Below are positions 1-40,933 of a stretch of 40,933 nucleotides of DNA, one piece after another (the first letter of the stretch is position 1; the number at the start of each line of letters is the position of its first letter). Origin of the DNA: Candidatus Poribacteria bacterium (lineage in GTDB: Bacteria; Poribacteria; WGA-4E; WGA-3G). The notes under the pieces were generated by a model, which searched no databases, was not told the DNA's origin, and saw only the letters and a program-made list of their open reading frames with translations. The position numbers and the translations under genes are program-made. The stretch lies in contig RKRR01000066.1 of NCBI GenBank assembly GCA_007571305.1, positions 1-40,933 of the forward strand, written 5' to 3'.

Positions 1-71
1 CTTCTATTATTTATCAAACTCACGTTATACTTCACTATAAATGATCCCAACAACAGGAAAAAAATAAGATA

Positions 72-1760
72 ATGATGGACTTTAGCAATACGCTTAGCGG
101 TACAGCAAGTGTGCAAGTGGAAGCACATTGGGATCCAATCGAAAGTACATCCAATAATTTGCATCGAACAACAGAAGAGAAGTTTAATAGAGCCAAGGCA
201 CAGTGGCGAGAGCCGTTAGATGTGACGTGGGAGCAGTGGTTGAAGGTGTTCAATCCCGGACCTGCACATCCGCTGAAGCACTACAGTACGCCAGATTTCC
301 AAATTTTTCTCCCCTCATTAACCGTCAACGTCGGGGATATCTGGGATCTGGATCCTGAGCGGATGCTCCGGTTTCTTCGACAGTTCCACCCCAGTGCAAC
401 AATAAAATTCCCACGTTATGGTGCCCTTCCAGCGGATCAGACAGAGGCAAAGGCGTGTTTACGGGCACTTTCATCTGAATATGCTGACATCTTTTTTCGA
501 ATTCATGTCCGCTTCATGTTGGATGCATCCATTGATGCTTACTTGATGCCAGCACAATTTGCTGGGCATTTGGTAATCAATCACGATAGCGGAACAATTT
601 GTCAATGGACGTTATCGCTTCCCAATCTCAATAGTAATGTAGGTATCGGGGCTTTTGGCACTCACGATATAGCATTCATTCCTCGCATGGAGCTCTGTAG
701 TTTATCGGAGACGCGCCCAGAATCGATTGCTTGGGAGGCTGCTATCACTGAGGAGGAGGCGAATAAAATTTTTCAGAGAGCGTTCTATAAGTTTGCTGAA
801 ATTGAGTGGACTCCGATTGAAAATGCGGTTAAACTCTCGAAAGCAACGAATCGCCCGATCCATGCGGTGCTTTTATTCGGTGTACTTGACGATGAATCGT
901 GCTGAGGAACGGGCAAAAGTTTGAGAGCGGGTCCGCTCTCCTCACAGAAAATTATTAATTTGCTCAACACGCACTTTGTGAACGTCTGGGTTCTATTGAG
1001 AGAGTTGCCTGAACTACAGACAGGTGCAAAAGGGGCAGCAGCCGGTGCTTTGGCGACAAAACTCCGACTGCATTATTCCGATTCTGTGGACATCCTGACC
1101 CTTACCCCCGAATTGGAAGTAATTGAACATTTGCCCAGTAAGAATTTATTTCATCCGGATTATGGTCTACCTCGCCGCGAGCGGATACCTCGATATTTGA
1201 AATTGCTAACGTCATCTGTGGGTATGGAAGTTAGGGCACAAAAGCCAGGTGCACTTGGAAAACGCGGTCTATCCCGGAGACTTGCTGAAGCATATGAAGA
1301 ATTTGGAAAACCGGCACCTGATTTTTCTACAATAGATTTTGATGGTAACCCGATTTCGCTCCAGCAGTACCGCGGAAAAGTCGTCTTACTCGACTTTTGG
1401 GCGGTCTGGAATGGCTTTTGCATCGGAGAAATGCTGAGGGTCAAAAAGATTTACGATACCTATAAGAATCAGGGATTTGACATCATCGGGGTCAGCCTCG
1501 ACACCAATGAAACGAAGTTACGAAATTACCTTGAAAAAAATAACATCCCGTGGCGGCAGATTTACAGTGGGCGAGAACGGCAGTGTCCGCTTGCACAGGC
1601 GTATGACGTTCGCTCTATTCCAACACGGTGGCTTATTGGTTGGGATGGCAAACTAATCGCCCATGAAGCTAGACACAAATTGATCTCTTCCAAAGGTAGG
1701 GAGGCAGACTTAGAACAGTTAGTGGCAGGAGCAGTGGCCGATAAACCTAAGAATCGGTAA
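72..1760 (+). CDS. Selenoprotein N-like protein fused to a TlpA/AhpC-type redoxin domain (in-frame UGA read as Sec)
   Basis: This is probably one 562-residue protein read through a TGA at 903-905 (codon 278), although it appears as two same-frame ORFs (72-905 and 921-1760). Residues 1-277 hold segments recalled from animal SELENON: MPAQFAG (159-165), FIPRMEL (202-208) and the run-up IHAVLLFGVLDDESC. After the TGA comes GTGKSLRAGPL and then a helix and VNVWVLLRELPEL, again SELENON-like; the human motif from memory is WGALDDQSCUG. Residues about 413-555 are a TlpA/AhpC-like redoxin domain whose CxxC is WNGFC (Asn447, Cys450), so the first Cys is missing. A bSECIS-like hairpin follows the TGA. 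Start: tandem ATGs at 72/75 behind AGGAAA. The family is a thiol oxidoreductase; the bacterial substrate is unknown. No signal peptide is evident. The alternative, a nonsense-disrupted gene, is unlikely because both halves are intact and in frame and the stop falls exactly at the Sec site. Confidence 0.88.
903..905 (+). other. In-frame TGA, predicted selenocysteine codon (Sec278)
   Basis: The TGA lies between the codons for DDESC and GTGK in one continuous frame. It gives the motif S-C-U-G, the redox motif of selenoprotein N. No other stop interrupts the frame from 72 to 1757. Confidence 0.87.
923..940 (+). promoter_or_regulatory. Candidate bacterial SECIS hairpin (SelN-like gene)
   Basis: GAGAGCG (923-929), loop GGTC (930-933), CGCTCTC (934-940): a perfect 7-bp stem. 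The loop begins 24 nt after the TGA and has G at its first two positions. This fits the usual bacterial SECIS rule (apical loop about 16-37 nt downstream of UGA, G near the loop start, element inside the coding region). SelB would bind here. Confidence 0.8.
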
Positions 1761-1827
1761 CCGTGCTCTACCAAAAAAGGGTCGATACACGAAGTTGCTC
1801 AATATTCCAAAGAAAGGAGCACCTCAA

Positions 1828-3078
1828 GTGAAAGTAATTTCGATCTTAGAAACCGTATTGAACTCACTGTTCAGTATCGCTAATGCGGGAGCGGCAGAAC
1901 AAGACGAGGAAAACATCGAAACCTGTACCCAAAACTTGACGGCTATCGGCAAAGCGGTTCAAGCTTATCATCATGAACACGATGGTTTTCCAGAGTGGCT
2001 CTCGGAACTTTACCCGAAATACTTGTCGGATGCCAAACTTTTGTTGTGTCCAGTAGATGAAAAAGGCGGAAAATCAGCTTATCCTATCAATGAAGACCCG
2101 AAAATGCCCGTGAGTTACGACTACCAGTTTCACTCGAAGTATCGAGAAGAGAAAACCGAGGAACGACTCATATATGGAGATGTTATACCGCTCGCTCGTT
2201 GCCGACATCATGAGAGTCAGCCGTTTGAGTGCCTAAACTTAAGTTTCTCCTTTAAGATATATCCCTCAACTGGTATATACACGCCCGAAGAAATGTATGG
2301 GTCTCCCGAAAAAGCCGTTACTGCTTTGGAAGCGGGACTTCAGCGACTGCCGGACTATGCACATTCCTTCTTCTCTGAACGGGCTTCTGAGCTCTATCTT
2401 TCGCTTGTCCGTTGCTACAACGAAGTCGAACAGAAAAAAGATGCTGCGGCTCTCGTCAACCGTTTCAAATCAATCATAAAACCTGATGACCTTAAGGCAC
2501 AATTTGTTCTCGGTGAGATGTTTGAATTAATGAAGCGGTACGAAGAAGCACTTGCAGTTTTTGAGAAACTTGAGAAGCAGGATTTAGATAATTACCGTGT
2601 TCTCAACAAACTCGCTGAGATTCATTGGAGACTCGGTAATTCTAAACTGGCAGAGGAGTATCATAACAAAGCGTATCCCAGCAAGTTAGAATTAATTGGA
2701 AGGCCTGTTCCCAATTTTTCCGCAACCGACCTTGCCGGTAATCCGATTTCGCTGGAACAATATCGTGGGAAAGTCGTCTTACTCGACTTTTGGGCGGTTT
2801 GGTGTGGTTTCTGTGTTTTGGAAATGCCCAACCTTAAAAAGGTCTATAACACCTATAAGGACCACGGGTTTGATGTTATTGGAGTTAGTCTTGACGTTGA
2901 TGAAGCGGAATTACGGGACTACCTGAAGAGAAATGGCATCCCATGGCGGCAAATTTACAGTGGTGAAGGTTGGGATGATCCAATCGTACAGCAGTATAAG
3001 ATTAGGGTGTTCCAGAGCCATGGCTCATCGCCAAAGACGGCACACTCATCTCGCCTGATGCCAGAGGAGCAGCGTTAG
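1828..3078 (+). CDS. Pilin-like (DUF1559-type) + TPR + TlpA/AhpC redoxin protein, C-terminus frameshifted
   Basis: GTG 1828 is chosen because AAAGGAG sits just upstream (an upstream in-frame TTG exists at 1795). From this start the N-terminal third has the CxxNLxxIGxAxxxYxxxxxGFPxxLxxLYPKYLSD...LLCP pattern found in the globular part of DUF1559/pseudopilin-like proteins, here without an obvious pilin signal. A TPR-like helical region follows. The last part is a TlpA/AhpC-like redoxin with an intact WCGFC (Cys326, Cys329), closely related to the C-terminal domain of the preceding selenoprotein. The reading frame breaks at about 3004-3009, so the final strand and helix are replaced by an unrelated 26-residue tail. 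It lies 67 bp behind the selenoprotein gene, suggesting co-transcription and a shared thiol-redox role. The redoxin fold is certain; the N-terminal assignment is tentative. Confidence 0.8.
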   Translation: MKVISILETVLNSLFSIANAGAAEQDEENIETCTQNLTAIGKAVQAYHHEHDGFPEWLSELYPKYLSDAKLLLCPVDEKGGKSAYPINEDPKMPVSYDYQFHSKYREEKTEERLIYGDVIPLARCRHHESQPFECLNLSFSFKIYPSTGIYTPEEMYGSPEKAVTALEAGLQRLPDYAHSFFSERASELYLSLVRCYNEVEQKKDAAALVNRFKSIIKPDDLKAQFVLGEMFELMKRYEEALAVFEKLEKQDLDNYRVLNKLAEIHWRLGNSKLAEEYHNKAYPSKLELIGRPVPNFSATDLAGNPISLEQYRGKVVLLDFWAVWCGFCVLEMPNLKKVYNTYKDHGFDVIGVSLDVDEAELRDYLKRNGIPWRQIYSGEGWDDPIVQQYKIRVFQSHGSSPKTAHSSRLMPEEQR

Positions 3079-3125
3079 AGCGTTTGGTATCGGAAGCACT
3101 CAAGGACACACCTACGAACCAATAG
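3009..3125 (+). pseudogene. Out-of-frame C-terminal end of the redoxin domain (1-bp frameshift)
   Basis: Reading from 3009 in the shifted frame gives VPEPWLIAKDGTLISPDARG and continues to a TAG at 3123-3125. This is the expected redoxin end (compare SIPTRWLIGWDGKLIAHEAR in the upstream paralogue). One G missing from the GGG run at 3005-3007 would restore IRGVPEPWLI. Either a recent mutation or a homopolymer sequencing error explains it. Confidence 0.85.
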
Positions 3126-3382
3126 TCATTATTTACCGAAACGGTGAGGCACCCTAACCTTGCGAACTATAATGTGCAATGTGCGCGGTAATTATGGGAT
3201 TTACTATAAAGGGTTGACTTTATCGAGTATGTGTAATGCTATTTTAGAGTGTTCACGGAACCCAACTGTATCAAGGGCACAGATCCCGTCAAATGAAAGT
3301 AATGTGGAGTAGATTCTGAGTTCATCAAAATACCTTTGTAACCGACAATCAATCAAAAAAGCGGGTATTGCATGCTGAGTTA

Positions 3383-3391
3383 TGCTATCAT
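3383..3391 (+). promoter_or_regulatory. Possible extended -10 promoter
   Basis: TGCTATCAT is an extended -10 (TGnTATCAT) 33 nt before the ATG at 3424. No good -35 is seen. The same TGCTATCAT occurs in a well-formed promoter at 27702-27730. The rest of the 3126-3423 gap holds nothing else recognisable. Confidence 0.35.
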
Positions 3392-3423
3392 AAAGAGCAC
3401 AAAAACTCTGACTGAGGTGATAA

Positions 3424-4248
3424 ATGAAACTTGGCGTATCCACCTATTCTTATTGGCATTTCAAACCTGACCGGGTACCAATTGAGCACGTTATTGAGGA
3501 AGCCGCACGGCTAGAACTTGATGGTATTGAAATTTTACATCAACAGATGGCATCCGAAGCCAACCCGTATCTTCAGAAACTGAAACGACTCGCGTTTGTA
3601 CATGGGCTTGATCTGTACGCGCTCTCCATCCATCAAGGCTTCGTTTCGCCAGACGAAGCAACACGACAAAAAAATATCAATCACACCATCCACTGCATCC
3701 GGTTGTCACACGAGCTCGGTATCCCGTCAATTCGCCTCAACTCAGGGCGGTGGGGGACTGTTCCCTCTTTCGATGAATTAATGAAAACCGAGGGTCAAGA
3801 ACCAGCACTCCCCGGACACACAAAAGACGAAGCGTTTGAATGGGTGATCGCCGCCATAGAAAAGTGTCTTCCAGATGCTGAAAAGTACGGTGTCGTTCTT
3901 GGACTCGAAAACCATTGGGGGCTAACTTGCACACCTGAAGGTGTCAATCGTATTGTCTCTGCGATCAATTCAGACTGGCTGAAGGTGACAATGGATTGCG
4001 GGAATTTCCTTTCAGATCCCTATGAAAAACTGGAACAGATTGCAAATGACGCAGTGCTTGTCCATGCAAAGACCTATTATGGTGGTGGTGAATGGTATAC
4101 GTTAGATTTGGATTATGCTAAAATCGGTAATATTCTAAAAGATGCCGGATTTCAGGGATACATATCTATTGAATTTGAAGGGAGGGCGGATGCGCATATC
4201 GGTGTCCCCCAAAGTGTAGCAATGCTTCGCGATGCCATATCTCAATAG
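3424..4248 (+). CDS. Sugar phosphate isomerase/epimerase (xylose isomerase-like TIM barrel)
   Basis: A 274-residue protein of the AP_endonuc_2 / xylose isomerase-like TIM-barrel family. The start MKLGVSTYSYW and segments DGIEILHQQM, LGLENHWGLT, TMDCGNFLSD, VHAKTYY and GYISIEFEGR are the usual strand ends that supply metal-binding Glu, Asp and His residues. The ATG is preceded by a good GAGGTGATAA ribosome-binding site. Family members isomerise or epimerise sugars, inositols or related polyols; the substrate cannot be told from sequence. It stands alone, with no direct operon partner; the next gene is 159 bp on and has its own leader. Confidence 0.85.
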   Translation: MKLGVSTYSYWHFKPDRVPIEHVIEEAARLELDGIEILHQQMASEANPYLQKLKRLAFVHGLDLYALSIHQGFVSPDEATRQKNINHTIHCIRLSHELGIPSIRLNSGRWGTVPSFDELMKTEGQEPALPGHTKDEAFEWVIAAIEKCLPDAEKYGVVLGLENHWGLTCTPEGVNRIVSAINSDWLKVTMDCGNFLSDPYEKLEQIANDAVLVHAKTYYGGGEWYTLDLDYAKIGNILKDAGFQGYISIEFEGRADAHIGVPQSVAMLRDAISQ

Positions 4249-4366
4249 CAGACTAATCTTTCCTGATATCGGGTCCGGGCAGTTTCTAAAACGGAACCCA
4301 AGCCTGTAACATCGGCTCAGTCGGACTTAAGGGACGCATGCCATGGTTCTAATAGATGTTGTTCCC

Positions 4367-4387
4367 CCGCAAGGCAAAATTAAAAAT
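4367..4387 (+). repeat. Conserved leader element, copy 1
   Basis: CCGCAAGG-cAAAATTAAAAAT lies 20 nt upstream of the PIG-L start. Near-identical copies precede the amidohydrolase at 32095 and the PhyH gene ending at 36695, and one stands without an adjacent downstream gene at 35726-35745. Confidence 0.6.
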
Positions 4388-4407
4388 CCGAAAGGTGAAT
4401 TTAAAAT

Positions 4408-7101
4408 ATGATGAGAGATATTAGAATATCAATAATTTTGGCTCTCCTGTTGCTCGGAATAGTAGGAGGAAATATGACAATGGCAGATACTGGAGAAATG
4501 GCGGGAGCAACGAACGCTTCGGAAACTTGGCGAGCCTTGCAACGCCTACAGACAACCGCCACTGTCCTACACACCGTCGCGCATCCTGACGACGAAAACG
4601 GCGCGTTGTTGACGTGGCTCAGCCGAGCACGCGGTGTCAGAACGGGATTATACTCAACGACACGTGGTGAAGGGGGTGCCAACCTTATCGGACCCGAATT
4701 ATTTGACGCGCTGGGTATCGTGCGAACCGAGGAGCATCTCGCGGCTGTGCGCTACTATGGTATAGACCTCTTTTTCAGCAGTGCTGTCGATTTTGGTTAT
4801 TCCAAGCGACTGGACGAAACTCTGGAAAAGTGGGACTATCAGATGCTTTTGGAAGATATGGTTCGCCTCATCCGTCTCTATCGTCCTGATGTTATCATCT
4901 CTCGATTTCAGGGTAACCGTCAAGATGGACACGGACACCATCAGGCATCCGGGGTTGTAACTTTGGAGGCTTTCCGTGTCGCAGGTGATGCGAATCGATT
5001 CCCAGAGCACCTCGAAGCGGGGCTACACCCATGGCAACCGAAGAAACTCTATATCACGCGTTCCAGATGGAGACGCAGTACTACCGAGACACCTGATATA
5101 CCTGTGCTAAAAATTGATACAGGTGAATATAATGCCTTGTTGGGACTCTCTTATGCTCAAATTGCACGTCAGGGGCTTAGTTTCCAACGTTCACAAGGTG
5201 TTGGTCAGACCCGCGCCTCCAAGGGTTCTGCCGTTACAGAGTTGCGTTTAATAGATACGATCCTTACCGATCAGCGAAAACCCGAAGAGAGTCTCTTTGA
5301 TGGGATTGACACGACAATAATGGGCATGGCGAAGTTAGCAAACACATCTGCCTTGGACGCAGAATTCAAGCAACTTCAGGAGAGCGTTGATGCCGCAGCC
5401 CGTGATTATGATGCCCGGCACCCTTGGTCAGTTGTCCCGCATCTCGCAAGCGGATTAAAAACAACTCGAGGCTTAATTCAAAATGTTCAGCGTATAGACC
5501 TTGATGACAACACTCGATCGCACCTTCTGTTCTTACTTGGAAATAAAGAACAGGAGTTTATGACCGCCGCAAATGCTGCCCTCGGTTTGTCTTTAGAGGT
5601 GCTGGTTCAACCGACAGCGTCACGTTCATCTGAAACCTTTGCCGTCGCAATTCCCGGACAAAAGTTTTCAATCGGGATGCGGATGGTGAATCCTGCTCCG
5701 ATTACAGCTGAACTCGTCAGTGCCTCGCTCAATGCTCCTGATGGCTGGAGCGTCCACCGTGCCCAGGAGGAATCGGATGGAGAAGGCATAACGCCTATAC
5801 AGACAAACGCCCCTATCTCTGTTATATTTCAAGTGGAGGTGCCACGGAATGCAGATTACACGCAACCCTATTGGACCCGTGCGTCTGAGTACCATGATGC
5901 TGTCTATACACTGAAACGCCCAGAATTTCGCTTCCTCCCTTTCGCACCGCCTGAGGTCAATGGTGTTGTAACCTATCGTGTAGATGGAGTAGACTTTACA
6001 CTGACGCAGCCCGCACAAACGGTTTCAATTAACAGACCGTGGGGCGAAAGACGCCGTTTGCTAACGGTCGCTCCTGCTATCAGTGTATCTGTTTCACCGC
6101 GTATCGGTGTGATTCCGATCTCTGAACCCGATGTGGCAAGTGAGGAAACCACATTTACTGCAACAGTGGAGATGCTAAATAACGTAAAGGGCAAAGCAGA
6201 GGGCGTGCTTCGGCTCAAATTGCCAGATGGATGGCGGTCATCACCTGAGAACGAACCTTTCGCTTTCACGCACGAAGGTGCAAGCAAAACGTTTTCTTTT
6301 CAGGTGTTCGCTAAGAAAGTCATAGCCGGCGCGGAATATACAATTCGAGCAGTCGATACATATAGCGGTGAAAACAATACTACCGGTTATCAAGTGATCG
6401 ATCATCCAGATATTGAACCGCGACACCTGTATCACCCTGCTTTCATGACGCTTCGCGGCATTCCACTCAAAGTCCCTTCGGATTTGAGCGTCGGCTATAT
6501 CATGGGGGTAGGCGACAGGGTGCCTGAAGCTCTGCAACAGATCGGTATCGACGTGGAAATGCTCGGTAGAGAGGAGCTCCGCACCGGTGATCTGAGTCGA
6601 TTCGGGACGATCCTCGTTGGTATCCGAGCGTATGCCGTTCGACAGGACCTGATCGCCTATAATGGTAGACTTCTTGATTACGTCTATAAGGGTGGCAACC
6701 TCATCGTTCAATATCAGACCCCGGAATTTGATGCAGCTCCTTTTGGTCCCTATCCGTATACGATGGGCAGACGACCGGAGGAGGTCTCCGAAGAGGACGC
6801 ACACGTAACGATTTTGATGCCAGATAACTCTATCTTTCTTCAGCCCAATCGGATTACAGCGGCTGATTTTGATGGATGGGTCGAGGAGCGCGGTTCTAAA
6901 TTCCTTACCGAGTGGGACGCGAATTATCAGGCACTCCTCACATGCAATGACCGTGAGCAGGAACCGCAGCACGGCGGATTCCTCACCGCGAAATACGGGC
7001 AAGGAACTTACACATACGCTGCTTACGCCTTTTATAGACAACTTCCAGCAGGGGTGGCGGGTGCGTATCGCTTGTTCATCAACATGCTAACCCTTCGGTA
7101 G
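4408..7101 (+). CDS. Exported PIG-L/LmbE-type deacetylase with C-terminal Ig-like and amidotransferase-like regions
   Basis: An 897-residue protein. A hydrophobic signal segment (about 6-22) is followed by a PIG-L/LmbE zinc-dependent N-deacetylase domain: AHPDDE at residues 58-63 and HGHHQ at 175-179 carry the metal and catalytic residues. The PIG-L fold takes only about the first 260 residues. The remainder holds beta-rich NEW3/Ig-like stretches (about 430-650) and a C-terminal region with LVGIRAYAVRQDL and GGNLIVQYQTPEF that looks like a class I amidotransferase-like (ThuA-type) fold. AAAGGTGA precedes the tandem ATG. The large size and signal peptide point to periplasmic or surface removal of acetyl groups from an N-acetylated sugar; the substrate is unknown. 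Reverse-strand ORFs inside it (for example 6241-7041) are shadows. Confidence 0.87.
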   Translation: MMRDIRISIILALLLLGIVGGNMTMADTGEMAGATNASETWRALQRLQTTATVLHTVAHPDDENGALLTWLSRARGVRTGLYSTTRGEGGANLIGPELFDALGIVRTEEHLAAVRYYGIDLFFSSAVDFGYSKRLDETLEKWDYQMLLEDMVRLIRLYRPDVIISRFQGNRQDGHGHHQASGVVTLEAFRVAGDANRFPEHLEAGLHPWQPKKLYITRSRWRRSTTETPDIPVLKIDTGEYNALLGLSYAQIARQGLSFQRSQGVGQTRASKGSAVTELRLIDTILTDQRKPEESLFDGIDTTIMGMAKLANTSALDAEFKQLQESVDAAARDYDARHPWSVVPHLASGLKTTRGLIQNVQRIDLDDNTRSHLLFLLGNKEQEFMTAANAALGLSLEVLVQPTASRSSETFAVAIPGQKFSIGMRMVNPAPITAELVSASLNAPDGWSVHRAQEESDGEGITPIQTNAPISVIFQVEVPRNADYTQPYWTRASEYHDAVYTLKRPEFRFLPFAPPEVNGVVTYRVDGVDFTLTQPAQTVSINRPWGERRRLLTVAPAISVSVSPRIGVIPISEPDVASEETTFTATVEMLNNVKGKAEGVLRLKLPDGWRSSPENEPFAFTHEGASKTFSFQVFAKKVIAGAEYTIRAVDTYSGENNTTGYQVIDHPDIEPRHLYHPAFMTLRGIPLKVPSDLSVGYIMGVGDRVPEALQQIGIDVEMLGREELRTGDLSRFGTILVGIRAYAVRQDLIAYNGRLLDYVYKGGNLIVQYQTPEFDAAPFGPYPYTMGRRPEEVSEEDAHVTILMPDNSIFLQPNRITAADFDGWVEERGSKFLTEWDANYQALLTCNDREQEPQHGGFLTAKYGQGTYTYAAYAFYRQLPAGVAGAYRLFINMLTLR

Positions 7102-7124
7102 GAGAGCACTCCGATTTCCGACTC

Positions 7125-8240
7125 TTACGAAGCATCTTCCCACGGTGCCACACTGTCAACAGGCTGTGGTGCCCGGAAGCGGCTTACGACATCAACAGGT
7201 CTACCGACATCTGACGATTCAATTATCCGTTCGCACACTTCTAATGCGTGCCGCGCTTGCGCGCCGTTACAACGCGGGTTCCGGTCGGATCTGATAGCGT
7301 CCGCGAAATCCGCAACCCCTTTGCCCCAATCTAATCCAGTGAACGCTTTCGGTGGCGAGGGTTCGTCTTGCCATCCGTCTCTGGGAGTAAATTTTTTGAT
7401 GCCACGTCCATCATCGTGTGCTTGAAGAGAGAATCCGCCTGCAGTGCCGTGAATCTCGTAAGGCGGAATTCCAGAGGCGACAGTAAAACTGTGATAGATA
7501 AATCCGTGGGCACCCGCTTTTTGTGGAGCGTCGAATTCGAGCACAGCGAATCCGTGATCCTTCTCATTCACCTCGAATTCAGTGCCTTGACGTGGGCCTT
7601 GGTGTAGGATCCGTTTTGGAACGGCGACCCGCGCGAAACCGTGCACCGTTTTGACCGGTGCAATCATGGTCGTCATTGCAGTAAGCGGATAGGGAGCAAC
7701 ATCTCGGAACGGCCCGGCATGCATGAGAAACGCATCAGCACTCGGATGCCAGTGTTCTAAAGGACCCCCGAAGTTCCCGATCGCTGAAATCACATCACCT
7801 ATCTCACCCTCACGAATGCGTTGCCAGACGTTCTGCTGAACGTAGCCGAGAATCGCCGATGGCGCGCATGCGAGTTTTAAACCCATCGCTTCGGCTGTTT
7901 CCACAAGTTCGTTCGCCTCGTCTGTACGGATAGAAATGGGTTTCTCAGAATAGACGTGCTTCCCCGCCTTCAATGCCGCCAACGAAACCGGATAATGGGA
8001 AATATGCAGCGTCAAATTTACAATCGCCTCTACGTTTGCGTCGTTCAGGACTTCGTCAAGTGATTTATAAACGTGTCCACCGTTTCGCTCTGCCAATGCC
8101 GAGGCGCGTTCCTCATCTTGGTCATAGTAGCCAACCAATTCGATGCGATGTGGGTACGCTTGGCAACGCGGTTGATAGCCTCCTGCGGATATCATGCCGC
8201 ACCCAACAATTACCGTGCGGACTGGAGTCGTATTAGACAT
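7125..8240 (-). CDS. Gfo/Idh/MocA family oxidoreductase
   Basis: A 371-residue NAD(P)-dependent oxidoreductase. The N-terminus VIVGCGMISAGGY is a Rossmann dinucleotide-binding loop; LKAGKHVYSEKPIS carries the family EKP motif with the catalytic Lys; the second half is the alpha/beta substrate domain. The reverse-strand ATG at 8240 follows AAAGGGG. It is convergent with the PIG-L gene (24-bp gap). Members oxidise or reduce sugars, inositols and related compounds; the substrate is not predictable. A second, divergent member lies at 25740-26768. Confidence 0.9.
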   Translation of the reverse strand: MSNTTPVRTVIVGCGMISAGGYQPRCQAYPHRIELVGYYDQDEERASALAERNGGHVYKSLDEVLNDANVEAIVNLTLHISHYPVSLAALKAGKHVYSEKPISIRTDEANELVETAEAMGLKLACAPSAILGYVQQNVWQRIREGEIGDVISAIGNFGGPLEHWHPSADAFLMHAGPFRDVAPYPLTAMTTMIAPVKTVHGFARVAVPKRILHQGPRQGTEFEVNEKDHGFAVLEFDAPQKAGAHGFIYHSFTVASGIPPYEIHGTAGGFSLQAHDDGRGIKKFTPRDGWQDEPSPPKAFTGLDWGKGVADFADAIRSDRNPRCNGAQARHALEVCERIIESSDVGRPVDVVSRFRAPQPVDSVAPWEDAS

Positions 8241-8681
8241 TTAATGTGCCCCTTTCGTTTTTTGCGTAAGTTAAACTCACGGTTGTATTGTATCAAAAGA
8301 GTGCAATTTTGCTATTAACTTTTTTCCGTGTTCTTCTTTCCGTTCAGAGACAGGTTGTCACAGCATCGATGGATAGTCGCGGTATGTGATAGTCGTAGAT
8401 TTTTTGGACAAATTCCGAGATAAATCATAAACTTGACTATTTTTTTTCAATTTTATCAAAAAAAAGTGAAAAAAATGCTCTTTTACTATTAACTTTTTTG
8501 GTTTGGGTGTCATATATAGTACCAAAGTGTCACAAATTGTTTTATGGTATCACACTTCACTGAGTAGATTGTGAGGTGCTTCGGCTCGCACCTGATACAA
8601 TCCCAACAGGATTGCCAACGGACGCAACACACCTTACAAGTTGTTTCCGCAAAGCAATCTCCGAAAAAGAGAGGTTATTTG
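8241..8681. other. Gene-free AT-rich divergent promoter region
   Basis: This is the shared upstream region of the Gfo/Idh gene (reverse) and the exported-protein pair (forward). It contains a direct repeat of CTATTAACTTTTTT (8311 and 8486 areas), T- and A-runs around 8440-8475, a possible TTAACT-18-TATATA promoter (8489-8518), repeated GTGTCA words around 8508-8560, and a hairpin AGGTGC-TTCGGCTC-GCACCT near 8573-8592. No coding sequence is supported here, although an upstream in-frame start for the next gene exists at 8571. Confidence 0.45.
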
Positions 8682-9464
8682 ATGTTACAGTATCTACTTT
8701 CCAGTCGGTTGATCCAATGCGGTCTCGTGTTCTTTGTCCTCTCGGTGAGCGGGAGTTTCCTCTATTCTTGGCACGTCAAACGGACCACAGAAAAAGAGTT
8801 CGCACGCCACGACCGATTTTTGCGGGGACACTCGATACAGAGCGAGATGCCCACTACACCGGACACCATAAATACAAGTAGGGTGGACTTTGAACAAACG
8901 GAAACATCTCTTGAAGCGGAAGATTCACAGGCAATAGTTGATGACACGGAGACGTGCCCGAGCGATGATGCAGCATCTATTGACCTGGCGGATGTATTCT
9001 TGCCTGACAGTATAGATTTGGAGGCAGAACTCACTGAAGATGTCCGCGTTTCAGCCTTCGGCTTTGGACCTTATCCGGAAGTGCCAATTGATTATCCAGA
9101 ACCGGATATCTGGGATAGAATTGACAATATGGCGGATAGGGGTCTAGCAAGAGAAGTGGAACTCATGGCAAGAGTCTGTATCAAACTCTGGAATCAAGGC
9201 GTAAAAGCAATAGGTGCTTCATTGAGTTATAGTGACGGGAAAGTCTATCCGACTATTCCTGGTATCGCGTATGTCAAGTGGAAATGGGAAGAGCTGCCCG
9301 ATGGAAAACACCGACGATACGCAAGTCGTATCTCAGGATCTCCTGAGCTTGTGGGCAAAGAGCATTATATCTATGAACTTGGTATTGCGCCGCCAGGAAT
9401 TACGATTATAGACTATGAGGAAGGGGGGATAGACCCCTACGAATTTCTCAGCTTACAAAGATAA
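8682..9464 (+). CDS. Membrane-anchored/exported protein of unknown function
   Basis: A 260-residue protein, not recognised. ATG 8682 is preferred over 8571 because AGAGAGG lies just upstream and because the protein then begins with a hydrophobic segment (about residues 8-25, LIQCGLVFFVLSVSGSFLYSW) that would serve as signal or anchor. A charged, acidic low-complexity linker (about 50-110) follows, then a compact C-terminal region with many aromatic residues (FGFGPYPEVPIDYPEPDIWDR). It is followed after 12 bp by another small exported protein with a strong ribosome-binding site, so the two form an operon that ends at the terminator at 9873-9913. Confidence 0.7.
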   Translation: MLQYLLSSRLIQCGLVFFVLSVSGSFLYSWHVKRTTEKEFARHDRFLRGHSIQSEMPTTPDTINTSRVDFEQTETSLEAEDSQAIVDDTETCPSDDAASIDLADVFLPDSIDLEAELTEDVRVSAFGFGPYPEVPIDYPEPDIWDRIDNMADRGLAREVELMARVCIKLWNQGVKAIGASLSYSDGKVYPTIPGIAYVKWKWEELPDGKHRRYASRISGSPELVGKEHYIYELGIAPPGITIIDYEEGGIDPYEFLSLQR

Positions 9465-9476
9465 GGAGAAACTTCC

Positions 9477-9857
9477 ATGTTTTACAAAGCGGCAGTAACA
9501 ACAGGCTTCTCAATATTCTTTCTCTTCGGCATTACGTTCAACCTCTTCGCGCCTATAGGAGCAGATACTCAGGGACCATTCACTGCAAGTGCGTCATGCA
9601 CCTCAGACGATAGTTATAAGAGGGCGAATGCCTCTATTAACGGCGCCTATAGAGGTTGTTCTGGGTATTGGGATGTAACAGCAGAGGTGGGCAGCGATAG
9701 AGACGAGGACTGCGGATCTTTTGATAGGTATATCTCCAAAAGTGCCTCTGCGAGGGAGCACTTATCCACAAGTTCCAGCGAAGCGAAAGCCAATATGTCG
9801 GGGACAGATAGGCGCGGTACATATTACCATGCAAAAGCGTCTGACTCAGACTCATAA
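9477..9857 (+). CDS. Small secreted Ser/Ala-rich protein of unknown function
   Basis: A 126-residue protein with a clear signal peptide (hydrophobic stretch about 8-27, likely cleaved near residue 30). The mature part is rich in Ser, Ala, Asp and Tyr, has no long hydrophobic segment and contains three Cys (TASASCTSDD, YRGCSGYW, DEDCGSF). AAGGAGAA lies 8-10 nt before the ATG. It is the second gene of the pair with 8682-9464 and is directly followed by a terminator. No family was recognised. Confidence 0.7.
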   Translation: MFYKAAVTTGFSIFFLFGITFNLFAPIGADTQGPFTASASCTSDDSYKRANASINGAYRGCSGYWDVTAEVGSDRDEDCGSFDRYISKSASAREHLSTSSSEAKANMSGTDRRGTYYHAKASDSDS

Positions 9858-9872
9858 GGGGAACTTTTCACA

Positions 9873-9913
9873 AAGCCTGTGGCATCACACCGGCGTGGTG
9901 CCACAGGCTTTTT
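9873..9913 (+). terminator. Rho-independent terminator
   Basis: Perfect 12-bp inverted repeat AAGCCTGTGGCA (9873-9884) / TGCCACAGGCTT (9899-9910) with a 14-nt loop and a run of T's to 9913. It starts 16 bp after the stop of the small secreted protein. Confidence 0.9.
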
Positions 9914-10016
9914 CCTGCCTCTCTACAGAATAACTCCAATTAAGGTGCTGCAGAGAACGCGGTTCAATGATCAAGATACAGTCAGATAGGTTGTCCCTAC
10001 TGACGAAATTAGAAAG

Positions 10017-10057
10017 AGAAACGCGGTGTCATACGTATTGATATCGCGTTTCTTTTT
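10017..10057 (+). terminator. Second terminator-like hairpin
   Basis: AGAAACGCG (10017-10025) pairs with CGCGTTTCT (10045-10053), followed by TTTT. It lies 100 bp beyond the first terminator with no gene between, so it may belong to a repeat or be a back-up terminator. Confidence 0.6.
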
Positions 10058-10295
10058 AATAATGTGAGTTTGATTAAACCCGAATCTCCACGTCAATGGG
10101 AACGCGTCACTCTTCTACCCCCCTTTATCCCCCCGCAAGCAGGGGGAAAGAGAGGGTATGGGAGGAAAATGTTAAAAGGAAAGTGTCTCAAATTTTATTA
10201 TCAAACTCACGTTACCAATAGATATATCCAACCTGGGTTCATTGCACATCATATCCACGAAAACAGAACGTCTGAAGAAACCTATTTTTTTCTCT
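10058..10295. other. Gene-free stretch with repeat fragments
   Basis: No gene is supported. The sequence holds a C-rich/G-rich hairpin (CCCCCC-GCAAGC-AGGGGG, about 10122-10146) and the word TATCAAACTCACGTTA, which also occurs at the left edge of the window (12-27). The 85-codon open frame here has a composition unlike its neighbours and no ribosome-binding site. Confidence 0.4.
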
Positions 10296-10325
10296 TGACG
10301 CAAAAGATATGTACGGTGTAATATA
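10296..10325 (+). promoter_or_regulatory. Sigma-70-type promoter of the lipoprotein operon
   Basis: TTGACG (10296-10301), 18-nt spacer, TATATA (10320-10325), about 48 nt before the GTG start at 10374. Confidence 0.6.
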
Positions 10326-10373
10326 TAGGATGTGGCTTGCATACCAATATCACAAAATTTTGGGGTGATAAAC

Positions 10374-10769
10374 GTGTTAAGATATGGTCAACTCGCGTCT
10401 ATCGCTATTTTCTTCTGCTTGGTTCTATCCGGATGTGCTGGGTTCGGTGATGTTACGCGCACTGAGGCTTACAATCGATTTGCGATCAAGGCAGCACAAG
10501 CGCAACTTTGGAATGAAGCTGTTTTTCGCTGGAATCAGGTTATCAGTATTGATCCAGAGGACGCTAAAGCACATAATAATCTCGGTGTTGCTTACGAGGC
10601 ACTCGGGAACATAGATGAGGCTATTGCCTCTTACCAGCGCGCGGCGGAATTAGAACCAAATAATAAATACTACAGACTCAACTATCGGCGGTGCCGTATA
10701 CATCTTCGGCGGAGTGGAGGGGACGATGAAGATGCACCGCAGTTAGACGAACCGCCATTGGCGGAATGA
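10374..10769 (+). CDS. TPR-repeat lipoprotein
   Basis: A 131-residue protein. GTG 10374 is chosen over the GTG at 10332 because GGGGTGAT lies 5-10 nt upstream and because the protein then starts with a proper lipoprotein signal peptide ending in LVLSGC (lipobox; acylated Cys at about residue 21). The mature part has about two TPR units, the clearest AKAHNNLGVAYEALGNIDEAI followed by ASYQRAAELEPNN, and an acidic Pro-rich tail. It is probably attached to the outer membrane as a scaffold. The next gene starts 16 bp downstream and is also a lipoprotein, so they likely form an operon. Confidence 0.82.
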   Translation: MLRYGQLASIAIFFCLVLSGCAGFGDVTRTEAYNRFAIKAAQAQLWNEAVFRWNQVISIDPEDAKAHNNLGVAYEALGNIDEAIASYQRAAELEPNNKYYRLNYRRCRIHLRRSGGDDEDAPQLDEPPLAE

Positions 10770-10785
10770 GAGACATAGGGTAAAG

Positions 10786-11496
10786 ATGGTGAAAAAAATA
10801 GGAATCCTGTTAGGAGTCTTAGCACTTTGTGGATGCAGCAAGGCTGTGACGCGAGTCTCTATTCCGGTGAAGGTTGAATCTGAAATCGACATCACCCGTT
10901 ACTCTAACTTTGCCGTTTTACCGTTTGTCAGCGAGAAACAGGTAGAGCGGAACGAAAAACTCCCTCCAGAGGTTGGCGAAGAGATCGCTTCAATACTTCG
11001 GCGGGGTTTAGCTCGCCAAAAACATTTCGAAGTCGTCAGCACACCAGAAACGGCGAGATTGCTCACTGGAGAAACCGTGGAAGAAGATTGGCTTTCTGAT
11101 ACAAAGCACCTGAGTCAACTCGGTGAGTACTTTGAAGCAAAAGCAATTATCATCGGGAGTTTCCGATTTTATTCCGATAGTCGCCCAAGACGTTATTATG
11201 GGGAACGCTATTCCGTACGACGGCAACGCTACGTCTTGGATTATCAGGATTACATGCAGAAAACCTATCTGCTCTCACTCCGTGTAATCATTGTTGATGT
11301 CGAAACCGAACAGATCGTCTGGGATGAGTCTTACCGGCGGAGCACTGCTGAAGCGCATACTATCGGATCGTTCATTTTTTCACAGGTCGGACCGCAAGCG
11401 AATACGATTAGGGAACTCGGGAGACGTGCCGTATCAGAATTTACACGCCAAATCTCTCCACATTATGAGAACGAAGATAGATATTTAGTCAATTGA
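10786..11496 (+). CDS. Lipoprotein with CsgG/LPP20-like domain
   Basis: A 236-residue protein. The signal peptide ends in the lipobox LALCGC (acylated Cys at about residue 17). The mature region has the pattern of CsgG/DUF799/LPP20-type lipoproteins: YSNFAVLPFVSE, a helix EVGEEIASILRRGLARQKHFEVV, then KAIIIGSFRFY and a late VIIVDVETEQIVWDESYRR. These proteins sit on the periplasmic face of the outer membrane and serve in secretion or envelope maintenance. AGGGTAAAG precedes the ATG. Specific role unknown; the family assignment is from fold pattern. Confidence 0.68.
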   Translation: MVKKIGILLGVLALCGCSKAVTRVSIPVKVESEIDITRYSNFAVLPFVSEKQVERNEKLPPEVGEEIASILRRGLARQKHFEVVSTPETARLLTGETVEEDWLSDTKHLSQLGEYFEAKAIIIGSFRFYSDSRPRRYYGERYSVRRQRYVLDYQDYMQKTYLLSLRVIIVDVETEQIVWDESYRRSTAEAHTIGSFIFSQVGPQANTIRELGRRAVSEFTRQISPHYENEDRYLVN

Positions 11497-11560
11497 AATG
11501 TCAGTTATCAGCGCGGAGTGTTACGCAACCTTCTCGGTCATCAGTGACAAGGGACTTTTA

Positions 11561-11686
11561 TTATAGTAGATTCCGTAATTACTTGGACACTTGTAGCGGC
11601 GTGTGGACTCTGAAGTGATATATTCTGATGGCACAGCCTAACAGGCGATGCTACAAGTATAAATTTATTGTCGGATTCTACTATAA
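11561..11686. repeat. MITE-like element, family A copy 1
   Basis: Terminal inverted repeats TTATAGTAGATTCCG (11561-11575) and CGGATTCTACTATAA (11672-11686) enclose about 95 bp with no ORF. Related copies lie at 35506-35626 and 35751-35865. It contains the shared hairpin core (reverse orientation) at 11631-11655. Confidence 0.8.
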
Positions 11687-11716
11687 ACGAAAATCTCTTC
11701 GCTGAAAACTAAAAAC

Positions 11717-11733
11717 GGACGCAGTGAGCGTCC
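11717..11733. repeat. Short hairpin in intergenic spacer
   Basis: GGACGC-AGTGA-GCGTCC is a perfect 6-bp hairpin without a T-run. It lies between the MITE copy and the next gene, and could be a remnant of another small repeat. Confidence 0.4.
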
Positions 11734-11764
11734 TGACAATTGACAGTTACTATTACTTATTAGG

Positions 11765-14700
11765 GTGAATAGCGTGAAGCAAGGTAAAAACAGAACCTCA
11801 TCTGCAAAAGGCAAATATAAAAACTACACCTGCAATATAACAGAGCAGTGGGTGGGTAAATATGCTCTGCAGATACTTGTCGTTCTGCCAATAATATTAG
11901 CAGTGTTATCTCCTTGTGTTGCGTGGTCGCAAAGTTTTGGAAAAAACAAGATTACTGGACAACGTTTCGATTGGCACATTCACCGGACAGAGCATTTTGA
12001 CATCCATTACTACCCAAGTGAAGCGAAACTCGTGCCGATTATGGCGGCTATCGCTGAGGAAGCCTACGAGAAACACAGCGAAGATTTTGAACATGAATTA
12101 CAGGATAGAACACCGCTCATCCTCTACAAATCCCACAAGGACTTTCAGGAAACTAATATAATTCTCCAGGAACTTCACGAAGGTATTGGCGGTTTCGCTG
12201 AACTCTTTAAGCACCGTATCGTTATCCCCTTCACTGGATCCTTGGAAGCATTCCGAGAAGTAATTTTTCACGAACTCATCCATATTTTCCAATACGATAT
12301 CATCTATCAAAAACCCCATGCCCGCATCTATAGCGGAGAGTTTCTCTATTCCGCACCGATCTGGTTTATAGAAGGGATGGCGGACTATTTTGCTGAAGAC
12401 AATGATGCGATTGGTGAGATGGTAATTCGCGATGCCAGCATGACGAACAATATTGTGCCGCTCCCACAACTTCACAATTTCAACCGACTCAGTTCACCCT
12501 TTATTGGATACAAGTTAGGACAATTGGCGGTGGCGTATCTCACAGAGACTTATGGACGAGAGAAAATCGCTGAGATTTTGCAGGGGTTACGACAAAGTCG
12601 CACAAAGGACATTGACAGCGTTTTCAAGGAAGTCCTTGGAGTAGAACTCGAAGAGTTTGATAAAGCGTGGCGACAGACAGTCCGAAAACGGTATTGGCCC
12701 CTCGTTGAGCACCGAGAATTACCGGATCTGGTATCGAAGAATCTTACAGAAAAATCTAGATACTCTCATAACATTAAACCGGTATGGTCTCCGAGCGGTG
12801 ACCTGATCGCTTACGTCACAGGCAATGAAGGATTTCTGGAAATTGTGATCATGTCCGCAAAAACGGGTGAACGTATTGAACGTGTCACAAAGCGGTTTTT
12901 TCGTGAAAAATATGAGGAGATTCGTACCGATTTCGGAGGATTTGGTAGGAGCCTCGCGTGGGCACCCGATGGAGACAGGATCGCATTCATCGCTAAGCAT
13001 CACGATGCGAATTATCTCCTTGAGGTCAACATCCTGACTGGGGAACTGACGCAGTACTTTGAACTTGATTTTGATAACGTCACTTCACCCGACTACGATG
13101 GTAGCGGTGAACGCATAGTCTTTTCTGCCCTAAAAGAGGGACAAACAGATCTCTATGTCGTCGAATTGCTGACGGGGGAAGTGGATAGACTTACCTTCGA
13201 TCCGTTTAACGATACGCATCCGTCATGGCACCCAAAAACTGGTGAAATCGTCTACACTTCCGAACGAAGTGGAAAAAATAGATTGGTCCTGGTAAATCTC
13301 ATCCAAGGTACGGAACGCCTGCTGACCGGTACCACCTATAATGCTATCAGTCCAAGTTGGACACCAGACGGAACATCTATTCTTTTTTGTTCGGATCGAG
13401 AGGGCATTTACGATATACACAGACTTAAAATTGGTTCTCAATCGTCAGTTAACAACCATCAGTTAGAAGGTGGTTCGGTAAAATCGGATTCCTCTTTAAC
13501 GGATAACCGGCAACTGATAATGGGTGACTATTCTTCTGATAGCCAAGAGCCGAAAGTCGAAAGCCAAGCGAATGAAGAAATCGTCTTGCCTGGAAATAGT
13601 AGCATAGAACCCGTGGGTTCCCGATCTGTGGAAGTTGAGTTGACACGTCTTACCAATATGATGACGGGTTGCTTCAATCCGAGCCTCGCTCCGGATGGGA
13701 GACATCTTCTGTTTAGTGCCTATCAGAATGGAAAATATGATGTCTGTATCATGGAGATTGCCAAAGCGATTGAGGAAACAATTGAAGTTTCAAACGTGGC
13801 AGAACCTTCTATAATTTTAACAGAGGAAGCACCAGAAAATTATAGGATTGCCAAGCGAAAATACAGTACAAGGTCTTCTTTTGCTTTAGATGCGATCTTC
13901 CCGGATTTCAGTTTCGGCGCGGATGGTATCCTAAGAAGTACAGTGCAAGTCGTTGGCAGTGATATGTTAGGTAACCATCGCATCGGGGTTAGCGTGATGA
14001 ACCAATCCAGCTACCTGGCACCGGATTTTATCGCACAATACGGTTTTTTAACACACCGAACCGACGTTGGCGCATTGATTTACAACTATCACGAATACCA
14101 TATCTTGGGGGGGATCCAGAGAAGACGAGGGATTCTACAAAGGATTACCGGGCTTGGCGCGTATGTCAATTATCCGTTTGACAGATACCATCGACTTGAC
14201 TTTGAGTTCTCGATGTACTCGCAGCCCTTCTCCTTTAACTTCCAAACGCGCGAACCTTTGGATCCATTCGACGATAGAGGCTTGCTCACGATGGGATCTA
14301 TTGCGTTTGTTGGAGATACAACGATGTGGCGGGAGTGGGCACCTTATACGGGTTCTCGGTACCGCCTTGAACTTGAGCAATCCTTCCCGGCACTCGGTAG
14401 TGAATTGTCACTAACGAATGTTATTTTTGATGCGCGACGCTATTTCGGTGTCGGCAGGCGGTCTACCTTTGCCGCTCGGTTATTACTCGGTGGTAGTTTC
14501 GGAACTGATAGGTCCTATTTTTATCTTGGTGGGATTGATACGCTACGCGGCTATAATTATGAGGAATTAGTCGGGACACGCATCGGACTTCTCAACTTCG
14601 AGGTCCGTATCCCCTTCATAGATGTCCTTCACTTCGGGTGGCCCGTTCAGTGGACGCTTGGTGGGATCCGTGGAATCGCCTTCGCAGATTTGGGAGGGGC

Positions 14701-14917
14701 GTGGTCAGACTGGCAATACGGACCCAAAAATCCTTTCAGGGTCTTTGTTCGCGATGAAAATGGTATTCGTCTTGCGGATGTCAAAGCCGCGATAGGTGCT
14801 GGACTGCGTTTGCAACTCGGTGTGTTTTCAGTGGACTTCGCCGCAGCCTGGCATACGGACCTAACGAGTGTGGAACCCGGTATGAAATACCATCTCGGAC
14901 TGGGCCAAGCTTTTTAA
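11765..14917 (+). CDS. Metallopeptidase-like / PD40 beta-propeller / Omp85-like outer membrane protein
   Basis: A 1050-residue protein; an alternative GTG at 11774 fits the AGGGTGA ribosome-binding site better. A basic leader and hydrophobic segment (about 34-55) form the signal. A gluzincin-type peptidase domain follows with HELIH (169-173) and downstream Glu in WFIEGMADYFAE (about 200-211). Next come PD40/TolB-like propeller repeats (about 245-690) with the typical PVWSPSGD, LAWAPDGDRIAF, PSWTPDG and PSLAPDGRHLLF. The C-terminal third (about 730-1050) looks like a beta-barrel of the Omp85/bacterial surface antigen type (GGIDTLRGYNYEELVG) and ends in Phe. This three-part build is known for large outer-membrane proteins of uncultured phyla. 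An inserted Ser/Gln-rich stretch is described in the findings. Confidence 0.85.
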   Translation: MNSVKQGKNRTSSAKGKYKNYTCNITEQWVGKYALQILVVLPIILAVLSPCVAWSQSFGKNKITGQRFDWHIHRTEHFDIHYYPSEAKLVPIMAAIAEEAYEKHSEDFEHELQDRTPLILYKSHKDFQETNIILQELHEGIGGFAELFKHRIVIPFTGSLEAFREVIFHELIHIFQYDIIYQKPHARIYSGEFLYSAPIWFIEGMADYFAEDNDAIGEMVIRDASMTNNIVPLPQLHNFNRLSSPFIGYKLGQLAVAYLTETYGREKIAEILQGLRQSRTKDIDSVFKEVLGVELEEFDKAWRQTVRKRYWPLVEHRELPDLVSKNLTEKSRYSHNIKPVWSPSGDLIAYVTGNEGFLEIVIMSAKTGERIERVTKRFFREKYEEIRTDFGGFGRSLAWAPDGDRIAFIAKHHDANYLLEVNILTGELTQYFELDFDNVTSPDYDGSGERIVFSALKEGQTDLYVVELLTGEVDRLTFDPFNDTHPSWHPKTGEIVYTSERSGKNRLVLVNLIQGTERLLTGTTYNAISPSWTPDGTSILFCSDREGIYDIHRLKIGSQSSVNNHQLEGGSVKSDSSLTDNRQLIMGDYSSDSQEPKVESQANEEIVLPGNSSIEPVGSRSVEVELTRLTNMMTGCFNPSLAPDGRHLLFSAYQNGKYDVCIMEIAKAIEETIEVSNVAEPSIILTEEAPENYRIAKRKYSTRSSFALDAIFPDFSFGADGILRSTVQVVGSDMLGNHRIGVSVMNQSSYLAPDFIAQYGFLTHRTDVGALIYNYHEYHILGGIQRRRGILQRITGLGAYVNYPFDRYHRLDFEFSMYSQPFSFNFQTREPLDPFDDRGLLTMGSIAFVGDTTMWREWAPYTGSRYRLELEQSFPALGSELSLTNVIFDARRYFGVGRRSTFAARLLLGGSFGTDRSYFYLGGIDTLRGYNYEELVGTRIGLLNFEVRIPFIDVLHFGWPVQWTLGGIRGIAFADLGGAWSDWQYGPKNPFRVFVRDENGIRLADVKAAIGAGLRLQLGVFSVDFAAAWHTDLTSVEPGMKYHLGLGQAF

Positions 14918-14960
14918 ATATAGCACATAGTTAGAAAATTCGGAGGCTAATAATTAAAAT

Positions 14961-17900
14961 ATGGATTCACGAACCAAACGCTTTATTATCACTATCACTG
15001 TACTCGCCGTTGTTGGTGGGTTAGGTGCCATCTGGGTTAACCTTTATCCCGACTTTCTATGGTTTAAGGTGGTAGACTATTTCAGCGTTTACACTAAAAT
15101 TCTCACAACAAAAATCTTCATCGGTGTAATTGTTGGAATCTGCTATTTGGCGATTCTTCTAACAAACATTGCCCTGATTTATCGATTCACACCAGCACAT
15201 CTGAGTCCCGCTTTTATGGGGGGAGCAGATTTCATGGGTGATGCCTCAAGTAGTCCCGGTGATACGCGAAAACTGATTTACGGTGGGCTCACACTGCTCG
15301 CTGTTCTGTTTAGTGTCATGATGGGTTACGCCGCCAGCGATCGGTGGGAGGTCTATCTGCGCTACACCAATTCCGAGAATCTCGTTTTCCGTGCTGCCAC
15401 CCCGATTGTCGTAGAAGAAAGCCTCAATTCTGCCGAGATTCCTGTCTCGCAACTCGAACTCCAGGCAAAAAATATAAGGGTCGGGGACGAGATAAACGTC
15501 CAGGTGAACGGAACAAATCAAGACGCGCGGGTTGAAGCAATTTTGGATAACGCCATCCGTTTAAATACAGCTGTTCAGATAGCGCCGGGGCAGAAAGCGT
15601 TTTTCACGTCTCCTGCACGCGATCCTATCTTTGATAAGGATGTCGCTTACTACGTCTTCAAGATGCCAGCAGAGCGTTATGTGTGCGGGACGCTTTTCGG
15701 TATTTTTATGTTAGTGACGATATTTGCAATCGTCATCTACTTTTTTCATGGGCTAATCACGGGGGATACCAGCCAGTTTCGATTTCGTCCGCCTGCCAAC
15801 GTGAAAGCCCATTTGTTCACGCTTGTAGGGCTGACACTTCTATTCCGAGCATGGAACTACCGTTTTGCTATGTTTGACCTGCTTTACACGACAAACGATG
15901 TTGTCCGTGGCGGTGGTGGGTATGCCGCAATGCAGGCACGACTTCCCATATTGTACTTCTTAATTGGACTTACAATTCTGTGTGCTCTCATTTTCATCAT
16001 TTCTATATTCCTCCGACGCAACACTTTGGCTTTTGGTGGGCTTGCTGTGTTTCTGATTGCTGGATTCCTTGGACAAATTTATCCGCTCGTTATACAAAGG
16101 TGGCAGGTTGAACCCAGAAAACAGGTATTAGAAGCAGACTATATCAACTACAACATCAAAGCAACGCTCCAAGCTTATGGCTTGGCTGAGAACACTGTGA
16201 CGGAAGAAGAATATCCGTTGACAGAACAGCTCAGTTATGATGACATAAGGAGCTCTGAAAACGCTTCTGTTTTCAATAGTATTCGCCTCTGGGATTGGCG
16301 ACCCTTGCGTAGAACTTTCCGACAGCTCCAAGAGTTACGGACGCAATATGATTTCAATGATGTCGATATAGATCGCTATATCGTTGATGGTGAGATTCGA
16401 CAGGTGATGCTCTCTGGACGGGAGCTCAATATCAACGAACTCCCTGCTGAAATCAGAAACGACTGGTATAAGCAGACCTATACCTACACGCACGGGTACG
16501 GTGCAGTTGTAAGTCCCGTTAACGAAATTGATAACGGCAAACCTAACATGTACATTCAAGGTTTGCCACCTATTGACTATGACGAGCAGTGGCAGCACCG
16601 GTTCAGTGAAACACCGGGACCTCGTATCTATTATGGTGAACGCACAGACCGCTACGTTATTGTCCATCCAGAACGGAGCCAAGGACTTGAGTTTGACTAT
16701 CCACAGGAGGGGCAACAATACGCCGAGTATGCATATCAAGGAAAAGGTGGCGTACAACTGAACTCTTTCTGGCGTAAGATGGTATATATGCTTAAGTTCG
16801 ATAACGAAATCAACTTCGTGTTACCTGGTGAAATTGAGCCGACAAGCCGAATCCTCTACGAAAGAAACATCAAAAAACGGATCCAGAAAATCGCACCCTT
16901 CTTGAGATATGATGGGGATCCTTACATCATTCTCCATAACGGCAGACTGGTTTGGATGATTGATGCCTATACCATCACACATCGATATCCTTACTCTGTT
17001 TCAATGCGAGAATTCGTCAGCGAGAGAAGACGGCAGATTGCCGATGCACAGCGAGACAGTGAACCGTGGGGAAACTACATCCGAAATTCTGTTAAAGTTG
17101 TTGTTGATGCTTACGACGGTACTGTCGATTTTTACATTATGGAGCGAGAACAGGATCCGATCTCGGAATGCTATCGACAGATATTCCCAAACCTTTTCAA
17201 GTCGTTTGAGGAGATGCCGGATGAACTCAAGGAGCATATCCGATATCCGACATCTATGTTCCTTATCCAAGCCCGTGTCTATCGGGATTATCACATGAAA
17301 GATCCGGTAACCTTTTACGCAGGGGAGGATAAATGGGAGATCGGCAGAGAACTTTATGACAATACAGATGCCCAGACGCGACAAACTGCTTCTCCGCAAC
17401 CCAGAAGTCCGTTCGCACCGCAGCAGGTCCCCCAAAGCTCCGGCACAAATGGACAACCCGTTGAACCCTATTATGTCGTCATCAGACTACCGGGACAGGA
17501 ACAATCGGAATTCATGTTGATGTTGCCTTTCACACCGCTCAACAAACCAAATCTGACTGCTTGGCTCGCTGCACGATGCGACTTGCCTCAATATGGGCAG
17601 CTCCTCGTCTACCGATTCCCGAAAGGGAAGCAGGTCGCAGGGCCAATGCAGGTAGAGAATTTTATTAGCCAAGAGCCGGAGATTTCACAGCAAATCAGCC
17701 TCTGGAATACCCAGGGGTCCCGCGTCTTACGAGGAAATTTGTTGATTCTACCTATGAACAACTCACTCCTCTATGTTGAGCCGATATATATACAATCCGA
17801 GGATGAAAAAACCGCTATCCCCGAATTACGGCGGGTCGTCATCGGATATGGGAACGAAGTCGTCTGGGGTGAAAGTCTTGAGGAGGCACTCGTCAAAATG

Positions 17901-18134
17901 TTCGGACAGGGAACAGGGTTCCAGACCGCCACTGCGACGACCCTAACTGACGACATTGGTGTAACTGATATTGGCACAGACCAGACCTCACTGCCAGGAC
18001 TCATTGAACAAGCAAATAGTTATTTCAATGAGGGACAGAAGGCATTACGTACTGGTGATTGGACGGAGTATGGACGGTATCAGCGACTTTTAGAGGAAAC
18101 TTTACGTCAACTTGAAGGAAACATACGAGAATAG
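14961..18134 (+). CDS. UPF0182 family large membrane protein
   Basis: A 1057-residue protein of the UPF0182 (COG1615) family, full length. The N-terminal third has about seven transmembrane segments (near 8-27, 48-70, 108-125, 235-260, 275-300, 315-345, 350-372). The large soluble region contains family hallmarks such as INYNIKATLQAYGL, SYTYTHGYGAV-type text (QTYTYTHGYGAVVSPVNE), ERTDRYVIV, PRIYYGE and DPYIILHNGRLVWMIDAYT. The C-terminal part has a Pro/Gln-rich linker (about 808-830) and an acidic tail. Function of the family is not established. GGAGG lies 14 nt before the ATG; it follows the barrel protein by 43 bp and may be co-transcribed. Confidence 0.92.
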   Translation: MDSRTKRFIITITVLAVVGGLGAIWVNLYPDFLWFKVVDYFSVYTKILTTKIFIGVIVGICYLAILLTNIALIYRFTPAHLSPAFMGGADFMGDASSSPGDTRKLIYGGLTLLAVLFSVMMGYAASDRWEVYLRYTNSENLVFRAATPIVVEESLNSAEIPVSQLELQAKNIRVGDEINVQVNGTNQDARVEAILDNAIRLNTAVQIAPGQKAFFTSPARDPIFDKDVAYYVFKMPAERYVCGTLFGIFMLVTIFAIVIYFFHGLITGDTSQFRFRPPANVKAHLFTLVGLTLLFRAWNYRFAMFDLLYTTNDVVRGGGGYAAMQARLPILYFLIGLTILCALIFIISIFLRRNTLAFGGLAVFLIAGFLGQIYPLVIQRWQVEPRKQVLEADYINYNIKATLQAYGLAENTVTEEEYPLTEQLSYDDIRSSENASVFNSIRLWDWRPLRRTFRQLQELRTQYDFNDVDIDRYIVDGEIRQVMLSGRELNINELPAEIRNDWYKQTYTYTHGYGAVVSPVNEIDNGKPNMYIQGLPPIDYDEQWQHRFSETPGPRIYYGERTDRYVIVHPERSQGLEFDYPQEGQQYAEYAYQGKGGVQLNSFWRKMVYMLKFDNEINFVLPGEIEPTSRILYERNIKKRIQKIAPFLRYDGDPYIILHNGRLVWMIDAYTITHRYPYSVSMREFVSERRRQIADAQRDSEPWGNYIRNSVKVVVDAYDGTVDFYIMEREQDPISECYRQIFPNLFKSFEEMPDELKEHIRYPTSMFLIQARVYRDYHMKDPVTFYAGEDKWEIGRELYDNTDAQTRQTASPQPRSPFAPQQVPQSSGTNGQPVEPYYVVIRLPGQEQSEFMLMLPFTPLNKPNLTAWLAARCDLPQYGQLLVYRFPKGKQVAGPMQVENFISQEPEISQQISLWNTQGSRVLRGNLLILPMNNSLLYVEPIYIQSEDEKTAIPELRRVVIGYGNEVVWGESLEEALVKMFGQGTGFQTATATTLTDDIGVTDIGTDQTSLPGLIEQANSYFNEGQKALRTGDWTEYGRYQRLLEETLRQLEGNIRE

Positions 18135-18221
18135 TTGTCGGTTATCAATGATAAAACGAAGATCTCTTGACCGGCAACCAAAAGATTTTTCGAAGAAAAC
18201 CGTATAAAGGAGGTGAAACAG

Positions 18222-18467
18222 ATGGCTCTCGATTGGAAACCACGGCACCGGGACATGATCATCGGGAATATCCCATGGTTAGCCAGAATCAGTGATAAAG
18301 CCAATGCAAAACTGCAAGGTATTCTCGGTGAATATATCTACCCGTGACCGCAAGATAAACTGTTCCTGGAGGAACACAAGATCAGTGCTGAGGGCTTCAC
18401 TGATATGGTGAAAAACAATCCCTCAGATGACGAAATGATTGCCGCTATGAAGAAATTGGATGGTTAG
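18222..18467 (+). CDS. DUF5069-like selenoprotein candidate (in-frame UGA at codon 42)
   Basis: An 81-residue frame interrupted only by TGA at 18345-18347. It is preceded by a near-perfect Shine-Dalgarno AAAGGAGGTGA 5 nt from the ATG. The reading WLARISDKANAKLQGILGEY then IYP-U-PQDKLFLEEHKI and DDEMIAAMKKL follows the DUF5069 pattern (L-P-R-x-x-D-K-A-R-A-x-L-x-G-x-x-G-E-Y, Y-x-C-P-x-D). The TGA replaces the family's conserved Cys. A hairpin fitting the bacterial SECIS rules follows. Length agrees with short DUF5069 proteins. Function of DUF5069 is unknown; a thiol/selenol role is inferred. The alternative is a broken gene, but the strong ribosome-binding site, intact downstream frame and hairpin argue for decoding. 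Confidence 0.82.
18345..18347 (+). other. In-frame TGA, predicted selenocysteine codon (Sec42)
   Basis: The codon sits between IYP and PQDKLF, at the column where DUF5069 proteins usually carry Cys. Confidence 0.78.
18361..18376 (+). promoter_or_regulatory. Candidate bacterial SECIS hairpin (DUF5069 gene)
   Basis: TGTTCC (18361-18366), loop TGGA (18367-18370), GGAACA (18371-18376): a perfect 6-bp stem. The loop begins 19 nt after the TGA and has G in its second position, within the usual bacterial SECIS window. Confidence 0.72.
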
Positions 18468-18474
18468 TTGAATA

Positions 18475-18526
18475 GCGGTCAGCTGCCATCGATCCGAAGG
18501 AGAATTTTGTGCTGTCGGCTGACCGC
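18475..18526. repeat. Inverted repeat
   Basis: GCGGTCAGC (18475-18483) and GCTGACCGC (18518-18526) are perfect 9-bp arms around 34 nt. There is no T-run. A second inverted repeat GCGGGTTT/AAACCCGC lies at 18550-18557 and 18582-18589. Both are in the leader of the next gene; a terminator or attenuator role is not supported. Confidence 0.55.
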
Positions 18527-18668
18527 ATTAACATGGAGAATCTATTTTGGCGGGTTTTTTGCAATATCTGTGAGAAAGTACAAACCCGCAACGCTGGCGC
18601 AAGTGACTCGAACACGGAAACCGTTATTGCATAGATCGTGATACTTATCCACAAGGAAAGTTTGGAAA

Positions 18669-19736
18669 TTGGATTTAACAAAGTACCGAGGCCAAATCAA
18701 CGATATTGACGACCAGATTTTAGCACTGTTACAGAAACGAGCTGAGGTTTCCAAGCGAGTCGGTGCGGTCAAAGCAAAAACAGGCATTGCAGAGGTCTAT
18801 GTTCCGCACCGGCAGAAGCAGATTATTGAGCGTTTGAAGGAACAAAATCACGGCAGGTTCCCTGAAGCCGCACTTGAGGCGATCTGGACCGAGATTTTGT
18901 CGGCATCCCGCTCCTTGCAGGATCCAGAGCGAGTAGCCTTCCTCGGACCGGTTGGCAGCTTCGGACACTTAGCGGCTCTATCTCACTTCGGTACGTCGAC
19001 AGAGTTTATTCCTGTCAGTCCACAGATTGACATTTTTACTGAGGTGGAATCTGGTAGAGCGGACTACGGGGTAGTGGCTATTGAAAATTCAACACAAGGC
19101 ACTGTGCGTGATGTTTTGGAACGCTTCCAGCGCACGCCGTTGTGGATTTGTGCAGAAACATTCCAGCCGATAAAACAGCATCTTTTATCAAAGTCACCGC
19201 TCGCTGAAATTCGATGTGTCTACTCGCATCCGCAACCTTTTGCGCAGTGTAAGACATGGCTAAAGCGACATCTCAGTGGTGCTGAGCAAATCGAGGTCAT
19301 TAGTACGTCTGAGGCGGCGGAACGTGCTGCACGAGAACCCTCAGCAGCTGCCATTGCAAGTGAACTTGCGAGCGAAATTTATCAGGTTCCAATCGTCGCA
19401 AACTCTATTATGGATGAGCCTGATAACACAACCCGATTTTTTGTGATCGGGAAGCACATCCCAGATCCAAGTGGGTATGATCGGACTTCGCTATTTTTTG
19501 CAATTCCGGACAAGGTTGGGGCACTATACCAAGCCTTGGGTATTATAAAGCAAGCGGAATTGAATTTGAGTTATTTAGAATCTTTGCCGTCGCGAGCCGA
19601 ACCGTGGGAATATATTTTCTTTGCTGAGATGGAAGGACATATCGCCGACGAAAGTGTCATCGTGGCACTTAGGCATCTTGAAGAATTGTGTCGGCACGTC
19701 AATGTCATCGGATCCTATCCACGCGGAACTTTTTAA
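18669..19736 (+). CDS. pheA: Bifunctional chorismate mutase / prephenate dehydratase
   Basis: A 355-residue P-protein that makes phenylpyruvate from chorismate for phenylalanine synthesis. Residues 1-85 are an AroQ chorismate mutase (YRGQINDIDDQILALLQKRAEVSKRVGAVK). Residues about 92-268 are prephenate dehydratase (VAFLGPVGSFGHLAALSHFG, AIENSTQGTVRDV, and DEPDNTTRFFVIG with the Thr-Arg-Phe catalytic motif). Residues about 275-350 are the ACT regulatory domain (TSLFFAIPDKVGALYQALGI, LSYLESLPSR), which binds phenylalanine for feedback inhibition. It starts with TTG at 18669 behind AAGGA (spacing 11). No leader-peptide attenuator is evident. Confidence 0.95.
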   Translation: MDLTKYRGQINDIDDQILALLQKRAEVSKRVGAVKAKTGIAEVYVPHRQKQIIERLKEQNHGRFPEAALEAIWTEILSASRSLQDPERVAFLGPVGSFGHLAALSHFGTSTEFIPVSPQIDIFTEVESGRADYGVVAIENSTQGTVRDVLERFQRTPLWICAETFQPIKQHLLSKSPLAEIRCVYSHPQPFAQCKTWLKRHLSGAEQIEVISTSEAAERAAREPSAAAIASELASEIYQVPIVANSIMDEPDNTTRFFVIGKHIPDPSGYDRTSLFFAIPDKVGALYQALGIIKQAELNLSYLESLPSRAEPWEYIFFAEMEGHIADESVIVALRHLEELCRHVNVIGSYPRGTF

Positions 19737-19813
19737 TTTCAGGCTTACGTAATTTTGACCATAGAACGTTTTGTGAGAGGAAGAACCCGTAAAAAAACAC
19801 AGATATTCTCGTG

Positions 19814-19838
19814 GCACACCCGAACAGGTGATGCTACA
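19814..19838 (-). repeat. Degenerate intergenic element carrying the shared hairpin core
   Basis: The reverse strand reads TGTAGCAT-CACCTGTTCGGG-TGTGC, matching the core of the MITE-like families. It is flanked by CTTACGTAA-type words (19745 and 19854 areas) that may be worn inverted ends. Confidence 0.5.
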
Positions 19839-19934
19839 AAAGAGCAGCATACGTAAGTTCTAAATTTATTGTTCTGGACTGACCCAAACCTATAGCCTAT
19901 AAGCGTAGCGGCGGGTGAATATACGGGGAGGCAC

Positions 19935-21125
19935 TTGAAAATCCAAAATCACCTCACCGATCCGCAAGGTCTAATTAAAAAGCAGATTTATGCGCGAGCA
20001 AACGACCTTGGGTTTGAACTCGTCGGAATCACACCCGCTACCCAGAGTGAAACGATTGCCCGGTATCGGCAGTGGATAGAGAGCGGTTACGCTGGGAAGA
20101 TGAGTTATCTTGAAAATCATCTCTCCCTTAAGACTGATGTCCGTCAACTTCTGGCAGAGGCGAAATCTGTTATTAGCCTCGCGATGAACTATTATACGGT
20201 TGATCCACCGGAGGCACTTGCACAGGATCCTGGCCGTGGACAGATCTCCCGCTACGCATGGGGTGACGATTATCACGAACTTATTCGCGAACGTCTTTTA
20301 GAACTTGTCACTTTTATTAAGCAGACCGCTGAGAGCAAGTTGCGGACCCGAGTATGTGTTGATACTGCACCTATCATTGAAAGAGAGTACGCACAGCGGG
20401 CAGGCCTCGGGTGGATCGGCAAAAATACGAATTTGATTCATTGGCGTTCCGGTTCTTGGTATTTTCTTGCGGAGGTACTTGTCAGCGTCGCATTGGAATC
20501 CGACACACTGGATCTGCGAGGAAGTTGTGGCACTTGCACACGTTGTATTGAAGCGTGCCCGACAGACGCAATTATTGAACCGAATTTGCTTGATTCTCGG
20601 CTTTGTATTTCTTATCTGACAATAGAATTAAAGGAGAGCATACCGAAGGCACTCCGTCCCAAGATCGGGAACTTGATTTTTGGCTGCGATATCTGTCAAG
20701 AGGTCTGTCCGTGGAACAGTAAAGCGGTACCGACGATCGAACCTGCATTCCAGCCTCGCGATGGAAACCTTGCACCTGAATTACTTTCGCTTGTTGGGAT
20801 GACACAGCAGGAGTTTAGTAGACGATTCAAGGGGAGTCCAGTCAAACGCTCGAAACGGCGAGGATTCTTGCGGAATGTGCTCGTTGCCATCGGTAATTGG
20901 CGGGCGCAGCGTGCTATTCCGGCTCTCAAAGGTGCGTTAGCCGATACCGAACCTTTAGTTCGGGGACACGCCGCGTGGGCATTGGGAAGAATCGGAGGCG
21001 AAACTGCCAAACGCATATTGCAAACGCGACTCACTGTTGAAACGGATCAGGATGTTATCACTGAAATTCAAGACGCGCTCTTAGAGACAGGGCAATTATC
21101 AAGGAGAGATGAAAAAAATGCGTGA
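19935..21125 (+). CDS. queG: Epoxyqueuosine reductase QueG with C-terminal HEAT repeats
   Basis: A 396-residue cobalamin-dependent enzyme that reduces epoxyqueuosine to queuosine in the anticodon of GUN tRNAs. The N-terminal half has DTAPIIEREYAQRAGLGWIGKNTNLI (catalytic Asp and cofactor-binding segment). Two 4Fe-4S clusters are held by CGTCTRCIEACP and CDICQEVCPWN. The C-terminal part (about 320-390) is a pair of HEAT-like repeats (AIPALKGALADTEPLVRGHAAWALGRIGG) as in typical QueG. The start is TTG 19935 behind GGGGAGG; no ATG fits the domain start. The next gene overlaps its stop by 8 bp. QueF is 4 kb downstream. Confidence 0.94.
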   Translation: MKIQNHLTDPQGLIKKQIYARANDLGFELVGITPATQSETIARYRQWIESGYAGKMSYLENHLSLKTDVRQLLAEAKSVISLAMNYYTVDPPEALAQDPGRGQISRYAWGDDYHELIRERLLELVTFIKQTAESKLRTRVCVDTAPIIEREYAQRAGLGWIGKNTNLIHWRSGSWYFLAEVLVSVALESDTLDLRGSCGTCTRCIEACPTDAIIEPNLLDSRLCISYLTIELKESIPKALRPKIGNLIFGCDICQEVCPWNSKAVPTIEPAFQPRDGNLAPELLSLVGMTQQEFSRRFKGSPVKRSKRRGFLRNVLVAIGNWRAQRAIPALKGALADTEPLVRGHAAWALGRIGGETAKRILQTRLTVETDQDVITEIQDALLETGQLSRRDEKNA

Positions 21126-21735
21126 AACAAACGGATATCAAATCCCAGCACCTGGTGCTGGCACAAATGGACTTGCATGGCACGAAGCATCGCTCTGGAG
21201 TGTTGAGGGGGTTGGGCCCGTCCACAAAATCAATCCTGAAACTGGCGAGGTTGAACTCACGCTTACGCCTCCCTATCCGGGCAGTGCTGGCATAGAGTGG
21301 GACGGCGAGCATCTATGGTATAACAGTATATGGCAACAAACCATTTACAAACTCACAATTCCTGAATTGGAGGTCGTTACAACGTTCCGATCGCCTGGGG
21401 AGGGACCGCATGGATTGGCATGGGATGGAGAACACCTCTGGAGTGTTGACATGAATACGAGCCGGTTCATAAAACAGTGTCCAGAAACTGGCGAAATCCT
21501 TGCTGAGTTTCAGACACCAGGAGGTCGCGCACACGGGCTTGCATGGGATGGGGAAGCACTTTGGAACGCTGATACAAATGACCATATCGTCTACCGAATC
21601 CATCCGGAATCGGGTGAAGTACTCAATAGCGTTGCATGTCCAAGTGAACCGCATGGGCTCACTTGGGATGGCACGGCGTTGTGGTACGGCGAAGATAAGG
21701 CGAAAAAGATTTATAGACTCAGTATATCAGACTAA
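21118..21735 (+). CDS. Beta-propeller protein (glutamine cyclotransferase/NHL-like)
   Basis: A 205-residue protein made of about five repeats of the type GLAWDGEHLWSVD....I.K..PETGE, roughly 43 residues apart. This resembles glutamine cyclotransferase-like or NHL/SMP-30-type propellers. No catalytic motif is evident and no signal peptide is seen. ATG 21118 is preferred to 21109 because AAGGAG lies at 21101-21106, too close to the first ATG. It overlaps the queG stop, implying translational coupling. Function unknown; only the propeller fold is inferred. Confidence 0.75.
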   Translation: MRETNGYQIPAPGAGTNGLAWHEASLWSVEGVGPVHKINPETGEVELTLTPPYPGSAGIEWDGEHLWYNSIWQQTIYKLTIPELEVVTTFRSPGEGPHGLAWDGEHLWSVDMNTSRFIKQCPETGEILAEFQTPGGRAHGLAWDGEALWNADTNDHIVYRIHPESGEVLNSVACPSEPHGLTWDGTALWYGEDKAKKIYRLSISD

Positions 21736-21777
21736 CAGGGGCTGACAACCATTTTTTTTAAATTGTGCCATTAATGT

Positions 21778-21937
21778 AACCCAAGTTGCCAGTTCTGTAG
21801 CATCACCTGTGAGGTTGTGCTCTTTGGGCGCAGAAGCCTGACGGTTTCCTACGCTACGAACTGCTGCGGATCCTGAACGTTTTTCACTGAAACATAGCAG
21901 ATGCATCTTTCAAATTGTGTCCGTAGCAACTTGGGTT
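21778..21937. repeat. MITE-like element, family B copy 1 (with target duplication)
   Basis: Perfect terminal inverted repeats AACCCAAGTTGC (21778-21789) and GCAACTTGGGTT (21926-21937) enclose about 136 bp with no ORF. AATGT directly flanks both ends (21773-21777 and 21938-21942), a likely 5-bp target-site duplication. Core at 21796-21820. Confidence 0.82.
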
Positions 21938-22018
21938 AATGTAAGTGAAGAAACGTGAGTTCGAAAAAGGTTTCACCTGTAGCTCCTTTCGCAAAATAGA
22001 GCACAAACTCACAGTTTA

Positions 22019-22027
22019 TGCTACAAT
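22019..22027 (+). promoter_or_regulatory. Possible extended -10 promoter
   Basis: TGCTACAAT (TGn plus TACAAT), about 170 nt before the FG-GAP gene. No clear -35. Apart from this, the 21943-22198 spacer shows no gene. Confidence 0.35.
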
Positions 22028-22198
22028 CATCCCCTTTTCCAGACAGGAAAAGTGTTTAAAGGGAACTCACGTTGAAAAACGGTTCATTCCAACAGAATTC
22101 GAGGAAAAACTTTACCAATCAAAACGATTCACTTTAACTTATGCCTGTTTTTGTCGGTTCAGTGCATCAGGTAATGTTCAATAGTGAGGGAAAGAGAA

Positions 22199-24976
22199 TT
22201 GAAAAAATTACAGATAACCATACTCACCCTATTCTTCGGGATTGGGTGGGTCATGCAGAGCAGTGCCGACCGGGTGCAACTCAACACGAGTGCTGCTGTC
22301 CTCCAAGATAATCTTGGGGCGAGTGTAGGTATCAGTGGCGATTATGCGATAGTCGGTGTTCCAAAAGATGACAACGACCAGGGCGTAGATGTTGGATCGC
22401 TCCAGGTTTTTCTTCGTACTGAAACTGGGTGGGTTCAACATCAGAAACTGACCGCCAGCGACGCAGCAGGTGGAGACCAATTCGGCTCGACACTTGCGAT
22501 GAGTGGCGATTACGTCATTGTTGGTGCGCCGAGAAAAGATGGGGTCGGAAGGAACTCGGGTGCCGCGTATATCTTTAGGCGACAAGGGACTGAATGGGTA
22601 GAGCAAACGAAACTCCTGGCACCTGACGAAACGCGTGGCGACTATTTCGGTATATCAGTGGCGATTGATGGAGATACTGCTCTCGTTGGTGCACATCGTT
22701 CGAATGAACCGTTAGCGGATTGTGGTGCCGTCTACGTTTTTGAGAGAACTGGAGAAAATTGGAATCAGACAACCAAACTCATTGCTCCAGATCCCGACAG
22801 TTTTGCATACTTCGGCTTTTCCGTTGGGATTGATGCGAATACCGCCATTGTTGGCGCGACTCGTGACGATGAAGCTGGGATTGATGCCGGTGCTGCTTAT
22901 GTTTTTGTCCGCAACCAATTCGGATGGGCACCTCAAGCGAAACTTATCGGAAACAACACCGAATCCGACGATAACTTCGGATTTGCAGTCGATGTTGAGG
23001 GAGATTTTGCCATTGTAACCTCACCTAAAAATAGGGGGAGTGGTTCTGCTTACATCTATAGGCGCGAAGGAACCGAATGGGAGCAAAAGAGAAACCGCGT
23101 GCGTATTCGTATGATTCCGATTGATCCAGATGGTGCATCCGCTTTTGGTGTTTCTGTTGACATCAAAGGAGATACGGCTGTCATTGGAGCGACAGGGGGG
23201 AACGTTGGAGAGGATGTCGTGGGTGCGGCGTATATCTTTACACAAAATGAGCCTCCGTTTTGGAACCAACACACAAAGTTAGTCGCAGCCGATAGAGGTG
23301 GTGGGGACCAACTTGGATTTGCTGTCGCGATTGGTGAAAATGAAGTGATCGCCGGCGCACCCCGGCACAATGCTGGTGGATTATCCTCCGGTGCCGCATA
23401 TATCTTTCAACAAAGAGAGGATACTTCGTGGGTAGAGAGCGGCAAATTGAGTGATGGTGAAACGGCTTCAGAGGATCAGTTCGGCGTATCTGTTTCCATA
23501 AGCGGCAACTTCGCTATCTCCGGTGCGCAACAAGACGATGACATCGCACCTAACGCGGGAGCCGCGTACATCTTTGAACGTAGCGGTATCCTCTGGCTAC
23601 AGCGCACAAAACTCACCGTTGACGACGCAAAGGCTGGGGATCTATTCGGAAATGCTGTTGCGATGGATGGCACGACGGTCCTTGTTGGCGCGCCTGGTGT
23701 TGATGACGCAGGCCCCGAAGCCGGCGCAGCATACGTCTTTGTACAGGTCGGCGAGGAATGGATTCAACAGGCGAGATTGATCGGGGACGATCTCGAAATG
23801 TTTGATCGGTTCGGGGCCGCCGTCACAGTACACGGAGATACTGCTATCATTGGGGCACACGGGAAGGACGAAGTCGGCACGGATTCGGGCGCTGCATACG
23901 TCTTTGTCCGGAGCGGAGTTTCTTGGACACAACAGGCGAAACTGACACACCAAGCGGCTGTACCAGGGGATCTGTTCGGCTTTGCTGTTGGTGTTTATGA
24001 GGATAATGCCCTTGTCGGTGCCTACCGCAGTGACGCAGCGGGACCTGATTCAGGGGCCGTCTACCTCTTTAGACGCAATGGTCGCGCATGGACACAAGAC
24101 CTTCTACTCATTCCAAATGATATTAGTATCGGGGATGAATTCGGTTACTCTCTCAATCTAACCCAGGGTGCCGCTATCATCGGCGCGCCTAAGGAAGATA
24201 GAAGCCTTAACGACCTCGGAGCCGCTTATGTTTTTGTGGAGACAAGAGATGCTTGGGTACAACAGGCGAAGTTAACCGCATCTGATGGCGAGAGTGGAGA
24301 TGAATTCGGCTCAGCTGTCGCAATTCATGAAGATACCGCAATCGTTGGAGCCTGGAAGGATAACCATCCCTTGCCTGATCCGCATGGAGATGCAACAGTC
24401 CAGGTGGACAGAGGTTCGGCTTACTCCTTTTTGCGTGACGGATTATCTTGGGTAGAGAAACGCCGAATTGAGGCTGCCGGTGCCAACCGGTCGGACCTTT
24501 TTGGGTCATCTGTCGCAATCAAGGGTTCCTTTGCTATTGTCGGAGCATTAGGTAGCGATAATGCCGGTGGTAACTCAGGCTCCGCGTTTATTTATAACCC
24601 AATTGATCTTGGGTTCCGCGCTGCGGATGTCCCTTTCTCTGTGGATCCAGATTCACACGCGCTCTCGATGCTCGGATATATTAAACAGACAACAATTCTT
24701 CAGAATTATCCGAATCCCTTTAACCCAGAGACGTGGTTTCCCTACGATCTGGCAGAGGAGGCAGAGGTTATTCTGAAAATCTATGATGTCCGCGGGGGGC
24801 TTGTCCGCCAATTGAATATTGGGTTGCAGGAACCGGGCAGTTATCGGAGTCAAGAGAAAGCCGCGTACTGGGACGGGAAAGATCAATATGGAACGAAGGT
24901 CGCAAGCGGGGTCTATTTCTACACGTTTACTGCTGGCGATTTCCAACGCACCCGCCGTATGGTAATTTTGAAGTAA
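22199..24976 (+). CDS. Secreted FG-GAP (integrin-like) repeat protein with FlgD/T9SS-type C-terminal sorting domain
   Basis: A 925-residue protein. TTG 22199 is preferred over the in-frame GTG at 22184 because GAGGGAAAGAG precedes it and a short basic signal peptide (KKLQITILTLFFGIGW) then starts at once. The body has 14 FG-GAP-like units of about 50-60 residues (D-x-FG-x-SVAI-x-GDTAIVGA ... GAAYVF-x-R ... W-x-Q-x-KL), consistent with two seven-bladed propellers. The last about 85 residues are a FlgD-like/Por-type domain (LQNYPNPFNPETWFPY ... VKIYDVRG-like VILKIYDVRG ... ASGVYFYTFTAGDF), which marks surface or secreted proteins. Likely an adhesin or surface binding protein; ligand unknown. 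Confidence 0.88.
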   Translation: MKKLQITILTLFFGIGWVMQSSADRVQLNTSAAVLQDNLGASVGISGDYAIVGVPKDDNDQGVDVGSLQVFLRTETGWVQHQKLTASDAAGGDQFGSTLAMSGDYVIVGAPRKDGVGRNSGAAYIFRRQGTEWVEQTKLLAPDETRGDYFGISVAIDGDTALVGAHRSNEPLADCGAVYVFERTGENWNQTTKLIAPDPDSFAYFGFSVGIDANTAIVGATRDDEAGIDAGAAYVFVRNQFGWAPQAKLIGNNTESDDNFGFAVDVEGDFAIVTSPKNRGSGSAYIYRREGTEWEQKRNRVRIRMIPIDPDGASAFGVSVDIKGDTAVIGATGGNVGEDVVGAAYIFTQNEPPFWNQHTKLVAADRGGGDQLGFAVAIGENEVIAGAPRHNAGGLSSGAAYIFQQREDTSWVESGKLSDGETASEDQFGVSVSISGNFAISGAQQDDDIAPNAGAAYIFERSGILWLQRTKLTVDDAKAGDLFGNAVAMDGTTVLVGAPGVDDAGPEAGAAYVFVQVGEEWIQQARLIGDDLEMFDRFGAAVTVHGDTAIIGAHGKDEVGTDSGAAYVFVRSGVSWTQQAKLTHQAAVPGDLFGFAVGVYEDNALVGAYRSDAAGPDSGAVYLFRRNGRAWTQDLLLIPNDISIGDEFGYSLNLTQGAAIIGAPKEDRSLNDLGAAYVFVETRDAWVQQAKLTASDGESGDEFGSAVAIHEDTAIVGAWKDNHPLPDPHGDATVQVDRGSAYSFLRDGLSWVEKRRIEAAGANRSDLFGSSVAIKGSFAIVGALGSDNAGGNSGSAFIYNPIDLGFRAADVPFSVDPDSHALSMLGYIKQTTILQNYPNPFNPETWFPYDLAEEAEVILKIYDVRGGLVRQLNIGLQEPGSYRSQEKAAYWDGKDQYGTKVASGVYFYTFTAGDFQRTRRMVILK

Positions 24977-25032
24977 TTCCTTCTAATAGGCGCGCTGCTG
25001 TGAAGATGAAGTAGTATTTGTAGGAGTGAACT

Positions 25033-25494
25033 GTGCTCGTGATTCTTCATGGAAACACGCCGAATGGGAAAAGTGGAGCCAAACACCAAATGAACCAACA
25101 GACTGGCTATAATGATTTACAAGACCATATCCCTCAACTCAAAACGCCTGCAATCGAGACATGGGAAAATCAGTATAGCCACCGAGATTACACGATTGAG
25201 ATTACCAATTTAGAGTTCACTGCGGTCTGTCCTAAAACGGGACTCCCGGATTTCGCGACCCTCTGTATCACTTACGTGCCAGATCAGAAATGTGTCGAAC
25301 TGAAATCGTTGAAGGAGTACTTCTTTTTTTATCGAGATATCGGTGTCTTTCATGAGCACGTTGTGAATAAGGTGCTGGAGGACTTTGTTGAAGCGTGTCA
25401 GCCGCGAAGTGCAAAAGTTGTCGGAGACTTTAACATCCGCGGAGGTATCAAAACGGTCGTCCGTGCCAGTTATCAGAAGCCTTCACACCCATAA
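25033..25494 (+). CDS. queF: NADPH-dependent 7-cyano-7-deazaguanine reductase QueF
   Basis: A 153-residue (short type) QueF that reduces preQ0 to preQ1 in queuosine synthesis. TAVCPKTGLPDFA carries the catalytic Cys, which forms the thioimide; CVELKSLKEYFFFYRDIGVFHEHV carries the QueF NADPH-binding motif with its Glu and the FHE segment; FNIRGGI is near the C-terminus. GTG 25033 has a good TAGGAG site; ATG 25090 is the other candidate and would give a more standard N-terminus (134 residues). It works in the same pathway as queG at 19935. No preQ1 riboswitch is visible upstream. Confidence 0.93.
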   Translation: MLVILHGNTPNGKSGAKHQMNQQTGYNDLQDHIPQLKTPAIETWENQYSHRDYTIEITNLEFTAVCPKTGLPDFATLCITYVPDQKCVELKSLKEYFFFYRDIGVFHEHVVNKVLEDFVEACQPRSAKVVGDFNIRGGIKTVVRASYQKPSHP

Positions 25495-25497
25495 ATT

Positions 25498-25692
25498 AAC
25501 CGAAGTTGCCAGTTGTGTAGCATAACCTGTTAGGTTGTGCATCTTAAACACGCAGGAGACCAACGGTCTCCTACGCTACGAATTAAGCACGCAGGTTGAC
25601 AGCCTATGTTACGAAATGCCTCCGAATCCTGAAACCGTTTCAGTAAAAAATAGGACTGGATGCCTAAAATCTTGTGAGTAGCAACTTGAGTT
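25498..25692. repeat. MITE-like element, family B copy 2
   Basis: Ends AACCGAAGTTGC (25498-25509) and GCAACTTGAGTT (25681-25692), with the core at 25516-25540. It contains an additional internal repeat of CACGCAGG-type sequence, so it is longer than copies 1 and 3. Confidence 0.75.
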
Positions 25693-25739
25693 ATAAAGCT
25701 AGTACGGACAGGTCTTGTACCTGCCCACAGTGCTGGGAA

Positions 25740-26768
25740 CTATTCAATCGGGACGGAACGACCTATCCGAGCGGATTCGTAAAGTGCATCGAAGATTTTC
25801 GCGACATTCAAGACCTCTTCAGCAGGCACAGGAGACGGTAACCCCTCTCGAATAGCCGTATGGAATGATTCAAATTCACTCGGTAACCCTCTAAGCAATT
25901 CCGGTGTGTAATTCACCATCTCATCTTTTTTGTCGAGGTAAATCTGAAGCGGTTCATAGGTCGCACCCGCTAAATCTCCCATAAAGAACGTCCCACCGAT
26001 GTTCTCGATATGTGATGCCCAAGCGGTTTCCAAAGTCACCGTCAATCCGTCCTCAAAGCGGATAGTACCCATCGCAAAGTCTTCCACCTCAAATTCTTCA
26101 GGATTCCATTTGCCCCATGGGTTGATGACGTTCTCTCTATGCCCAAACTTCGTTGCCGTCATCCCGAATGCCTCAATAGGTTTCGGACAACCGATCATCC
26201 AGAGCAGCACATCAAGGATATGCACGCCGATATCAATCAAAGGTCCGCCGCCTGCGATGGCTTTACTCAAAAACGATGGCGAGGCAGGGACCCCACGCCG
26301 TCGCATTGCCATTGCCCGGGCGTAGTAGATGTCCCCAAAGAAACCTTCATCATAGAGTTTGCGGAGGGTGCGCGCCTCAGCACGAAACCGAGATTGTAAC
26401 CCGATCTGTAGGACTTTACCACTCGCTTTCTGTGCATCCACCATTGCTTGTCCATCAATAGCATTGGCAGCGATAGGCTTTTCACAGATAACGTGTTTTC
26501 CTGCGTTCAACGCTGCAATAGTTGGCCCCGCATGGAAGTTGTTCGGTGTGCAAACACTCACTGCATCCAGTTCGTCCATCGTGGCTAATTCCTCGTAATC
26601 GCTGAAGACGTGTGGAATGTCGTGCTGTTTGGCGAACGTTTTCGCACGGACTTCGTCGATGTCACACACGGCGGTAATCGAAACGCCTTTGACACCTTTA
26701 TGACCGGGAAGATGTTTACCACCAGCAATACCACCGCAACCAACAATGCCTACCTTGACTTCTTTCAT
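25740..26768 (-). CDS. Gfo/Idh/MocA family oxidoreductase
   Basis: A 342-residue NAD(P)-dependent oxidoreductase. GIVGCGGIAGGKHLPG is the Rossmann loop, ALNAGKHVICEKPIAAN has the EKP motif, and GGGPLIDIGVHILDVLLWMIG carries the conserved catalytic Asp-x-x-x-His. Reverse-strand ATG at 26768 behind AGAGGA. It follows the PhyH gene by 22 bp on the same strand, so the two form an operon, suggesting joint breakdown or modification of one small molecule. The substrate is unknown. Confidence 0.92.
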   Translation of the reverse strand: MKEVKVGIVGCGGIAGGKHLPGHKGVKGVSITAVCDIDEVRAKTFAKQHDIPHVFSDYEELATMDELDAVSVCTPNNFHAGPTIAALNAGKHVICEKPIAANAIDGQAMVDAQKASGKVLQIGLQSRFRAEARTLRKLYDEGFFGDIYYARAMAMRRRGVPASPSFLSKAIAGGGPLIDIGVHILDVLLWMIGCPKPIEAFGMTATKFGHRENVINPWGKWNPEEFEVEDFAMGTIRFEDGLTVTLETAWASHIENIGGTFFMGDLAGATYEPLQIYLDKKDEMVNYTPELLRGLPSEFESFHTAIREGLPSPVPAEEVLNVAKIFDALYESARIGRSVPIE

Positions 26769-26790
26769 TTTTATTCCTCTTTCGCTTATT

Positions 26791-27639
26791 TTAAATTGCC
26801 ACGACTTGTGGGGCTTGTTCCAAGTTCAGGTGATGCGCCGATGCCCATTCTGAACCAGCCCAGTGTACGCCGTTTGGATCGTGTCTGCCTTGTGTATCTA
26901 TGGATGCACCAAGAAACTGCCTGCCGAGATTATCCAGATTTTCCACCAATGTTTCATCTGGCTGTAGGCTATCGTTGTAATAGCGCAGATAATAATCCGG
27001 CTTGATCCAGCGATAATGGTACCCGTATATAACGACCTTAGAAATATTCTCTCTGAAGTTCAATCCCGCTGCGTGATAGATACGACTTTCAAACAAAAAT
27101 GCATCTCCTGCATGGAGGAGTGGTTCGTCATACACAGGCGGGTCAACATCACCTTCGCGGATACCCAGCGGTTTACTCAGTTTGTGGCTCTTTCGGATGA
27201 ACCAGGTCGCACCTGAGTTTGGCGCGCTAAAATCCGTTAAACAGTAACCGACCTTCAAGCCGACGCGTGGGCACCCTGCATGCCCAACGTCCAGATGCAC
27301 ACCGACATCTCGGTGCCAATTGCGGTTGTCAGGTTTTTCAGGTGCCTGTGGATGTTTATGGATGAGTGCTGTGTTCGTGATATGGATATTTGTACCGAGC
27401 AATTGCAGAATTAATGGCACTGCTTTCGACTGTGTTGCAAGGTCAGCGAATGCGGGTTCTTGGACCAACCCGTCCCGCCGGTGGGCATAATAGTTGTGGT
27501 ACTCAAACGATTCCATAAGCCGGTCGCCTGCTTCGATCAGACGTTGAATCATCTCACTGTCAATCGCTGAGCGAACAATGAGGTAACCGTTCTCTTCAAA
27601 ATCGCGGCGTTGTGTCTCTGTCAACTGAACAAATTCCAT
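26791..27639 (-). CDS. Phytanoyl-CoA dioxygenase (PhyH) family protein
   Basis: A 282-residue Fe(II)/2-oxoglutarate-dependent dioxygenase. The iron triad is H109-x-D111 (NWHRDVG) and H189 (RIYHAAG). The segment SRIYHAAGLNFRENISKVVIYGYHYRW is the conserved double-stranded beta-helix end. AAGGAG precedes the reverse ATG. It is the first gene of a two-gene operon with the Gfo/Idh oxidoreductase. A close paralogue is at 35880-36695 (same start MEFVQLT, matching motif spacing). Members hydroxylate varied substrates; this one is unknown. PhyH expansions are known from Poribacteria. Confidence 0.92.
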   Translation of the reverse strand: MEFVQLTETQRRDFEENGYLIVRSAIDSEMIQRLIEAGDRLMESFEYHNYYAHRRDGLVQEPAFADLATQSKAVPLILQLLGTNIHITNTALIHKHPQAPEKPDNRNWHRDVGVHLDVGHAGCPRVGLKVGYCLTDFSAPNSGATWFIRKSHKLSKPLGIREGDVDPPVYDEPLLHAGDAFLFESRIYHAAGLNFRENISKVVIYGYHYRWIKPDYYLRYYNDSLQPDETLVENLDNLGRQFLGASIDTQGRHDPNGVHWAGSEWASAHHLNLEQAPQVVAI

Positions 27640-27701
27640 CGGTTTTCTCCTTTATCTTTTATGTTCAGAGGTGGGCTTGCAAGATGCCCCATGATAGAGG
27701 C

Positions 27702-27730
27702 TTGATAGACACGTAGGAATATGCTATCAT
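27702..27730 (+). promoter_or_regulatory. Sigma-70-type promoter of the TPR gene
   Basis: TTGATA (27702-27707), 17-nt spacer ending in TGC, TATCAT (27725-27730), an extended -10. It lies about 130 nt before the TPR gene start and is divergent from the PhyH operon. Confidence 0.65.
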
Positions 27731-27858
27731 GAATGCAAAACAGTGTCTATTGATAAAAATGAAGATTTACTGAACACGTCTCCCAATCCAGCGACAAGGA
27801 CACCCAAAATCTGACCAAAAGGTAGTAGAGAGAAGAGCAGAAATCCGATAAGTAAAAA

Positions 27859-29004
27859 ATGAAAGTTTATCTTCTTCACCTTTCTTTTTTAATGTTCATA
27901 TCAGGGACGTTTCTTGCACCAGCAGAAGAGGGAAACCAATCGGACGAAGCTGCACGCGCCTACGAAGCAGGCTTACAGGCACTCACTCGTGGCGGGAATC
28001 GTGATGTATTTGCGGCGTTTCAGCGAACCGTAGAACTGGACCCAACCCACACTGAAGCGCACTATCAACTCGGTGTGCTTTACGGCAAACAATCGCAGTG
28101 GAAGCCGGCCATTGATGCCCTTCAGACTGCAATTAGCCTCACACCCGATTTTGCTGACGCACACGTTCGCCTTGGCGAGGCATATCTTATCGGCATGGCA
28201 AGTGCTAAAGATGCTGTTAAACCCTTGGAACGCGCGCTACAGTTGCAGCCCAACCATTCACGGGCGCGAAGGCTTTTAGGCGATGCATACCTCCGACAGA
28301 GCCGAATCGACGATGCAATCCATCATCTGAAACAGGTGTTAAAGGATAGTGAAACCCGTTACCTCCTTGGTCTTGCTTACTTCCAAAAAGAGGATTTCAT
28401 ACAAGCCATACCACACTTTGAGACGGTTATCAAACGTGAAAATCGACATGCCAAAGCGTATTTCAATCTTGGGAATTGTTATCTCCGCACTGGAAAGGTG
28501 GCCGAAGGACGCACCGCACTCCGCACGTTTGAGAAACTCACGCGTGAAGAGGAGCAATTGGCATTACTGCAGCGTTTGGTTCATAACGATCCGCAGCACC
28601 TTCAGCCGCGTTATGAACTCGCGGAGTTGCATATAAAAAGAACGGAATGGGAACTTGCTACGGCGGAACTCAAAACGTGTCTCGCCATCGCGCCGCACGA
28701 TGAGAAAGCATCAGAACTGCTTGGTTACATCTACTTACAAACGGAGGCTTATCCAGAGGCACTCGAAGTCTATGGAGGTCTCGTTGAAGCACATCCAGAG
28801 AGTGCGATATACCGGAATAGTCTGGGTATTGTCTATATGATGCAAAAAAGACCTCGGCAGGCGATCGCGCAGTTTGAAACGGCGACACGCCTTGGCACAA
28901 CGAACCCACAGCTTTACCGAAACTTAGCAAAGGCATATCGGCAGATCGGCGATCGAGTGAAAGCAGAACAGGCGTATCGGCGTTACCGTGCACTGACAAG
29001 ATAA
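27859..29004 (+). CDS. Exported TPR-repeat protein
   Basis: A 381-residue protein with a short signal peptide (hydrophobic MKVYLLHLSFLMFISGTFLA, cleavage near residue 20) followed by about ten TPR units throughout (THTEAHYQLGVLYGKQSQWKPAIDAL; KAYFNLGNCYLRTGKVAEG; SAIYRNSLGIVYMMQKRPRQAI). It acts as a protein-interaction scaffold, probably in the periplasm. The ATG has no clear ribosome-binding site but is preceded by an AT-rich stretch and a good promoter. No enzymatic domain is present. Confidence 0.87.
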   Translation: MKVYLLHLSFLMFISGTFLAPAEEGNQSDEAARAYEAGLQALTRGGNRDVFAAFQRTVELDPTHTEAHYQLGVLYGKQSQWKPAIDALQTAISLTPDFADAHVRLGEAYLIGMASAKDAVKPLERALQLQPNHSRARRLLGDAYLRQSRIDDAIHHLKQVLKDSETRYLLGLAYFQKEDFIQAIPHFETVIKRENRHAKAYFNLGNCYLRTGKVAEGRTALRTFEKLTREEEQLALLQRLVHNDPQHLQPRYELAELHIKRTEWELATAELKTCLAIAPHDEKASELLGYIYLQTEAYPEALEVYGGLVEAHPESAIYRNSLGIVYMMQKRPRQAIAQFETATRLGTTNPQLYRNLAKAYRQIGDRVKAEQAYRRYRALTR

Positions 29005-29034
29005 AGTCCCATTTCTCAACTCATCTACTCTAAA

Positions 29035-29195
29035 AACCCAATTCGCCAGTGATGTAGCATAACCTGTTAGGTTGTGCATAAATGTCCACAGGAAACCAAC
29101 AACCTATGCTACAAAAACATCTCAATACTGAAGGCTTTTCGCTGAAAAACGGCATCTATAGGTTTCCTAAAAACTTGTCCATGGCAACTTAGGTT
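29035..29195. repeat. MITE-like element, family B copy 3
   Basis: Ends AACCCAATTCGC (29035-29046) and GCAACTTAGGTT (29184-29195); core TGTAGCATAACCTGTTAGG at 29053-29071. No ORF inside. Confidence 0.78.
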
Positions 29196-29273
29196 ATAAA
29201 AAATCACTATGAGGAGATCGGGAACCTTTGCGGAGCATGGGGGAGCACGGTCCAGGCAGCTATAGTTAAAAAT

Positions 29274-30815
29274 ATGAACAAATCACGATTCTGGTTTTCA
29301 GGTGCTACGAATATCCGACCCTCAAAGAGTCTACAACGTGAAGAGCGTGCCGACGTGTGCGTTATCGGTTCCGGGGCAGGTGGCGCGGTCGTCGCGAAAG
29401 AACTCGCTGAAGCAGGATTATCAGTAATTATTTTGGAGGCAGGAGAAAACCACGATCCAAGTACCTTTAATAGTTACGAACCGGAAATGCTGCGTCGTCT
29501 CTTCTGGGATAGCGGCTTGCGGTGCACACGGGACAACGCGATCGTCATTTCGCAGGGCAAAGGCGTTGGCGGTTCAACGGTGCACAACCTCTGTTATGCA
29601 GTCCGCCCGCCCCAAGCCCTGTTATATAGGTGGCAGGTGCCAGAGATTTGGCCCTACTTCAATCAGGTGGAACAGACTCTCGGTGTTACACAGATGCAGG
29701 AAGCGGACGTGAATAGACTCAACACTGTCATTCGCCGTGGATGCGAGATTATGGGATGGCGCGGTACCGTACAGAGACACAATCGCCGCGAATGCCCTAC
29801 ATGTGGCGTTCAGTGTCTTTTTGGATGTCCTGTTTCCAAAGCGAAGCAAATAGATTCGAGAAGCACAGGCAAGCAGAGCATGGCAGTCACGTATATCCCG
29901 TTGGCACTTGCCGCGGGTGCGAAGCTTTACAGCGACTGCATGGCTGAGAAGATTCACGTAAAAAAAGGGCGAGTCGTTGGTGTTTCTGCTCTGTTCCCGT
30001 CGGGGAGATTGCGGGTTCAAAGTGATGTCGTAATCCTTGCCGCTGGAGCAATCAACTCGCCACAACTCTGGTTAAAAAGCCGACTTCCCAATACAAACCA
30101 ACGGGTCGGTAAAAATCTCCATCTGCATCCCGCTGCCTTTGTCGGCGGTGTCTTTAACGAAACGATCGACGGACATCTCGGTATCCCACAAAGTTACTAT
30201 ATTGACCAGTTCCTTGACTTAAGGCGGGCTCCAGACAGCGGTTATCTGCTCATGCCAGCTTTCGGTTCACAGATGATAGTGGCGGCGAGTCTACCGGGCT
30301 TCGGTGAAGATCATCGCCAATTGATGGAACGCTATCGCCATATCGCAGCACTTCTCGTTCTCTTGCATGACAGAACAACTGGACGGGTATCGGTAAATTA
30401 TAGAGGTTCTCCGAACATTGCCTACCGACTGCGCGGTTCGGATAGGAAGGTATTGGTGGAAGGGATAATCAACGCAGCTCGACTTCTTTTCGCTGCAGGA
30501 GCAACAGAAATTCTGATGCCTTATACGCAACATTTCCCTATTAAAACGGAGGATGATCTTGAGATTATCCGCCAACGCGGTATTGTGCCAAACGACATCA
30601 TGTTGGCTTCCAGTCATCCGCAGGGCACACTTCGGATGGGTGAAAATCCGAGCAGGAGTGTCGTTAATCTTTCAGGCGAATCTCACGTTGTGAAAGGCTT
30701 ATTTGTTGCGGATGCAAGCCTCTTCCCCACCTCTGTCGGTATACCGCCGACACTGACAATCGCCGCGCTCGCTACATATATCGCCCAGCGGATAACGGAG
30801 AGCGGTATTGTGTAA
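29274..30815 (+). CDS. GMC family FAD-dependent oxidoreductase
   Basis: A 513-residue FAD-dependent glucose-methanol-choline oxidoreductase. VIGSGAGGAVVAKELAEAGLS (residues 30-50) is the FAD-binding Rossmann fold; SQGKGVGGSTVHNLCYAVRPP is the second signature; near the C-terminus SHPQGTLRMGENP and LFVADASLFPTSVGIPPTLTI carry the catalytic His region and FAD-contacting end. A four-Cys stretch CPTCGVQCLFGC (Cys174, 177, 181, 185) resembles that of long-chain alcohol oxidase-type members and may bind a metal or disulphide-bond. No signal peptide. Followed by a PLP enzyme 92 bp downstream. Substrate likely an alcohol or sugar; unknown. Confidence 0.9.
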   Translation: MNKSRFWFSGATNIRPSKSLQREERADVCVIGSGAGGAVVAKELAEAGLSVIILEAGENHDPSTFNSYEPEMLRRLFWDSGLRCTRDNAIVISQGKGVGGSTVHNLCYAVRPPQALLYRWQVPEIWPYFNQVEQTLGVTQMQEADVNRLNTVIRRGCEIMGWRGTVQRHNRRECPTCGVQCLFGCPVSKAKQIDSRSTGKQSMAVTYIPLALAAGAKLYSDCMAEKIHVKKGRVVGVSALFPSGRLRVQSDVVILAAGAINSPQLWLKSRLPNTNQRVGKNLHLHPAAFVGGVFNETIDGHLGIPQSYYIDQFLDLRRAPDSGYLLMPAFGSQMIVAASLPGFGEDHRQLMERYRHIAALLVLLHDRTTGRVSVNYRGSPNIAYRLRGSDRKVLVEGIINAARLLFAAGATEILMPYTQHFPIKTEDDLEIIRQRGIVPNDIMLASSHPQGTLRMGENPSRSVVNLSGESHVVKGLFVADASLFPTSVGIPPTLTIAALATYIAQRITESGIV

Positions 30816-30907
30816 TGGGACCCTGTTGCACCACAATCTGTTGGATTGCCGCTGACAACCCGCAAACTGACAGTTTGCAGCACAAAAACCCGAATTCACC
30901 ATAAAAA

Positions 30908-31879
30908 ATGATTAAATCAATTTCATACCTTCCACTCGGGAACTTCCCAACACCAGTGGAGCATCTTTCAAACCTTGAACGTGCCCTCGGTTTCAAGTCG
31001 CTCTGGATAAAAAGAGACGATCTCAGTGGCCCGTTAGGGGGTGGTAACAAAGTCCGTAAACTGGAGTACATGTTCGCAGCAGCGCAGGCATCCCCCAACG
31101 GAGAGGAGAAAAAAACGCTTTTTACAATCGGTCCAACAGGTTCTAACCACGTCCGAGCGACAGCAGTTTATGGAAGGGCATCGGGTTTTCGTGTAGAGTG
31201 CTTGCTCTTTAAACAACCTCTGACTGAATACTCTGAAACAAACTTTCGCACGACTTGTGAAAATGCCTGCCGAGTCTACAAAGTGAAACGTATGAGCACG
31301 ATGTTCGCTCGTTACGCCTACGAACAGACGAAAACGGTTCTTGGAATAGGAGAGGAACGCTACTTCATTCCAGCGGGAGGTTCTTCGCCATTGGGTTCCG
31401 TCGGTTATGTGAAGGCGGTTTTAGAACTGAAGTCCCAGATTGAGGCGGACCTTTTGCCAGAGCCGCGATTTATCTTTGTTCCGGTAGGCACCTGTGGGAC
31501 CATCGCGGGCTTGATCGTGGGTGTGCGACTTGCAGGATTGCGCACCCAAATCGTCGGTGTACGGGTTGCTGATGCAGTGGTGGCAAACTCGTGGGCAATC
31601 TCCCGTATGGTGCGGCGTATCTTACGTCTCATCGGCGCGGTGGATGCTCACGACATCAATCCGCGCCGTATTGAACTCTGGCACGAAGATTTTGGAAAAG
31701 GGTATGCTATCCCAACGGAAGCCGGTGCGCGTGCAGTCGCGATGATGGCTGAACATGAAGGTATAACACTTGAAAATACTTACACGGGCAAGACCGTAGC
31801 AGGGATGGCTCACTACATAGGAGAGCAGGGATGTGAAAGCGAACACGTCTTGTTCTGGAACACCTATGGCGCAACGTAG
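30908..31879 (+). CDS. PLP-dependent D-cysteine desulfhydrase / ACC deaminase family protein
   Basis: A 323-residue fold-type II PLP enzyme. IKRDDLSGPLGGGNKVRKLEY contains the PLP-binding Lys (Lys48); TIGPTGSNHVRATAVYGRASG and the FVPVGTCGTIAGLIVG phosphate-binding loop are family motifs; YTGKTVAGM and LFWNTYGA close the domain. Family reactions are breakdown of D-cysteine (sulfide, pyruvate and ammonia) or of 1-aminocyclopropane-1-carboxylate; the two cannot be told apart here. Ribosome-binding site is weak (AT-rich leader). It lies between the GMC oxidoreductase and the amidohydrolase. Confidence 0.9.
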   Translation: MIKSISYLPLGNFPTPVEHLSNLERALGFKSLWIKRDDLSGPLGGGNKVRKLEYMFAAAQASPNGEEKKTLFTIGPTGSNHVRATAVYGRASGFRVECLLFKQPLTEYSETNFRTTCENACRVYKVKRMSTMFARYAYEQTKTVLGIGEERYFIPAGGSSPLGSVGYVKAVLELKSQIEADLLPEPRFIFVPVGTCGTIAGLIVGVRLAGLRTQIVGVRVADAVVANSWAISRMVRRILRLIGAVDAHDINPRRIELWHEDFGKGYAIPTEAGARAVAMMAEHEGITLENTYTGKTVAGMAHYIGEQGCESEHVLFWNTYGAT

Positions 31880-31971
31880 GTTCCAATCGCGATACCTTGT
31901 ACAAAGAACTTGATAAACTCATCAAAATACCGTATAATTCAACCCGAAACCTAAAATGTATTTTAATAATT

Positions 31972-32040
31972 AACCCAAGTTGCAGTCCTGTAGCATAACC
32001 TGTTAGGGTGTGCATCTTCGGGCGCAGGCGACTCCTTAGG
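31972..32040. repeat. MITE-like element, family B copy 4 (truncated)
   Basis: Starts with AACCCAAGTTGC (31972-31983) and contains the core at 31989-32013, but the right half and right end are missing. It lies just upstream of the amidohydrolase leader. Confidence 0.68.
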
Positions 32041-32074
32041 AGGGAACGTCACATATCAAACCTACACTGTTTAA

Positions 32075-32094
32075 CCGCAAGGCAAATTAAAAAT
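32075..32094 (+). repeat. Conserved leader element, copy 2
   Basis: CCGCAAGG-cAAATTAAAAAT lies directly before the ATG of the amidohydrolase. It supplies AAGG as the only ribosome-binding site candidate (spacing 12). Confidence 0.6.
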
Positions 32095-33138
32095 ATGTCC
32101 ATCATCGACTGCGACCTCCACAATCGGCTCCCCTCACATCAGATGCTCTATCCGTACCTACCCGATTACTGGTGCGACTACTGTGAGGAATCCGGGTTTC
32201 CTGGACCCGATGCAGACGACTATCCAGACGGGGTCCCGACTTCAACCCGACCGGAAATCGTCCATCCCTCAGAAAACCGTCCCGCGTCGGATTTAGCACT
32301 CCTACGTAAGCACGCACTCGATGACTGGGGAGTCGAATACGGGATACTCACCTGTGGCTACCGGGTCCAGAGCATACACAACGAAGACTTAGCAGCGGCA
32401 CTCGCTTCAGCGGTTAACGATTGGCAAATCGAACACTGGCTGAATCCTGAATCGCGCTTACGCGGCTCACTGATTGTGCCGAGCCAAAACCCAGAACTTG
32501 CAGCGCGGGAGATTGAACGTTTAGGTGGACATCCAGGGTTTGTACAGGTCATGCTACCTGCCCGATCCCAAGCACCTTACGGCAATAGACGTTATCATCC
32601 GATTTACGCCGCGGCTGCTCGTCACCAACTCGTCATCGGTATCCATTACGGTGGTGCACCCGGACTACCGCCGACTTCTGTGGGATGGACCTCAACCTAT
32701 CTGGAGGAATACGTCGGTATGTCACAGGTGTTTCAGGCACAGGTGCTGAGTCTCGTATCAGAGGGCGTTTTTGAGGTGTTTCCCGACTTACGTGTTGCCC
32801 TCATCGAAACCGGTGTCACTTGGATGCCATCTCTCATGTGGCGATTTGATAAGGAGTGGCGCGGCTTACGACATCTGACCCCCTGGGTCAAACAATCCCC
32901 CTCAGCATATATCCGCCAACACATGCGTATGACGCTCCAACCCATCGATGCCCCACCGACCGCGGAAGAACTCCTGCAAATTGTCGGGCAGCTCGATTCC
33001 GAGGACATGCTCATGTTTTCAAGTGACTATCCCCACTGGCATTATGACTCTCGGAAAGACGCTTTTCCTGCCCAGTTACCCCAATCGCTGGCACGTAGGA
33101 TTTTATCCGAAAATGCGCGAGCATTCTATCGCTTTTAA
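32095..33138 (+). CDS. Amidohydrolase-2 family protein (metal-dependent hydrolase), copy 1
   Basis: A 347-residue TIM-barrel hydrolase. SIIDCDLHN holds the D-x-H metal motif, HQLVIGIHYGG the next metal His, FPDLRVALIETGVTWMPSLMWRFDKEW is a hallmark of amidohydrolase-2 members, and FSSDYPHWHYDS carries the conserved Asp. Family members decarboxylate or hydrolyse aromatic or carboxylic substrates; this one is unknown. A close paralogue lies at 34397-35494 (same frame of motifs). Start ATG 32095 is preferred over 32008, because it follows the leader element and begins right at the fold. Confidence 0.9.
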   Translation: MSIIDCDLHNRLPSHQMLYPYLPDYWCDYCEESGFPGPDADDYPDGVPTSTRPEIVHPSENRPASDLALLRKHALDDWGVEYGILTCGYRVQSIHNEDLAAALASAVNDWQIEHWLNPESRLRGSLIVPSQNPELAAREIERLGGHPGFVQVMLPARSQAPYGNRRYHPIYAAAARHQLVIGIHYGGAPGLPPTSVGWTSTYLEEYVGMSQVFQAQVLSLVSEGVFEVFPDLRVALIETGVTWMPSLMWRFDKEWRGLRHLTPWVKQSPSAYIRQHMRMTLQPIDAPPTAEELLQIVGQLDSEDMLMFSSDYPHWHYDSRKDAFPAQLPQSLARRILSENARAFYRF

Positions 33139-33188
33139 ACAGACATTCGGGAATAGCTAGTAGATCTGAAGTGCCTAACTGATTTTTC

Positions 33189-33216
33189 TTGACATCTGAA
33201 CAAAATTTTGTATAAT
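33189..33216 (+). promoter_or_regulatory. Strong sigma-70-type promoter
   Basis: TTGACA (33189-33194), 16-nt spacer, TATAAT (33211-33216): both consensus hexamers, about 94 nt before the nuclease-like gene. This is the best promoter match in the window. Confidence 0.78.
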
Positions 33217-33309
33217 GGGGAAATTGAACTTATTCGTTTGCGGAGCGTTCTGGCTAAACACGCGCTAAACTGAATTTCATGGAATTGAAGGGAGATTTTT
33301 ATCACGGCA

Positions 33310-34347
33310 ATGACTCTTAAGGAACACCTTGATGCTATACGCAAAGGTTTAAAAACAGGTCAATATGGAAACGAGTCCGCAGTTTCTCAGGGTATCGTGC
33401 AGCGACTGCTTACTGCACTAAATTGGTCCACATTCGATACGCAGGTTGTTGTTCCTGAATACACAGTGGAAAACAGGCGAGTAGATTTTGCCTTGTGTCA
33501 TCCGCCAATGAAACCAATCGTCTTCATTGAAGTAAAACAGGTCGGTAATATTGATGGAGCAGAGCGGCAACTGTTTGAATATGCTTTTCACGCAGGTGTG
33601 CCCATCGCTATCCTCACCGACGGTCACGAATGGCATTTTTTTCATCCCAGTGGACAAGGAAATTACAATGAACGCAAGGTACACGAATTGAATCTCGTTG
33701 AGAGTGACAATGAAGAGAATATTGAACGTTTTCACAGATATCTAAATTACAATACAGTCCGTGCAGGAGAAGCTGTTGAGGCAATCAAGAAGGACTATGA
33801 AAAGGTTGTTCAGCAAAGACAAGTTGCGACAAGGTTGCCAGAAGCATGGAATAAATTGGTAGAGGATGCAGATGAATTGTTGTTAGAGATTATAATGGAT
33901 AAGGTGAAAGAGTTGTGTGGGCATAACCCCACTAATGAACAGGTACTAGATTTCCTGAAGAGTTTAAAAAGGGAAGTAGTGTCACCTCTGGGAAAATCTC
34001 CTAATCCATCTAGGTCAACCTCTCCAACTCCCTTTAGGGATAATCTGCCATCTAATAAACAGGCTGCCCAACAAAACCTTATCGTTACTATGCCCTCTGG
34101 AAAAATGATCAGGCACCACAAAGCATTGGATACGTTCATTGAGGTAATTGTGGAACTAGGATTGGAGAAGGTAAGGAATGTTTATTCTACTATAGTGTCA
34201 ACCGAACCATTTCCCAACGGCAGGTGTCACGAGGTAGATCAATTTTACATAAGTACAAATCACGGTACATCCCAGAAAAAAGTCCATCTTGAGAAAATAG
34301 CGGAACTTCTTGATGTCCAACTGAAAGTGGAAACTCTGAATAAATAG
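33310..34347 (+). CDS. Stand-alone HsdR_N-like (type I restriction R N-terminus) nuclease-fold protein
   Basis: A 345-residue protein. Residues about 18-130 have the HsdR_N / PD-(D/E)XK pattern: Glu22 (NESAVSQGIVQRLL), Asp59 (RRVDFAL), Glu74-x-Lys76 (IVFIEVKQ) and the A-x-P-IAILTDGHEWHFF strand. Residues about 160-230 are charged and helical (coiled-coil-like); a Pro/Ser-rich linker sits near 236-262; the last about 80 residues (MPSGKMIRHHKALDTFIEVI, FYISTNHGTSQKKVHLEKIAEL) form a separate domain not recognised by name. There is no helicase domain and no methylase or specificity neighbour, so it is not a type I system. It has its own strong promoter. Confidence 0.8.
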   Translation: MTLKEHLDAIRKGLKTGQYGNESAVSQGIVQRLLTALNWSTFDTQVVVPEYTVENRRVDFALCHPPMKPIVFIEVKQVGNIDGAERQLFEYAFHAGVPIAILTDGHEWHFFHPSGQGNYNERKVHELNLVESDNEENIERFHRYLNYNTVRAGEAVEAIKKDYEKVVQQRQVATRLPEAWNKLVEDADELLLEIIMDKVKELCGHNPTNEQVLDFLKSLKREVVSPLGKSPNPSRSTSPTPFRDNLPSNKQAAQQNLIVTMPSGKMIRHHKALDTFIEVIVELGLEKVRNVYSTIVSTEPFPNGRCHEVDQFYISTNHGTSQKKVHLEKIAELLDVQLKVETLNK

Positions 34348-34396
34348 TGATATTGTCAGAGATGCTATCTGTGTTTTATTCTGTGAGGACATAAGG

Positions 34397-35494
34397 ATGA
34401 AAAAAGTAGAAAAACTACAACAACAGAGCAAACCATCAATTATTGATTGCGATGTGCATAACACATTGGCTTCCGAAGAAGTGTTGTACCCATACCTTTC
34501 TGAACGGTGGCGTAAGCATCACGGTATGGTCGGCACAACCGACCGTGTCGGAGCATATATCCCGCGAGCTCATCCTTTCGGTGCAAGGTATGATGCGTGG
34601 ACACCCTCCGGACATCGTCCCGGATCCGATCTTAATTTCCTGCGCGAACAATTATTAGACGCATTTAACATCGAATATGGCATTCTCAATTGTTTGACCC
34701 CGGTTTGTGAGATGCCCAATCTCGCCTTTGCAGCAGCATGGGCAACTGCCGTGAATGACTGGCAAATCGAAGAGTGGCTTGAAAAAGAATCGAGACTCCG
34801 TGCCTCAATCATCGTCCCATGCGATGACGCAGAATTCACCACCGCGGAGATTGATCGGTTAGCAGATCATCCGGGGTTCGTGCAAATACTGCTGCTCGCT
34901 CGCACAATGGAACCTTTAGGGCGACGGAGGTATTGGAAAATGTATGAAACGGCAGTCCAGCATAACCTCCCCATTGGCATTCACTTCACCGGTGTCGGCG
35001 TGGGGCCGATTACCGCTGTTGGTAGGCCTTCACACTACATTGAAGATCACGCGGGGATGACACAGGCGTTTCAGACACAGGTAACCAGTCTCGTTTGTGA
35101 AGGGGTCTTTGAACAATTCCCGACGCTCAAGGTTGTTCTCATTGAGGGGGGTTTCGCTTGGCTACCGCCTTTGATGTGGCGACTTGACCGGGCGTGGAAA
35201 AAACTGCGGGATGAGGTGCCTGAATTGAAGCGATTGCCTTCTGAGTACATCCGGGAACATTTCTGGGTTACAACGCAGCCGATTGAAGAGCCACCCAAAC
35301 AGAAATACTTCGATCAACTGCTCGCGCAACTCGGATTAGATGATAAGTTGATGTTCGCAACCGACTATCCGCATTGGGACTTCGATTCTCCCGATCAAGC
35401 ACTTCCGAAAAGTCTCTCTCCAACACTCAAACGCAAAATCATGGCGGAAAACGCTCGCTCCCTCTACAGAATTCCTGTTTCGGTAACCATCTAA
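34397..35494 (+). CDS. Amidohydrolase-2 family protein, copy 2
   Basis: A 365-residue TIM-barrel hydrolase, paralogous to 32095-33138. SIIDCDVHN (metal motif), HNLPIGIHFTG, FPTLKVVLIEGGFAWLPPLMWRLDRAW and FATDYPHWDFDS match the other copy at the same places. The ATG follows GTGAGGACATAAGG. It starts 49 bp after the nuclease-like gene and may be co-transcribed with it. Confidence 0.9.
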   Translation: MKKVEKLQQQSKPSIIDCDVHNTLASEEVLYPYLSERWRKHHGMVGTTDRVGAYIPRAHPFGARYDAWTPSGHRPGSDLNFLREQLLDAFNIEYGILNCLTPVCEMPNLAFAAAWATAVNDWQIEEWLEKESRLRASIIVPCDDAEFTTAEIDRLADHPGFVQILLLARTMEPLGRRRYWKMYETAVQHNLPIGIHFTGVGVGPITAVGRPSHYIEDHAGMTQAFQTQVTSLVCEGVFEQFPTLKVVLIEGGFAWLPPLMWRLDRAWKKLRDEVPELKRLPSEYIREHFWVTTQPIEEPPKQKYFDQLLAQLGLDDKLMFATDYPHWDFDSPDQALPKSLSPTLKRKIMAENARSLYRIPVSVTI

Positions 35495-35505
35495 ATAGGA
35501 ATTAG

Positions 35506-35626
35506 TTATAGTAGATCCCGTAATTACTTATACACTCGTATCGTCATGTGAACTCCGAAATTATCTGATGCACAGGCTAACAGCCTATGCTACAAGTGTA
35601 AATTTATTTTCGGATTTTACTATAAA
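35506..35626. repeat. MITE-like element, family A copy 2
   Basis: Ends TTATAGTAGATCCCG (35506-35520) and CGGATTTTACTATAA (35611-35625); core (reverse) at 35570-35594. Confidence 0.75.
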
Positions 35627-35725
35627 ACTACTTCTTTGTCTTTTCTTACGGTGGGAACTCAGCCTGTGGTAAATGGAGGGCACTTCTGAAGCGGGAACCT
35701 TCGATGTTCAGTCCACGTCACTTGA

Positions 35726-35745
35726 CCGCAAGGAAACCAAAAAAT
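35726..35745 (+). repeat. Conserved leader element without an adjacent gene
   Basis: CCGCAAGG-AAACCAAAAAAT matches the leader before the amidohydrolase, PIG-L and PhyH genes, but no ORF starts after it on this strand; a MITE copy begins 5 bp later. It may be the remains of a lost gene. Confidence 0.5.
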
Positions 35746-35750
35746 CGGTT

Positions 35751-35865
35751 TTATAGTAGATTCCGTAATGACTTGGACATTTGTAGCCTCGTGTGAACTC
35801 TGAAGTTATCTGTTCTGACTGGCACCGCCTAACAGGCACTGCTACACGTGTGAACTTTACTATAA
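35751..35865. repeat. MITE-like element, family A copy 3 (worn right end)
   Basis: Left end TTATAGTAGATTCCG (35751-35765) is identical to copy 1; right end is GAACTTTACTATAA (35852-35865), diverged. Core (reverse) at 35822-35846. Two family A copies thus lie within 360 bp in an otherwise gene-free gap. Confidence 0.75.
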
Positions 35866-35879
35866 GAACGGGACCTTAG

Positions 35880-36695
35880 CTAAATTGTCACGACGTGTGG
35901 AACTTCCTCGAACTTCACATTGTGCGCTGCTGCCCACTCCGCCGCTGCGTTCCCACCGCTACCAAGAAATTGCTTACCGAGATCATCGAGATTCTCCATC
36001 ACCTTTTCTTCAGGTTGCAGTGTGTCGTTGTAGTATAGTAGATAAGGTTCCGGCTTGAGCCATGCGTAGTGGTATCCGTAGATAACGACTTTCGCGACAT
36101 TCTCTGTGAAGTTGACACCTGCGGTATGATAGATACGGTTTTCAAAGAAAAACGCATCGCCTGCACGCAAGACAGGTTCATCGTGAGGTTCAAGCGGGTC
36201 GATTTCGCCTTCGGGGATACCCAAGGGTTCACCCGATAGATGACTTTTTGGAACAAAAAGCGTCCCACCGGAATTCGGCAAGGTGAAATCCGTCAAGCAG
36301 TACCCTACTTTCAAACCGACGCGTGGACAATCCTTGTGTCCGAGGTCTAAAAATATACCCGCATCTCGATGCCATCCACGGCTTTCCAGTTTCTGAGGCG
36401 GTTGCGGATGCTTGTAGATGAGAGCAGTATTCGTGATATGGATATTCGTGCCAAGCAGTTGGATGACTAAGGAAATCGCTTTTGTCTGCGATGTGAGTTC
36501 CGCGAAGACAGGCTCCTGCACCAAACCATCCCGCTTATGCGCATAATAGCCGTTATACTCAAACAATGCCATCAGCCGGTCCCCTGCCTCGGTCAAGCGA
36601 TCTATCATGTCGCTGTCAAGTACTGACCGCACGATGAAGTATCCGCTCTCTTCAAATTCCTTACGCTGCATGTCTGTCAACTGGACGAATTCCAT
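35880..36695 (-). CDS. Phytanoyl-CoA dioxygenase (PhyH) family protein, paralogue
   Basis: A 271-residue Fe(II)/2-oxoglutarate dioxygenase, close paralogue of 26791-27639. The iron triad is H109-x-D111 (GWHRDAG) and H190 (NRIYHTAG). It differs from its paralogue by a shorter C-terminal part. The ATG at 36695 is directly preceded (reverse strand) by the conserved leader, whose AAGGAAAA is the ribosome-binding site. It stands alone, without the Gfo/Idh partner, next to the ABC transporter on the other strand. Confidence 0.92.
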   Translation of the reverse strand: MEFVQLTDMQRKEFEESGYFIVRSVLDSDMIDRLTEAGDRLMALFEYNGYYAHKRDGLVQEPVFAELTSQTKAISLVIQLLGTNIHITNTALIYKHPQPPQKLESRGWHRDAGIFLDLGHKDCPRVGLKVGYCLTDFTLPNSGGTLFVPKSHLSGEPLGIPEGEIDPLEPHDEPVLRAGDAFFFENRIYHTAGVNFTENVAKVVIYGYHYAWLKPEPYLLYYNDTLQPEEKVMENLDDLGKQFLGSGGNAAAEWAAAHNVKFEEVPHVVTI

Positions 36696-36713
36696 TTTTT
36701 AATTTTCCTTGCG
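36696..36713 (-). repeat. Conserved leader element, copy 3 (reverse strand)
   Basis: The reverse strand reads CCGCAAGG-AAAATTAAAAA directly before the PhyH ATG, matching the leaders at 4367 and 32075. Confidence 0.6.
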
Positions 36714-36987
36714 GTTAAATCAGGCGACATTCGAGTTTTGGCGTTCCTCGCTCGAATCCATCCTCCTAGTGCAAACCTATAAAGGCTTGTAGGACAATGT
36801 TCCGGACTTCGCACTTGGTGCTATAAAGATTGGACGTTTTGCGGAATATCTTCTAAATATGGTAGCATAAATTGAAACTGCTGTCTACCCGTCCCCTTCT
36901 TCTGCGGGAGGGATCTCGGGATCCCGAAGCTTTCTGATAACTCACTTCTGATTGCTGATAGTGACACTTTCAAGGAGAAAGAAAAAC

Positions 36988-37758
36988 ATGATTTACGTTA
37001 CACACCTCACAAAAAAATATGGGCGGACCACAGCAGTTGACGACATCAGTTTTGAAGTACAACAGGGCGAAATCGTCGGGTATCTCGGTCCTAATGGCGC
37101 AGGAAAAAGTACAACCCTTAAAATGCTCGTCGGCTTGCTTCAACCTACATCGGGTGAGATCTCAGTCGCGGGGTATGATGCCGCAACTGAACTGCTTGAA
37201 CTCAAGCAGCGTATCGGATACGTTCCAGAAGAAGCGCAACTCTACGAACACCTCACTTTGGTAGAGCATCTACAATTAATGGGCAGACTCTATCACGTAG
37301 AAGAAACGTTAATAGCGCAGAAAATAACAGGCTTGGTAAGACTTTTTGACATGGAAACGCAGGCGAACCAAAGGATAAGCAGTTTTTCACAAGGCATGCG
37401 CCAAAAGAGTCTCATTATGTCTGCTCTGTTACATAATCCGGATGTCCTCTTTTTAGATGAACCCTTTACCAATCTGGATGTAACAACGGTGACGCTCATG
37501 AAGGCGGTGCTACAACGTTTGGCTGAGTTAGGAAAGGCGATCCTCTACTGTACACACATTCTTGAAGTCGCTGAGACCCTCTGCCCACGAATTATGATTA
37601 TCAACGCCGGAAAACTCATTGTCGACGCACCGGTGGCAGAATTGCGCCAGCAGACGAATCAGACGGCACTCAACGAGATTTTCACACAACTCACAGAAAC
37701 AACTGGGATCGACGAAAAAACAGAGGAAGCCATTCGGATCGTGATGGAAGGAACGTAG
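36988..37758 (+). CDS. ABC transporter ATP-binding protein
   Basis: A 256-residue ATPase. ATG 36988 is preferred over the upstream 36952 because AAGGAGAAAG lies 8-17 nt before it. Walker A GPNGAGKST (33-41), Q-loop region, signature SSFSQGMRQK, Walker B VLFLDEP and the His-loop CTHIL are all present. It resembles the CcmA/NatA type of exporters. It is followed 1 bp after its stop by a membrane protein, forming a two-gene exporter operon. Substrate unknown. Confidence 0.93.
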   Translation: MIYVTHLTKKYGRTTAVDDISFEVQQGEIVGYLGPNGAGKSTTLKMLVGLLQPTSGEISVAGYDAATELLELKQRIGYVPEEAQLYEHLTLVEHLQLMGRLYHVEETLIAQKITGLVRLFDMETQANQRISSFSQGMRQKSLIMSALLHNPDVLFLDEPFTNLDVTTVTLMKAVLQRLAELGKAILYCTHILEVAETLCPRIMIINAGKLIVDAPVAELRQQTNQTALNEIFTQLTETTGIDEKTEEAIRIVMEGT

Positions 37759-37759
37759 G

Positions 37760-39364
37760 ATGCTTGAAAAAATCGCGGAAATGCTCGGTGCCTCCCCGAC
37801 CCAATATAAGTATCTTTTAAACACGGAAAGAGTAGTCGAGAAACGTGCGCTTCGCGGACAGCGTGGCAATAACTTATCGCTTACCTTGACTTGTGTTTTC
37901 TGCTTTGTTATGAGTCTCTCACTCGCGTTCACACTGCTCCTTTCCTTGGATGTGTTCACCTATGCACTTTTAGGTATAACAATGTCTATGATGGTAGTAG
38001 CACTCTGGACTGTTCCATACTTTGATATCCTTCTAAGTCCCGTTAACTACTCCGTTGTAGCGCATACGCCAGTAACATCGCGCACGTATTTCCTCGTGAA
38101 GTTAACGCAACTCCTCACTTACACCGTCCTACTGTTAGGAAGTTTGAATCTCTTACCTGCTGTCTGTGGTATCTGGATCCATGCAAGAGAGTCCTCTCAA
38201 TTCGAATTTCTGTTCCCTTTCGTATACCTTCCCATCGTCTTTATGTCCGGTTTTTTCACGATAGGTGTGATGACTGTGTTTGCGGGATATTTGACAAAAC
38301 TCTACACCAAGAAAGGGACCCGACATATTGCACAGTACGCCCAGTTTGTGTTTCCGGCTCTTTTTCCATTGTTGTGGATTCTCGCGATTCATTTACCAGG
38401 GGAAGTCAAGGCGGAAGAGCTGAGATCAGTTCTGAAATGGTTCTATGCGCTTCCGAACGGTTGGTTTGCCGGGGCAGTTTCGCTTGCGATGGGGCAAACG
38501 GAATCACACTTCCTGATACTAACAGGACTTTCGATCGTCTCAACGCTCTTTTTGGTGTTGGTTCCACTTCGGAGTATCGCGAAGAGTTATTCGAAATATC
38601 TCTCTTACTTATTGGAATCTGGGAGTCGACAAGACTCTGCGTTGCGGGTAAAAACACCGCTGCTTGCGGGAATGTTCCGAAATTCTACGATACGTGCTGG
38701 ACTTTGTCTCAGTACCGCGTATCTGTGCCGCGATAGACATATACTCCGACAATTCTTTGCCTTGATCGGGGCTATTCTCATAATGGGAGTTATCTCTACT
38801 CGGGATGAGGTATTCTCTTTAAAGTTTTTTTATGAGTCCTATGTTATCGGACTAAGCCCAGGTTTCTCTATTATCTTCTGCTTTATCGGGACAGGTTTTG
38901 TTGGTAGTTTCCTTTTACCTGTTAGGTATTCAGAACACTGGAGAGCGTCGTGGATGTTAAAACTTCCGCCACTTTCGGCACCGCGTGATTTATGGCGAGG
39001 CGTGCAGGCGACTGCCCTTCTCTATCTTGCGATCCCATTTACGATTCTTATGTCTTGCATCGCTACTTTTATTTGGGGAGTCTTTGGCGTGCTTTACGTT
39101 TTACCGGGATTCATGAGCTTACTCTATTATATTCTCTTATACCCAAAGCCTCAATCCGGATTGCCTCTTTCTGAAGAATTTATCCAGAAGCAGATGGCTT
39201 CAAAATCTTGGATACCTCTTTTATGTAGTGGACTTGTTGTTATAGTCTTTGTAGGGGTGCTATCTTTGGCTTACCTGCTGAATGTGTGGGTATATTTCGC
39301 GGTCTATTGCGTTATGGTGGTAGGTGGGTCTGTCTATTTTATCTATTATTTTATGAAAAAATGA
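37760..39364 (+). CDS. ABC transporter permease-like integral membrane protein
   Basis: A 534-residue polytopic membrane protein with about 12 hydrophobic segments (for example near 37-77, 78-92, 115-133, 150-175, 195-215, 250-268, 330-345, 360-385, 415-455, 485-530). It starts immediately after the ATPase stop, implying translational coupling. It shows no close match to a named permease family; the operon context makes it the membrane subunit. The soluble loop near 270-310 is basic. Stop TGA at 39362-39364. Confidence 0.85.
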   Translation: MLEKIAEMLGASPTQYKYLLNTERVVEKRALRGQRGNNLSLTLTCVFCFVMSLSLAFTLLLSLDVFTYALLGITMSMMVVALWTVPYFDILLSPVNYSVVAHTPVTSRTYFLVKLTQLLTYTVLLLGSLNLLPAVCGIWIHARESSQFEFLFPFVYLPIVFMSGFFTIGVMTVFAGYLTKLYTKKGTRHIAQYAQFVFPALFPLLWILAIHLPGEVKAEELRSVLKWFYALPNGWFAGAVSLAMGQTESHFLILTGLSIVSTLFLVLVPLRSIAKSYSKYLSYLLESGSRQDSALRVKTPLLAGMFRNSTIRAGLCLSTAYLCRDRHILRQFFALIGAILIMGVISTRDEVFSLKFFYESYVIGLSPGFSIIFCFIGTGFVGSFLLPVRYSEHWRASWMLKLPPLSAPRDLWRGVQATALLYLAIPFTILMSCIATFIWGVFGVLYVLPGFMSLLYYILLYPKPQSGLPLSEEFIQKQMASKSWIPLLCSGLVVIVFVGVLSLAYLLNVWVYFAVYCVMVVGGSVYFIYYFMKK

Positions 39365-39393
39365 TGCAGAGTAAAAAAGCACAAAAAATTAAC

Positions 39394-39423
39394 TTGATAT
39401 AACTTAACAAAAATTGATATAAT
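39394..39423 (+). promoter_or_regulatory. Sigma-70-type promoter of the DUF5131 gene
   Basis: TTGATA (39394-39399), 18-nt spacer, TATAAT (39418-39423), about 85 nt before the ATG at 39508. TTGATATAA occurs twice in this region. Confidence 0.7.
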
Positions 39424-39507
39424 TAGCGTAAAGTAATTTTTCATAAATAAAATTAGAAGGAATGCAAAACCCATCACAGTTCACGCTCTTAGGATGAGGG
39501 TAAACCT

Positions 39508-40248
39508 ATGGCAACTCAATCCTCAAAAATCGAGTGGACAGAATCTACATGGAATCCTGTGCGCGGTTGCACCCGTGTCTCTGAGGGCTGTCGGTTCTGT
39601 TATGCAGAACGAATAGCGGCACGGTTTTCGGGCAAAGGGATGGCGTACGAAGGTCTGGCTGAGAATACCAAAGCAGGACCGCGGTGGACAAAACAGGTAC
39701 GCCTTGTCCCTGAGCTGCTTAACGAACCCCTGAAATGGAGAACACCCCGTCGAATTTTTGTCAACTCTATGAGTGATCTGTTTCATGAACAGGTTGAATT
39801 ATCTTTTATTCAAAAAGTTTTCGATGTTATGAGGAGAGCGGACAGGCACCAATTCCAAGTTCTGACAAAGCGATCCGAACGACTGCTGGAATTCAGTCCA
39901 AAGTTGCCATGGTACCCTAACGTCTGGATGGGGGTTAGTGTTGAGGATAATCGGGTGACACATCGGATTGATGCTCTCAGACAAACTGGAGCTCAAATCA
40001 AATTTCTCTCACTTGAGCCACTACTTGGTGCCCTCCCAAATTTGACATTGGAGGGGATAGACTGGGTCATTGTAGGCGGTGAGTCCGGTCCCGGTGCCCG
40101 CGAAATGCAGAAAAAATGGGTTATTGACATCCGCGACCAGTGTGTGGATGCCAATGTTATGTTTTTCTTTAAGCAGTGGGGTGGCAAACGTAAATCAAAA
40201 ACCGGAAGGAAATTAGATGGACGGACTTACGACGAAATACCGGTTTGA
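39508..40248 (+). CDS. DUF5131 (phage Gp37/Gp68-like) three-cysteine-motif protein
   Basis: A 246-residue DUF5131/Gp37/Gp68-family protein. The opening IEWTESTWNPVRGCTRVSEGC and FCYAER contains the CX6CX2C motif (Cys21, Cys28, Cys31) reminiscent of radical-SAM-type cluster binding. RIFVNSMSDLFHE, FQVLTKRSERL, NVWMGVSVEDN, FLSLEPLLG, DWVIVGGESGPGAR and MFFFKQWGG are hallmark segments; all are present, so the gene is full length. GATGAGGGT precedes the ATG. The usual partner, a three-Cys-motif partner (TcmP) gene, is not next to it here. The family is common in phages and defence-rich regions; the reaction is unknown. Confidence 0.92.
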   Translation: MATQSSKIEWTESTWNPVRGCTRVSEGCRFCYAERIAARFSGKGMAYEGLAENTKAGPRWTKQVRLVPELLNEPLKWRTPRRIFVNSMSDLFHEQVELSFIQKVFDVMRRADRHQFQVLTKRSERLLEFSPKLPWYPNVWMGVSVEDNRVTHRIDALRQTGAQIKFLSLEPLLGALPNLTLEGIDWVIVGGESGPGAREMQKKWVIDIRDQCVDANVMFFFKQWGGKRKSKTGRKLDGRTYDEIPV

Positions 40249-40284
40249 AATTCTCGCCACCGTCGGTGTATTAGAACTGTAATC

Positions 40285-40722
40285 TCAAACCCTTGGCAAA
40301 TCATCTGCAAGCAGAGCCGCGGATACAGATTTTTTCGCCGCTTCTTGTTCAGGACGTTCGATATGAAAATAATGAAACCACTCTTTGAAATCTTCAGCAA
40401 GAAAATTTCCGTCATATTCTTCCTTGAACTGATCGTGGCACTCTTCCATATAGACGCGTAGGTAGCTGCTGGCGCGTTCAAGTGCTTTCCAATCAAAGAT
40501 ATTTGAAGGCATCTCGATCGTCCCACCCTCAAGCATATTACTTCGCATCTTCAAATAGTAAGAATATCGAGTGCTCATTATAAAATCAATGAGTCTGTCT
40601 AAGATTTTTGAAGGGATCTGTAACATTTTACCGTTCAATAAGTCCTGCCGAGTACCAATTTCCTTATCCAAATCTCGATTAAGCATACATCCAACGATAA
40701 CATCAAAAATTTTGTCTAACAT
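40285..40722 (-). CDS. Unknown protein, 145 residues
   Basis: Not recognised. The protein is mostly helical, charged, without signal peptide or membrane segment, and contains two adjacent parts with similar rhythm (MLQIPSKILDRLIDFIM and TIEMPSNIFDWKALERASSYL). AAAGGAT lies before the ATG on the reverse strand, and a good reverse promoter lies 80 nt upstream (40803-40831), which supports a real gene. It is convergent with the DUF5131 gene (36-bp gap). Confidence 0.65.
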   Translation of the reverse strand: MLDKIFDVIVGCMLNRDLDKEIGTRQDLLNGKMLQIPSKILDRLIDFIMSTRYSYYLKMRSNMLEGGTIEMPSNIFDWKALERASSYLRVYMEECHDQFKEEYDGNFLAEDFKEWFHYFHIERPEQEAAKKSVSAALLADDLPRV

Positions 40723-40802
40723 TTTTATTTATCCTTTGCAACAAATTGTGAATATAATACCTATTTCGGGCTTGGTTCGCGTTTTTTTTGCCGAGGGGAT
40801 TA

Positions 40803-40831
40803 ATACTAACATTGATGTGCAAAAACGTCAA
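40803..40831 (-). promoter_or_regulatory. Reverse-strand sigma-70-type promoter
   Basis: Reverse strand TTGACG (40831-40826), 17-nt spacer, TAGTAT (40808-40803), 80 nt before the ATG of the unknown gene at 40722. Confidence 0.65.
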
Positions 40832-40889
40832 GAAAAATTAAATCCATTCGGCAATCTAAACTCAGGGGACTCTGCTAACCGAAAACCAA

Positions 40890-40916
40890 AATTTAGATTG
40901 CATTACAATCTAAATT
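40890..40916. promoter_or_regulatory. Palindromic operator candidate
   Basis: AATTTAGATTG (40890-40900), CATTA (40901-40905), CAATCTAAATT (40906-40916): perfect 11-bp arms. A third half-site CAATCTAAA lies at 40852-40860. The palindrome covers the -35 of the rightward promoter, so a repressor dimer binding here is plausible. Confidence 0.6.
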
Positions 40917-40926
40917 CTGCTATAGT
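40898..40926 (+). promoter_or_regulatory. Rightward promoter at window edge
   Basis: TTGCAT (40898-40903), 17-nt spacer ending in TGC, TATAGT (40921-40926), an extended -10. It drives a gene beyond the right end of the window. Confidence 0.6.
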
Positions 40927-40933
40927 TACACTA

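Follow-up and report, generated by a model that had tools for sequence, protein, structure and literature searches.

The animal selenoprotein SELENON (SelN, SEPN1) is characterized by an SCUG redox motif together with an EF-hand (PMC8584023), and its selenocysteine (Sec), at position 428 in the human protein (PMC7474598), lies within a thioredoxin-like domain (PMC7474598, PMC8148124). A 2007 survey described SelN as apparently animal-specific (PMC2375036), and sponges are among the animals that possess it. The few selenoprotein families that a 2012 comparison names, in its available portion, as shared between prokaryotes and eukaryotes do not include SelN (PMC3473315). SELENON is likewise not named in the accessible portion of a 2026 review of prokaryotic selenoproteins, where the near-matches are selenonucleoside, selenoneine, and "selenoprotein neighborhoods" and no word starts with CUG or SCU (PMC13188914); nor does "SelN" occur in the available text of the 2025 deep-Sep paper. 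Our searches of openly accessible literature found no report of a bacterial SelN. An earlier mention is possible, since SEPN1 papers of the Marino 2015 group reportedly mention a poribacterial SEPN1-like fusion.

Prokaryotic selenoprotein families listed in the accessible part of the 2026 review resemble the gene described here in having UGA-encoded Sec in thioredoxin-fold redox proteins and an in-frame SECIS element, and its UGC-containing TlpA/redoxin-family selenoproteins are similar in being selenoproteins with a TlpA-like or redoxin domain (PMC13188914). As we read the review's table, however, the UGC or UxxC of those proteins is the domain's own active site (PMC13188914), whereas the protein described here carries its predicted Sec in a distinct SelN-like domain, and its TlpA-like motif is missing the first Cys. 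The thiol-disulfide reductases ResA, TlpA, and DsbE share the TlpA-type thioredoxin fold (Pfam and predicted model) but differ in carrying CxxC, where our protein has Asn447, no hydrophobic N-terminus, and a position behind a selenodomain.

The DNA analyzed here, hereafter the window, is the 40,933-nt contig RKRR01000066.1 (C161) of Candidatus Poribacteria assembly GCA_007571305.1, which comprises 4.82 Mb in 200 contigs and is 94.4% complete. We consider it highly probable that positions 72–1760 form one frame in which the TGA very likely encodes Sec, and whose product is a likely homologue of the redox part of SELENON fused to a predicted ResA/TlpA-fold domain without the first Cys of its CxxC motif. 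The features of the reading frame are as follows.

72–1760, + strand: single read-through gene for a SelN-like selenodomain and a degenerate TlpA/ResA-type redoxin (562 residues; TAA stop at 1758–1760)
897–908, + strand: redox motif S276-C277-U278-G279
903–905, + strand: in-frame TGA, predicted selenocysteine codon U278

The original prediction had joined two same-frame ORFs through one TGA at SCUG, and its coordinates and motif proved exact: the upstream ORF (72–905, 277 aa) ends in ...DDESC before the TGA, and the ORF at 921–1760 continues in the same frame. The 562-codon frame begins 71 bases into the window, is interrupted solely by the TGA at 903–905, and stays open for 284 codons past it, compared with 2–70 codons past the six other window genes that end in TGA. 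Relative to the nearest homologue, locus L063, differences at codon positions 1/2/3 number 44/25/85 across 276 codons before the TGA, 16/10/32 across 128 codons past it, and 16/13/51 across the 152 codons of the redoxin part, a third-position excess that holds on both sides of the TGA. Full-length relatives of the 562-residue protein are 70–80% identical to it. These observations bear on the alternative that the TGA is a true stop and that the locus represents a pair of proteins, a gene in decay, or a sequencing error. TGA does serve as an ordinary stop in six of the 28 listed window genes, and gene callers do deliver two pieces, but a third-position bias that continues past the TGA argues against termination. 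Public protein sets hold the family in the same divided state: all 112 pieces P0132–P0243 terminate at ...ESC, and of the 243 proteins listed, 99 start near ...AGPLS. The expectation that gene callers would report two pieces is supported; a few of the pieces are named "TlpA family" or "redoxin."

Named genome contigs were scanned for related loci, and the best 80 of 149 candidates were kept, giving 77 loci, all in Poribacteria records; relatives from other phyla may lie among the remaining candidates. A motif pattern that would equally accept Cys, Ser, Gly, Ala, or Thr at the Sec codon matched 147 times; one match (L106 at 1027) was dropped because it is not SelN, and one of the 77 loci (L113) had no match. 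TGA occupies the Sec codon in all 146 SelN motif places scored (76 loci from other Poribacteria), which come from about 40 differently named assemblies and in which the motif is mostly S/A-C-U-G/A; owing to overlap between loci a few genes enter the count twice, and 148 of 151 sequences are distinct. A sense codon at 903–905 in other assemblies, named in advance as evidence against Sec, therefore occurs in none of the scored near relatives. The window genome itself contains five further SelN-like places, four of which have one TGA each at A/S-C-U-G/A within the matched stretch, while the fifth (C132) is damaged upstream with SCUG kept. In a search of the phylum, all but five of the SelN matches listed had exactly one TGA.

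Cys stands at the Sec position in eight proteins (P0122, P0123, and P0125–P0130). Over 689 residues, P0122 shares 85% identity with the TGA-bearing L159. The remaining seven are metagenomic SCCG homologues of 351–435 residues with hydrophobic N-termini, and those included in a 43-row tree group together as a single clade, adjacent to one of the two large Sec clades of Poribacteria. Residue 278 is thus conserved as Cys or Sec, as the original prediction required of its homologues, with two exceptions: L179 (genome G060), in which a Gly codon (GGA) replaces that for Sec while a SECIS-like hairpin is retained, and L167, whose frame is broken at the motif. Genome G060 also holds another SelN copy in pieces, and selA and tRNA-Sec were not found in that assembly. 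Broken copies such as C132 and L167 are a further point in favor of a true stop, against which stand the TGA shared by all 146 scored places across these roughly 40 assemblies and the existence of Cys homologues as single proteins.

Bacterial selenoproteins carry a SECIS stem-loop just 3' of the UGA, and the window gene is alike in having such an element in frame:

923–940, + strand: bacterial SECIS-type hairpin with a 7-bp stem (923–929/934–940) and the apical loop GGTC (930–933)

The hairpin starts 20 bases after the T of the TGA. A corresponding hairpin was found in 150 of 151 genes, compared with 0–4 of 150–151 at ten shifted positions; C133, a paralogue in the window genome, lacks a good one. 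The commonest loops are AGGU, GGUC, and AGUU, and the loop of E. coli fdhF is presumably of a similar GGUC type. Against synonymous shuffles (n = 90), mean stability z was −2.59 at +18 to +41 and between −0.32 and +0.36 at seven control offsets. Wobble sites in this region are fixed, with Leu at +18 encoded only by TTG or CTG and Arg at +21 only by AGG or AGA (58 of 58 non-redundant genes), and Leu at +33 by CTC in 56 of the 58, while wobble positions ahead of the TGA or farther downstream are mostly more variable; the hairpin is the likely cause of this unusual fixation within about 40 bases past the TGA. Across the 58 genes 94.3% of cells are paired, in a structure derived from the same sequences. 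Neither the 8 double-change cells nor the covariation score was matched in any of 500 shuffles, mostly owing to one pair (columns 24/33, GC to AU in 7 sequences); two further measures, the pairs changed on both sides and the additional pair types, were matched by 39 of 500 shuffles. A catalogued Rfam element was dropped as a candidate, since a search of window positions 1–3500 gave no match up to E 1. A hairpin under selection adds to the evidence against a true stop, which we now consider very improbable; that the TGA at 903–905 encodes selenocysteine is, judged from the sequence comparisons, very likely.

Of the four Sec genes, selA, selB, and selD score above their cut-offs in the window genome, while no tRNA-Sec (selC) scored above cut-off in its assembly, and the 8 of 14 weak matches that were fetched are all other tRNAs. 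In relatives, tRNA-Sec is above cut-off in 74 of 84 Poribacteria genomes, and ARAGORN assigned the anticodon TCA at four loci. One of these, L152, has its tRNA-Sec at 1501–1594, and its positions 1–1034 match one end of contig C78 of the window genome (4–1037), which carries selB. Because the L152 tRNA-Sec sits 467 bases beyond the stretch that matches the C78 end, selC of the window genome most likely lies just past that end, beside selB. Complete absence of selA, selB, selC, and selD, which had been named as counter-evidence, is therefore not what the genome presents, and the contig end most likely accounts for the one gene not recovered. The missing tRNA-Sec is also what favors the alternative that UGA is read here as another amino acid through near-cognate Trp insertion, a suppressor tRNA, or a code change. 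Set against this are the use of TGA to terminate other genes in the window, the presence of selA, selB, and selD, the tRNA-Sec of relatives with anticodon TCA, the exchange of the residue with Cys, and the SECIS-type hairpin 3' of the UGA, and we rate this alternative as even more improbable than a true stop.

Among the 64 SelN-bearing genomes, selA was found in 56, tRNA-Sec in 57, and at least one of the two in 60. Both were missing in four (G059, G060, G029, and G032); selB is over cut-off in G060, present only as sub-cut-off matches in G029 and G032, and not found in G059, and completeness is below 85% for G059, G029, and G032 and 96% for G060. A strict link between SelN and the Sec machinery is unsupported, given that 15 of the 20 genomes with no SelN match carry selA as well. 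The selD gene of the window genome (L030; G000, C31 3605–4528) has one in-frame TGA and for that reason probably encodes a selenoprotein itself. A sponge metagenome study reported SelA and SelB from most symbiont bins (PMC5649159).

The protein divides into four parts:

72–779, + strand: N-terminal part of the SelN-like domain, predominantly beta-strand (residues 1–236), with MPAQF and IPRMEL (predicted structure; conserved alignment columns)
780–1220, + strand: thioredoxin-fold part of the SelN-like domain (residues 237–383), holding the Cys-Sec pair (predicted model)
1227–1286, + strand: low-confidence linker (residues 386–405; pLDDT <50 in the full model)
1287–1757, + strand: ResA/TlpA-fold redoxin domain (residues 406–561), with N447-G-F-C450 replacing CxxC (Pfam; predicted model)

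With the whole model as query, matches to the redoxin domain took up the fold search, so the SelN-like part was modeled alone (residues 1–383; mean pLDDT 88.8). It is predicted to begin with a beta-rich domain and to continue into a thioredoxin-fold domain with the active site Cys277-Sec278. The beta-rich part (1–236) is barely covered by the fold matches listed, which does not amount to a demonstration of a new fold. The SelN-like part had no match in NCBIfam 20.0, and a solved structure found by sequence was dropped as a candidate after a search of solved structures returned nothing below E 0.1. No hydrophobic segment occurs in the protein, whose 17-residue mean peaks at 1.26 overall and at 0.14 near the N-terminus, and it is probably cytoplasmic.

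Pfam assigns the C-terminal domain to AhpC-TSA/Redoxin, and the fold ranking places the thiol-disulfide reductases ResA, TlpA, and DsbE at the top, with peroxiredoxins and GPX-like chains lower. The predicted fusion of a SelN-like domain to a redoxin-type domain is supported. The motif of the window domain is W-N447-G-F-C450. A redoxin motif was found in 15 of the 146 places, with the first Cys replaced by Asn or His in 14 and CGFC in one (L074), and all 99 of the listed public post-UGA fragments lack the first Cys (NSFC 43, NGFC 34, HSFC 20, SGFC 2). In the absence of this Cys the window protein is not a normal TlpA reductase, and with only Cys450 of the motif kept, the domain would be unable to run a CxxC cycle alone. 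The notion of a redox partner carried in cis is correspondingly weakened: the two domains are indeed joined, but the partner lacks its first Cys in 14 of 15 loci and 99 of 99 fragments. A peroxide-reducing enzyme in one chain, in which the SelN centre acts as reductant of an AhpC/TSA-like domain or replaces its peroxidatic residue, would fit the Pfam assignment and the joining of both domains in 15 scored loci, yet it sits poorly with the ResA/TlpA/DsbE folds at the top of the ranking and with the consistent absence of the first active-site Cys, and we regard it as unlikely. A selenol-based thiol-disulfide reductase is, from the sequence features, the most likely function.

A second redoxin gene follows directly:

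1795–3078, + strand: TPR and redoxin neighbor with W-C-G-F-C, its frame broken near 3010; a possible partner in trans

Its C-terminal part goes on in another frame after about 3010. In L063, an intact gene for a protein with an M56 peptidase, TPRs, and a WCGFC redoxin lies directly upstream of the SelN-redoxin gene; positions 955–3674 of that locus hold a BlaI-type repressor and then the M56 (BlaR1-type) protein with TPRs and redoxin domain.

The original prediction had taken bacterial SelN-like sequences to be rare, an expectation that the phylum overturns: matches at E ≤ 1e-5 occur in 64 of 84 Poribacteria genomes, with up to 17 in a genome and 439 in total, and tandem copies reach five genes within 9 kb (L118, L133). 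Some members consist of SelN alone and others, including the window genome's own paralogues L004, L005, L006, and L009, carry an unassigned C-terminal extension of about 150 residues; two of these four paralogues stand in tandem on contig C166. In a further form, an ECF sigma factor, a membrane segment, and SelN are joined in one protein with one TGA and a full-length match. It occurs in at least four of the 84 genomes, and because at most 13 candidates were scored per genome, further fusions of this kind may have been missed. These fusions have TGA in L158, L159 (with Pfam sigma-70 regions 2 and 4), L161, and L162, and Cys in P0122, and their composition suggests a redox-controlled membrane sigma factor. 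The ECF sigma and membrane-segment N-terminus was also seen in many genomes in TGA-free frames of other lengths (G076, G066, G064, G077, and others), where different C-terminal parts probably follow it. Given hydrophobic N-termini in 19 of the 146 places, taking the first ATG as start, part of the family is probably exported. Two scans found no relatives in viral contigs, and a viral origin was dropped from consideration.

The sigma factor fusions, in at least four of 84 genomes, speak for a redox sensor or signaling module rather than a bulk reductase, as does the place of the L063 gene, which comes after those for a BlaI-type repressor and for an M56 (BlaR1-type) protein with TPRs and a WCGFC redoxin. 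The window protein, however, has neither a hydrophobic segment nor a Pfam match to a DNA-binding domain, and many copies are without such a fusion, which makes a sensory role improbable here, to about the same degree as the peroxide-reducing enzyme.

For the selenol-based reductase, the hairpin at 923–940 would be bound by SelB carrying Sec-tRNASec, and Sec would be inserted at the UGA at 903–905. A disulfide or sulfenic acid of the substrate would then come under attack by the Sec278 selenol. Resolution by Cys277 would pass through a selenenylsulfide, to be reduced in turn by an external thiol system. The redoxin domain may dock the substrate, or Cys450 may give one resolving thiol to the Cys-Sec centre, and the WCGFC redoxin of the neighboring gene may be the reductant.

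Relatedness to animal SELENON was scored against an approximate human sequence, not a database entry, in which Sec falls at 423. The bacterial HMM gave this sequence 211 bits, compared with 2.9 for the best of 500 shuffles, and blastp of P0001 against the same approximate sequence gave 30% identity over 352 columns (E 7e-41, in a 501-sequence set). The relationship is likely and a strong lead, though a lead and not a test, since the human sequence is approximate. Both proteins have SCUG, with TGA as the predicted Sec codon in the window gene, and, by prediction for the window protein, a thioredoxin-like domain around it. Unlike SELENON, a type II ER membrane protein with an EF-hand, the window protein is bacterial and lacks a membrane anchor, and a Pfam scan (E up to 1) found no EF-hand in it; its family also differs in the in-frame bacterial SECIS, the C-terminal redoxin fusion, and the many copies per genome. 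Because the score depends on the approximate human sequence, and with EF-hand and ER anchor absent, we file the protein as SelN-like and not as SELENON. No eukaryotic names were seen among the best 120 of 548 proteins matched in a protein search. In the 43-row tree the row for this approximate human sequence sits at the midpoint on a long branch (1.9), and the tree is therefore silent on the direction of any transfer.

If SelN is a bacterial selenol module, it has expanded greatly in Poribacteria, which are sponge symbionts, as tandems and as fusions to degenerate redoxins and redox-switched ECF sigma factors. We tentatively suggest, as a scenario that is rather less likely than not, that this is so and that the single animal SELENON derives from a symbiont gene, or was exchanged with one, in early sponge-like animals, with the calcium-sensing EF-hand a later animal addition. 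Loss of SELENON causes human muscle disease, and a bacterial SelN-like family would open the origin of this disease gene to testing. Such a family would also allow the SCUG centre to be tested without calcium control and may yield soluble proteins for structure, which SEPN1 lacked in 2020 (PMC7474598). With it come hundreds of likely selenoprotein genes, each split in two in public protein sets, and a redoxin whose first active-site Cys is consistently missing beside a Cys-Sec centre.
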